Assembly: GCA_022824265.1 (NCBI GenBank)
Contig: JAJEAG010000066.1
Coordinates: forward strand, 1-42,638
Direction: 5' to 3'
Length of the DNA stretch: 42,638 nt
Origin: Candidatus Poribacteria bacterium
Lineage (GTDB): Bacteria > Poribacteria > WGA-4E > WGA-3G
This document shows positions 1-42,638 of the stretch, piece after piece. How positions within the stretch are numbered: the stretch's first letter is position 1; each line of letters opens with the position of its first letter. Under the pieces are notes generated by a model. The model was not told the origin of the DNA. It worked only from the letters and a program-made list of their open reading frames with translations, and ran no database searches. A program made the position numbers and the translations under genes.

Positions 1-198
1 AGAGTTGAACCCGATTGAAAGACTTTGGCAAGACATCAAGTCAAAGTTGTTTTGCCAGGTGTATGAAACCCTTGAGGACATGCAGACAAAAGTGTCAGAG
101 ATACTTCGAACTTATTCCAACACTATGATTGCTAAACTTACGGGTTCCCATATTTTGTAAAAACCGCTAATGACATGTAATCTATTAAAAATGGTATA
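1..198 (+). mobile_element. Right end of an IS630-family insertion sequence (partial)
   Basis: The window opens inside a transposase reading frame that stops at 160. About 30 bases further on lies TGGTATA (192-198), whose reverse complement starts TATACCATTTTTAATA. This closely matches the terminal repeats of the MITE at 32810-32938, so 198 is the likely outer end including a TA target dinucleotide, as expected for IS630/Tc1-type elements. The left part lies outside the window. Confidence 0.65.
2..160 (+). CDS. IS630-family transposase, C-terminal fragment
   Basis: The frame beginning at base 2 is open for 52 residues and ends at TAA 158-160. It begins with ELNPIERLWQDIKSK. The L-N-P-I-E-R-L-W block is the hallmark of the third acidic position (the E) of the DDE catalytic triad in IS630/DDE_3 transposases. 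The remaining residues form the short helical C-terminus usual for the family. The 5' part lies outside the window, so I cannot say whether the gene is intact. It would cut and join element ends at TA dinucleotides. Confidence 0.75.
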   Translation, partial: ELNPIERLWQDIKSKLFCQVYETLEDMQTKVSEILRTYSNTMIAKLTGSHIL

Positions 199-762
199 AG
201 ATCTAGATTTTTCAGCGATATTTCCAATAAAAACATCTAAAAAGCAGTGATTTCTAACAAAATATAGAAAAACAAGAGTGTTTACCAGACACAATTCACA
301 CCTGTTCGGAAGTCCAAACAAGATAAAACTGTCCAAACTATAGTATCAATTACATGAATTGAGATATTCTAAGAGCGAAGTAAGAATCTCTGATGAAACA
401 GAAACGCAGAAGTATAATATATGCAAAATCAACAATTATCTTGAAGTGCGTTGATTCCACGAAAACAAGTTTTTTAAATTTACACTTATATGCTGAATAA
501 AACAGAACTAAAATGGAGCAAAAAAAATGTGAAATTCGCGTCACATTCCTTTCCCTGACTGAATTCTTAACGTCACTTGTGACGTGCAAAAGTCACAATT
601 TATAGCACATACAGATATACAGTGTAACGGCAAATTAACAGGTATAGATTACGCTTCTCTCTGCCTAACTTATGAGAGATTATATTTAATTGTGAAAATA
701 TGTCAGGAAAACTTTAACAAAATAGACCTGTACATCTACAGCCTGTACATCTACAGTTAATT
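161..762. other. AT-rich intergenic region with a 15-bp tandem repeat
   Basis: No convincing gene is seen. Apart from the IS630 end (to 198), the stretch is AT-rich, and its minus-strand open frames have low-complexity, unlikely translations. The only structure noted is a perfect 15-base direct tandem repeat (CCTGTACATCTACAG twice, 727-741 and 742-756) immediately before the rplM promoter. Confidence 0.5.
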
Positions 763-791
763 TTGACAAGAGACACAATTTATAGTATAAT
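763..791 (+). promoter_or_regulatory. Consensus sigma70 promoter for rplM-rpsI-purA
   Basis: TTGACA at 763-768 and TATAAT at 786-791 are both exact consensus hexamers separated by exactly 17 bases. Transcription would start near 798, giving a leader of about 59 nt before rplM. No clear L13-leader fold was recognised. Confidence 0.85.
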
Positions 792-856
792 ACAATTAAG
801 TATTTGAGGAAATCCTATATTGAAACCGAAGTAATAATAGAAAAGGTTTAAGTATT

Positions 857-1294
857 ATGGTATTGAAAACGAAAACATATTTTCCTAAATCCGATAAAAA
901 TATAAAATGGTACGTCGTAGATGCAGAGGGACAAGTGCTCGGACGATTAGCATCGCGAATTGCCCAGGTGTTGAGAGGGAAACATGATCCTGGTTTTACC
1001 CCACACGCGGATTTAGGGTATCGTGTTGCTGTGGTAAACGCCGAAAAGGTCGTTGTCACTGGCAATAAGGCAGAACAGAAAACATACTTCCGTCATAGCG
1101 GTTATCCTGGCGGTGATAGATACCGCACATACAATGAACAGATGGAACGTAACCCTGAATTTATTATAACTTCCGCTGTTAAAGGGATGATTCCCAAAAA
1201 TAGTCTTGGGGCAAAATTGATGAAGGGTTTGAAGGTTTACTCTGGACCGAACCATCCGCACCAAGCACAGGAACCGGAAGTATTAACATTTTAA
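857..1294 (+). CDS. rplM: 50S ribosomal protein L13
   Basis: The 145-residue product has the usual length and pattern of bacterial L13: [16 protein letters not shown] near residues 18-33, RGKHDP near 40, [13 protein letters not shown] near 60, the [10 protein letters not shown] block near 77, and the C-terminal [20 protein letters not shown] and GPNHPHQAQ blocks. L13 is an early-assembly protein of the large subunit that binds 23S rRNA. It is the first gene of an rplM-rpsI-purA run, 14 bases ahead of rpsI, an order (L13-S9) conserved in most bacteria. The Shine-Dalgarno (AAGG) is weak, but the promoter is perfect. Confidence 0.97.
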
Positions 1295-1308
1295 TTGTTG
1301 AGGAGTAT

Positions 1309-1704
1309 ATGGCTATAGAACAGTATTGGGGAACCGGTAGACGTAAAACCTCTGTTGCGCGTGTTCGCATTATCCCCGGTGGTGAAGGTAGTATCACTGT
1401 AAATAAAAAACCGATAGAAGAATATTTTGACCGTTCAGACCACGTTCAGGTAGCGCGTCGTCCTATGGAACACGTTGAGCGAGTCGGTGAGTTCGCTGTC
1501 CATGTGAATGTCCGCGGTGGTGGTAATACAGGTCAAGCAGGGGCTATCTCACACGGTCTTGCTCGGGCACTCGTTAAAGCAGATGAATCGCTGAAGTCTA
1601 CATTGAAAAAAGGTGGATTTTTAACCCGTGATTCACGGATGGTAGAACGTAAAAAGTACGGACGGAAAGGCGCACGGGCGCGTTTCCAATTTTCCAAACG
1701 TTAA
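1309..1704 (+). CDS. rpsI: 30S ribosomal protein S9
   Basis: The 131-residue product starts [19 protein letters not shown], the S9 N-terminal signature, contains [19 protein letters not shown] around residues 67-85, and ends in RFQFSKR. The invariant C-terminal SKR tail reaches the P-site tRNA on the small subunit. GAGGAG lies just upstream of the ATG. It directly follows rplM and is probably cotranscribed with it. Confidence 0.97.
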
Positions 1705-1733
1705 TCTTTTCAAGTGTACAGTTCAGGTAATAG

Positions 1734-3047
<1,314 letters not shown>

Positions 3048-3052
3048 TATTG

Positions 3053-3074
3053 ATACCCAATTCCCATTGGGTAT
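3053..3074 (+). terminator. Hairpin after purA
   Basis: A perfect 9-bp stem (ATACCCAAT at 3053-3061, ATTGGGTAT at 3066-3074) with a TCCC loop begins six bases after the purA stop. It is followed by GTATTTTAC, a short T-rich run. Stem GC content is modest, so termination may be partial. Confidence 0.6.
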
Positions 3075-3162
3075 GTATTTTACAAATATTTTTATCAAAC
3101 GTTCCGTTCAAGCCAATGCTTTAGTTTTGGGATGTCCAACGGCTAACGTCTTCATTTTTTAG

Positions 3163-3190
3163 TTGACTTTTTTTGTGGTTGTGGTATCAT
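3163..3190 (+). promoter_or_regulatory. Promoter within the IS left end, reading into tnpB
   Basis: TTGACT at 3163-3168 and TATCAT at 3185-3190 are separated by 16 bases. The same TTGACT motif with a TATTTT box occurs at the equivalent place in the minus-strand copy at 10068-10607. This supports a conserved tnpB promoter. Confidence 0.55.
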
Positions 3191-3280
3191 ATATCCTGCG
3201 TTACAGCGGTGGATTCTACCTCTCGCTTGAGAGTGCCACCGCACCCATTGGAGTTGACACTGTAATGCCAAGGATATGTA

Positions 3281-4431
3281 ATGCGCACCTATAGATACAA
3301 GATACAAAACCATAAGCGTAATCGTCATCTGCAAAAAGACTTGCATGTCATTGCGCATGTCCATTTTGTTGCGTTGTGACAACGACACTACAGGATATAT
3401 GGACAATGCGAAAGCTATAAGCGACCGAGTGCGTTTGTGATGATCAAACATCTGACGAAACTGAAACGACTTGATAAATACTCGCACTGACTATTCCCTA
3501 TTCTTGGGTGTTGCAAGAGTGTATCCAACGTATAGATAGGGGCTGGCAGAACTTCTTTGCTAAACGAGCGAAACGTTCGCCAAAATTCAGAAGTCGACAC
3601 AAATACAAATCCATGACGTTTGATGGTAGCCAAGTCAAAATAGAAACCATTGACAAGACACATGGATGTCCGGTTGCGAAAATCCGTATCAATAGAAGAT
3701 GGTATCGCTTCTGATATAGTAGACCGATTGAAGGTCCTATCAAACGAGTTACCGTCAAGAAAGACGTAGTAGGCGATTGGTATATCACGTTCACAACAGA
3801 TGAAAAAGGACTTGAACCCGCACCTAAGACTGGTAAGACAGCAGGGTTTGACTTCGGGCTCAAGGACTTGCTTATCTGTTCGGATGGCACGAAATATCAA
3901 TCGCCAGAGTTCTATAAATCTGCTTCTAAACGGATCAAGCGTGCAAGTCATGCGTTGTCTCGGAAGCAGAAAGGCAGTAACAATCGCAACCGCGCAAGAA
4001 AAGATTTGGCACGTGTGCATCTGAAAATCAATAGACAACGCGAAGACCATCATTGGAAACTCGCACTTAAACTTGTCCGAAACTTTGATGTCTGCTACTT
4101 TGAAGACCTGAACCTTGAAGGCATGAAACGACTTTGGGGTAGAAGGGTGTCCGATTACGCATTCGGAGACTTCATCCAGAAAATCAAGTGGCAAGCACAA
4201 AAACGAAGCAAGCACGTTGTTCAGATAAACAGATGGATACCGACAAGTAAAGTGTGCCATGCCTATGGTCAAACTCAGATGTTCTTTGATTTGAATATCC
4301 GTGAGTGGTATTGCTATAACTGTAAAATCTTTCATGATCGTGATATAAACGCTGCTATAAACATTCATAAGGTTGGGGCATCAACCTTTTCAGGAGAAGA
4401 CGTAACACCTGCTTCGGCAGGTTGTCTTTGA
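3281..4431 (+). pseudogene. tnpB: RNA-guided nuclease TnpB (OrfB), degenerate
   Basis: Reading from ATG 3281 gives a TnpB N-terminus (MRTYRYKIQNHKRNRHL). The frame is broken by TGA at 3377-3379 and 3488-3490, a frameshift between 3490 and 3508, and TGA at 3712-3714. From 3715 it is open to the stop at 4429-4431. The RuvC-like core survives: Asp in GFDFGLKDLL, Glu in YFEDLNLEGM and Asp in FHDRDINAAINI. The zinc ribbon is damaged, because the first pair reads CHAY instead of C-x2-C while the second pair, CYNC, is kept. TnpB is an element-encoded, omega-RNA-guided DNA nuclease. This copy should be inactive. The long minus-strand frame over it is a shadow. Confidence 0.88.
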
Positions 4432-4481
4432 TGATAGAAGAATCTCAGGCATTTAGGCTTGGGAGTATGTCAAACTTTAAC

Positions 4482-4510
4482 TTGACATTTACCCAAAAAC
4501 GTTGTATCAT
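4482..4510 (+). promoter_or_regulatory. tRNA promoter
   Basis: TTGACA (4482-4487) and TATCAT (4505-4510) with a 17-base spacer lie 16 bases before tRNA-Lys and just outside the IS right end at 4473. Confidence 0.75.
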
Positions 4511-4526
4511 TATATTTTGTGAATTT

Positions 4527-4599
4527 GAGCCGTTAGCTCAGCAGGTAGAGCATCTGACTTTTAATCAGGTGGTCACAGGTTCGATTCCTGTACGGCTCA
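4527..4599 (+). tRNA. tRNA-Lys (anticodon TTT)
   Basis: A complete cloverleaf is seen: acceptor GAGCCGT pairs with ACGGCTC (4592-4598), D stem GCTC/GAGC, anticodon stem TCTGA/TCAGG around loop CTTTTAA with anticodon TTT at 4560-4562, and T arm ACAGG TTCGATT CCTGT. The discriminator is A. No CCA is encoded. It is cotranscribed with the tRNA-Glu 11 bases downstream. Confidence 0.95.
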
Positions 4600-4610
4600 C
4601 CTAACTATGC

Positions 4611-4685
4611 GCCCCCGTCGTCTAGCCTGGCCAAGGACACCGCCCTTTCACGGCGGCGACACGAGTTCAAATCTCGTCGGGGGTA
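4611..4685 (+). tRNA. tRNA-Glu (anticodon TTC)
   Basis: Acceptor GCCCCCG pairs with CGGGGGT (4678-4684), the first pair being G-T. The anticodon arm CCGCC CTTTCAC GGCGG carries TTC, and the T arm is CGAG TTCAAAT CTCG. The anticodon arm is the typical bacterial tRNA-Glu form. No CCA is encoded. Confidence 0.93.
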
Positions 4686-4692
4686 TTATACC

Positions 4693-4737
4693 AAAACAGA
4701 CCTAATCCGTATCTTATGGGTTGGGTCTGTTTGTTTT
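4693..4737 (+). terminator. Rho-independent terminator of the tRNA pair
   Basis: AAACAGACC (4694-4702) pairs with GGTCTGTTT (4724-4732), extended inward by G-T pairs. The sequence GTTTT follows. It lies 8 bases after tRNA-Glu. Confidence 0.75.
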
Positions 4738-4752
4738 CAATCATGTCTATTT

Positions 4753-4888
4753 TATTGTAGAATCCATAAATTATTTACACACTACGGTAGGTTCTATTTC
4801 CTAACCGAACCGGTGTTTACTCAATCTCATAGATGTGGTTAGAAAACCGAACTACCAAAGTGTCCAAGTAATTACGAATTTTACTATA
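4753..4888. repeat. MITE-1 family copy (TATAGTRAAATYC ends)
   Basis: The left end TATTGTAGAATCC and the right end GAATTTTACTATA are imperfect inverted repeats. Inside are a hairpin built on GGTAGGTT...AACCGAACC and a second half ending CTACCAAAGTGTCCAAGTAA. The same ends and internal order recur at 38233-38357 and 33174-33418, and one half recurs at 40905-40961. Confidence 0.7.
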
Positions 4889-5227
4889 ATCTGCAAATTC
4901 AACAATTGCGCGAAGTAAAGCTGCTCTGGGGTTCTTTGGATCAGATTCAAGAAATCTATCTGTTAAATCACGAGACTTTGGTAGCATCTCGATTGGAAAC
5001 CGCCAAAAATAGTTATGAATTCAAAGTCAGGATGGAAGTGTAGTCTCCATTCGTGCCCCCTTCCTCAATCTTTCTCTGAGATATTCAAGTATATTATCCT
5101 GTGTTTCATCATCCAGTTCCCAATCACCTTTTCCGTAAGCAAGTCCTTTGTTTGGTAATGAGTTGATAAAAGTATACCAGAAATCTGTGGAGTCGTACTT
5201 TTCACCCACTATGGTCCAATTCCTCAC
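4817..5227 (-). pseudogene. Broken gene of unknown function
   Basis: A 66-residue minus-strand frame (5227 to 5027, GTG start) has protein-like composition (VGEKYDSTDFWYTFINSLPN..., ending METTLPS). After its stop, two other frames continue with equally protein-like sequence: FHPDFEFITIFGGFQS, then FWRFPIEMLPKSRDLTDRFL and FLESDPKNPRAALLRAIVEF. The last frame runs into the MITE at 4888 and stops at 4817-4819 inside it. The simplest reading is a gene with two frameshifts whose 3' end was replaced by the MITE. I do not recognise the family. Confidence 0.4.
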
Positions 5228-5541
5228 ATCGGGTTTTTTATACCCGCCAAATCATTAAGGTGTTTCTGTAACCCATAAGCAATAGTAACGTTAAAAATAT
5301 AATAGGGTTGGGATTTTATGCGCAAACACTTTGTTTCCTTAACATATACCCATTGTTAGTTAGTATCCACATTTGTGGTTTTACTGCGCAAGAATCCTAA
5401 CAGTCCGAACGGTTTATTATTTTTTGGACTTTTTTGGGTAGGTTAGTTTTAACCGTTCGGCCCCCTTTTTATATCTTAATTAAATATAAGAAAAATTGAA
5501 AACGACGATGCAATTGCAGATTTATTAAAGGAGACTTACTT
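5228..5541. other. Intergenic region with a long hairpin
   Basis: No gene is seen. A 10-bp perfect inverted repeat, CCGAACGGTT (5405-5414) and AACCGTTCGG (5451-5460), encloses 36 T-rich bases. CCCCCTTTTT follows at 5461-5470. It lies about 70 bases before the GrpE-like gene and could be a terminator or a leader attenuator for it. Confidence 0.5.
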
Positions 5542-7167
5542 ATGGCAGCGAACAGTGTATCTGGTAGTTTTCGGGGTATTGAAGTGAGTTTTAGCCAAAG
5601 TGGACCCCATATTGTCATGAGTGTATTAAACACAGGAGAAGAAGGCAGACGTTTACGCGTGATGTTTCAACAGCAACCGCTCAGTGGTCGTGTCAATTGG
5701 ACATCATTTCAATTAACAAGAATGGCACAAGATGTAGTCGTCCCACCAGAGGTAATACATTCACATAAGTTGGCATTTTATGTTGATAGTCATGAACCTA
5801 TCGCCACCTATACTGAGAAGATATTGGAAGAGTTAAAACAGATCAGTAGCAGTAATCAAGAGGAAAAGCCTGAACCATCATCGGAACCTGCAGCTGAAAA
5901 CCAGACACTTGAAACACCTAATGTTGTTGAAGAAATTGATGACACAGAGAATCAACAACAGCAAGGAATTGATGATGTTAACTCAGCAACAGAAAATAAT
6001 TCCTCAATTCCACAACACATGGATGACGTTGTATCAGAAGAAGTACAAGAGAGTGAACATGAAAATGCTTATCCTGAAATGGATGTTGCTGCGAATGTAG
6101 AAGTTGAAATCTCTGATAACAATGTAGACATTGATGTGAACCATACTTCAAAACATGATACAGAACAGGACGATGTTGATAAAGAACATCCTGAAGGTTC
6201 TGATATACCAAAACGCAGGTCGCAATATATTGGAGACTTTCTACCAGATGTAAGTACTGAGCTTAGGTTTAAGATTAAAGTTCCTACGATGCCAAAAAGT
6301 GCTACCAAGAAACAAACGAATTTTATACCACCACGTGCTTCTGTTTCCTCAAACGGTAAAAACAAGAAAAATGGTGTCTTTGCCCAATTAGCAGGAGCAA
6401 TGGGGATTAGTTCTCATAACAAGAAAAAGCAATACTATCTTGAGCAAAACAAACATATACATGAGAAATTTCATGCAAATTTGGAAAAACTGGAATCGGA
6501 TTACAATACGGGTTCCGGTATACCACTTGACAATTGGGACCTTGACTCGTTAGATGAACAACAAACTGCCATTCTGCTTCTGAACCTCATGGTGAACGAG
6601 ATAAGTGAATGGCAAAAGGATGCAAAAAAGAACAGTAAGACTAAAGAAACTCTGGCTGAGGATCTTAAGAAGATTGAAGACGATTTGAAGCAAACTCTTA
6701 AACAGACAAGGGGTATAGATGCCCCCGCTCCAACTCTTTTTCCAGATAGGACTGCCTCATCTGACAAAGACCTTGAACATATCCAGAAAGACTGTGATAG
6801 TTATCTCAACCGTTTTTCTGAAAAGTTGGCATTACTTGAACAGAAACATGCAGAAAAAGTTAGAGTTTCTGTTTTTAAAAAGTTTTTACTTGAATTCGTT
6901 AGAGATGAACTATTTCCAACCGTGGCTAAGTACAGTTCACTTAAGTCTGTCCAAACAAGATTAAATTGGTTCCTTAGTTTAGTGGATTACGAATTGATAC
7001 CTATAGAACCAGGTAAAACAAAGTTTTCCCCTAATATCCATGAGGCTAAAGAAAAACGAAGCAGCGAATATGAATCCGATACGATTGTTGAAGTCATTTC
7101 ACCGGGTATACAATTAAAAGGTGGAGAACGGACAATCCAAAACGCTGTCGTGGTTCAAGCGGAGTAA
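5542..7167 (+). CDS. Acidic multidomain protein with a GrpE-like C-terminal domain
   Basis: The 541-residue product has three parts. Residues 1-95 look like a compact domain (GSFRGIEVSFSQSGPHIVMS...) that I do not recognise. Residues 96-230 are an acidic, low-complexity, probably disordered linker rich in E, D, N, Q and S. After a basic patch (to about 290) the rest is helical. The end resembles the GrpE nucleotide-exchange factor: helices around LLEFVRDELFPTVAKYSS, then LIPIEPGKTKFSPNIHEA (His500-Glu-Ala, compare the GrpE F-x-P-x-x-H-E-A block), then the beta-rich DTIVEVISPGIQL...AVVVQ. GrpE drives ADP release from DnaK. Here the module is fused to unrelated sequence, so a dedicated Hsp70 partner is possible but not seen in the window. 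The start has GGAG about 10 bases upstream. Confidence 0.7.
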   Translation: MAANSVSGSFRGIEVSFSQSGPHIVMSVLNTGEEGRRLRVMFQQQPLSGRVNWTSFQLTRMAQDVVVPPEVIHSHKLAFYVDSHEPIATYTEKILEELKQISSSNQEEKPEPSSEPAAENQTLETPNVVEEIDDTENQQQQGIDDVNSATENNSSIPQHMDDVVSEEVQESEHENAYPEMDVAANVEVEISDNNVDIDVNHTSKHDTEQDDVDKEHPEGSDIPKRRSQYIGDFLPDVSTELRFKIKVPTMPKSATKKQTNFIPPRASVSSNGKNKKNGVFAQLAGAMGISSHNKKKQYYLEQNKHIHEKFHANLEKLESDYNTGSGIPLDNWDLDSLDEQQTAILLLNLMVNEISEWQKDAKKNSKTKETLAEDLKKIEDDLKQTLKQTRGIDAPAPTLFPDRTASSDKDLEHIQKDCDSYLNRFSEKLALLEQKHAEKVRVSVFKKFLLEFVRDELFPTVAKYSSLKSVQTRLNWFLSLVDYELIPIEPGKTKFSPNIHEAKEKRSSEYESDTIVEVISPGIQLKGGERTIQNAVVVQAE

Positions 7168-7170
7168 CAA

Positions 7171-8190
7171 GTGGTTACTCAAGAAAAGTTACTTCATAAC
7201 ATCTCACAGATTCCACAAGTGAATATTGGGCATTTCCCTACTCCTCTTGAGGAATGCCCACGTCTATCTGAAGCACTTGGTGGTCCTCATATTTACATCA
7301 AACGCGAGGATTGTTCTGGGTTAGCCATCGGTGGCAATAAAGTTAGACAATTGACATTCACGATTGGTGACGCTGTGCATCAAGGTGCAGATACTATCGT
7401 ACACGGGGCTGCATCACAATCTAATCACTGCCGACAAGCAGCTGCAGCATGTAGTAAACTTGGTTTAAAATGCTATCTACGTCTTGCACGGGATCATAAA
7501 AGCATCGTGCAAGGTAATTTACTGTTAGACCATCTTGCGGGAGCAGATGTTGAAGTTGTGGATATCCCATTCGGACCTGAATTAGAAGAATATAAATTGA
7601 AGTTTGCTGAGAAATTAGAAGCAGATGGACTCAAACCTTATGTCGTTACTTTTCCCCGTTCAACTGCTCTTGCTGCGGTTGCATTTACGTGGTGTGTCGC
7701 TGAAATACATGAACAACAGAACCAAATTGGTATTGATGCAGATTGGATATATGCCTCATCAGTAGGTGGAACTCAAGCAGGCTTGGTTCTGGGTACAAAA
7801 GCACTCGGTATGAAACTAAAGACTTATGCATGTGCTCCGATTCTCTGGGAAGGAAAGATTGAACGGATATGTGATGCAGCCAATTCCGCTGCGGATATAT
7901 TAAATCTTGATACCCGTGTGATAGAATCAGATATCCTAAATACAGATGATTATATCGGTGAAGCTTATGGGTACTTAACTCCAGAATGTATCGCTGCCCT
8001 CAAATTGGTAGCAAGCACTGAAGGTATTTTACTTGATCCTGTCTACACTGGGAAGGCAATGGCATGCCTTATTGACCATATCAGAGAGGGAAGATTAGAT
8101 TCCAACGATACAGTCATCTTCCTGCATACTGGTGGAACTCCTGCCCTGTTCGCATATAATGAAGAATTAGTTGAAGAACATAATATATAA
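7171..8190 (+). CDS. PLP-dependent D-cysteine desulfhydrase / ACC deaminase family enzyme
   Basis: The 339-residue protein is of the fold-type II PLP family. Lys57 in IGGNKVRQL is the expected PLP Schiff-base lysine. Further landmarks are the substrate loop GAASQSNHCRQAA (about 80-92), SSVGGTQAGL (about 196-205) that grips the PLP phosphate, and the C-terminal VIFLHTGGTPALFAY. Members open D-cysteine to pyruvate, sulfide and ammonia, or deaminate aminocyclopropane carboxylate. Sequence alone does not decide between them, though D-cysteine desulfhydrase is the more general assignment. It starts at GTG, three bases after the preceding stop, suggesting translational coupling with the GrpE-like gene. 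Confidence 0.88.
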   Translation: MVTQEKLLHNISQIPQVNIGHFPTPLEECPRLSEALGGPHIYIKREDCSGLAIGGNKVRQLTFTIGDAVHQGADTIVHGAASQSNHCRQAAAACSKLGLKCYLRLARDHKSIVQGNLLLDHLAGADVEVVDIPFGPELEEYKLKFAEKLEADGLKPYVVTFPRSTALAAVAFTWCVAEIHEQQNQIGIDADWIYASSVGGTQAGLVLGTKALGMKLKTYACAPILWEGKIERICDAANSAADILNLDTRVIESDILNTDDYIGEAYGYLTPECIAALKLVASTEGILLDPVYTGKAMACLIDHIREGRLDSNDTVIFLHTGGTPALFAYNEELVEEHNI

Positions 8191-8219
8191 GTTTGTAGTC
8201 AAACAACTGTTTCACCACT

Positions 8220-9014
8220 TCAATTGTCCTTATTCCCAACCTTGTCAAAATGCACAAACTCAGAGGAATCCAATCTCACTGACTTTCCATCCTCAGAACT
8301 GATATATCCTAACCTTAATAGTGTCATTACTTCATGTGTATCAGGAATATTGAAATGTTCACGTATTTCATCTCGGTCTGATTCTTTTTCTAAAGGTGCA
8401 CTGACAAATTGCACCCCAATTCCATGTGAAGTTGCAGCAAGGAGCATATTCTGTATCAACATACCCATACTCAACCACATCCATCGAGTTCCGCCTTCAC
8501 CCGGTGGTCGTCTATTTGTATTCATCGTTACCAATACTAAAAGTGGAGAGTCGCGAACTTGTTTTGAAATATCCTTCGCAGGAATTTTACCTGCACCTAA
8601 ATGTCCCAAAATTGTCAAAGACTTCGCATGCTTTAGCAACCCTTTCAGAATGTTACCGGTTATTTTGTTTGTGCCGTCTTCAAGTAACTTTGGTAGCGTA
8701 ACATGGTCAGCAAGTAGCACACCGTCACCTCGTTCTTGCCATTCTGTTTCATTGAGACACATCCAGACACTGTTGTCGTCCAAGAACTTTGCATCCTTGA
8801 ACTGTTCAACAATTGCCTTCTCAGTCAAATTAGCAAGTACCTCTTTACCCTCTGACTTTTCAATTAAGATTAACTCCCACGGTTGTACGTTGAAAGGTGA
8901 CGGTGTCCACCGTGCTGCTTCAATTACTGAGCTTAGGTCAGATTCATCTATAGGACGATTCTCATATTCACCGCGATGACTTCGTCTTTGAGTGATTGCT
9001 TCAATTACGTCCAT
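8220..9014 (-). CDS. Nitroreductase-family flavoprotein
   Basis: The protein begins MDVIEAITQRRSHRGEYENRPI and carries ARWTPSPFNVQPWELILIE, the FMN-binding pattern of the nitroreductase superfamily (R-R-S near residues 10-12, then the S-P-x-N-x-Q-P-W block). It also has LSMGMLIQNMLLAATSHGIGVQF, the family's central helix. Such enzymes use NAD(P)H and FMN to reduce nitro groups, quinones or related substrates, and the natural substrate is not predictable. I use the ATG at 9014, preceded by AGGAG, rather than an upstream in-frame ATG at 9044. It then overlaps the kinase stop by 14 bases, indicating coupled translation. Confidence 0.88.
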   Translation of the reverse strand: MDVIEAITQRRSHRGEYENRPIDESDLSSVIEAARWTPSPFNVQPWELILIEKSEGKEVLANLTEKAIVEQFKDAKFLDDNSVWMCLNETEWQERGDGVLLADHVTLPKLLEDGTNKITGNILKGLLKHAKSLTILGHLGAGKIPAKDISKQVRDSPLLVLVTMNTNRRPPGEGGTRWMWLSMGMLIQNMLLAATSHGIGVQFVSAPLEKESDRDEIREHFNIPDTHEVMTLLRLGYISSEDGKSVRLDSSEFVHFDKVGNKDN

Positions 9015-10047
9015 AGACACTCCTATACCTTTGCAGCACTTCATCTGGTGCTGCAGTTCCTGTGGTTCCTATTTTAGTTACAGTTACTGATGCAACTAAA
9101 TTACCAATTAAGGCTGCCTCCACTATATTCTCTTTTCCTAATACACAGAGCGTTGAAACGATCCCCGCAGATACACTATCACCCGCTCCAACCGGGTCTA
9201 TTTTTTCTTCTATTTGAATTCCCGATATATGTGAAAACTGTTCAACATTATAGACAAGGATTCCGTTTTCACCAAGGGTTATGTATATAGGTTCATGTGT
9301 ATGTTTGAAAAGTGATATAGCACACTGTTTTGCCGTATCTATATCAACTGTACTCACATCCGTATGTTGTGCTGCCCGTTGTGCTTCAAAACGATTCGGT
9401 TTGATGATAACATTTGTATACAATCCTATCCTTGCCCGTGAGTCTGCCAGAAAAACCTTATCTGGATATGAAAAAGCTAACTCACACAACTTTTCTCTAA
9501 TTCGGTCAGTGATAACACCTAAGTTATCGTGTGCCATCTGATCTCCAATGATAATTCCATCCACTTTAGGGATACTCTCATCCAGTGCTTTCAATACTTC
9601 ATTTTCCACACTCGCTGACATTGGCTGTTGGTTTTCAATATCAAAACGTGGTCCTTCCGTTTCTACATTTTCATACCCACGGTGGATTGGTTTCAGATAT
9701 GTAGGTGTGACTCTATTCGGAACAACGACCATGTAATCGGTAAGGCATCCTTTGTCTTGTAGACGATTAAGAAGCGTTGTGCCGAAACCATCACCTCCAA
9801 TGACACCCAAAGAATAGACTGTTCCAACTCCTAATGCCTTTAGATTATTTGTAACAGTTCCCGCTGCACCAGGACTGTAATGTTGTTCTACCACAGGATT
9901 GGTATGCCAAGGGGTCTCCAACGATAATGATGAACGTGTTTTGTCAATGTGCCAGTATGCATCAAGATAAAAATCACCGATAACAAGAATTCTGACATCT
10001 TGGAATTTTGAAAGTATTTCTTTTAAGTTGTCTTCACTGATCAACAT
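9001..10047 (-). CDS. PfkB-family carbohydrate kinase (RfaE/HldE-like)
   Basis: The 348-residue product (ATG at 10047) is a ribokinase-fold sugar kinase. Evidence includes VIGDFYLDAYWHID near the N-terminus, the GAAGTVTNNLKALG glycine motif (residues 60-73), IIKPNRFEA (about 214-222) and the DPVGAGDSVSAG signature with catalytic base Asp290. The pattern resembles the kinase half of the heptose enzyme HldE (RfaE) and ADP-heptose-related kinases more than ribokinase. An in-frame ATG at 10068 lies at the edge of the adjacent IS relic. The internal ATG has GGAG at the right distance, so I prefer it. It forms an operon with the nitroreductase, whose start overlaps its end. Confidence 0.88.
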   Translation of the reverse strand: MLISEDNLKEILSKFQDVRILVIGDFYLDAYWHIDKTRSSLSLETPWHTNPVVEQHYSPGAAGTVTNNLKALGVGTVYSLGVIGGDGFGTTLLNRLQDKGCLTDYMVVVPNRVTPTYLKPIHRGYENVETEGPRFDIENQQPMSASVENEVLKALDESIPKVDGIIIGDQMAHDNLGVITDRIREKLCELAFSYPDKVFLADSRARIGLYTNVIIKPNRFEAQRAAQHTDVSTVDIDTAKQCAISLFKHTHEPIYITLGENGILVYNVEQFSHISGIQIEEKIDPVGAGDSVSAGIVSTLCVLGKENIVEAALIGNLVASVTVTKIGTTGTAAPDEVLQRYRSVYGRN

Positions 10048-10067
10048 ATTACTCCATAATTGATACA

Positions 10068-10607
10068 TGACCGCTCCCCGCCCTGAAGGACGGGGTTTCT
10101 TTGAACCTCATCCGAACAATTAGGGGTTAGACTCACATCCACGTGATGTTTTTGTCTATGGAACCATCTTCAGACTTCTTTAGGTATGAACCGTCATCAC
10201 GGGGTCCTCTGGAGTCTGTTTCCAGCCGAAACTGGACAACACAGGTGTAATCCTGCGGTGCGGGTCATATTGCACGCTACAGACAAAGTTGTTGTTCGCA
10301 ACAATGACTGATACTTGACTGCCATGGGCAGTTTCAAATTATGAAAAACACAAGCGTACGTCATCTTTCAGACTTGAACAAGATTTTTCAGGTTTTCGGT
10401 GGTATCAACCACAACCGCTCTGTCCCCGTTGCAAAGGGATGGTTGAGACAACCGCAAGGTGCGGAAGTTACAACTCTCAACCAAATGATTGGTAACAAAA
10501 TACCACAACACAACGAAAAAGTCAATGACTTGTTTAACAATGGAGACGTTAGCCGTGTCTACATCCCCGATCTAAAGGAACGGGGTTTTGACACGGAACG
10601 CTTGATA
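10068..10607 (-). mobile_element. IS200/IS605-type deletion derivative without tnpA or tnpB (copy ii)
   Basis: Read on the minus strand, it starts at TTATCAAGCGTTCCGTGT (near 10607). It has a left-end hairpin with stems CCGTGT/ACACGG and CCCCG/CGGGG, then GGCTAACGTCTCC and a TTGACT promoter-like box, as in copy i. It ends with CCCCGTCCTTCAGGGCGGGG followed by AGCGGTCA (10068-10092). Inside are about 450 bases without a TnpB frame. The 100-residue plus-strand frame at 10341-10643 is antisense to these features. This looks like a PATE/MITE-like non-autonomous copy. It sits 20 bases upstream of the kinase start. Confidence 0.7.
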
Positions 10608-10745
10608 ACAGAATTGTTGAATACAAGCAATAGGACAAATTAGGTGATATTTATTAAAATATTAATAGTGGTGTTCGGATACAACATATTGTCGTATTAT
10701 GTCTGCAACAGTTCGCAGTTTTGTTTGGCTTGAATTTTAAATCAT
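10608..10745. other. Short intergenic stretch
   Basis: This is AT-rich sequence between the IS relic and the dioxygenase promoter. I see no gene or strong structure. Confidence 0.4.
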
Positions 10746-10774
10746 TTGCATTTTGTAGCATAAGTTGTTAAAAT
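10746..10774 (+). promoter_or_regulatory. Promoter of the PhyH-like gene at 10794
   Basis: TTGCAT (10746-10751) and TAAAAT (10769-10774) have a 17-base spacer. The predicted start is only about 13 nt before the ATG, leaving just the strong TAAGGAGG ribosome site in the leader. Confidence 0.6.
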
Positions 10775-10793
10775 TGCGGGTAAGGAGGCGACT

Positions 10794-11591
10794 ATGGTTG
10801 AACTTACACAAGATGATATTCTATTCTTTAAAGAAAATGGCTATTTGATTAAACGTAATGTGCTAAATCCTGAACTTATGGAACGTGCGCGAGCGAAGTT
10901 GTGGGAAGGTGCACCTGAAGGCAGACTCCGTGAAGATCCTGACACCTGGGTTGGTCCTTTCCAACCAGAAGAAGAAAATGAAGATAATTCCAATAGGAGA
11001 AAAGGATTCCGTTGGAATTATCGCGAACCCGGTGGAGAAGACTGGATGATTAGGTTACTTGCCACCGATCCGAATGTTTGGCACATGGCAGAGCAATTCT
11101 TGGGTAAAGGTAATTTAGTTGAACCTGCTCGCGTGCGTGGTATTTATTGCACCCTTCCTTATGGTGATGTTCCGAAAAAGTCAATCGGTTGTCATGTAGA
11201 CGCGCACCCGTTTCACCTTGGTGCTGTTGGTTATATTGATGATGTACCACCAGAAGGAGGAGGTTTTACTGTTTGGCCCGGAAGCCACAAAGTCTTTTAT
11301 TACGATTACAAATCACAATACAAGAATGAACCGACTCCGCAATACGATGTTGACCGGGAACGTATCAGTAGAGAATCTGGTGTTGATTGTCATGGCAATG
11401 CAGGTGATATTGTCTTTTGGCATCACCGTATTGGACATGCAGCGGGGCACAACTACTCTCGTCAGATTCGGCAGGCTGTGTTATACGATTTCAGAAAGAC
11501 AGAATTGTCGGAAACACAAGAGGAACCACCAAATGAAGATATGTGGCGAGATTGGCCTGGTATTAAGGCATTAGAGGAAACTGAGACTTAG
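10794..11591 (+). CDS. Phytanoyl-CoA dioxygenase (PhyH) family protein
   Basis: The 265-residue protein belongs to the Fe(II)/2-oxoglutarate oxygenases of the PhyH type. The iron facial triad is visible as His134 and Asp136 (GCHVDAHPFH) and distal His215 (HRIGHAAG). An Arg follows about 10 residues later for 2-oxoglutarate, and GGGFTVWPGSHK (155-166) is the usual core strand. The N-terminal FFKENGYLIKRNVL is the family start. Substrates in this family are very diverse, so none is assigned. The gene is monocistronic, with its own promoter and a near-perfect ribosome site. Confidence 0.9.
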   Translation: MVELTQDDILFFKENGYLIKRNVLNPELMERARAKLWEGAPEGRLREDPDTWVGPFQPEEENEDNSNRRKGFRWNYREPGGEDWMIRLLATDPNVWHMAEQFLGKGNLVEPARVRGIYCTLPYGDVPKKSIGCHVDAHPFHLGAVGYIDDVPPEGGGFTVWPGSHKVFYYDYKSQYKNEPTPQYDVDRERISRESGVDCHGNAGDIVFWHHRIGHAAGHNYSRQIRQAVLYDFRKTELSETQEEPPNEDMWRDWPGIKALEETET

Positions 11592-11620
11592 TTAAACATT
11601 GATATAAATTACATACAATC

Positions 11621-11650
11621 GGTAGGTCGCGACCGAAAGGTCGCTCCTAC
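11621..11650. repeat. Hairpin-CTAC repeat (GCGACC-GAAA-GGTCGC stem)
   Basis: GCGACC (11629-11634), loop GAAA and GGTCGC (11639-11644) are followed by TCCTAC. It is preceded by GGTAGGT. It lies between convergent genes and belongs to the hairpin class described in the findings. Confidence 0.7.
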
Positions 11651-11685
11651 ATGTATAATGTCTTATTATTCAAATTCACTATAGT

Positions 11686-12507
11686 TTATCTTAGATCTAA
11701 TTCTTTCAAAGTGCTTGACATCATATCATAAGCAATTTGTGCTTTTTCCATCCGCATCTGTGGGAAGGTTTCCACAGAGATATACTTATCGTATCCAACT
11801 TTACCCAAACTCTCTGCAAAAGTTCTGAAATCCAATTCATCTCCCTCCTCACCCGGAATAAGAAAAGTACTATACGGATACATCCCTGTAACACCTTTTA
11901 CGTGACAATGTGTTGTAAGTGGTCCCAATCTTTCTGTTACTTCAGCGATATCCTCACCTAAATGATAGAAATTTGTAATATCGTTTAGCACCCTTAACGC
12001 CTTCGATCCAACAAGTTCAATTAAATGCGTAACTTTTGGAGATGAATCTATCGTTGTTGCTTCGTGATTATGGATATTCATCGTAATTCCAAGTTGCTCA
12101 GCACGGCTACATATTGGTTTTAGTACATCAACGAGGAGTTTCCATGCGAATGCATCTCCCTTGTCTCCACCATATCCTGTTAGGAAATTGACGCCGTGTG
12201 CATCCAGTGCAACTGCAACATCCTGAAGAAGAGCATAATGGTCAACTGCAGCCTGTTTATCCTCTATTGCCAGATGATACAGCCCTTTACCAGTAAATGG
12301 ATTTATTACCGAAACCTTTAATCCGTGGTCTGTCGTCATTGTTTTGACATCATTGAGCAGAGAATCAGTTATTTCACCTGAAGGGATGTGTGCATCAGGT
12401 CCGCACATCATCTCAATCGCATCGTACCCCACATCTGAGAGTATTTTTATCACTTTTTGTAATGGTAGGTCTTTCATCCCACCTGCATGATATGAAATGC
12501 CAATCAT
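11686..12507 (-). CDS. Sugar phosphate isomerase/epimerase-like TIM barrel protein
   Basis: The 273-residue protein is of the xylose-isomerase-like/AP-endonuclease-2 TIM-barrel superfamily. It starts MIGISYHAGGMKDLPLQKVI, then VGYDAIEMM, GLKVSVINPFTG, GVNFLTGYGG, LGITMNIHNHEATT (metal-ligand His and Glu region near 145-155), LRVLNDITNFYHLGEDI and ISVETFP near the C-terminus. The E/D/H/E metal-site layout is typical. Members isomerise or epimerise sugars, or dehydrate inositol-type compounds, and the substrate here is unknown. It is divergent from the gene at 12759 with a palindrome between them. Confidence 0.83.
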   Translation of the reverse strand: MIGISYHAGGMKDLPLQKVIKILSDVGYDAIEMMCGPDAHIPSGEITDSLLNDVKTMTTDHGLKVSVINPFTGKGLYHLAIEDKQAAVDHYALLQDVAVALDAHGVNFLTGYGGDKGDAFAWKLLVDVLKPICSRAEQLGITMNIHNHEATTIDSSPKVTHLIELVGSKALRVLNDITNFYHLGEDIAEVTERLGPLTTHCHVKGVTGMYPYSTFLIPGEEGDELDFRTFAESLGKVGYDKYISVETFPQMRMEKAQIAYDMMSSTLKELDLR

Positions 12508-12528
12508 AGGTCACTTATCCTGATTTTT

Positions 12529-12545
12529 AGGTGTTAATGACACCT
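12529..12545. promoter_or_regulatory. Hairpin in the leader of the isomerase-like gene
   Basis: AGGTGT (12529-12534) and ACACCT (12540-12545) flank TAATG. TTTT occurs on both sides, so the structure is possible on either strand. Confidence 0.35.
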
Positions 12546-12579
12546 TTTCAATTGTATTAAAATGAGTGAATGCGTAATC

Positions 12580-12597
12580 AATAAGTCATGACTTATT
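12580..12597. promoter_or_regulatory. 18-bp perfect palindrome, candidate operator
   Basis: AATAAGTCATGACTTATT is a perfect palindrome in the 251-base space between the divergent genes starting at 12507 (minus) and 12759 (plus). Two contiguous 9-base half sites with no loop suit a dimeric repressor better than an RNA hairpin. Confidence 0.45.
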
Positions 12598-12758
12598 TAC
12601 TTCTATCTGCTATACTTCGCGGTATATATCCAAACTTGATTGTGTAATATTAGCAAGCACTTTCTCACCTATCTGTTCACATGTTAGCAGAATTTCAAGA
12701 TACAGGCAATAATCTCTAATACAGATTTTATTTTCAACATATTCAGGAAAAACCAGTT

Positions 12759-14591
12759 GTGAATACGAATTATACCATTAGCCCAAACGATTATCTGCTA
12801 CCGTATCCTGATAGACTTAACACCTCCTCCCATAAAACTGAGTTAGCAAAACTTGCTGGTAGTCGTAAGAAGACTTGGATTCAATTGGATTCAACCATTT
12901 TACAAACACGTTTCAGGTTGAGAGTCAATGAGATTTATTTCCAACCATCAGACACACATGTATCAATCCAGAATATATTGCAAAACTCTATTTCTACTTA
13001 TAACTTAGAGATTGGAGAGGATCCATTTTGTCAATTCTATCTCGTTGCACAACCCAATGCAGAAAGACAATTCTATAATATCACAGAATACATACAACGA
13101 TGTATTGCAGGAGATGAATCTGTGGCAGAACGTTTGCTTGGGAGGACTGTCCTATTATGCTATCAATCTGATGAGTATTCGTATGATTTACTTAGTGATT
13201 TCGGAGTTAACACCTTCATACAAGATTATCTCTTAAGTTATATTGATATTTATGGAACAGATGCATCACTCGGTTTTTCTGTAGAAATACCACGGTTTTT
13301 ATCTGTTTTTGAGTTTGATGGAACGTCAATACCTTGGAGTATCTCTCTGTTGGAGCAGATTCCAGAAGATATTTTGGAGGACAATCAAGGTTCATCTGAA
13401 AATATACGATGGAATTACATACCGTACCTCTTTTATGATAAGTATAATTCTGCTGTCATCAGGAGTGTTTTTTGGCAGGAATTGACATTACAGTTTGCAC
13501 AATGTTTCCTTGGTGGAGTAAGTAATTTCTGTCATCAATACGGTCTGAGAACTGCTGTCTCAATACGAGAAAGTGCAAAGTCATTGCAGTATGAATTAGG
13601 GACATTAAGAAGACATGTTGATTGTCCAATTCTTGTCTCTGATGAGTCGGAAACATCGCGCCGATTAGTTGTAGCGAAATCAGTTTGTAGCAACACACAG
13701 AATGTAGGAGTATTGAGGAAAGAGACACACACTTTGAATCATATATGCCATGATGCTGTCAAAGGATTCAATAGATGGATATCAAATAGAAGAATGAAGT
13801 CATATCCTAAATCCTCAGACTCACATTCAGTAGAAATATTACAAGTAGGAAATCCGGTACGACCAATTCTGATGTTGTCCCCAACACAGAGTCTTTGGAT
13901 GAAGCCAGATGAAAAACAATGGAATAGCATTACGAAAGCTTGGGGATGGTTGTGTCAGACTGTGTGGAATATGGGATATGATTTTAATATTGTACCAGAA
14001 GTGCAACTAAATGATGCTACGATAGATAAGAATGCAGGCACAATTTGCCTATATGGTGAAAACTATGGTCTGGTTTTGATTTCCAGTTGTCTGTCACTTC
14101 ACGAAGCTACAGTCAAGTGCTTGTCAGACTTTACAAAGGCAAAAGGAAGAATAATCGTTAACGCACCTGTTCCGTATCTACTGAATGGAAAAATCGGACT
14201 TGAACCGTATCTGTTGGAAAGACTAATTTATAATCGTAGAACGACTATATTAGATGGACCAGAGGGTGAACGTGAAACTGAACTCAAAACATTGCTCAGA
14301 AAGTGGGTAACCTCAGTTATTTCCGTATATATCGGACAAGAGAAACACCTAACAGAATCAGTGCAAGTCCATTACAGAGTGGATGGAAACTCCCAAATCT
14401 TTTTTCTTCATAACAAAACAAACAAACCTATTGACGCATTGGTTGAAATTGCAGGAGAAGTTGAGAACATAAAGGAACAGATATTAGAAACAGCAAAACA
14501 GAAAACTGTCGAGTTTTGGCATGCAAATGGGTATACCTATCTGAAATGTATGTTTGAGGCTAAACAAGGTAGGTTATTCTATGTTGTCTAA
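12759..14591 (+). CDS. Glycoside-hydrolase-like protein (divergent)
   Basis: The 610-residue protein has no signal peptide. Two blocks resemble the large GH families related to GH106/GH2-like alpha-rhamnosidases and beta-galactosidases. One is a TIM-barrel segment, FWQELTLQFAQCFLGGVSNF followed by CHQYGLRTAVSIRESAKS (about 235-275), ending FNRWIS. The other is a Rossmann-like trimerisation-type domain with MLSPTQSLWM (about 373), MGYDFNIVPEV (about 405) and YGLVLISSCLSLHEATVKCL then FTKAKGRIIVNAP (about 435-475). The usual E-rich catalytic stretches are not obvious, so it may be inactive or act on an unusual glycan. The start is GTG. Confidence 0.5.
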   Translation: MNTNYTISPNDYLLPYPDRLNTSSHKTELAKLAGSRKKTWIQLDSTILQTRFRLRVNEIYFQPSDTHVSIQNILQNSISTYNLEIGEDPFCQFYLVAQPNAERQFYNITEYIQRCIAGDESVAERLLGRTVLLCYQSDEYSYDLLSDFGVNTFIQDYLLSYIDIYGTDASLGFSVEIPRFLSVFEFDGTSIPWSISLLEQIPEDILEDNQGSSENIRWNYIPYLFYDKYNSAVIRSVFWQELTLQFAQCFLGGVSNFCHQYGLRTAVSIRESAKSLQYELGTLRRHVDCPILVSDESETSRRLVVAKSVCSNTQNVGVLRKETHTLNHICHDAVKGFNRWISNRRMKSYPKSSDSHSVEILQVGNPVRPILMLSPTQSLWMKPDEKQWNSITKAWGWLCQTVWNMGYDFNIVPEVQLNDATIDKNAGTICLYGENYGLVLISSCLSLHEATVKCLSDFTKAKGRIIVNAPVPYLLNGKIGLEPYLLERLIYNRRTTILDGPEGERETELKTLLRKWVTSVISVYIGQEKHLTESVQVHYRVDGNSQIFFLHNKTNKPIDALVEIAGEVENIKEQILETAKQKTVEFWHANGYTYLKCMFEAKQGRLFYVV

Positions 14592-14657
14592 TATTCACAA
14601 ATTGCTTGATATTATAGTGTAAAACAATTCTGCTGATGGTGAATGTGCATGTGGACA

Positions 14658-15875
14658 TTAGTCTCCAGTTAGGTTAAGTGCGAGATATATCACAGCAGTG
14701 GCAGATGAGATGGCAGCACTTACTATCCCCCAATTAATCTGGAATTTCTTGTGTACCTCTAAGATGTCTCCAGGATAAAGTATGGTTGAATCTATACCAG
14801 TTTTGAATTTATGCACAATGGTTGTTCCATCATTTCGATGGATATGAACTTTATCTCGGATAGCATCTTTTTCAAAACCACCCGCTATTGCAATAGCCTT
14901 TTGTAAGGTTAAAGGACCACGAACACGATGCGCACCTGGTGTGCGAACATAACCCGTGACATAGATCGGCTCTACTTTGAATGCATTCGGAATAAAAAGT
15001 ACTTCTCCATCGGCTAAAGAGATTGTTTCTCCATTCTTATCAACTGATTTCCAAAATTGTTCTGTAACACTTAACTCAGTAAGCGTGCCATCCCTATTGA
15101 CCTTGACAAGTGCCGTCATATCAGCCTCTTGCGTAAATCCACCTGCTCTTGCTAATGCATCTGCGACACTGATCTGATTGCTAACGAATAATTTTCCTGG
15201 TGTCTTAACTTCACCTTGTACTTCAATCACTTTGAGTTGTTGGACATATACTAAATCGTTGGTATATACACGGATATTACGGGAACTCTGGTCTGTTGAT
15301 AGGTCAAAAATCTCAATCTTTACTGTCGATTTTTCTGATTCATCACTCATATTGTTCGGTTTTGAATCATTATCTGTTTGCTTAATTGCCTTAAATCGGA
15401 TCAGTTGCACTTGTTTAACATCTGCTGTTTCAGACATACCCCCTGCAAGTGTGATTGCACGATATAAATCAATGTCAGATTCTGGTGAGATAACATAACG
15501 ACCAGGGGTTTTTACTGCACCTCCAACATAAATTCCATTTTCCTGTGAAACAAGAGATACCATGATAACAGGATTGTTAACAAGTTCTTCCTTCAATAGA
15601 AAATCGCTAATAACCGTATTTATTTCTTCGGTAGTCATCCCTGCAACTTTCAAATCCCCACCGAAGTAACTTATCCTCCCATCATCACGCACCTGAACTG
15701 ACTGGTTATACTCCGGTTGTCCAATCACAGCGATTAGAAGATTATCCCCGTTTCTAACGCGGTAGACATCACCGAATAATGCTACAGTTTTTAACATCAA
15801 TAGTAAAATAATAATAGCCTGCAAGTGACGCGAAGTTTTGTGGATAACTTGCAAGCTACTGATAAAAAAGTTCAT
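14658..15875 (-). CDS. Polysaccharide export (Wza-like) protein with three SLBB domains
   Basis: The 405-residue protein has an N-terminal hydrophobic segment (residues 20-35), a polysaccharide-export domain (about 37-107: YRVRNGDNLLIAVIGQPEYNQSVQVR...) and three SLBB units. Each unit starts with the same turn: GAVKTPGRY (about 117), GEVKTPGKL (about 221) and GYVRTPGAH (about 311). The C-terminus is one membrane helix (about 380-400), in place of the Wza C-terminal barrel helix. It would form the outer-membrane or periplasmic channel of a capsule/exopolysaccharide exporter. No Wzc-like kinase or glycosyltransferase is adjacent, so it is an orphan here. Confidence 0.85.
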   Translation of the reverse strand: MNFFISSLQVIHKTSRHLQAIIILLLMLKTVALFGDVYRVRNGDNLLIAVIGQPEYNQSVQVRDDGRISYFGGDLKVAGMTTEEINTVISDFLLKEELVNNPVIMVSLVSQENGIYVGGAVKTPGRYVISPESDIDLYRAITLAGGMSETADVKQVQLIRFKAIKQTDNDSKPNNMSDESEKSTVKIEIFDLSTDQSSRNIRVYTNDLVYVQQLKVIEVQGEVKTPGKLFVSNQISVADALARAGGFTQEADMTALVKVNRDGTLTELSVTEQFWKSVDKNGETISLADGEVLFIPNAFKVEPIYVTGYVRTPGAHRVRGPLTLQKAIAIAGGFEKDAIRDKVHIHRNDGTTIVHKFKTGIDSTILYPGDILEVHKKFQINWGIVSAAISSATAVIYLALNLTGD

Positions 15876-15971
15876 AATGTAAATCTATATAAATATGCTT
15901 TGTTTGGTTCAATATTGTGTATTTAAAGCAGAAGAGTATATGTGTTATTCATAGCATTCTACCTTAAGGAT

Positions 15972-16319
15972 TTATACTTGATTTAATGAATCGAAATATG
16001 CTTTTATGCATTCCTGAGCGTGAGTAACACTATAGGTTGGAACGAGTATGTCACCCCATTCGGATTTTGCAGCATTCCCTTTTATTCCACCACTCAGCGG
16101 CATCTCGTTTGAGCGTAGATAGACTTCAATTCCTTCATCCTTTAACACATTCGTGAGGATGTGTGCAGCGATCTCATTCGACACTGACTTAACTACGATC
16201 CATTCAACTGATTCCAATCTTTGTGTCGGTGCTAAACCAGGAAGCAGATCTCCGTTGCATTTCGAACATGTCAAAGTATTCTGCTTAAATTCAGTGTTGC
16301 ATTCTGGACAAAACGGCAT
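15972..16319 (-). CDS. Zinc-ribbon protein with DUF2007-like domain
   Basis: The 115-residue protein has a rubredoxin-like zinc ribbon at the start (Cys4, Cys7, Cys18, Cys21). A domain of the DUF2007 'putative signal-transducing protein' type follows: VKSVSNEIAAHILTNVLKDE, then GIEVYLRSNEMP and GDILVPTYSVTHAQECIKAYF. The family's function is unknown. The ATG at 16319 is preferred to the one at 16325 because AGGAGG lies 7 bases upstream of the former and would abut the latter. Confidence 0.75.
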   Translation of the reverse strand: MPFCPECNTEFKQNTLTCSKCNGDLLPGLAPTQRLESVEWIVVKSVSNEIAAHILTNVLKDEGIEVYLRSNEMPLSGGIKGNAAKSEWGDILVPTYSVTHAQECIKAYFDSLNQV

Positions 16320-16353
16320 GGTCATCCCTCCTCATTCGTTGTGTTATTTACAC

Positions 16354-16382
16354 ATTATATCACATACCAAAGGTTTAATCAA
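16354..16382 (-). promoter_or_regulatory. Promoter of the zinc-ribbon/DUF2007 gene
   Basis: On the minus strand TTGATT (16382-16377) and TATAAT (16359-16354) are separated by 17 bases, about 35 bases before the start codon. It is divergent from the toxin promoter 30 bases away. Confidence 0.65.
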
Positions 16383-16411
16383 GAGGTGGAAAATCCCATG
16401 AAGATACATAA

Positions 16412-16440
16412 TTGAAAATGCAGTGCAGATGTGTTATACT
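16412..16440 (+). promoter_or_regulatory. Promoter of the toxin-antitoxin operon
   Basis: TTGAAA (16412-16417) and TATACT (16435-16440) are separated by 17 bases. The ATG of the toxin starts 7 bases after the -10 box, at the expected transcription start. Confidence 0.7.
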
Positions 16441-16447
16441 TAAAAAT

Positions 16448-16801
16448 ATGCAAATCATTGCCCGAGAGGTCAGAAACTATATTACACCAGAGGGACGCAA
16501 CCCGTTCCGTCAGTGGTTGTCACAACTCCGAGATAAGAGAACACGCGCAAACATTCAGAGACGAATTGCACGCTTACAAGAGGGAAATTTCGGTGATTGT
16601 AGAAGGTTGGGAAGTGATTTATATGAACTTAAAATAAACTACGGACCAGGATATCGGATTTATTTTGGCACACTTACTACTCATATTGTTATTTTACTTT
16701 GTGGTGGACAAAAAGGGACGCAACAACGGGATATAGTGAGAGCTCAAGGCTATTGGAACGAATTAAGGAGCAGGGACAATGAAAACGGAAACAATACTTA
16801 A
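16448..16801 (+). CDS. RelE/ParE-superfamily toxin (HigB-like)
   Basis: The 117-residue basic protein shows the fold pattern of the phage-Gp49/HigB-like toxins: REVRNYITPEGRNPFRQWLSQL, RIARLQEGNFGDCRRLGSDLYELKINYGPGYRIYFG, then IVILLCGGQKGTQQRDIVRAQGYW. The L-x-E-L-(K/R) plus G-x-G-Y-R-(I/V)-Y-F block is the family signature and supplies the mRNA-cleavage or ribosome-contact residues. The in-frame ATG at 16412 lies inside the -35 box, so the start at 16448 is used. It overlaps the antitoxin by 23 bases, toxin first as in higBA. Confidence 0.85.
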   Translation: MQIIAREVRNYITPEGRNPFRQWLSQLRDKRTRANIQRRIARLQEGNFGDCRRLGSDLYELKINYGPGYRIYFGTLTTHIVILLCGGQKGTQQRDIVRAQGYWNELRSRDNENGNNT

Positions 16802-17165
16802 GCAGACTACCAGTTTTAGAGACGACCTTTTAAATGACCTTGCTGATACAGAGTTTGCGATGTATTATATTGATGCAGCTATAACGGACTATAAAAAAGA
16901 TGGTGATGCAGAGTCGATCTGGAAGGCACTTCGTGACGTTGTAGAAGCACAAGGTGCGGTTTCTGAACTTTCTAAAAGAACGGGCATTGATGCTGAAATT
17001 CTCTCAAATACTCTCTCTAACGAGGATGCTCCGCAGTTAGATATGCTCAGCACTATATTGAGTGCTCTTGCGTGTCAGTTGTCGGTTGAACCCAGGATAA
17101 GTACGAACGTTAATATTCAGACTGCAGATGTGGATGAAGCACATTCACAGAATCCAACCAATTGA
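16779..17165 (+). CDS. HigA-2-like antitoxin (helix-turn-helix)
   Basis: The 128-residue protein has an N-terminal FRDDLLNDLADTEFAMYYIDAAI segment, a DAESIWKALRDVVEAQGAVSELSKRTGID region, and the XRE-like HTH (ILSNTLSNEDAPQLDMLSTILSALAC). This is the arrangement of the putative addiction-module antitoxins paired with Gp49-like toxins. The last 30 residues look disordered. GGAG precedes the ATG inside the toxin gene. It should neutralise the toxin and repress the promoter at 16412-16440. Confidence 0.82.
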   Translation: MKTETILKQTTSFRDDLLNDLADTEFAMYYIDAAITDYKKDGDAESIWKALRDVVEAQGAVSELSKRTGIDAEILSNTLSNEDAPQLDMLSTILSALACQLSVEPRISTNVNIQTADVDEAHSQNPTN

Positions 17166-17226
17166 TAACAGCCTGCTCGTCATGCTCTATTGCGCTCTCC
17201 ACTGCGCGTTTGGCATGTTCTAACAT
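17110..17226 (-). pseudogene. Small ORF homologous to the relic at 19114-19290
   Basis: The minus-strand ATG at 17226 opens a 38-residue frame starting MLEHAKRAVESAIEHDEQAV, ending at 17110. It overlaps the antitoxin 3' end on the other strand. The first 23 residues match a frame upstream of the ATPase (LLEHAKSAVEITIEHDEHAA). It has no ribosome site. I read it as a remnant of a duplicated gene end, function unknown. Confidence 0.35.
17162..17225. repeat. 64-bp direct repeat, copy R1 (downstream of the TOPRIM gene)
   Basis: Base-by-base alignment with 19214-19277 gives 52 of 64 identical positions without gaps, including the block TTTGGCATGTTCTAA. Both copies have the same orientation and bracket the ATPase-TOPRIM pair. 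Confidence 0.75.
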
Positions 17227-17234
17227 GTTGTACG

Positions 17235-17945
17235 TCACTGGAATCGTGCTATCACTTCACCGAGTTTTTTGAGAGAATTATTGCGCCGCAAGGTTTCTCT
17301 ATTGATCTCAATATGTTCAGCCATTTCAGGAGATCGCGTTTCGTGGTATCTCTCACGGTCAATGTTTCTTCGAGTTAGATTGGGATTGAGTTCACGGAGA
17401 ACCTTTTCAGAAAACTCAATTAGATGCTCTTTTGCACCTTTACCACCACTTACAGGCTCAACGATAGTCTCTGTATTACCTTTCTGATAACGGTTTACCA
17501 ACCGATTGAGAGTTGGGTTTGCTGATACCTTATTACGACAGTTTTCCCTATACTGTGCGCGTTTCGTGGCATAATAACAAAATACACCGATACAATCTAT
17601 AAGCAACCACGCTTCAAGTTCCCGCACAGCCTCTACGAGAAACACTCTACCAGCAAAACGACGGTCGTTGACGACCCGTTTAACCTGATTTATGAGGGAA
17701 TTGGGTTGTTGCAATCGTGCTTGGTGTGTCATCGGTCCATCGCTGTCAACGACTAAAATAACGCAGTCATCCTTTTTAAGAAAATTCTGGATTGCCTTTA
17801 CAAGTTGTGTTGGAGGTTTAAGTCCGCCAGTTATGTAGATAGAAATCGGACTCAGTTTCATAAATTCCGAAATCTTTTGTGCCAAACATTTGACTGCCTT
17901 TGCATCGTTGTCTGACTCAACAGCCCAGATTCTTATGCTTGGCAT
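17235..17945 (-). CDS. TOPRIM/DUF4276-like protein, partner of the AAA ATPase
   Basis: The 236-residue protein has a TOPRIM-like layout: IWAVESDNDAKAVK with Glu10, VILVVDSDG with Asp67 and Asp69, and VRELEAWLLIDC (about 107-118). The R-E-x-E-A-W-L-L motif is typical of DUF4276/OLD-type nuclease partners. The C-terminal part is basic and helical. Its start overlaps the ATPase gene by 13 bases, so the two form one translational unit. TOPRIM proteins paired with SMC-like ATPases (OLD, Gabija, PARIS) are anti-phage effectors that cut DNA or RNA. That role is inferred here, not shown. Confidence 0.72.
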   Translation of the reverse strand: MPSIRIWAVESDNDAKAVKCLAQKISEFMKLSPISIYITGGLKPPTQLVKAIQNFLKKDDCVILVVDSDGPMTHQARLQQPNSLINQVKRVVNDRRFAGRVFLVEAVRELEAWLLIDCIGVFCYYATKRAQYRENCRNKVSANPTLNRLVNRYQKGNTETIVEPVSGGKGAKEHLIEFSEKVLRELNPNLTRRNIDRERYHETRSPEMAEHIEINRETLRRNNSLKKLGEVIARFQ

Positions 17946-19111
17946 TCGGCTGTATCCTCCATTTCATCTGGGAGGAGTCCACTATCAAAGACGGCACTAC
18001 CAATCCCGAAATCTGCAATCCAACCTTGAAGTGCCTCACTTTCACTGCTGTAATCCTCAAGGTTAAGCACCTCTGTGCCAACACCGGGACGATTGTTTAG
18101 CAGTAAAACACCGAGGGAATCCGACAAACTCTCTGGATTGAACGCGCCAAGCAGTTGTGAACTGTGGGTTGTAATAATGACTTGAGAATGTTTAGCAATT
18201 TGTTCAAGCACATTTGCAATGTCAGGTAACGCACCGGGATGTAGGTTTCGCTCTGGTTCTTCAATGGCAATAAGTGGTGGCAATTCAGGTTCGTTGAGCA
18301 GAATATTATATGCAATCAGACGCAGTATGCCATCAGACGCACCATGTAATGAAATCGGATTTTCGTATCCTTCCAATAGACAAAGCTGGTTTTTGCCTTC
18401 AATTGGTCGTAGGTCTATTTTACGATTCGTGCTGGCAGCAAGGAAATCACTAATGTTTTGAAAACTCTCTGGAGAATACTTATGCCAGTTAGAAAGAATT
18501 CTAGGCAACTGCACCCCATAACTATCAATTTTTGGGAATTCATGATTCTCTTTTTCAGGTGAGAATGTTGTAAGATTGCTGCGTATCAGGTCTGGATAAA
18601 AATCAAAAAATTGCCACTCCTTAATAAACTCAGCTAAGGCGCGTGTAATTGGTTTGTCTCCGTAATTCCCCGCTGACTCCAATGCGAGTCCATAAAATTT
18701 AAATATTGTCTCGTTTTCACCATTCTCATCTCTAACTAACCCCTGTCCGTCCTTAATTGAAATTACATCTACATCGTTAACCGATAATTGTTCTGCATGA
18801 AAAGAAAAATCGTGTGTAGCCTCAACTTCTAAGTTATATAAGGTTTGATTTTCTGCTATTTTCGTATGTAATTGGAAAGCGGTTCTTTTTGCTTTATACG
18901 CCCAACGGAAATCTCTAATGAACGTATCGGAAGGGGATCTTTCACTGACTATCAGTCGATTGATAAGATACAATGCTGATAAAGTGTTTGATTTCCCACT
19001 TGCATTCGGTCCTACAAGCACTGTCAGAGGTTTAAGTGGAAGTGTAACATTTCGTAAACTCAGATAGTTTTTGATATGTATTTTCTCTAAAAACGCTTTC
19101 CTCTCAGACAC
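17933..19111 (-). CDS. AAA (RecF/OLD-like, AAA_21) ATPase
   Basis: The 392-residue protein has an SMC/ABC-like ATPase core: LEKIHIKNYLSLRNVTL, Walker A GPNASGKSN (residues 34-42, Lys40), signature LHGASDGILR (255-264), Walker B LIAIEEPE (280-287) with adjacent Glu284/Glu285, and the H-loop ITTHSSQLL (313-321, His316). No coiled coil of SMC length is present, so it is of the short AAA_15/AAA_21 type. It starts at GTG with a strong AGGAGGTGA site. It is cotranscribed with the TOPRIM gene and beside a toxin-antitoxin pair, a context common for phage defence. Confidence 0.85.
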   Translation of the reverse strand: MSERKAFLEKIHIKNYLSLRNVTLPLKPLTVLVGPNASGKSNTLSALYLINRLIVSERSPSDTFIRDFRWAYKAKRTAFQLHTKIAENQTLYNLEVEATHDFSFHAEQLSVNDVDVISIKDGQGLVRDENGENETIFKFYGLALESAGNYGDKPITRALAEFIKEWQFFDFYPDLIRSNLTTFSPEKENHEFPKIDSYGVQLPRILSNWHKYSPESFQNISDFLAASTNRKIDLRPIEGKNQLCLLEGYENPISLHGASDGILRLIAYNILLNEPELPPLIAIEEPERNLHPGALPDIANVLEQIAKHSQVIITTHSSQLLGAFNPESLSDSLGVLLLNNRPGVGTEVLNLEDYSSESEALQGWIADFGIGSAVFDSGLLPDEMEDTAECQA

Positions 19112-19113
19112 AG

Positions 19114-19290
19114 TTATTCACCTCCTATTTCCTTTAGGATAATTATACATTGATATGTTGTGTTTGTCCATATCATAAACTTAAATATCAGTTGCCTCTG
19201 AAACAGATTCCAATCAATAGCAGCATGTTCGTCATGTTCTATTGTAATCTCCACCGCGCTTTTGGCATGTTCTAAAAGGTCTTGGCACGC
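19114..19290 (-). pseudogene. Relic frame upstream of the ATPase, homologous to 17110-17226
   Basis: The frame is open from 19290 to a stop at 19114-19116 and reads LLEHAKSAVEITIEHDEHAA then IDWNLFQRQLIF, ending KEIGGE. It has no credible start codon. The GGAGGTGAATAA at its end doubles as the ATPase ribosome site. Its first half is the protein-level counterpart of direct repeat R2. Confidence 0.35.
19214..19277. repeat. 64-bp direct repeat, copy R2 (upstream of the ATPase gene)
   Basis: This is the partner of 17162-17225, about 81% identical by eye and in the same orientation. Confidence 0.75.
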
Positions 19291-19353
19291 TTACGTAGTG
19301 TGATTTATAGATTAGTTTTTGCCATGAAGTAGAGAAGATGTCAAGATGGATGT

Positions 19354-20169
19354 TTAAGGAAATTGCCAGAGTTGCAGTGCGGTTTTTCCGAGTATCCATT
19401 CTCTGTCTTCTGATGTGAAGAAATCCATTTCATCACGGACAACCGATAACGTTTGTGCATAGGTTGCACGACTTAAGCAGACGGGCCAATCCGTTCCCCA
19501 CATAATGCGCGAGCCACCAAAGGTGTGGTATACTTCCTTAACTTGTTCGTGTGTGTCTACCCACGGATAACTTTCTTTAGATATAGACCATGTGTGACTT
19601 ATTTTTACATATACATGTGGAAATCGAGCAAGGTCTAACAATAATTGTAGTTTTTCTGGTTCATCAGGAGAGCAGTCTGCCATGTGGTCTATTACTACAT
19701 TGAGCTCAGGATGTTGTTCTAACAGTGGGACAAGATCGACTAACCTCTCCGCTCTGGTTAGAATAAGCATCGGAACACCGAGTGACTCTGCCCGACTAAA
19801 TATAGGCGGCATTAATGGTCCTTTAAACCAATCTCCGTCGGTACCCACAGATGGACTTAATCGCACGCCGTGAAATCCGTGTTCTTCAGTCCAGTGGCTG
19901 AGATGATCCGGTGAATCTGGGTCTTCAGGATTAATACGACAGACCCCCATAAATTTGTCTGGATAACATTTCATTGCATCTGCAGCAAAACTATTATCCC
20001 ATAGGTAATGGATAACCTGAACTAACACGGTTTTTTCAACCCCGTTTTCCTCCATTAATTCCAGTAACATTTCTGGTGTTGCATCATCTTTTGGTTGATT
20101 TCTTCCCCTTGCCCACGGAAAGCGTGGGTCATTTTTCCATACGTGAACATGTGGATCGATTATTCTCAT
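19354..20169 (-). CDS. Amidohydrolase-2 family metal-dependent hydrolase
   Basis: The 271-residue TIM-barrel hydrolase has the metal-binding H-x-H at His7/His9 (IDPHVHVW), a conserved His162 (VIDHMADC), and Asp227 in MWGTDWPV, the catalytic Asp. Relatives include L-fuconolactonase and other sugar lactonases of the PF04909 family, and lactone hydrolysis is the likeliest chemistry. It is the last gene of the minus-strand run from 22034, starting one base after the membrane-protein stop. GGAGG precedes its ATG. Confidence 0.87.
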   Translation of the reverse strand: MRIIDPHVHVWKNDPRFPWARGRNQPKDDATPEMLLELMEENGVEKTVLVQVIHYLWDNSFAADAMKCYPDKFMGVCRINPEDPDSPDHLSHWTEEHGFHGVRLSPSVGTDGDWFKGPLMPPIFSRAESLGVPMLILTRAERLVDLVPLLEQHPELNVVIDHMADCSPDEPEKLQLLLDLARFPHVYVKISHTWSISKESYPWVDTHEQVKEVYHTFGGSRIMWGTDWPVCLSRATYAQTLSVVRDEMDFFTSEDREWILGKTALQLWQFP

Positions 20170-20170
20170 G

Positions 20171-21187
20171 CTATTCCTCCTTTGGTTTTATCAAGAAGCC
20201 ATATATACCTAATGGTAGACAGTATAGTAAAATAAGCAGATGTAGACTGATACCAGTTGCAATCGCAGTATCAAGTGATGTGCCAAAATAGTTTAATAAC
20301 CATGCAAATGGGAATTCGGTTGTTCCGAAATTGGCAATTGATTGTATCGGTAAAAGATTGAACCCGTTAGTAAATGCAAGTGCAAACAGCACTTCAATCA
20401 AAGGAATATCAACCCCCATTTCTGATACAAGATAACATTGGAATCCAAATCGGATTATAAGACACAGTAAAGAGTATACCCAAACTTTCAACAGATGTGT
20501 ATTTAGACGGAACACCGTTAGGTGATTAACAATCGAGATAATGTTGTTGACGATCCAAGTCAATGGACGTTTTTCCCACCGTAATAGTGGTCTTGCACAT
20601 TTCGTTGTTATGGATTTACACAATTCTGGTGCAATGCATGCAAATACCATCAATGACAATAAGCCTATACCGATCAACAATGGGGTAAGAAAAAGGATCG
20701 TCCGCGAAAATTGACTACCCAGTTGATCAAGTAATGGTATGGCAGAAACAACCATCAATCCAACCAGCAACACCAAGTCAATGAGACTTGCTACCATAAG
20801 CGATGCAATACCTTGTGTCGCTTCAACATTTTGTCTACGTTGCATCAGATAGATATAAGAGATGTCACCTGTTCGCATTGGCAGGAGATTGCCCCAAAAT
20901 GTGTGTAACGCAAGAATAGGGTAGACTTGTTGGACACTGGAATCCAAACGTAGTATAGTTCGGAATCTGAGTGTTTTTGCCAGTACGAGTAGACAATAGC
21001 ATACGAATCCAATTGTAACTGCCTGAATTGAGACTCTACTAAGGGTTTCAGGTATCTTTCTTAGGTCTATTTCTCTTAGAAGAAAAAATGAGATTATAAT
21101 TACTAAGATGGTTGGTAAGACAATTCTGACAAATTTCTGAAGTCGCTTTTTATTCAAAATATCCCTACCGTTGCGACTGTGCGTCAA
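20171..21187 (-). CDS. Flippase-like / lysylphosphatidylglycerol-synthase-TM family membrane protein
   Basis: The 338-residue polytopic membrane protein has about eight hydrophobic helices. The pattern is that of the UPF0104/AglD2 family: an N-terminal anchor (LPTILVIIISFFLL), a helix followed by KTLRFRTIL, then HTFWGNLLPMRTGDISYIYLMQR, the family's signature loop containing N-L-L-P-x-R-x-G-D. A late IANFGTTEFPFAW segment (compare P-x-x-G-x-x-E) follows. Members move or modify lipid-linked molecules. Its start overlaps the methyltransferase end by 23 bases. Confidence 0.82.
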   Translation of the reverse strand: MTHSRNGRDILNKKRLQKFVRIVLPTILVIIISFFLLREIDLRKIPETLSRVSIQAVTIGFVCYCLLVLAKTLRFRTILRLDSSVQQVYPILALHTFWGNLLPMRTGDISYIYLMQRRQNVEATQGIASLMVASLIDLVLLVGLMVVSAIPLLDQLGSQFSRTILFLTPLLIGIGLLSLMVFACIAPELCKSITTKCARPLLRWEKRPLTWIVNNIISIVNHLTVFRLNTHLLKVWVYSLLCLIIRFGFQCYLVSEMGVDIPLIEVLFALAFTNGFNLLPIQSIANFGTTEFPFAWLLNYFGTSLDTAIATGISLHLLILLYCLPLGIYGFLIKPKEE

Positions 21188-22034
21188 AGTGTTCCGAATA
21201 TTCTTTTACAAGATCACCTTTCCGAAAACCAGGAACAGCAGTACCACATTCCATTGCTAAACGAGCGTAATCTATATGATTTAAGCGTGTTAGTATGTCA
21301 GAATTGTTTGCTTTTAAAAGTATCCACTGCTTACTTCGTTCACACTGTTTTTCGTCTGTTTCTCTACGGGAATAATCTTGCCATCCTTGACACGGCACGG
21401 CAAAATCGAATGCGTTTTGGAAGACTTTTCGTGCGGCAACGGTATTATTATATTGCCAAATTTGAAAATCCTGATGCCGAATAGGTAAAGATTTATGTTG
21501 ACGCATGTCTTGGTGTGAACTGGGGATACGAGTCCAGATCTGAAATTCCGTATTTACTGAATATGACTTTCCAGAATCAAGGACAAAGGAATCTCTCGGA
21601 AGTTCCAATTTTGAAATAAATCGCATGCTTTTGTTAAGCTGCTTATGGACGATATATTTTCTAAAGTTCACTGGTACAATAAATGCGACAATATCTCCTA
21701 AGTCTGCAGCATGATTAAAGAATGCCACTGCCATTTTACCACGTTTACCGAATGGTGGGTTACCGATTATTGCAGTATCGTTGGGGAGATAGGGAAGGTT
21801 GGTAACTGAAAAGAAATCTTTTTTTATGATATTTTCGCACTTAGGGTGTATATCTATTCCCAGTCTATGTTTTGGAGGTAAATGTTTGTAAAAGGCACCA
21901 GTACCCGCAGATGGTTCTAAGAAGAACAGGTCACTGACAGTCTTGTTAATGGAAGGTAGTGTTTCCAAGAACTTTTCCCAGCACAATTCTGCTACTTTCG
22001 GTTTTGTGTAAAAGAGATTTAATGACATTTCCAC
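21165..22034 (-). CDS. N6-adenine-type SAM-dependent methyltransferase
   Basis: The 289-residue protein has motif I FLEPSAGTGAF (about 38-48), an acidic loop GIDIHPKCENIIKKDFF, and the catalytic NPPF tetrad (92-95) in IIGNPPFGKRGKMAV. That tetrad marks methylation of an exocyclic amine such as adenine N6. No restriction enzyme gene is adjacent, so it is a solitary DNA methyltransferase or an RNA/protein-modifying relative. The start is GTG 22034, with AAGGA eight bases upstream. An ATG at 22028 is the alternative. It is the first gene of a three-gene operon. Confidence 0.78.
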   Translation of the reverse strand: MEMSLNLFYTKPKVAELCWEKFLETLPSINKTVSDLFFLEPSAGTGAFYKHLPPKHRLGIDIHPKCENIIKKDFFSVTNLPYLPNDTAIIGNPPFGKRGKMAVAFFNHAADLGDIVAFIVPVNFRKYIVHKQLNKSMRFISKLELPRDSFVLDSGKSYSVNTEFQIWTRIPSSHQDMRQHKSLPIRHQDFQIWQYNNTVAARKVFQNAFDFAVPCQGWQDYSRRETDEKQCERSKQWILLKANNSDILTRLNHIDYARLAMECGTAVPGFRKGDLVKEYSEHFDAQSQR

Positions 22035-22062
22035 AATTCCGTTCCTTTAGTGAGATCATTTT

Positions 22063-22091
22063 ATAATACCTATCAAGAAACAAATTGTCAA
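22063..22091 (-). promoter_or_regulatory. Promoter of the methyltransferase operon
   Basis: On the minus strand TTGACA (22091-22086) and TATTAT (22068-22063) have a 17-base spacer, 29 bases upstream of the GTG start. Confidence 0.75.
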
Positions 22092-22194
22092 GGAATAGGT
22101 TAGTTGGATATGTATAAAGTTACAGGGTGCAATGAAAAATGGCGAAGCATAATGACTCCGCCTAATAGTTTAGTGAATCAATACCAAATATATA

Positions 22195-22932
22195 TTATGA
22201 TATTCCGTCCCAATATTTCCACATATCTTCGGGAGTATCAAACTTAATTTCATCAAGGTCAGTTCTGCGGTATCTACCAATAAGTGCGATTCTGACATTG
22301 CGACCACAGTTTGGTCCAGCAGTGTGGCTCATTTGGTGATGCCAGAAACAGACATCGCCCCCTTCACCGGTGAATTCATAACTCGGTCCCAAATCAAATG
22401 GAGCAACGCCACCGGGAAGGCTATCCAAGTCGTGGTGTCTGAAGTATTCTGCCCAGATCTTATGACTTCCGGGCCATATTGTAAAGCCTCCTCCATGTTT
22501 TTCCACTGTATCAAGATATACAGTTGCACCGAGAGTGAATGAACCGACAACACCTTTGGGTACACCGTTGGTCGGTGTATGGTAGCCGTCAAGATGTCCA
22601 CGGGGTTCACTATATTCTCTATCAGGATCGGGAAAATTGATATGTGGACCTGCTCCGCCACCTGTATTTAGTTTTCCCTCGCCTACCATTTCTTCAGCCA
22701 TCTCAAAGACATTGTTGCCGTAGATAGTGCCACGGATGGCATCATCACCACCAATCGGTGCTGTCCGATACCCTTTTTTAATCCAGGATTCAGGATCGTT
22801 TCTGTCTTCTTCCAATGATTCCCAGACTTTATCCAATGCGACATCAATTTGCTCTTGACTTAGCGCACCACGTACAACTAAATATCCGTTTTCTTTGAAA
22901 AACTCTTTATCTGCGTTTGTTAAATGTGGCAT
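22195..22932 (-). CDS. Phytanoyl-CoA dioxygenase (PhyH) family protein
   Basis: The 245-residue PhyH-type Fe(II)/2-oxoglutarate oxygenase has iron ligands His113 and Asp115 (RGHLDGYHTP) and His203 (HHQMSHTAGPNCG), then Arg211 or Arg214 for the cosubstrate. It shares FFKENGYLVVRG and GGGFTIWPGSHK with the protein at 10794 but differs around the H-x-D, suggesting another substrate. It ends the minus-strand cluster and lies 20 bases after the enolase-superfamily gene, so the two probably act in one catabolic route. Confidence 0.9.
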   Translation of the reverse strand: MPHLTNADKEFFKENGYLVVRGALSQEQIDVALDKVWESLEEDRNDPESWIKKGYRTAPIGGDDAIRGTIYGNNVFEMAEEMVGEGKLNTGGGAGPHINFPDPDREYSEPRGHLDGYHTPTNGVPKGVVGSFTLGATVYLDTVEKHGGGFTIWPGSHKIWAEYFRHHDLDSLPGGVAPFDLGPSYEFTGEGGDVCFWHHQMSHTAGPNCGRNVRIALIGRYRRTDLDEIKFDTPEDMWKYWDGIS

Positions 22933-22952
22933 AGTTTTGTGTTCCTTTCAAT

Positions 22953-24077
22953 CTAAACGTTGACAATAAACCCATTCTCTGCAATTGCTTTTTGATAAGG
23001 TTCTTCTTCAATATTCAATCCAAAACCGGGAAGATTTGGGATATTTACATATCCATTTGAAATAGTATAATTAGAGTCGTCAATTCCTGGAGTAGTTGCA
23101 TGATCCCACTCCACAAACTCAAATCGTTCTATCTTAGCAGCCAGATGACCTGTGACAAAATTCCCGTAGTATCCGCCATAATGATGTGGTGCTGTGCCGA
23201 CATTGACAGCATCTAACTCTGCGCCCAGTTCAAGCCATCTTGTGAATCCGGGGTGGAAAATATCGTATTGAAGGATGTCAACCAACCCATTTTTTGCCCA
23301 GTCGATGAGATGTGGTGATGCTCCACCTTCTCCATCAGCAATTTTAGTCTTTATTCCTTTAGCATTCAACCACTCTTTCAACAAACTGTATACTCGCGCA
23401 TCTTCGTGAAATGCCTCTTCCATCCAATAGACGTTTGCTTCTGCTGTCCCATCAAGAACCTGTTTGGTAATGTTGAGATTGTAACCGTTATTTGCGTCAA
23501 TTAGGATTGTTGCATCAGGTCCTACAGCCTCACGTACTGCATTTATCACATCAATATCGCGTTGCGTCCCCTTTTCAAGAGGCATGTGCATAGCACCACG
23601 TCCAACCTTTATCTTGTAGGCTGTATGTCCGCGTGCCTTCCCTTCAAGTGCTTCAGAAGCGATAAGTGCTGCTGCTTCAGCATTGTCGTCAAGATGTAGA
23701 TCGTCAATATATAGAGAGGTATCATAGCATGGTGCTTGAAAATCACCATCTTCTCCAGACAGTATCGCATAAACAGGTTTTTGTTGCAACTGTCCAACGA
23801 GATCCCATAGCGGATATTCCATGAACTGATATTCTTCTTTAACACCATTATCTGGGTCAAATGCATCGGTTAGTTGGAATCCAACGATGGATTCAGCCTT
23901 ATCTTGTGATATTGACGAAAACCCAATACCACTTGCTCCATCTGAGGTAGTTAACCTTGCGATGGGTGGACGGACATGTAAGCCGTGTTCACCGAGTCGT
24001 GAGTTGCAGCCTGCTTTACGTGGACGTTCACCTGTCAAGCGCGCCCACTCAATTTGTTCTATTTTGACATTTTCCAA
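22953..24077 (-). CDS. Enolase-superfamily (mandelate racemase/muconate-lactonizing type) enzyme
   Basis: In the 374-residue protein the barrel carries the K-x-K motif Lys155/Lys157 (AYKIKVGRG). The metal ligands are Asp194 (LIDANNG), Glu220 or Glu221 (WMEEAF) and Glu250 (ADGE), and the far-side base is His298 or His299 (APHHYGG). This set abstracts an alpha proton next to a carboxylate, as in sugar-acid dehydratases and racemases. The exact substrate is not predictable. The neighbouring PhyH and DUF1854 genes on the same strand, with short gaps, imply cotranscription. Confidence 0.88.
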   Translation of the reverse strand: MENVKIEQIEWARLTGERPRKAGCNSRLGEHGLHVRPPIARLTTSDGASGIGFSSISQDKAESIVGFQLTDAFDPDNGVKEEYQFMEYPLWDLVGQLQQKPVYAILSGEDGDFQAPCYDTSLYIDDLHLDDNAEAAALIASEALEGKARGHTAYKIKVGRGAMHMPLEKGTQRDIDVINAVREAVGPDATILIDANNGYNLNITKQVLDGTAEANVYWMEEAFHEDARVYSLLKEWLNAKGIKTKIADGEGGASPHLIDWAKNGLVDILQYDIFHPGFTRWLELGAELDAVNVGTAPHHYGGYYGNFVTGHLAAKIERFEFVEWDHATTPGIDDSNYTISNGYVNIPNLPGFGLNIEEEPYQKAIAENGFIVNV

Positions 24078-24106
24078 AGTTAATCTCCTTCTAAAGCTAC
24101 ATTTTC

Positions 24107-24616
24107 TTATAGTTGTGTTTGGAGCAATGCATAACTTTTAGGATCTAATTTGTTGTAATTCTCAATTTCATATCTGTTGCCATCAACATCTTTAATAAGC
24201 ACACGTCCGTTTTCAAGTGAGGTAACATCGTATCTGGAACGCATACCGAATTCCACATTACCTTGTGTAGTTTCCACATCCCAGTTCGTAATACCAAAAC
24301 TACCTTCAAGTGAGTTGATTTTAGTTATTTTCGGCATAAAGTATCGTTTCTGTAATTCTTCCGAAAGGATGTCGCGAGATTGTTGCGGTAGGTTTTTTAT
24401 ATCCTCCACAATGCCTATTTCGTTTCCTTCACTGTCTATTAGAGCTATGTATCGGTCTGCTTCATATATGGGAAAACTACGCACGACATCAACTTTTGTA
24501 TGAGATATTCCATCTGGCAATTCAACAACAAGTTCCGCAAATGCGTTTCGACTAATACTAATCTTACCTGCATCAAGGAATTCTAATTCATCTGTAACTT
24601 TTATGGCTTCATTCAT
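24107..24616 (-). CDS. DUF1854 family protein
   Basis: The product has about 169 residues: an N-terminal FLDAGKISISRNAFAELVVELPDG, then HTKVDVVRSFPIYEADRYIALIDSEGNEIGIVEDIKNL, the DUF1854 core, and KRYFMPKITKINSLEGSFGI. I start it at ATG 24616, which has GGAG in front, rather than at the upstream in-frame GTG at 24649 that would overlap the ABC gene. DUF1854 proteins are regularly found next to an ABC exporter of the kind encoded just upstream, and in other bacteria the pair has been named cyanophycin-metabolism-associated. No cyanophycin synthetase is in the window. Confidence 0.8.
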   Translation of the reverse strand: MNEAIKVTDELEFLDAGKISISRNAFAELVVELPDGISHTKVDVVRSFPIYEADRYIALIDSEGNEIGIVEDIKNLPQQSRDILSEELQKRYFMPKITKINSLEGSFGITNWDVETTQGNVEFGMRSRYDVTSLENGRVLIKDVDGNRYEIENYNKLDPKSYALLQTQL

Positions 24617-24642
24617 ATATAACTCCAAAATCAAATCTGCAA

Positions 24643-27159
24643 CTACCAAGCGCGAATCTTAGACAATTCAGTCTGCTTTTGACACAAATTAGCATAAGTG
24701 CCATCTTGTGTAATTAGTTCCTCATGCGTGCCGATTTCGTCTACCTCTCCCTCTTTCAACACTACAAGTCGATGTGCATATTTTAGGGTAGATAACCTAT
24801 GTGCAATAGCGAACACCGTTCTCCCTTTGACAAGTCGTTCTAATGCTTCTTGTATCTTTGATTCTGTTTCGGTATCAATGGATGATGTTGCTTCATCAAG
24901 TATTAGGATACGCGGGTTTTTTAGTATTGCTCGTGCAATTGAGATACGTTGTCGTTCTCCACCAGAAACACGTGCACCCCTTTCTCCAACCATTGTATCA
25001 TAACCATCAGGGAATTTGATGATAAAATCATGTGCATTCGCAGCTTTTGCTGCTGCGATGATCTCACGTCGGGAGGATCCTGGTTTTGAATAACCGATAT
25101 TATCAGCAATTGAGCCTTCAAATAGGAAGGGGTCTTGTAGTACGACACCGACCTGTTGACGAAGTGTTTTAATCCGAATATCTTTGCTATCGTGTCCATC
25201 TATAACAATTGCACCTCGGTTTGGGTCGTAAAAACGGGTTATCAGATTGACAAGTGTACTTTTTCCTGCACCACTATGTCCAACTAATCCGATCATCTCA
25301 CCTGGTTGAACCTGAAAACTAACTCCGTTGAGTGCATACTTTTCGTTATCGTAAGTGAAATATACATCCTTGAACTCAATTGAACCTTTGATATTTGCTA
25401 ATGCAATAGCATCTTTTTTATCTGCTACATTTGGCGGTGTATCCAAAATTTCGAATACGCGTTCTGCAGAAGTGCCTGCGCGTATAAATCTTTCGTTCAT
25501 TTGACATAAAGTTCTCACAGGACCAAAGAATTGCATCATGTATGATTGAAACATGACAAGCGTACCAAGAGTGAGATTACCTTGGAAGAGATGCCATCCA
25601 CCGACAAACCAAATAATTATCGTCCCAGAAAAAGTAATGAACTGCATAATCGGATAGTAGAGTGTTCCAAGTTTTGCAGCATTCATTTCACCTGAAAACA
25701 CTTGGTAAGTCATTTCATTAAACCGACTAATCTCGTATCGTTCTCGTGCGAATGCTTTAACAACTCTGACACCGGGAATGGTACTCGCAAGGATTGTGCT
25801 AATGTTAGAATAGCGTTTCCATAAGACCTGATAAACTTTACTCATCTTTTTACCAAAAAAGACTGTAAAGAAGATAAGACACGGGATTGGAATTAGCGTC
25901 CATAGTGCCAGTTGCCAACTTGTGATAAACATAATTATACACATATAGATGAGCGAAAAAGAATCCCCAATAATGTCCTGCATTCCATTCGCTATAAAGT
26001 CTCGTAGTCTTGATACATCATGCGTAATCCTTGACATCAGATTACCTGTATCGCGTTCATGGAAGAAATCAATAGAAAGTGCGTTTAGATGTTCGTAGGT
26101 CTCGTTTTGTAGTCGTCTGGTGATATTCTGACCCACCCATGCCATCATATATCCACGAATAGCAGCAATGACCATTGAAAAAACTCTAATACTTGCCATA
26201 AATACAACGATCCAGACAAGATGTCCCAAACTCCCTCCCAGTGGCATAGTGAACCATCCGCTTAATAGGTCTTTGATGCCTTCCAGAATTCCCCAACTCG
26301 TTTCTGGCATCTGCTCTGGGATAGGTTGATTGTTTTGTACTGCCGCAGAGACTACATTTCCTGCGGGGTCAAGGATATTATCCACGATTTCTCTACTTAA
26401 GATAGGTGGAAGCACACCGATGAACCGCATTATTAACATGATTATGAAAGCAGGAATCATGACATGTAGAAATGGGATTGCATATTTGAATAATCGGATA
26501 ATGAGTTTGCTGTTTTGAACACAGTTTATACAGACTCCGGTCCAACTTGGAATGGGTTGTCCACACTTATCACATTTGCTTCTGTCTCCCCCTCGTTGTA
26601 ATCCAAGGGTATCCCCCGCTTTTGGACCACGCCTACCGCGTCGTCCTCCAGGACCCGGACCACGTCCTCTGCGTTCTTCCCCAGCACCATCTTTATTTAA
26701 CGAAGATAATTTTTCTAATTCTGATACAGTAAGGTTAAATTTTGGCGTGTATTTTTTGGAATAGCGCGCCAATTCAACGGCATTATCCGAAGTTGTAATC
26801 TTGAGAATGTTGTTTCCATACATCTCAAGGATTTCAATGTCTTCTATGGCGTTAAGAGGTATTTCTTGTAAGTCGTGTCCGAGAACACTGTTCTGATTAA
26901 ATACAATAATTCGTTTATCAGTAGCTAATAACCAATCTTTTCCATAAGTGCCGTCAAACCGCAGATCGGTTGAAACAGCAACCTTTATTTCCTCCCCAGT
27001 ATCAAGTAGTTCTTGTGCCCTTTTTTCCAGAAGTTCAGGTACTTCTTCCTTCGTCGTTAGCTCGTTGTTCTCTTTTCTCCGGCGCGGTTTACCACCGTAA
27101 GAACTCATTCCCATTCGGCGTGAACTGCCGCGTCCTGAACCAGACATTGGACTGTGCAT
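24643..27159 (-). CDS. ABC exporter (fused permease-ATPase) with PH-like and zinc-ribbon N-terminal extension
   Basis: The protein has 838 residues, about 250 more than a normal half-transporter. Residues 1-35 are basic and Gly/Ser-rich. About 45-140 form a bacterial PH-like domain (DWLLATDKRIIVFNQ). A Gly/Arg-rich linker follows, then a zinc ribbon (Cys186, Cys189, Cys200, Cys203). The transmembrane domain (about 215-560) has an extra loop near 265-300. The ATPase has Walker A VGHSGAGKST, signature VSGGERQR, Walker B ILILDEATSSID and the switch His in AIAHRLST. It exports an unknown substrate as a homodimer. It is paired with the DUF1854 gene downstream. Confidence 0.92.
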   Translation of the reverse strand: MHSPMSGSGRGSSRRMGMSSYGGKPRRRKENNELTTKEEVPELLEKRAQELLDTGEEIKVAVSTDLRFDGTYGKDWLLATDKRIIVFNQNSVLGHDLQEIPLNAIEDIEILEMYGNNILKITTSDNAVELARYSKKYTPKFNLTVSELEKLSSLNKDGAGEERRGRGPGPGGRRGRRGPKAGDTLGLQRGGDRSKCDKCGQPIPSWTGVCINCVQNSKLIIRLFKYAIPFLHVMIPAFIIMLIMRFIGVLPPILSREIVDNILDPAGNVVSAAVQNNQPIPEQMPETSWGILEGIKDLLSGWFTMPLGGSLGHLVWIVVFMASIRVFSMVIAAIRGYMMAWVGQNITRRLQNETYEHLNALSIDFFHERDTGNLMSRITHDVSRLRDFIANGMQDIIGDSFSLIYMCIIMFITSWQLALWTLIPIPCLIFFTVFFGKKMSKVYQVLWKRYSNISTILASTIPGVRVVKAFARERYEISRFNEMTYQVFSGEMNAAKLGTLYYPIMQFITFSGTIIIWFVGGWHLFQGNLTLGTLVMFQSYMMQFFGPVRTLCQMNERFIRAGTSAERVFEILDTPPNVADKKDAIALANIKGSIEFKDVYFTYDNEKYALNGVSFQVQPGEMIGLVGHSGAGKSTLVNLITRFYDPNRGAIVIDGHDSKDIRIKTLRQQVGVVLQDPFLFEGSIADNIGYSKPGSSRREIIAAAKAANAHDFIIKFPDGYDTMVGERGARVSGGERQRISIARAILKNPRILILDEATSSIDTETESKIQEALERLVKGRTVFAIAHRLSTLKYAHRLVVLKEGEVDEIGTHEELITQDGTYANLCQKQTELSKIRAW

Positions 27160-27205
27160 AAATCAATCTCCAGAAAACAAATAAATTAGAATGGCAATTG
27201 AACTA

Positions 27206-27226
27206 TATCTACATTTGCTGTAGATA
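27206..27226. promoter_or_regulatory. Inverted repeat upstream of the ABC gene
   Basis: TATCTACA (27206-27213) and TGTAGATA (27219-27226) are separated by TTTGC, 47 bases upstream of the ABC start. It is a candidate operator, or could be chance. Confidence 0.3.
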
Positions 27227-27319
27227 ATAAATGCTGTCTGACTAATATCAAGTTTCACTAAATTTGCTTTCTTTTTTAACGAATTATAGTGTAAAAGGTT
27301 GAAGAAAACTTTACATTAT

Positions 27320-27653
27320 CAAACGTTCCGTTCAAAACCCAATTCTTTAGGTTTGGGATGTCCAACGGCTAATATCTCCATTCTTGAAAAAGTCGTATGA
27401 AGATTAAAAAATAAATTAGGTAATTCGGACCTAAACCCGGTAGGTGCGGTTTCCTAACCGCACCAGACGCTAAAAGGAACTAAAATTTACCCGATTAAAT
27501 TCTTAATCTTCATTTGGAGGTGCAGTTGGGGCATCAATTGTTGGAGTAGGCTTTGTCCGACTTTCTTTGAAAGCAAAGGTTGTTGATCCCACGATCTACC
27601 CTGTGGCAAGGGGACTAAGAATCCCCCATGCTTTAGCAGGGGGAGTATGTCAA
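27320..27653 (+). mobile_element. IS200/IS605-type deletion relic, interrupted by a MITE (copy iii)
   Basis: The left end TTATCAAACGTTCCGTTCAA (27316-27335), a hairpin with CCCAA/TTGGG, and GGATGTCCAACGGCTAA match copy i. After the MITE at 27397-27513 come GTTGGGGCATCAA (as at the 3' end of the decayed tnpB) and the right-end hairpin CCCCCATGCTTTAGCAGGGGG, then AGTATGTCAA (27641-27653). Most of tnpB is gone. Confidence 0.75.
27397..27513. repeat. MITE-2 copy A, inserted in the IS605 relic
   Basis: Ends ATGAAGATTAA and TTAATCTTCAT are perfect inverted repeats for at least 11 bases. The similarity continues inward (AAATTAGGTAATT / AATTTACCCGATT). In the middle is a hairpin GGTGCGGTTTCCTAACCGCACC. 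A second copy lies at 33251-33369. Confidence 0.75.
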
Positions 27654-27670
27654 TGAGTTACTAATTTACC

Positions 27671-27699
27671 TTGAGACCTTTAATGAAATATGCTATTAT
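27671..27699 (+). promoter_or_regulatory. Promoter of the AIM24-family gene
   Basis: TTGAGA (27671-27676) and TATTAT (27694-27699) with 17-base spacing lie about 100 bases before the start codon and just outside the IS relic. Confidence 0.6.
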
Positions 27700-27802
27700 T
27701 ACAACAGGAGTTTATGGGTTTTGAGTAGCAATAGCAATATACCCTACAATATAGAGATTCAAAAAATAAACACATTCATTAGAACGATGTGAGGATACAT
27801 AA

Positions 27803-28534
27803 ATGCAAAGCCACGAAGTAGATTACGAAATAATTGGAAAAGATATACAGGTCGTTGAAGTAGAACTTGACAGAGACGAGACAATCGTTGCGGAAGCCGG
27901 TGCAATGAATTGGATGGAAGAGGACATAACATTTGAAGCAAAGATGGGTGATGGCACCAGTGGCAATGATGGTTTGATGGGTAAGTTCCTTAGTGCTGGT
28001 AAGCGTGCACTTACTGGTGAATCCTTATTCATGACCCACTTTACGAACACAAGTAACAACAAAAGACGCGTTGCATTCGCTGCACCTTATCCGGGTCATA
28101 TCATACCAATTGATCTGGGACAAATGGGTGGAGAGTTAACTTGCCAAAAGGATGCGTTTCTCTGTGCTGCGCTGGGAACAGAACTAAGCATCGCCTTTTC
28201 AAAGAGATTAGGTGCTGGCTTTTTTGGTGGTGAAGGATTTATCTTACAGCTGCTTCGTGGCGATGGTATGGCTTTTATACATGCTGGTGGCACAGTAATT
28301 CAAAAGGAACTTGCAAACGAGACTCTCCGTATTGACACTGGTTGTCTCGTAGCCTTTACTTCAGGAATATCCTATAACATTGAAAGGATCAAAGGATTAA
28401 AGTCGATGTTTTTCGGGGGTGAAGGATTATTTCTTGCGACTCTTGAAGGTACAGGTACTGTTTTCCTTCAAAGTCTTCCATTCTCAAAGTTGGCTGATCG
28501 GATTATTGAACAAGTTCCGAGACGAAGCAGTTAG
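27803..28534 (+). CDS. AIM24 / TIGR00266 family protein
   Basis: The 243-residue protein follows the TIGR00266 pattern: [20 protein letters not shown], then [12 protein letters not shown], the loop [20 protein letters not shown] with F-x-N-T after it, [16 protein letters not shown], and the closing blocks [22 protein letters not shown] and [25 protein letters not shown]. It forms a beta-rich trimeric fold of unknown biochemical role, found in bacteria and, as AIM24, in mitochondria. Length is typical. GAGGA precedes the ATG. It is monocistronic. Confidence 0.9.
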
Positions 28535-29010
28535 TCGTGGTTGTATCATTTTAGTGCACCATAAGCGTCAATTTAGTGCGCAACTTAGGGCATCTGATAC
28601 ACCTGTCGCCCCGCTGGGGCTTGCTATTAATAGGATCAACGATTACTATACACCTTTCGCCCCTCTGGGGCTATAGTGTACATGTCACGGGCTTGCTACG
28701 GGCGAGGGGACCTCGCCCCTACGATGTTGTCTGAACCAGGATTTTCAGGATTACAGGATTTTCAGGATTAGGAGTTGGTGAGTATATATTCCGTTGTCCA
28801 GGATAAAGACTACCTTTTGCCAAGGAATTTTGGCATACAAATCTCTTATCCTATAAATCCTGGTTCAGACATAATACATGTCGGAGGTGGCGTTGTTCGC
28901 TCCGACCTACGAGGATGTCCGAGGCGCAATGAATTGCGCGACTACAAACGGATTTTTTTCTAAAATTGACGCATATAGAGCGAGGATGTAAAAAATGTAC
29001 GGAATATTCA
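28535..29010. repeat. Repeat-filled intergenic region
   Basis: No gene is seen in 476 bases. It contains, in order, two GC-rich GGGGC hairpin-like units (28608-28673), a GGGCGAGG/CCTCGCCC hairpin with CTAC tail (28700-28722), the inverted-repeat element at 28728-28871, a TCGGAG/CTCCGA hairpin with CCTAC tail (28881-28910) and a GCGCAAT/ATTGCGC hairpin with GACTAC tail (28924-28945). Confidence 0.75.
28728..28871. repeat. MITE-5 candidate with 17-bp perfect inverted repeats
   Basis: TGTCTGAACCAGGATTT (28728-28744) is repeated inverted and perfect at 28855-28871. Next to the left end are short tandem CAGGATTTTCAGGATTA units (28738-28772). Confidence 0.65.
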
Positions 29011-30033
29011 TCACCAATGTAGATCAAAGAAATCGTAATTTGTTGAGGTGATTTGCTGCATGTTGCTGGTTTCAACATCTAAGATGAAGATTTCACTTGT
29101 GCGTCTTCCGTCCTTATTGCCTCCAATGAATGCAACATTTGTTCCGTCTGGACTCCATGTTGCATGATGTCCACGGTAAAAACTTAGATTTTGATAACTC
29201 ACGAATTTGCCCTTTTCAACTGTTGCGACACATATATCACCTGAAGTATAAAAAAGTACGTGATTTCCATCTGGTGACCATTCTTCTATACTATCACATG
29301 GTGGTTCGTTGAGTTGCAGAAACCACGACCTACCCATACTGACGACATCAGGCTCTGCTATTGCAAGGAGTCCATCGGTTTTAAATGCGATCCATTTTTT
29401 ATTTGGAGACCACTGGGGCCATTGCGTGCCTTCTGGCAATATTTCAGCCAATCTTCTGTGAGGGGTTTTAACTTTTTCACCTTTCACATCCCAATGTAAC
29501 CACCCTTTTGACCACTGCATTGTCCGCCATCGCTTTATTTTTCCATCCACCGTTACCTCCCAATTTTCCAATCGATCTTTTGGTCGGTCAATTTCTACTA
29601 CAACAAGAATGGCGTTACTTGATGGAGACCACCAGAAGTCGTGAATGTTGTACTGTTTTTTTATAAGTCTCTTTTTTTCACTGCCATCTGCCCACATGAC
29701 ATAAAGCTGTTTGTCCTGATTCAACCCGGTGATGTATGCAATTCGTTCCCTATCTGGTGACCATCTGGGTTTACGCGAAACATTATCGTCAGTAAGTCGT
29801 TGGAAATCTGTTCCGTCTGGATTTATCGTACAGATGTTAAATTGATGAAATTCCCACCAATTTGATGTATCACTACCTTTCGGCAAAGTCCGTGTTGCAG
29901 CTCGGAAACCGTCTTCATTCTGGAGTGGTTCACGGATGGTAAATACCAATTTACCTGCACTATCTTCGGCAAATCCAATTCCGTTTATTAAGGCAACTAA
30001 CACTAAGACACTAATCGTATATTTTATCCACAT
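29011..30033 (-). CDS. Secreted TolB-like beta-propeller protein
   Basis: The 340-residue protein starts with a signal peptide (ISVLVLVALINGIGFA, cleavage near 22). At least five propeller blades are visible from the W-S-P-(D/N)-G-x-x-(I/V)-A-F repeat: RWSPDRERIAYI, WWSPSSNAILVV, QWSPNKKWIAFK, EWSPDGNHVLFY and TWSPDGTNVAFI. The motif ICTINPDGTDFQRLT is the classic TolB/PD40 blade edge. Without a C-terminal peptidase domain it is probably a binding protein of the periplasm or surface. It is a single gene. Confidence 0.82.
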   Translation of the reverse strand: MWIKYTISVLVLVALINGIGFAEDSAGKLVFTIREPLQNEDGFRAATRTLPKGSDTSNWWEFHQFNICTINPDGTDFQRLTDDNVSRKPRWSPDRERIAYITGLNQDKQLYVMWADGSEKKRLIKKQYNIHDFWWSPSSNAILVVVEIDRPKDRLENWEVTVDGKIKRWRTMQWSKGWLHWDVKGEKVKTPHRRLAEILPEGTQWPQWSPNKKWIAFKTDGLLAIAEPDVVSMGRSWFLQLNEPPCDSIEEWSPDGNHVLFYTSGDICVATVEKGKFVSYQNLSFYRGHHATWSPDGTNVAFIGGNKDGRRTSEIFILDVETSNMQQITSTNYDFFDLHW

Positions 30034-30073
30034 TTAATCACCTTTTTATGAAGGGTTGATGTGATGCTCTACA

Positions 30074-30196
30074 TAACGTGAGTTCGGGAAAACGAATTTT
30101 GGCGTGCTGTGCGGTTAGGAAACCGCACCTACCGTTGTTATTAAGGTAATATTTGGGAAAATAGCATATCATTTTTCTTATACCGAACTCACGTTA
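30074..30196. repeat. MITE-4 candidate between leuS and the propeller gene
   Basis: TAACGTGAGTTCGG (30074-30087) and CCGAACTCACGTTA (30183-30196) are perfect 14-base inverted ends. A GCGGTTAGGAAACCGCACCTAC hairpin unit lies inside (30110-30131). It is the whole content of the gap apart from flanks. Confidence 0.65.
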
Positions 30197-30212
30197 CATA
30201 CGTTTTTAGGAT

Positions 30213-32765
30213 CTAAACGACTATGTTGATAAGACGATTCGGCACGACGATTACTTTCCGAATTGGTTTTCCATCAATAAAACGTTGAACCCGTTCATCT
30301 GCAAGGGCGGCTTCTTCTATCTCTTTGTCAGTAGCATCTGCGGGGAGTTGTAGACGATTACGGAGTTTTCCATTTACTTGTGCAACTATAGTGATTGTGG
30401 CAGTTTCCAAGACATTCTCGTCGTATTGGGGCCAAGAAGCGTGTGCAATGAAACCTGTTTCACCGAGACGGTGCCACAATTCTTGCGCGATGTGCGGGGC
30501 ATAAGGTGCAAGTAGATGAAGGAATATCTTTATTGTCTCCTTCGGTAATGTTTCTGTCTTTGTTGCCGTATTAACAAATATCATCATCTGACTAATCGCG
30601 GTATTCATTTTGTCAATAGATTCTGTGTCTTCTGTTACTTGCTTGATAGTCTTATGAAGTTCACGCCAGAGTTCAGATTCTGTTGTGCCGTCAGCGTCAG
30701 TTAACTTTTCATTAAGTTCGTTGTTATACTGATTCACAACAAGTCTCCAAACGCGGTGAAGGAATCCATTTACACCTTCAACACCGGCATCCTGCCACGG
30801 CGCGCTTTTGGTAACTGGTCCAATAAATATGAGATAAAGCCGTAACGCATCAGCACCATATTTGTCAATAACATCGTTTGTATTTATGACATTAAAACGA
30901 GATTTTGACATTTTCTCCATTTGGACGTGTAAGGGTTTATCAGAAGATTTCGCGATCGCTTTTTCTTTTTCTCTTTCCACTTCGTGTGGATAATAGTATT
31001 TCCCCGCATCATCTTGGAAAGATTCGGCAAGAATAGTGCCTTGGTTGAGTAGCTTTTGGAAGGGTTCTTTTGTGGATACTAAACCGATGTCGTAAAGCAC
31101 TTTATGCCAGAACCGTGCATAAAGCAGATGTAGTACTGCGTGTTCTGCACCACCCATGTATTGGTCTACAGGCATCCAATACTTTTCAAGTGTAGTATCA
31201 TACGGGACATCTGTATTGTGTGCATCCAAAAACCTTAGATAATACCAACAGGATCCTGCCCACTGAGGCATGATGTTTGTCTCTCTGGTTGCGGTCTGAC
31301 CATCAGGAAGTTTTACCTTTAACCATGACTCATCGGCGCGAGCGAGTGGTGGTTTACCATCCTCTGTCGGTTTATAGGCATCGATTGATGGAAGTTCTAC
31401 CGGTAATTGATCATCAGGAATTTGGACAATAGTTCCGTCATCAAGATGTGCGAGTGGGAAAGGTTCACCCCAGTATCTTTGTCTTGAGAAAAGCCAATCC
31501 CTAAGTCGATACTGAACTTGACGAGTGCCTCTATTTTCTTTCTCAAGCCATGTGATCATTTTCTCTTTTGCATCGTCAACCTGTAACCCGTTGAGAAAAT
31601 CGGAGTTAACACATACACCATCACCTTCAAAAGCCTCCTCTTCAATCGGCTTTTCCCCACCACTGATTACCTCAACGATAGGAATGTCAAAAGTTTTGGC
31701 AAATTCATGGTCGCGTTCATCGTGTCCCGGAACAGCCATGATAGCACCTGTGCCGTAAGTCATTAGGACATAATCTGCTACCCAAATTGGGACAGGTTGG
31801 TTGTTACATGGGTTGATAGCGTAAGCACCCGTGAATACACCGGTTTTTTCAGTTGCCAGGTCTGTGCGTTGGAGATCGGTTTTGTTGACAGCATCGTTGA
31901 CATAAGCATTAACTTTATCTGCAGCATCGGGATGTGTTATTTCTGAAACGAGTGGATGTTCAGGTGCAAGCACACAGTAGGTTGCCCCAAAGAGTGTATC
32001 TGGACGTGTTGTGAAAACGGTGAATGTTGCATCACTATCTTTGATGTCAAATATAATATCAGCACCTTCGGATTTACCAATCCAATGCCTTTGCATCTCT
32101 TTGAGTCCATCGGGCCAATTCAGTAGATCTAAGTCTTCCAATAACCGATCTGCATATACGGTTATTTTTAGCATCCACTGGTGCATGAGACGACGTTCAA
32201 CGGGATCACCGGTTTCAACATATTTTCCATCTTTAACCTCTTCATTAGAGAGGACGGTGCCTAATGCTGGACACCAGTTGACAGGAACTTTGGCAAGGTA
32301 TGCTAAGTCTTTCTCATAGAGTCTGAGGAAAATCCATTGTGTCCATCTGTAATAGTCTGGAAGGGATGTGTCAATTTTGCGAGACCAATCGTAGGAGAGA
32401 CCAATTCGTTGAATCTGCTGTTGAAAAGTTTCTGTATTCCGTTTTGTGATATGTGCTGGATGTTCATTCTCACGCACTGCTGTGCGTTCAGTTGGCAGTC
32501 CGAAAGCATCCCACCCCATCGGGTGCATGACATGGTAGCCTTGCATACGCTTATAATTAGCGAGGACATCTGTCGGAACATAATTCTTAGCATGACCTAT
32601 ATGGAGTCCTGCTCCAGAAGTGTATGGAAACATTCCGAGTACATAAAATTTAGGTTTTTTTTGTAATGTCTCGATATCATTTGGGATTTTGAATGCTTCC
32701 TGTTCTTTCCATTTTATTTGCCAGTATGGCTCTATCTCTCCTGGGGCATAACTGTGGTTCTCCAT
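30213..32765 (-). CDS. leuS: Leucyl-tRNA synthetase
   Basis: The 850-residue class Ia synthetase charges tRNA-Leu. Catalytic signatures are HIGH at 55-58 (GAGLHIGHAKNY) and KMSKS near 620 (KMSKSRFNVIN). The CP1 editing domain has VFTTRPDTLFGATY and MAVPGHDERDHEFA with the editing Asp. WCPALGTVLSNEEV and GSCWYYLRFLDAHN (zinc-less form) follow, then an anticodon-binding domain and the C-terminal VQVNGKLR-like IVAQVNGKLRNRL. Length is like E. coli. AAGGAG lies upstream of the ATG. Confidence 0.97.
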   Translation of the reverse strand: MENHSYAPGEIEPYWQIKWKEQEAFKIPNDIETLQKKPKFYVLGMFPYTSGAGLHIGHAKNYVPTDVLANYKRMQGYHVMHPMGWDAFGLPTERTAVRENEHPAHITKRNTETFQQQIQRIGLSYDWSRKIDTSLPDYYRWTQWIFLRLYEKDLAYLAKVPVNWCPALGTVLSNEEVKDGKYVETGDPVERRLMHQWMLKITVYADRLLEDLDLLNWPDGLKEMQRHWIGKSEGADIIFDIKDSDATFTVFTTRPDTLFGATYCVLAPEHPLVSEITHPDAADKVNAYVNDAVNKTDLQRTDLATEKTGVFTGAYAINPCNNQPVPIWVADYVLMTYGTGAIMAVPGHDERDHEFAKTFDIPIVEVISGGEKPIEEEAFEGDGVCVNSDFLNGLQVDDAKEKMITWLEKENRGTRQVQYRLRDWLFSRQRYWGEPFPLAHLDDGTIVQIPDDQLPVELPSIDAYKPTEDGKPPLARADESWLKVKLPDGQTATRETNIMPQWAGSCWYYLRFLDAHNTDVPYDTTLEKYWMPVDQYMGGAEHAVLHLLYARFWHKVLYDIGLVSTKEPFQKLLNQGTILAESFQDDAGKYYYPHEVEREKEKAIAKSSDKPLHVQMEKMSKSRFNVINTNDVIDKYGADALRLYLIFIGPVTKSAPWQDAGVEGVNGFLHRVWRLVVNQYNNELNEKLTDADGTTESELWRELHKTIKQVTEDTESIDKMNTAISQMMIFVNTATKTETLPKETIKIFLHLLAPYAPHIAQELWHRLGETGFIAHASWPQYDENVLETATITIVAQVNGKLRNRLQLPADATDKEIEEAALADERVQRFIDGKPIRKVIVVPNRLINIVV

Positions 32766-32809
32766 TACGCGGTATCTCCTTATTGGCTATTATTGACAGA
32801 ACACGTTCT

Positions 32810-32938
32810 TATACCAATTCTAATAAATAAAACTACATTTGAGACTTTCATACTAATTTTAATGTAAGAGGCGCAATGAATTGCGCGACTACGAACGCGT
32901 TTTTTGTTAATGAGAAGTTATTATTTAGAAATGGTATT
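32810..32938. repeat. MITE-3 copy A, with IS630-like ends
   Basis: The left end TATACCAATTCTAATAAATA and the right end (reverse complement) AATACCATTTCTAAATAATA are imperfect inverted repeats. They match the IS630 relic end at 181-198. The core is the GCGCAAT/ATTGCGC hairpin with GACTAC tail. It sits directly upstream of leuS. Confidence 0.7.
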
Positions 32939-33173
32939 ACTGTATTTATAGATGAGCATTTTCTGAAATTATGCTATACTTAGTAATCGTTGTAGAATTT
33001 TAACACAAAATGATATACTGTGTCAAAACTAATCCACACCTTGTGGTTGAATTTACAGATCCTGAAAATGCGATAATGAGAGTCAATATTTATTGTCAAC
33101 AAAACTTACAGAAATCTCAAAAAAAATGTAACAATTTAAGATTATCCTTAAAACATTGAAAACAAGATTGAGT
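32939..33173. other. AT-rich spacer
   Basis: I see no gene, RNA or repeat of note between the two MITEs. Confidence 0.4.
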
Positions 33174-33418
33174 TATAGTAAAATTCGCAATTACTTGGAC
33201 ACTTTGGTAGGTTGGGTTAGTAAACCGAACTTGTGTAAATAATGCGGTTAATGAAGATTAAGAAATAAATTCGGTAATTTGATATTATAGCCTCTTCCAG
33301 CGCGCTTACAAAGCGCGCCTACAGGTTTTGGGGACATTAATATTACCGAAAGAATAAATTAATCTTCATAAAAGCGCGCCTACCAAGGCGTGTGAACATA
33401 TTTTTGGATTTCACTGTA
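33174..33418. repeat. MITE-1 copy interrupted by MITE-2
   Basis: It starts with TATAGTAAAATTCGCAATTA and CACTTTGGTAGGTT, and ends with the opposite MITE-1 end (TGTGAACATATTTTTGGATT, then TCACTGTA). The insert at 33251-33369 accounts for the extra length relative to the 125-base copy at 38233-38357. Confidence 0.7.
33251..33369. repeat. MITE-2 copy B, nested in MITE-1
   Basis: ATGAAGATTAAGAAATAAAT at the left and AATCTTCAT at the right match copy A at 27397-27513. The interior hairpin is different: GCGCGCTT ACA AAGCGCGC followed by CTAC (33300-33322). Confidence 0.72.
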
Positions 33419-33465
33419 ATATAGAAAAATTTCTATTCAAGTTCCAATATAGGAGAAGAATAGCA

Positions 33466-34911
33466 TTGAAAATAGATATATCTCGTCGTCAGTTTTTAAG
33501 TTATAGTGCAGTTGCAGTTACATCAGCAGCAGTTGGCTTCGGTTTTTCAGGTGTGAAGCGTAAACTGATAAAACATATCCCTGGTTTTAAACCTGAACCT
33601 CCCTATAGATTTAAACCGACTCGTAACAAACTCCTTGATCTGCCAGAAGGTTTTGTTAGCCATGCCTTTTCACGAACTGGTGAGAAGATGGACGATGGGC
33701 TCTGGGTGCCTGGTAAGCATGACGGTATGGCAGCATTACCTGGTCCAGATGGCAAGACAATTCTTATCCGTAATCACGAATTGAATGTCACTGACAAAAT
33801 CATTGGACCTTTCGGATGGAATAATGAAAAGTTAAATCTGGTCGACACTGATAAATTTTACGATGCTGGCTTTAAGAAAGCTCCATCTCTGGGTGCAACG
33901 ACTACGCTTGTCTATGATACTCGCACGAAAACGCTTGATACACATTTCTTGAGTTTGGCTGGAACACTTCGGAATTGTGCTGGTGGCATAACCCCTTGGA
34001 ATACTTGGGTCACTTGTGAAGAAACAGTGCAAAAAGCAGAATTTACTTTTGAACAAGACCACGGTTACAACTTTGAAGTGCCTGTGACCACGAAACCGGG
34101 TTTAGTGGAATCTACTGCTCTTAAAGCGATGGGGCGTTTTAATCATGAAGCCATCGCTGTAGATGAAAAGTCTGGAATTGTCTACCAAACTGAAGATAGA
34201 AACGATGGATTGTTCTATCGCTTTATTCCTGAAGAACCGGGACAACTTGCCAAAGGTGGACGTTTACAGGCACTAAAAATCAGAGATATGGCAGCAGCTG
34301 ATACTCGTAACTGGAAGACCCGTTGGCAGAAGATAGCATCGTGGACCTATGATCCTATTGCTGTCTCACAAAAAATGGCTGTTTCGTGGGTGGATGTAGA
34401 GAATGTTGAATCACCTGACGATGATCTTCGTTTGCAGGGCGTTGAGGAAAAAGACGCTGCGATGTTTGCGCGGGGTGAAGGTATTTGGTATAGTGGGAAT
34501 GCGTTATATTTTGCTTGCACAAATGGTGGCATTGAACAGAAAGGACAAATCTGGCGTTATATCCCAAGTTCTTATGAAGGCACAAACCGCGAAGATAAGG
34601 ATCCTGGTACATTGGAACTCTTCATTGAACCGAATGATAGTAATCTACTTGAAAATGCGGATAATTTGACGGTTGCTCCGTGGGGTGACCTGATTATTTG
34701 TGAAGATGGTTCACAAGACCAATACATCGTTGGGGTAACACCTGAGGGACATACATATCAATTTGCACGGAATGCGTCAAACACTTCAGAGTTAGCTGGC
34801 GCAACATTTTCTCCAGATGGTACTACACTTTTTGTGAACATTCAGAATCCTGGTGTCACAATTGCAATTACCGGTCCGTGGAATGATATACGTCAACGAA
34901 AGTTGGCGTAA
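33466..34911 (+). CDS. PhoX-like (DUF839) Tat-exported phosphatase family protein
   Basis: The 481-residue protein has a twin-arginine signal (SRRQFLSYSAVAVTSAAVGF) for folded export. The DUF839/PhoX propeller follows: GMAALPGPDGKTILIRNHEL, LGATTTLVYD, CAGGITPWNTWVTCEE (about 170-185), FNHEAIAVDEKSGIVYQTEDRNDGLFYRF (about 226-254) and NPGVTIAITGPW at the end. The T-P-W-x-T-W-x-T-C-E-E and E-D-R-x-D-G-L-F-Y-R-F blocks carry calcium/iron ligands in PhoX alkaline phosphatases. It may scavenge phosphate outside the cell. The start is TTG with AGGAG upstream. Confidence 0.85.
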   Translation: MKIDISRRQFLSYSAVAVTSAAVGFGFSGVKRKLIKHIPGFKPEPPYRFKPTRNKLLDLPEGFVSHAFSRTGEKMDDGLWVPGKHDGMAALPGPDGKTILIRNHELNVTDKIIGPFGWNNEKLNLVDTDKFYDAGFKKAPSLGATTTLVYDTRTKTLDTHFLSLAGTLRNCAGGITPWNTWVTCEETVQKAEFTFEQDHGYNFEVPVTTKPGLVESTALKAMGRFNHEAIAVDEKSGIVYQTEDRNDGLFYRFIPEEPGQLAKGGRLQALKIRDMAAADTRNWKTRWQKIASWTYDPIAVSQKMAVSWVDVENVESPDDDLRLQGVEEKDAAMFARGEGIWYSGNALYFACTNGGIEQKGQIWRYIPSSYEGTNREDKDPGTLELFIEPNDSNLLENADNLTVAPWGDLIICEDGSQDQYIVGVTPEGHTYQFARNASNTSELAGATFSPDGTTLFVNIQNPGVTIAITGPWNDIRQRKLA

Positions 34912-35217
34912 AAGACTCTACCTTCTAACAATATCCTTCCTTTTTTCTTAGGGTTATTTAGGTTAATTCGTAGCAATATGTTGTAAAGTCGTGACCGTGG
35001 GGTTACTCCTACAGAAGAGGGTGTGGAATGAAGATGGGCGAGGGGACCTCGCCCCTACGAATGTAAGAGGCGCAATAAATTGCGCGACTACAAACGCCTC
35101 TCTTCCTTACATTGACGCTTATGGGTTTCGCTATCGCTCTACACGACCTACAAAGTATCTATTGAATTGTGAAAAATATATCAGAAAAACCGAAAACTAA
35201 ATAACCCTGTTTTTTTC
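34912..35217. repeat. Intergenic cluster of hairpin-CTAC units
   Basis: No gene is seen. Units are GTGACC-GTGG-GGTTAC-TCCTAC (34991-35012), GGGCGAGG-GGA-CCTCGCCC-CTAC (35036-35058) and GCGCAAT-AA-ATTGCGC-GACTAC (35070-35091). The last is followed by ATTGACGCTTATGG, which also follows such units near 28960 and 40870. Confidence 0.7.
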
Positions 35218-35246
35218 TTGACTAAATTCAATTAAATAAATAATAT
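35218..35246 (+). promoter_or_regulatory. Promoter of the first LamG gene
   Basis: TTGACT (35218-35223) and TAATAT (35241-35246) with a 17-base spacer lie about 90 bases upstream of the ATG. Confidence 0.55.
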
Positions 35247-35337
35247 GGTGTTAATTGTGGGAATGTTACTTCATTAGAACATTTCTGCATTGAATCAATC
35301 TAACATGACAAAATTATATTAGAACAAGGAGCTAAAA

Positions 35338-36105
35338 ATGAAAAATATTATTATCACAGTCGCTATTCTATGCTTTGTATGCCTTATGATACAACCGGAA
35401 CTATCTGTTGCAGTTGACGATGGTATTGTAGCATATTGGGCACTCAATGATAATGGGGGTAATACTGCAAGCGACTCTACCGGTAATGGACACGATGGCG
35501 AGTTAATTGGAGACCCACAATGGGTTGATGGCTATTATGGTGGAGGACTTGAATTTGATCAAGTTGAGGATGAAGTGAATGTACCCTTTCACGAAAACCT
35601 TAATCGAGAAACCTTTACTATATGTGCTTGGGCAAATGTAGAACCGGGAAGTACAAATCACCGCGCGGTAGTTTCTTCTCGCGATGACTTTCCTCAACGC
35701 GGATACATTTTTTATGCTGAACCGGGCAATACCTGGCAGTATTGGACAGGTGGTGGACCAAATCATTGGCAACCTATACAAGGTCCGGCTGTAAACCTTG
35801 GTGAGTGGGATCATCTTGCTGGCACATACACTGATGGGAAAATGATGTTTTATGTAAACGGTGAACTTGTAGGTGAAAGAGATACTGAAATACATGTTAA
35901 TCCTGCTCAAGAATTTCTAATTGGTGCGGGTGCAAATGAAACGGCAAATCACAATTACTTTTTTAAAGGTATAATTGATGAGGTGCGGTTGTATGACCGT
36001 GTTTTGGATGAAGATGAAATCGCTGATGTCATGGAGAGTGAGTCGTTAGCGGTAGAAGCAACAGGTAAGCTTGCGCTTACTTGGGGACAACTAAAGGCGA
36101 AATAG
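35338..36105 (+). CDS. Secreted LamG/concanavalin-A-like domain protein
   Basis: The 255-residue protein has a signal peptide (residues 1-25, ending LSVA). One LamG/LamGL jelly roll follows: IVAYWALNDNGGNTASDSTGNGHDGELIG, FTICAWANVEPGS, GYIFYAEPGNTWQYWTGGG, WDHLAGTYTDGKMMFYVNGELVG, and FFKGIIDEVRLYDRVLDEDEI. The C-terminal tail VEATGKLALTWGQLKAK is shared with the next gene. It probably binds extracellular glycan. AAGGAG precedes the ATG. It is roughly 75% identical by eye in the core to the protein at 36251, indicating tandem duplication. Confidence 0.88.
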   Translation: MKNIIITVAILCFVCLMIQPELSVAVDDGIVAYWALNDNGGNTASDSTGNGHDGELIGDPQWVDGYYGGGLEFDQVEDEVNVPFHENLNRETFTICAWANVEPGSTNHRAVVSSRDDFPQRGYIFYAEPGNTWQYWTGGGPNHWQPIQGPAVNLGEWDHLAGTYTDGKMMFYVNGELVGERDTEIHVNPAQEFLIGAGANETANHNYFFKGIIDEVRLYDRVLDEDEIADVMESESLAVEATGKLALTWGQLKAK

Positions 36106-36169
36106 TTCAGGTATATACTTTTCATCAATTCGCTCTTCACTGTATACTCTTGATTACGTTTAACAGTCG

Positions 36170-36202
36170 CGGCACACAGTTGTCAGAAAATACTGTGTGT
36201 CG
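36170..36202 (+). promoter_or_regulatory. Hairpin between the two LamG genes
   Basis: CGGCACACAGT (36170-36180) and ACTGTGTGTCG (36192-36202) form an 11-bp stem with one G-T pair and an 11-base loop. There is no T run, so it is more likely an mRNA processing or stability element than a terminator. Confidence 0.4.
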
Positions 36203-36250
36203 TATGCAAAACACTATATATAAATTCTTAATAATATAAAGGAAAAATAA

Positions 36251-37015
36251 ATGAAATCAATAAAAATGACGTTTACTCTTATCTTACTTATGACACTAAT
36301 AACCCTACCAATGTTTGCTGTAGCAGTTACTGATGGTCTTGTTGCTTATTGGGCATTTGATGAAAATGAAGGTGAAGTTGCAAGTGACTCAAGTGGAAAT
36401 GGACACGATGGAACATTAGTGGGAGATCCGCAATGGGTTGATGGACACATGGGTAGTGCCCTTCAATTTGATCAAGCTGGAGATGAGATAAATATTCCGT
36501 TCCATGCCGATCTAAACCAAGAGACATTCACAATTTGTGCTTGGGCGAATACTGAGACTGGTGGCACAGGACATCGTGCAGTAGTCTCTTCGCGTGATGA
36601 CTTTCCGCAACGCGGATTTATCTTTTATGCGACTCCGAACAATACTTGGCAATTTTGGACTGGTGGTGGTGGATGGAAATCCGTTCAAGGTCCGGCAGTG
36701 CAACTTGATGAGTGGGAACATCTTGCTGGGGTCTACACTGATGGTTCACAGAAGTTTTATGTGAATGGTGAACTTGCCGGTGAAAGAGACGATGCAGCGG
36801 TGCAGATAAATACTGCTCAGGAATTCCTCATTGGTGCAGGGGCAAATGAGACTGCTAATCACAATTACTTTTTTAGAGGTATGATTGATGAGGTATGTCT
36901 GTTTGACCGCGCGCTGGATGAAAGTGAAATCGCTGCTATAATGGAAGCTAATCCTACATCAGTAGAAACATCTGGTAAAATTGCTGTTACTTGGGGAGAA
37001 CTCAAAGTAAGGTAG
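36251..37015 (+). CDS. Secreted LamG/concanavalin-A-like domain protein (tandem paralogue)
   Basis: The 254-residue protein has a signal peptide (LILLMTLITLPMFAVA). The same single LamG domain as the previous gene follows: LVAYWAFDENEGEVASDSSGNGHDG, FTICAWANTETGGTGHRAVVSSRDDF, FIFYATPNNTWQFWTGGGG, EWEHLAGVYTDGSQKFYVNGEL, and FFRGMIDEVCLFDRALDESEI. It ends VETSGKIAVTWGELKVR. GGAAAA is a weak ribosome site. It may be transcribed with its upstream paralogue, and a strong terminator follows. Confidence 0.88.
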   Translation: MKSIKMTFTLILLMTLITLPMFAVAVTDGLVAYWAFDENEGEVASDSSGNGHDGTLVGDPQWVDGHMGSALQFDQAGDEINIPFHADLNQETFTICAWANTETGGTGHRAVVSSRDDFPQRGFIFYATPNNTWQFWTGGGGWKSVQGPAVQLDEWEHLAGVYTDGSQKFYVNGELAGERDDAAVQINTAQEFLIGAGANETANHNYFFRGMIDEVCLFDRALDESEIAAIMEANPTSVETSGKIAVTWGELKVR

Positions 37016-37063
37016 TAGGGCGAAATAACAGACTTATCACTGTGGTTTTTATATATCATTTAC

Positions 37064-37093
37064 GGACGAGGTCTCTGTACCTCGTCCTTTTTT
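37064..37093 (+). terminator. Rho-independent terminator after the LamG pair
   Basis: GGACGAGG (37064-37071) and CCTCGTCC (37080-37087) form a perfect 8-bp stem with loop TCTCTGTA, followed immediately by TTTTTT. Confidence 0.9.
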
Positions 37094-37206
37094 AATTTTG
37101 AAGTATGGGTAGAACACAAGTGAAACCCGTACTACAGTCTTGAAGGTATGTTTTTCGGAGTTCCCTCCTACACAAATGATATCCCATGTAAGTGCTCCGA
37201 ATGACA

Positions 37207-38058
37207 TTATAGGAAGTAATACTTTTCCCGTTCCGCTTCTGGCATACGATCCGGACGCGTTCGATACCAGCGAAAGTGTTCATAATGATCGGTGTAGTGT
37301 TCACCATCTCGACTGTCGTTGTAACTCAGAAATAGCATTCGACGATTACTGTTAGATTGGTTGGATGCAGCCGCGTGAGGTGTAAAACAGGTAAAGATCG
37401 CTATGTCCCCCGGTGATAACTCCACATAAACGTGTTCCTCATTCGCGAGTTGTTTGGGGTCAATCATGCCTTTATCAAGCGATCCGTGTTCATGCAGAAA
37501 TCCTTGATGATGTCCCGTCCACAGTTGTGTGCATCCGTTCACTTTCGTACTGGCATCAAGAGCAACTGAAACAGTAAGCAGACTCTCAGGGAATCCTTGC
37601 CACCAATTGTAATCTTGGTGACATCCATTGCCATGACTGTCCGGTGGTTTGATGATGAGTTTATCCTTGAACAATACCGCATCATACCCATCATACAGGG
37701 ATGCCAACCGATCCATAATTCTTCTGTCACGAGCGAGTGCAGAAAATAGCGGAGAGATACTTACAAACGGATCAATTTTCCAAGGACGACCATCTCCCAA
37801 CATCTCAAAGCGAAGATTATATTTTGGTTCAAGCTGAAATTCACTACTCAATGAAAAAGCACGATCGACAAGCTTGTCTGCCTCTTGGCGATAGGTCTCA
37901 ATCTCTTCTGGTTGAAATACGTCGCGAAGAATAATAAATCCTTTTTCGTGATACTCGTCAACTTCAGTTGTATTGAGTTCAAAACGGAGTTGCCGTTGCT
38001 GTGCACCGTTCCAGCGCGGTGCACCTATTTCGGATGGACGTTCAACGCTTATCATCAT
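37207..38058 (-). CDS. Phytanoyl-CoA dioxygenase (PhyH) family protein
   Basis: The 283-residue protein is the most divergent of the three PhyH proteins here. Iron ligands are His147 and Asp149 (GNGCHQDYNWW) and His228 (CFTPHAAASN), and Arg239 or Arg240 is the cosubstrate-binding residue. YHEKGFIILRDVFQPEEI is the family start, and VNGCTQLWTGHHQGFLHEHG replaces the W-P-G-S-H strand. The H-Q-D-Y-N-W-W form is typical of ectoine-hydroxylase-like PhyH proteins. I do not assign a substrate. GGAGG lies upstream of the start. It is a single gene, convergent with the LamG pair. Confidence 0.88.
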   Translation of the reverse strand: MMISVERPSEIGAPRWNGAQQRQLRFELNTTEVDEYHEKGFIILRDVFQPEEIETYRQEADKLVDRAFSLSSEFQLEPKYNLRFEMLGDGRPWKIDPFVSISPLFSALARDRRIMDRLASLYDGYDAVLFKDKLIIKPPDSHGNGCHQDYNWWQGFPESLLTVSVALDASTKVNGCTQLWTGHHQGFLHEHGSLDKGMIDPKQLANEEHVYVELSPGDIAIFTCFTPHAAASNQSNSNRRMLFLSYNDSRDGEHYTDHYEHFRWYRTRPDRMPEAEREKYYFL

Positions 38059-38232
38059 TGCCTCCTATCTAATTCTACATCCGAAGATCAGCAAGTTATG
38101 TAAGTATTCCTTCCCTCTTTAGAACTTAGCGAATACCCTCAAATGATGTTTTTATATTTCCTTTAGGTAATCTTATCTGACCGAGTCCGTGGATTTTGCT
38201 ATACTCTTCACAACTTTCTTCAAATGCCCGCT

Positions 38233-38357
38233 TATAGTGAAATCCAAAATATGTTCACACGCCATGGTAGGTACGGTTTCTAACCGCACTATTTACACAG
38301 GTTCGGTAAGGAAACCGAACCTACCAAAGTGTCCAAGTAATTACGAATTTTACTATA
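38233..38357. repeat. MITE-1 copy (complete, uninterrupted)
   Basis: Ends are TATAGTGAAATCC and GAATTTTACTATA. Inside are two hairpin-forming halves, GGTAGGTACGGTTTCTAACCGCAC and GGTTCGGTAAGGAAACCGAACC written in parts. This is the best reference copy, 125 bases long. It lies upstream of the MocA-type gene. Confidence 0.72.
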
Positions 38358-38430
38358 ACATAGTACATCGTATAAGTAATTTTATTATAAATTGCCTAGA
38401 TTGTCAACAAAACGCTTGTTCATTTTATTT

Positions 38431-38459
38431 TTGACACTTTCTTACATCCGTGCTATAAT
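38431..38459 (+). promoter_or_regulatory. Consensus promoter of the Gfo/Idh/MocA gene
   Basis: TTGACA (38431-38436) and TATAAT (38454-38459), 17 bases apart, both match consensus exactly. Confidence 0.85.
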
Positions 38460-38519
38460 AACGTATACTTATTGATCTCAGGGGATATACCTCACTCACA
38501 GAAGGAGCCAATACATATA

Positions 38520-39548
38520 ATGGCAGATATTATCAAAGGTGCTGTTCTCGGTTATGGGGCAGCGTTTAATATGGGCAGAGCACATGCGAATATGATGCAG
38601 GGCACAGAAGGTATCGCTTGTGTTGCAATTTGCGATATTGATCCAGAACGGACTAAGGCAGCGAAAAATGATTTTCCAGATGTTCGCACCTATAATTCAG
38701 TAGAAGATCTGGTAGCAGATGAAGATGTTGACCTTATAGCGAATGTCCTTCCACATAGTCTACACTGCGGACCAACTGTGGCAGCCCACAATGCAGGCAA
38801 ACATGTTGTCGTTGAAAAACCGATGTGTATAACAGTTGCAGAAGCAACAGAGATGATCACTGCGGCGAAAGAAAACGATGTGATGTTGTCAGTTCACCAC
38901 AACCGGCGTTGGGATGCTGATTTTTGGACACTACGTGAAATTGTCCAATCTGGTGTCATTGGGAAGGTATATTGTGCTGAAATGTGGAGCGGTGGCTACG
39001 GTAGACCGAACCCAAATTGGTGGCGGAGTGTTAAAGCAGTTTCTGGTGGTCAGTTTTATGATTGGGGTGCCCACTTCCTTGATTGGCTACTCAACATTCT
39101 TGAAGCACCAATGATCAATGTCACCGGTTTTTTCCAACCGAATCTCGTTTGGAAAGACATAACCAACGAAGACCACGTTCAGGCTGTCATTCGATTTGCT
39201 GAAGGTGAATTTGTTGCGGATGGTGCGTCAGCAAACATCCAAATGTCTAACATCGCGAAAGTCGGCGGTCCAAAATGGAAAATGCTCGGCTCACACGGAT
39301 CTATTGTTTCAGAAGGTAGTCAGTATCATGTTTTATCCGAAGTTGAAGGACATCCGAAGGAACAGAAAATAGGTCATCATGGAAGACCCGGACCGAGATA
39401 CTATGAAAACATTGTTTCTCACTTGAACGATGGAACTCCGTTGCTTGTGACTCCTGAGTCTGCTCGGCGCGTTATTGCGGTCATGGATTTAGCTGAAAAA
39501 TCGTCTAAAACACACCAGTCTGAGACAGTTCCTTATGAGTTTGAGTAG
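38520..39548 (+). CDS. Gfo/Idh/MocA-family oxidoreductase
   Basis: The 342-residue protein (ATG at 38520 with AAGGAG upstream; an upstream TTG at 38472 in frame has none) has a Rossmann N-terminus (GAVLGYGAAFNMGRAHANMM). It also has ICDIDPERTKAAK with the acidic residue selecting NAD(H), the family EKP motif Glu99-Lys100-Pro101, HHNRRWDADFWTL, and the active-site helix YDWGAHFLDWLL with its His. It oxidises or reduces a sugar or cyclitol hydroxyl. The N-terminal glycine loop is G-Y-G-A-A-F-N, a variant without the usual third Gly spacing. It is likely to act with the alcohol dehydrogenase downstream. Confidence 0.9.
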   Translation: MADIIKGAVLGYGAAFNMGRAHANMMQGTEGIACVAICDIDPERTKAAKNDFPDVRTYNSVEDLVADEDVDLIANVLPHSLHCGPTVAAHNAGKHVVVEKPMCITVAEATEMITAAKENDVMLSVHHNRRWDADFWTLREIVQSGVIGKVYCAEMWSGGYGRPNPNWWRSVKAVSGGQFYDWGAHFLDWLLNILEAPMINVTGFFQPNLVWKDITNEDHVQAVIRFAEGEFVADGASANIQMSNIAKVGGPKWKMLGSHGSIVSEGSQYHVLSEVEGHPKEQKIGHHGRPGPRYYENIVSHLNDGTPLLVTPESARRVIAVMDLAEKSSKTHQSETVPYEFE

Positions 39549-39575
39549 ACTTTGTTCTACTAACCTAATCAGAAT

Positions 39576-39604
39576 GAGCGGAGTGTGTACTTCGCTCTTA
39601 TTTC
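39576..39604 (+). terminator. Terminator after the MocA-type gene
   Basis: GAGCGGAGT (39576-39584) and ACTTCGCTC (39589-39597) pair with one G-T across a GTGT loop, followed by TTATTT. Confidence 0.65.
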
Positions 39605-39637
39605 ACAATATAACTAAATCAAAATCAATAAATATTT

Positions 39638-39659
39638 CAGTTAGTCTTTTGGCTAACTG
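39638..39659 (+). promoter_or_regulatory. Hairpin/dyad upstream of the alcohol dehydrogenase gene
   Basis: CAGTTAGTC and GGCTAACTG form a 9-bp stem with a TTTT loop, 48 bases before the ATG. No T run follows. An operator or a leader structure is equally possible. Confidence 0.4.
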
Positions 39660-39706
39660 TGATCATGAGTTAAAAAATATAATTCAATTGACAGTAACAC
39701 ACATAA

Positions 39707-40723
39707 ATGAAGGCAGTTGTTTTTGAAAAAACACAGCAATTACGAATAGAAGATAAACCCATACCCACACTCAATGTAGGTGATGTACTTATCCAGATGG
39801 AGTTATGTGGAATTTGTGCATCCGACCTCGCAGCTCTTCGTGGTGATGTATCAGACTATGCACCACCAGTTGTGATGGGACATGAACTTGCAGGTGTAAT
39901 TGTTGATAGTCGACACAAAGATGTCAAGGTAGGTGAACGTGTTACGGTCAATCCGATGATCTCTTGTGGAGTATGTGAGTATTGCCGAAATGACAGAGAC
40001 AAGTACTGTGATACAATTGAAGGCATCGGACACGACATTGACGGAGGTTATGCAGAATATATAAAGATGCCAAAACATGGCGTTGACACTGGGAAATTGA
40101 TCAAAGTACCAGACACTATTCCACCTGAAGAATTACTCTTTCTTGAACCATTAGGTTGTTGTCTAAATGCAATGGAGGAAACTATATTCCACAAATCCGT
40201 TGCAATTCTTGGAGCTGGTCCTATCGGGTTGATGTTCACGCAGTTAGCGAAGCGTGCAGGTTTAACAACTTATGTAATTGACCCATTATCTCTCCGTAGA
40301 GAAATCGCAGATACTGTTGGAGCAGATACTGCTTTTGATACCTCTAAAGAACATATTACACACCTTCAAGAAATGACAAATGGTGGCGTTGATACCGTCA
40401 TCTCTGCAACAACAAATAATGCGGATGTTATTAATCTGGCATTTCAAATTGTACGCAAGGGTGGATGTATTAACTTCTTTGGGCTTGCCCCTGACGGTGA
40501 AGAACTTTGTATTAATTTGGAAGAATTTCACTATTTCGGACACAAACTGATGGCTTCATGGGCATTTTCCCGTGCGAGTCTTGAAGAATCCCGCCAACTT
40601 TTGTTGCAAAAAGCAATCAACTTTAAACCTTTGCTAACCGATAGGTTCCCTCTCACACAAGGTTTAGAAGCATTTGATAATGCAATTGCTCAATGCGGAA
40701 TTAAAACAGCATTGCATCCCTAA
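39707..40723 (+). CDS. Zinc-dependent medium-chain alcohol/polyol dehydrogenase
   Basis: The 338-residue protein has catalytic zinc ligands Cys37 (GICASD) and His59-Glu60 (MGHELAG) with a third Glu in LEPLGC. The structural zinc has Cys87, Cys90, Cys93 and Cys101. The nucleotide fold is VAILGAGPIGLMFTQLAK (G-x-G-x-x-G). The pattern is that of sorbitol/threonine-type dehydrogenases acting on sugar alcohols. No good ribosome site precedes the ATG, and TTGACA lies only about 20 bases upstream, so expression may be weak or leader-dependent. It probably works with the MocA-type enzyme in one polyol or sugar pathway. Confidence 0.9.
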   Translation: MKAVVFEKTQQLRIEDKPIPTLNVGDVLIQMELCGICASDLAALRGDVSDYAPPVVMGHELAGVIVDSRHKDVKVGERVTVNPMISCGVCEYCRNDRDKYCDTIEGIGHDIDGGYAEYIKMPKHGVDTGKLIKVPDTIPPEELLFLEPLGCCLNAMEETIFHKSVAILGAGPIGLMFTQLAKRAGLTTYVIDPLSLRREIADTVGADTAFDTSKEHITHLQEMTNGGVDTVISATTNNADVINLAFQIVRKGGCINFFGLAPDGEELCINLEEFHYFGHKLMASWAFSRASLEESRQLLLQKAINFKPLLTDRFPLTQGLEAFDNAIAQCGIKTALHP

Positions 40724-41306
40724 GATATTTCTTCCTGCTTATTTTTCGTTAATTCCTACGAGCATTGTTATACCAATTCTAATAAATAAAACCACATTTT
40801 GAGACTTTAATTCCAAATGTAAGAGGCGCAATGAATTGCGCGACTACAAACGTATCTCGTCCTAAGATTGACGCTTATGGCAGAATGCATTTATGGCATT
40901 CTGCATTGGTTAGGAAACCGCATCTACCAAGAGTGTGAGTATATTTTTGGATTTCACTATAAATGACAAAATGTTGCTATAAGAAAGACTAATAATAGTA
41001 ACTTATTCATAAAAGACACGTTTTTAACTAAGGCGTTATCTCTTCTAAATGTAGTCTAGTATTACATGATGGATATAATTGTAAACAAATTTGCGTGTAT
41101 TGTTCTTAAAATCTTGTAATTCTAATTTCATTTTTAATAATGGTAGATATCTAATTCCAATACTGGCTTTGAGTGTATTGTTTAATGGACGTTAATAGGA
41201 TAATGAAATTTCTTATAGTAATTTTAACTAATAATATTCAAAGTATTACGAGGAGTAACAAGGTTTCAGAAGTATAATGATGTTTCCGATACTTGTTATA
41301 TAGAAT
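40724..41306. other. Intergenic region, repeat-derived in its first half
   Basis: 40769-40961 is a chimeric repeat (separate entry). From 40962 to 41306 the sequence is AT-rich with no gene, RNA or strong structure seen. AGGAG near 41252 is too far from nfo to be its ribosome site. Confidence 0.5.
40769..40961. repeat. Chimeric repeat: MITE-3 left half fused to MITE-1 right half
   Basis: The left part (TATACCAATTCTAATAAATA, then the GCGCAAT/ATTGCGC-GACTAC hairpin at 40826-40845) is MITE-3. A perfect 9-bp hairpin GCAGAATGC/GCATTCTGC follows (40880-40904). The right part (GGTTAGGAAACCGCATCTAC, then TATTTTTGGATTTCACTATA) is the MITE-1 end. Confidence 0.65.
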
Positions 41307-42152
41307 ATGGTCCTTGGGGCACACGTTTCCACTGCTGGTGGAATACATAACTCAATAAAGAATGGTGATGGTCTTGAATGTGATGCCATACAGATTTTTC
41401 TTGCTAACCCGAATCGATGGGAATCAAAACCACCGACAGAAAAAGTAGTAGAAGAATTTAGTGAAGCGTGGGAAGACTCTCCTATTATTGATGTTATTGT
41501 TCACGATATACACCTCAGCAATCTTGCATCACCGAAGCAGGAGGTATTAGAAAAGTCGCGGGTCCAGTTCAAGAAACAGATGACACTATCCCAAGAAATT
41601 GGCGTGCGCCACATTGTTACACACCTTGGATCTCATCTCGGAGAAGGTGAAGAATTTGGATTGAAACAGTTAAGCGAAAGTTATGACTACTTATTTGAAC
41701 ACACAGAAGCACCGGATGTAATAGTTCTCCTTGAAACCACAGCTGGTCAGGGAACAAATCTCGGTTACTGTTTTGAACATATCCGTGATGTAATTGGAAT
41801 GTCAAAATACCCAGAACGTTTTGGAGTTTGTCTTGATACATGCCATGTATTTGCTGCAGGATATGACATACGTACAGAATCAGATTGCGATGCTACCTTT
41901 GATAAGTTTGATGACATAATAGGATTGGATAGATTAAAAGCCTTCCATATCAATGACGCTAAATCTGAATATCAGAGCCGCGTAGACAGACATGAACATA
42001 TCGCAGAAGGTAATATCGGAGCAACAGCATTTTCCTATATTCTGAACGATTCGCGATTCGTAAAAATACCACTTATCATTGAAACACCGGATATGAATAC
42101 AATGCATGGAAAAAATCTTACAACTTTGCGAGGCTTAATAAACAAAAACTGA
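41307..42152 (+). CDS. nfo: Endonuclease IV (AP endonuclease)
   Basis: The 281-residue TIM-barrel zinc enzyme nicks DNA 5' of abasic sites in base-excision repair. It carries the family motifs: GAHVSTAGG at the start, AIQIFLANPNRW, VHDIHLSNLASP (usually H-x-x-Y-L-I-N-L), LLETTAGQG with the metal Glu, GVCLDTCHVFAAGYD, FHINDAKSEYQSRVDRHEHIAEGNIG, and the C-terminal LIIETP. All expected zinc ligands (His, Glu, Asp, His, Asp, His, Glu) appear present. Length is typical. The ribosome site is weak. It is followed by a small zinc-ribbon membrane protein. Confidence 0.95.
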   Translation: MVLGAHVSTAGGIHNSIKNGDGLECDAIQIFLANPNRWESKPPTEKVVEEFSEAWEDSPIIDVIVHDIHLSNLASPKQEVLEKSRVQFKKQMTLSQEIGVRHIVTHLGSHLGEGEEFGLKQLSESYDYLFEHTEAPDVIVLLETTAGQGTNLGYCFEHIRDVIGMSKYPERFGVCLDTCHVFAAGYDIRTESDCDATFDKFDDIIGLDRLKAFHINDAKSEYQSRVDRHEHIAEGNIGATAFSYILNDSRFVKIPLIIETPDMNTMHGKNLTTLRGLINKN

Positions 42153-42208
42153 GGATATATACAATATTTGTCTAAAACACAGGACCAGATTCTGAACAGG
42201 TTATAATA

Positions 42209-42400
42209 ATGCAAATTGGTATATGGGAGGTGATATTTCTCATCTTCCTGTTATTGGCAATTATATTGGTAACCCGCTTAACAACACAAATACAGATCAA
42301 ACGTATCTGTCCTGATTGCGGATTAGTTTTGCGTACAAAAGTATCGGTTTGTCCTTCATGTGAATGTCGTTTGGAAACAAAACAACAGAGGAAAATCTAA
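42209..42400 (+). CDS. Small membrane protein with zinc ribbon
   Basis: The 63-residue product has one N-terminal membrane helix (about 7-24, VIFLIFLLLAIILV), then a basic stretch and a zinc ribbon with Cys34, Cys37, Cys48 and Cys51. It is probably a bitopic protein with the ribbon in the cytoplasm. No obvious ribosome site is present. Its stop overlaps the start of the next small ORF (TAATG), suggesting a coupled pair of tiny membrane proteins. Confidence 0.55.
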   Translation: MQIGIWEVIFLIFLLLAIILVTRLTTQIQIKRICPDCGLVLRTKVSVCPSCECRLETKQQRKI

Positions 42401-42516
42401 TGGGAATTGTAGGTCCACTTGAGTTAATATTATTATTGATAGTTTACGGTGTAATTGGAATATTCAGGTACCCAAGCCTGAAGGCATGGGATTGTTTAAT
42501 CCTCTGCCAGACTTGA
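42400..42516 (+). pseudogene. Tiny membrane ORF truncated by the IS605-type end
   Basis: ATG overlaps the previous stop by one base. The frame starts MGIVGPLELILLLIVYGVIG and then runs from about 42466 into the mobile element end, giving a stop at 42514-42516. The original C-terminus is lost. The N-terminus recalls small TatA-like or glycine-zipper membrane proteins, but this is too short to assign. Confidence 0.4.
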
Positions 42517-42638
42517 TGTTCTTCGGTCTTGGCTCGTAACTTTACCTGTATGCCACCGAGGGGTCCCAGCGACCCACGATACAGAACCTCAGACACTTCC
42601 GACTTCGGAAGTTGTTCGAGCGAACTATCGTCTTCGAG
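42466..42638 (-). mobile_element. IS200/IS605-type right end, minus strand, cut by the window edge (copy iv)
   Basis: Read on the minus strand the sequence ends AATCCCATGCCTTCAGGCTTGGG (in two arms, CCCATGCC and GGCTTGGG around TTCA). This is the right-end hairpin type of copies i-iii. The preceding 140 bases contain several GC-rich inverted repeats (for example CTTCCGAAGTCGGAAG) and no clear TnpB C-terminus, compatible with an omega-RNA-like 3' segment. The rest lies beyond the window. Confidence 0.55.

Follow-up and report, generated by a model that had tools for sequence, protein, structure and literature searches.

In Candidatus Poribacteria, bacteria that are mostly associates of sponges, we find a real and conserved gene whose 541-residue product combines a probable, divergent GrpE domain at its C-terminus with the architecture of a tether, and this protein is probably a specialized Hsp70 helper that is anchored at one site within the cell. 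GrpE itself resets Hsp70 chaperones. The gene lies in a window of 42,638 nucleotides (the whole stretch of DNA that was analyzed, which is contig C53 of genome G000), and the closest named records are Candidatus Poribacteria MAGs with identities of up to 90%. Our preferred reading, to which we give an even chance, is that of a tethered, lineage-specific Hsp70 co-chaperone with a divergent GrpE end and with DnaK as its most likely partner. The homology had been proposed in an earlier sequence-only reading of the window and now finds support in profile comparisons and in shuffle controls, and the mechanism is one that we infer from the architecture and the context described below.

The layout of the protein is given in Table 1. 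In an alignment of 11 sequences including the window protein, with a mean column identity of 70%, the conserved blocks are residues 1–98, residues 240–265 with their basic surroundings, and residues 288–541. Residues 99–224 contain 36 Asp and Glu residues versus 5 Lys and Arg residues (net −31). The basic stretch carries the motifs F-x-I-K-V-P-x-x-P-K-S and G-x-x-x-x-L-A-G, and it possibly serves as a docking or membrane-surface segment; a transmembrane segment is not apparent in the 541-residue protein (maximum 19-residue hydropathy 0.63). A tether had already been suspected from the sequence, and this view gains from the combination of a conserved N-terminal domain with a variable acidic linker, and from the recurrence of the N-terminal domain in soluble paralogs. 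The acidic linker had been placed directly in front of the GrpE-like part; it exists, but it is separated from that part by the basic stretch and by some 100 helical residues.

Table 1. Features of the window around the gene of the 541-residue protein
Feature	Position	Strand	Basis
Ribosome-binding site GGAG	5530..5533	+	Sequence; upstream of the ATG of the 541-aa ORF
Core GrpE-like protein, 541 aa	5542..7167	+	ORF with ribosome-binding site; orthologs in 56/58 family genomes
N-terminal beta-rich (Ig-like?) domain, residues 1–98, presumed targeting	5542..5835	+	Conservation; strands at block pLDDT 47–70
Variable acidic linker, residues 99–239, net −31	5836..6258	+	Composition; gapped, poor conservation; pLDDT <50 over 106–245
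Conserved basic stretch, residues 240–287, net +9	6259..6402	+	Invariant alignment columns; composition
Helical region, residues 288–390, additional to the GrpE match	6403..6711	+	Conservation, predicted helices
GrpE-like domain (probable), residues 406–541, helices then beta-wing	6757..7164	+	Pfam, NCBIfam, hhalign and shuffles
Beta-wing-like tail, residues 484–541	6991..7164	+	Column-by-column alignment with GrpE
PLP-dependent enzyme (D-cysteine desulfhydrase/D-cysteate sulfo-lyase-like)	7171..8190	+	3-bp gap after the 541-aa ORF

GrpE was the top Pfam family for the 255-residue C-terminal domain (E 2.3e-4, 21.3 bits, under the cut-off of 25.8), with a match spanning residues 117–252 of this domain, and the top NCBIfam match was the GrpE model PRK14139 (E 1.7e-4), accompanied by seven other GrpE models. 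When the own genome was searched with Pfam GrpE, the window ORF reached E 2.9e-5 and 25.2 bits (29.6 with neighbors; cut-off 25.8), and it was the third and last match, behind the canonical GrpE on contig C77 and GrpE2 on contig C3. GrpE was not listed at E ≤ 1 when the full-length protein was scanned against Pfam; five of 18 family members scanned at this threshold matched Pfam GrpE and five matched PRK14139, and in the 39-genome search E ≤ 0.001 with Pfam GrpE was reached by only 2 of 22 core orthologs. In a profile comparison with hhalign, 17 core orthologs aligned with 31 Poribacteria GrpE sequences at a score of 30.2 (E 0.0016), which was reached by none of 150 column shuffles (mean 15.0, maximum 22.3), and the reversed core profile scored 16.2. 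The last 75 columns alone scored 27.4, again above all of 150 shuffles (maximum 20.9). Column by column, the alignment extends over the domain's last helix and its entire beta-wing, and the NCBIfam match, the hhalign score with its shuffles (at an hhalign probability of only 16% for the core C-domain) and this alignment agree that the sequence signature of the GrpE beta-wing is present. The order of helix, P/F-x-P-N-x-H-E-A motif and tail that had been read from the sequence is indeed found, with F-S-P-N-I-H-E-A at residues 495–502 of the 541, whereas the GrpE-like end, which had been put at 170 residues, is nearer to 135 (residues 406–541). Judged from these comparisons, it is very probable that the last ~135 residues are homologous to GrpE and represent a divergent GrpE helix and beta-wing. 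Structure prediction contributed little: AlphaFold gave a mean pLDDT of 52.0 for the full protein and of 52.2 for residues 287–541, with 29–43 in the beta-rich tail, which is too weak to show the fold and left no usable beta-wing; the helices of the C-terminal domain are predicted in the monomer model only. With these weak models, Foldseek and VIA-align returned only common arrangements and no GrpE row, which excludes nothing; with the full protein as query, phmmer gave no match to a PDB chain at E ≤ 10, and a PDB profile search with the family alignment gave one unrelated chain (E 0.19).

Canonical GrpE (PF01025; 1DKG, 4ANI, 3A6M, 8GB3; mitochondrial GrpE homolog 1) has the beta-wing sequence pattern and the preceding helix in common with the window protein. 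Bacterial GrpE normally has 170–220 residues, in contrast to the 541 residues found here, and the window protein differs further by its N-terminal Ig-like domain, the acidic linker, the extra helices, a beta-hairpin that is two residues longer, and the absence of dnaK and dnaJ from its neighborhood, so that it conforms to a canonical grpE gene neither in length nor in genomic position. A GrpE-like architecture is described in the accessible part of PMC12987570, in which the word “fusion” occurs zero times.

The C-domain alignment detected core orthologs in 56 of the 58 genomes of Poribacteria family f1 (32 core rows by their position in the tree, the others by open frames of 513–627 aa); in G011 (73% complete) and G063 (93%) no core ortholog was found. 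A first search had given matches in 23 of 39 genomes. Altogether 57 of 84 Poribacteria genomes matched, and the same 57 were recovered from a wider set of 386 genomes, in which there was no match outside the phylum. The 57th genome, G031, belongs to another family and has only paralogs of the kind described in the next paragraph. The C-domains of core proteins and paralogs form one family (hhalign E 4.8e-44), and in a tree of 44 C-domains (12 module, 32 core) the split between core and module proteins received 100/100, with three long module branches being flagged. Within this tree, the module copies of G015 and G075, which are members of family f1, cluster with G031, and this grouping suggests that module copies moved between families by transfer. 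A relative was found neither on plasmids, with one module paralog C-domain as query, nor on viral contigs.

Eight genomes (G008, G015, G019, G021, G031, G064, G071 and G075) contain one to three further GrpE-like proteins, and in seven of them these paralogs sit in a module with a Tubulin_2 protein and one lid-less Hsp70; in G021, the contig ends inside the module. The Tubulin_2 label comes from Pfam in G008, G015, G019 and G031, and from BLAST in G064, G071 and G075. The module Hsp70 begins with a CxxC-rich region (by eye), has Ig-like matches, retains the DFGTT and DFGGGT motifs in 7/7 rows, and possesses the ATP-binding motifs together with a segment that aligns with the beta substrate domain, and according to the alignment it stops where the lid of DnaK begins. 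Its hairpin segment comprises 32–56 residues (7/7 rows), as compared to 24 residues in the DnaK of genome G000 and 18 in its second Hsp70; a long hairpin is linked to GrpE-dependent Hsp70s in the accessible part of PMC10825016. In all seven modules, a GrpE-like protein carries a transmembrane-like segment (hydropathy 2.75 or more), a soluble GrpE-like protein is additionally present in five, and in G008 the C-terminus of the module Hsp70 continues into a GrpE-like domain, which gives a fusion protein of 1209 aa. The soluble module proteins have the N-terminal domain in common with the window protein (hhalign E 1.3e-9 with 15 of the 17 core rows; reached by 0/150 shuffles). As the paralogs are encoded beside a lid-less Hsp70 and are once fused to it, the family is linked to Hsp70 by context. 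The modules also encode a protein that matches transglutaminase weakly (E 0.04) and a large one whose matches all stay below the cut-offs. Moreover, all seven contain a protein of ~417 aa (L048:10719-11969 and homologs in L049, L050, L052, L140, L141 and L142), for which neither of the two scanned copies could be assigned confidently to a family. In G075 and G064, the module is followed by cysteine-synthase-like and PAPS-reductase-like genes (L140:2331-4109 and L142:14688-16466; by eye).

PF13809 is equated in the accessible part of PMC9871819 with the FtsZ-like proteins of Makarova and Koonin (2010), who distinguish two families, FtsZl1 and FtsZl2. In the accessible part of the latter work (PMC2875224), FtsZ-like operons are described with vWA, kinase, GTPase and OmpA-type partners and with a DnaJ cysteine-rich-like domain, and Hsp70, DnaK and GrpE occur zero times in its main text. 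The paralogs of the window protein are found in such a module, with a membrane-anchored copy, and the Poribacteria modules have Hsp70 and GrpE-like genes, whereas none are named for the operons in the text cited. The window gene itself is not in a Tubulin_2 operon, and genome G000 has no Tubulin_2 match; weak partial matches of 20–30 bits occur in G005, G010, G013 and G020. Among the titles and abstract openings listed for FtsZ-tubulin and Hsp70, Poribacteria and GrpE, Tubulin_2 and Hsp70, and GrpE fusions or paralogs, none describes this family.

These observations allow us to weigh other views of the C-terminal domain. It is rather unlikely, though it has to be taken seriously, that the domain descended from GrpE but lost the exchange activity and now acts as a scaffold or adaptor in the form of a dimer, recruiting DnaK, or no protein at all, to a site. 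The divergent sequence, under the curated cut-off for the C-domain alone, and the extra helical region would agree with this, as would the fact that GrpE of canonical strength (E below 1e-30) is also present in 20 of 22 core-bearing genomes; what argues against a loss of activity is that the C-domain is conserved, with identities to the window protein of 63–95% within the genus and 48–52% to the other two genera, that the invariant columns include beta-wing positions, and that the paralogs remain with an Hsp70. A chance resemblance, with the C-domain being an unrelated helical plus beta fold, appears improbable. The scores are weak, as is the probability given by hhalign, the module paralog profile alone does not rise above its controls (32 of 100 shuffles score as high), and the fold searches gave no structural support, but shuffles failed twice to reach the observed scores, GrpE came first in two libraries, and one genome has the GrpE-like domain fused to an Hsp70.

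With regard to the partner, genome G000 encodes two Hsp70s, a canonical DnaK and the 531-residue Hsp70_2 on contig C3, and with the module Hsp70 as query only the same two genes were matched. A separate canonical grpE exists on contig C77, with dnaJ beside it (by eye). Like the window protein, GrpE2 on C3 is a second GrpE-like protein, and it is paired with its own Hsp70; in contrast to the window protein it has 242 aa, adjoins its Hsp70, and lies above the Pfam cut-off when scanned whole. The sequence-only reading had considered a dedicated DnaK-like partner, and this idea agrees well with the paralogs and their lid-less Hsp70 in the Tubulin_2 module, but it is not supported for the window protein, as its own genome offers only DnaK and the GrpE2-paired Hsp70, and as the full-length DnaK is the only detected Hsp70 in G005 (94% complete), G018 (96%), G001 (84%) and G004 (81%), all of which have the core gene; MAG incompleteness could hide further Hsp70s in such counts. 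By exclusion, DnaK is left as the most likely partner for the core protein, since Hsp70_2 has its own GrpE and was not detected in these four genomes. For the same reasons, we rate Hsp70_2 low as the partner: it is present in the own genome, but its adjacent GrpE, its hairpin segment, shorter than that of DnaK, and the lack of a match in the four core-bearing genomes argue against it, which makes this alternative quite improbable. At the position of E. coli GrpE R183, which we take to contact DnaK, Arg is found in 18/18 core rows and in 0/11 module rows, a split that would agree with two clades acting on different Hsp70s. Residue arguments of this kind are soft, because the canonical GrpE of the own genome has a Gln at this position, and because mutation of GrpE sites that touch the NBD in the crystal left function unaffected according to the accessible part of PMC10825016. 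In single genomes the canonical machinery appears incomplete: no GrpE match was seen in G020 (92% complete), which we do not take as a true absence, G012 (93% complete) gave a match of the GrpE2 type alone, although DnaK and the core gene are present in both, and a full-strength DnaK was not found in G008. These missing genes may be assembly gaps.

The window gene is placed between an adenylosuccinate synthetase region and the gene of the PLP-dependent enzyme, which is the next gene on the same strand in 24/24 loci (21 genomes, three of them counted twice). The gap between both genes is 2–3 bp in 19/19 loci of genus g1, 3, 5 and −116 bp (an overlap from the chosen start) in g2, and 82 and 155 bp in g3, and enzyme and core protein are probably translated together. 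The enzyme scores best with the D-cysteate sulfo-lyase and D-cysteine desulfhydrase family, below the equivalog cut-offs. Least probable of all is an assembly factor specific for this enzyme, which the constant adjacency and the short gaps would favor, as the eight module stretches contain no homolog of the enzyme (best BLAST E 0.36), and as such enzymes, to our knowledge, usually need no dedicated chaperone. Upstream, 20 of the 24 loci have a gene for a secreted protein of ~1200 aa with LVIVD repeats and a sorting-tail-like end, one copy being cut and further away; of the four loci that lack it, three (L047, L063 and L065) are short or truncated in this region. The window instead has a piece of an IS605-type transposase, tRNA-Lys and tRNA-Glu in this place (3868-5541), and an inverted repeat, CGAACGGTT / AACCGTTCG, lies shortly upstream of the gene at 5406-5459 (by eye).

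In the tethered co-chaperone that we prefer, the C-terminal GrpE domain would probably dimerize, and its beta-wing would open the nucleotide cleft of an Hsp70, most likely of the general DnaK. The N-terminal Ig-like domain, carried on the disordered acidic linker of ~140 residues with the basic stretch behind it, would bind a fixed partner or surface, and DnaK would be released or recycled at the place to which the N-terminal domain binds. Bacterial GrpE is usually regarded as a diffusible partner of one DnaK, and a conserved, linker-tethered GrpE-like protein with Hsp70-associated cousins suggests that bacteria localize Hsp70 exchange, and it provides the uncharacterized FtsZ-like systems with a chaperone component, which is testable in vitro. 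A more far-reaching idea, which we put forward only tentatively, is that tethered GrpE-type exchange factors peculiar to Poribacteria run an Hsp70 machine around a membrane FtsZ-like (Tubulin_2) filament, and that the window protein may belong to a core branch standing on its own, through which the general DnaK reaches a related structure. If this were true, Hsp70 exchange would be controlled in space, beyond stress alone.

Some observations concern other GrpE genes. On contig C3 of the own genome (L005:266-7946), grpE2 and hsp70_2 are followed by four genes that share an N-terminal region of ~130 residues, which resembles a J-domain without HPD (by eye) and is joined to FGE-sulfatase or WD40 domains; a J-domain was not among the matches listed for the three of these four genes that were scanned. 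Fusions of a helicase with GrpE were considered as members of the family and rejected, as Pfam clearly recognizes GrpE in them and the remaining parts are unrelated. These giant ORFs (L107:5115-9389 and L109:6747-10199) join a UvrD/Rep helicase to a GIY-YIG domain and to an unambiguous GrpE domain, with additional S1 repeats in L107, and similar giant ORFs, seen only as GrpE matches in long frames, occur in G005:C139 and G016:C137.
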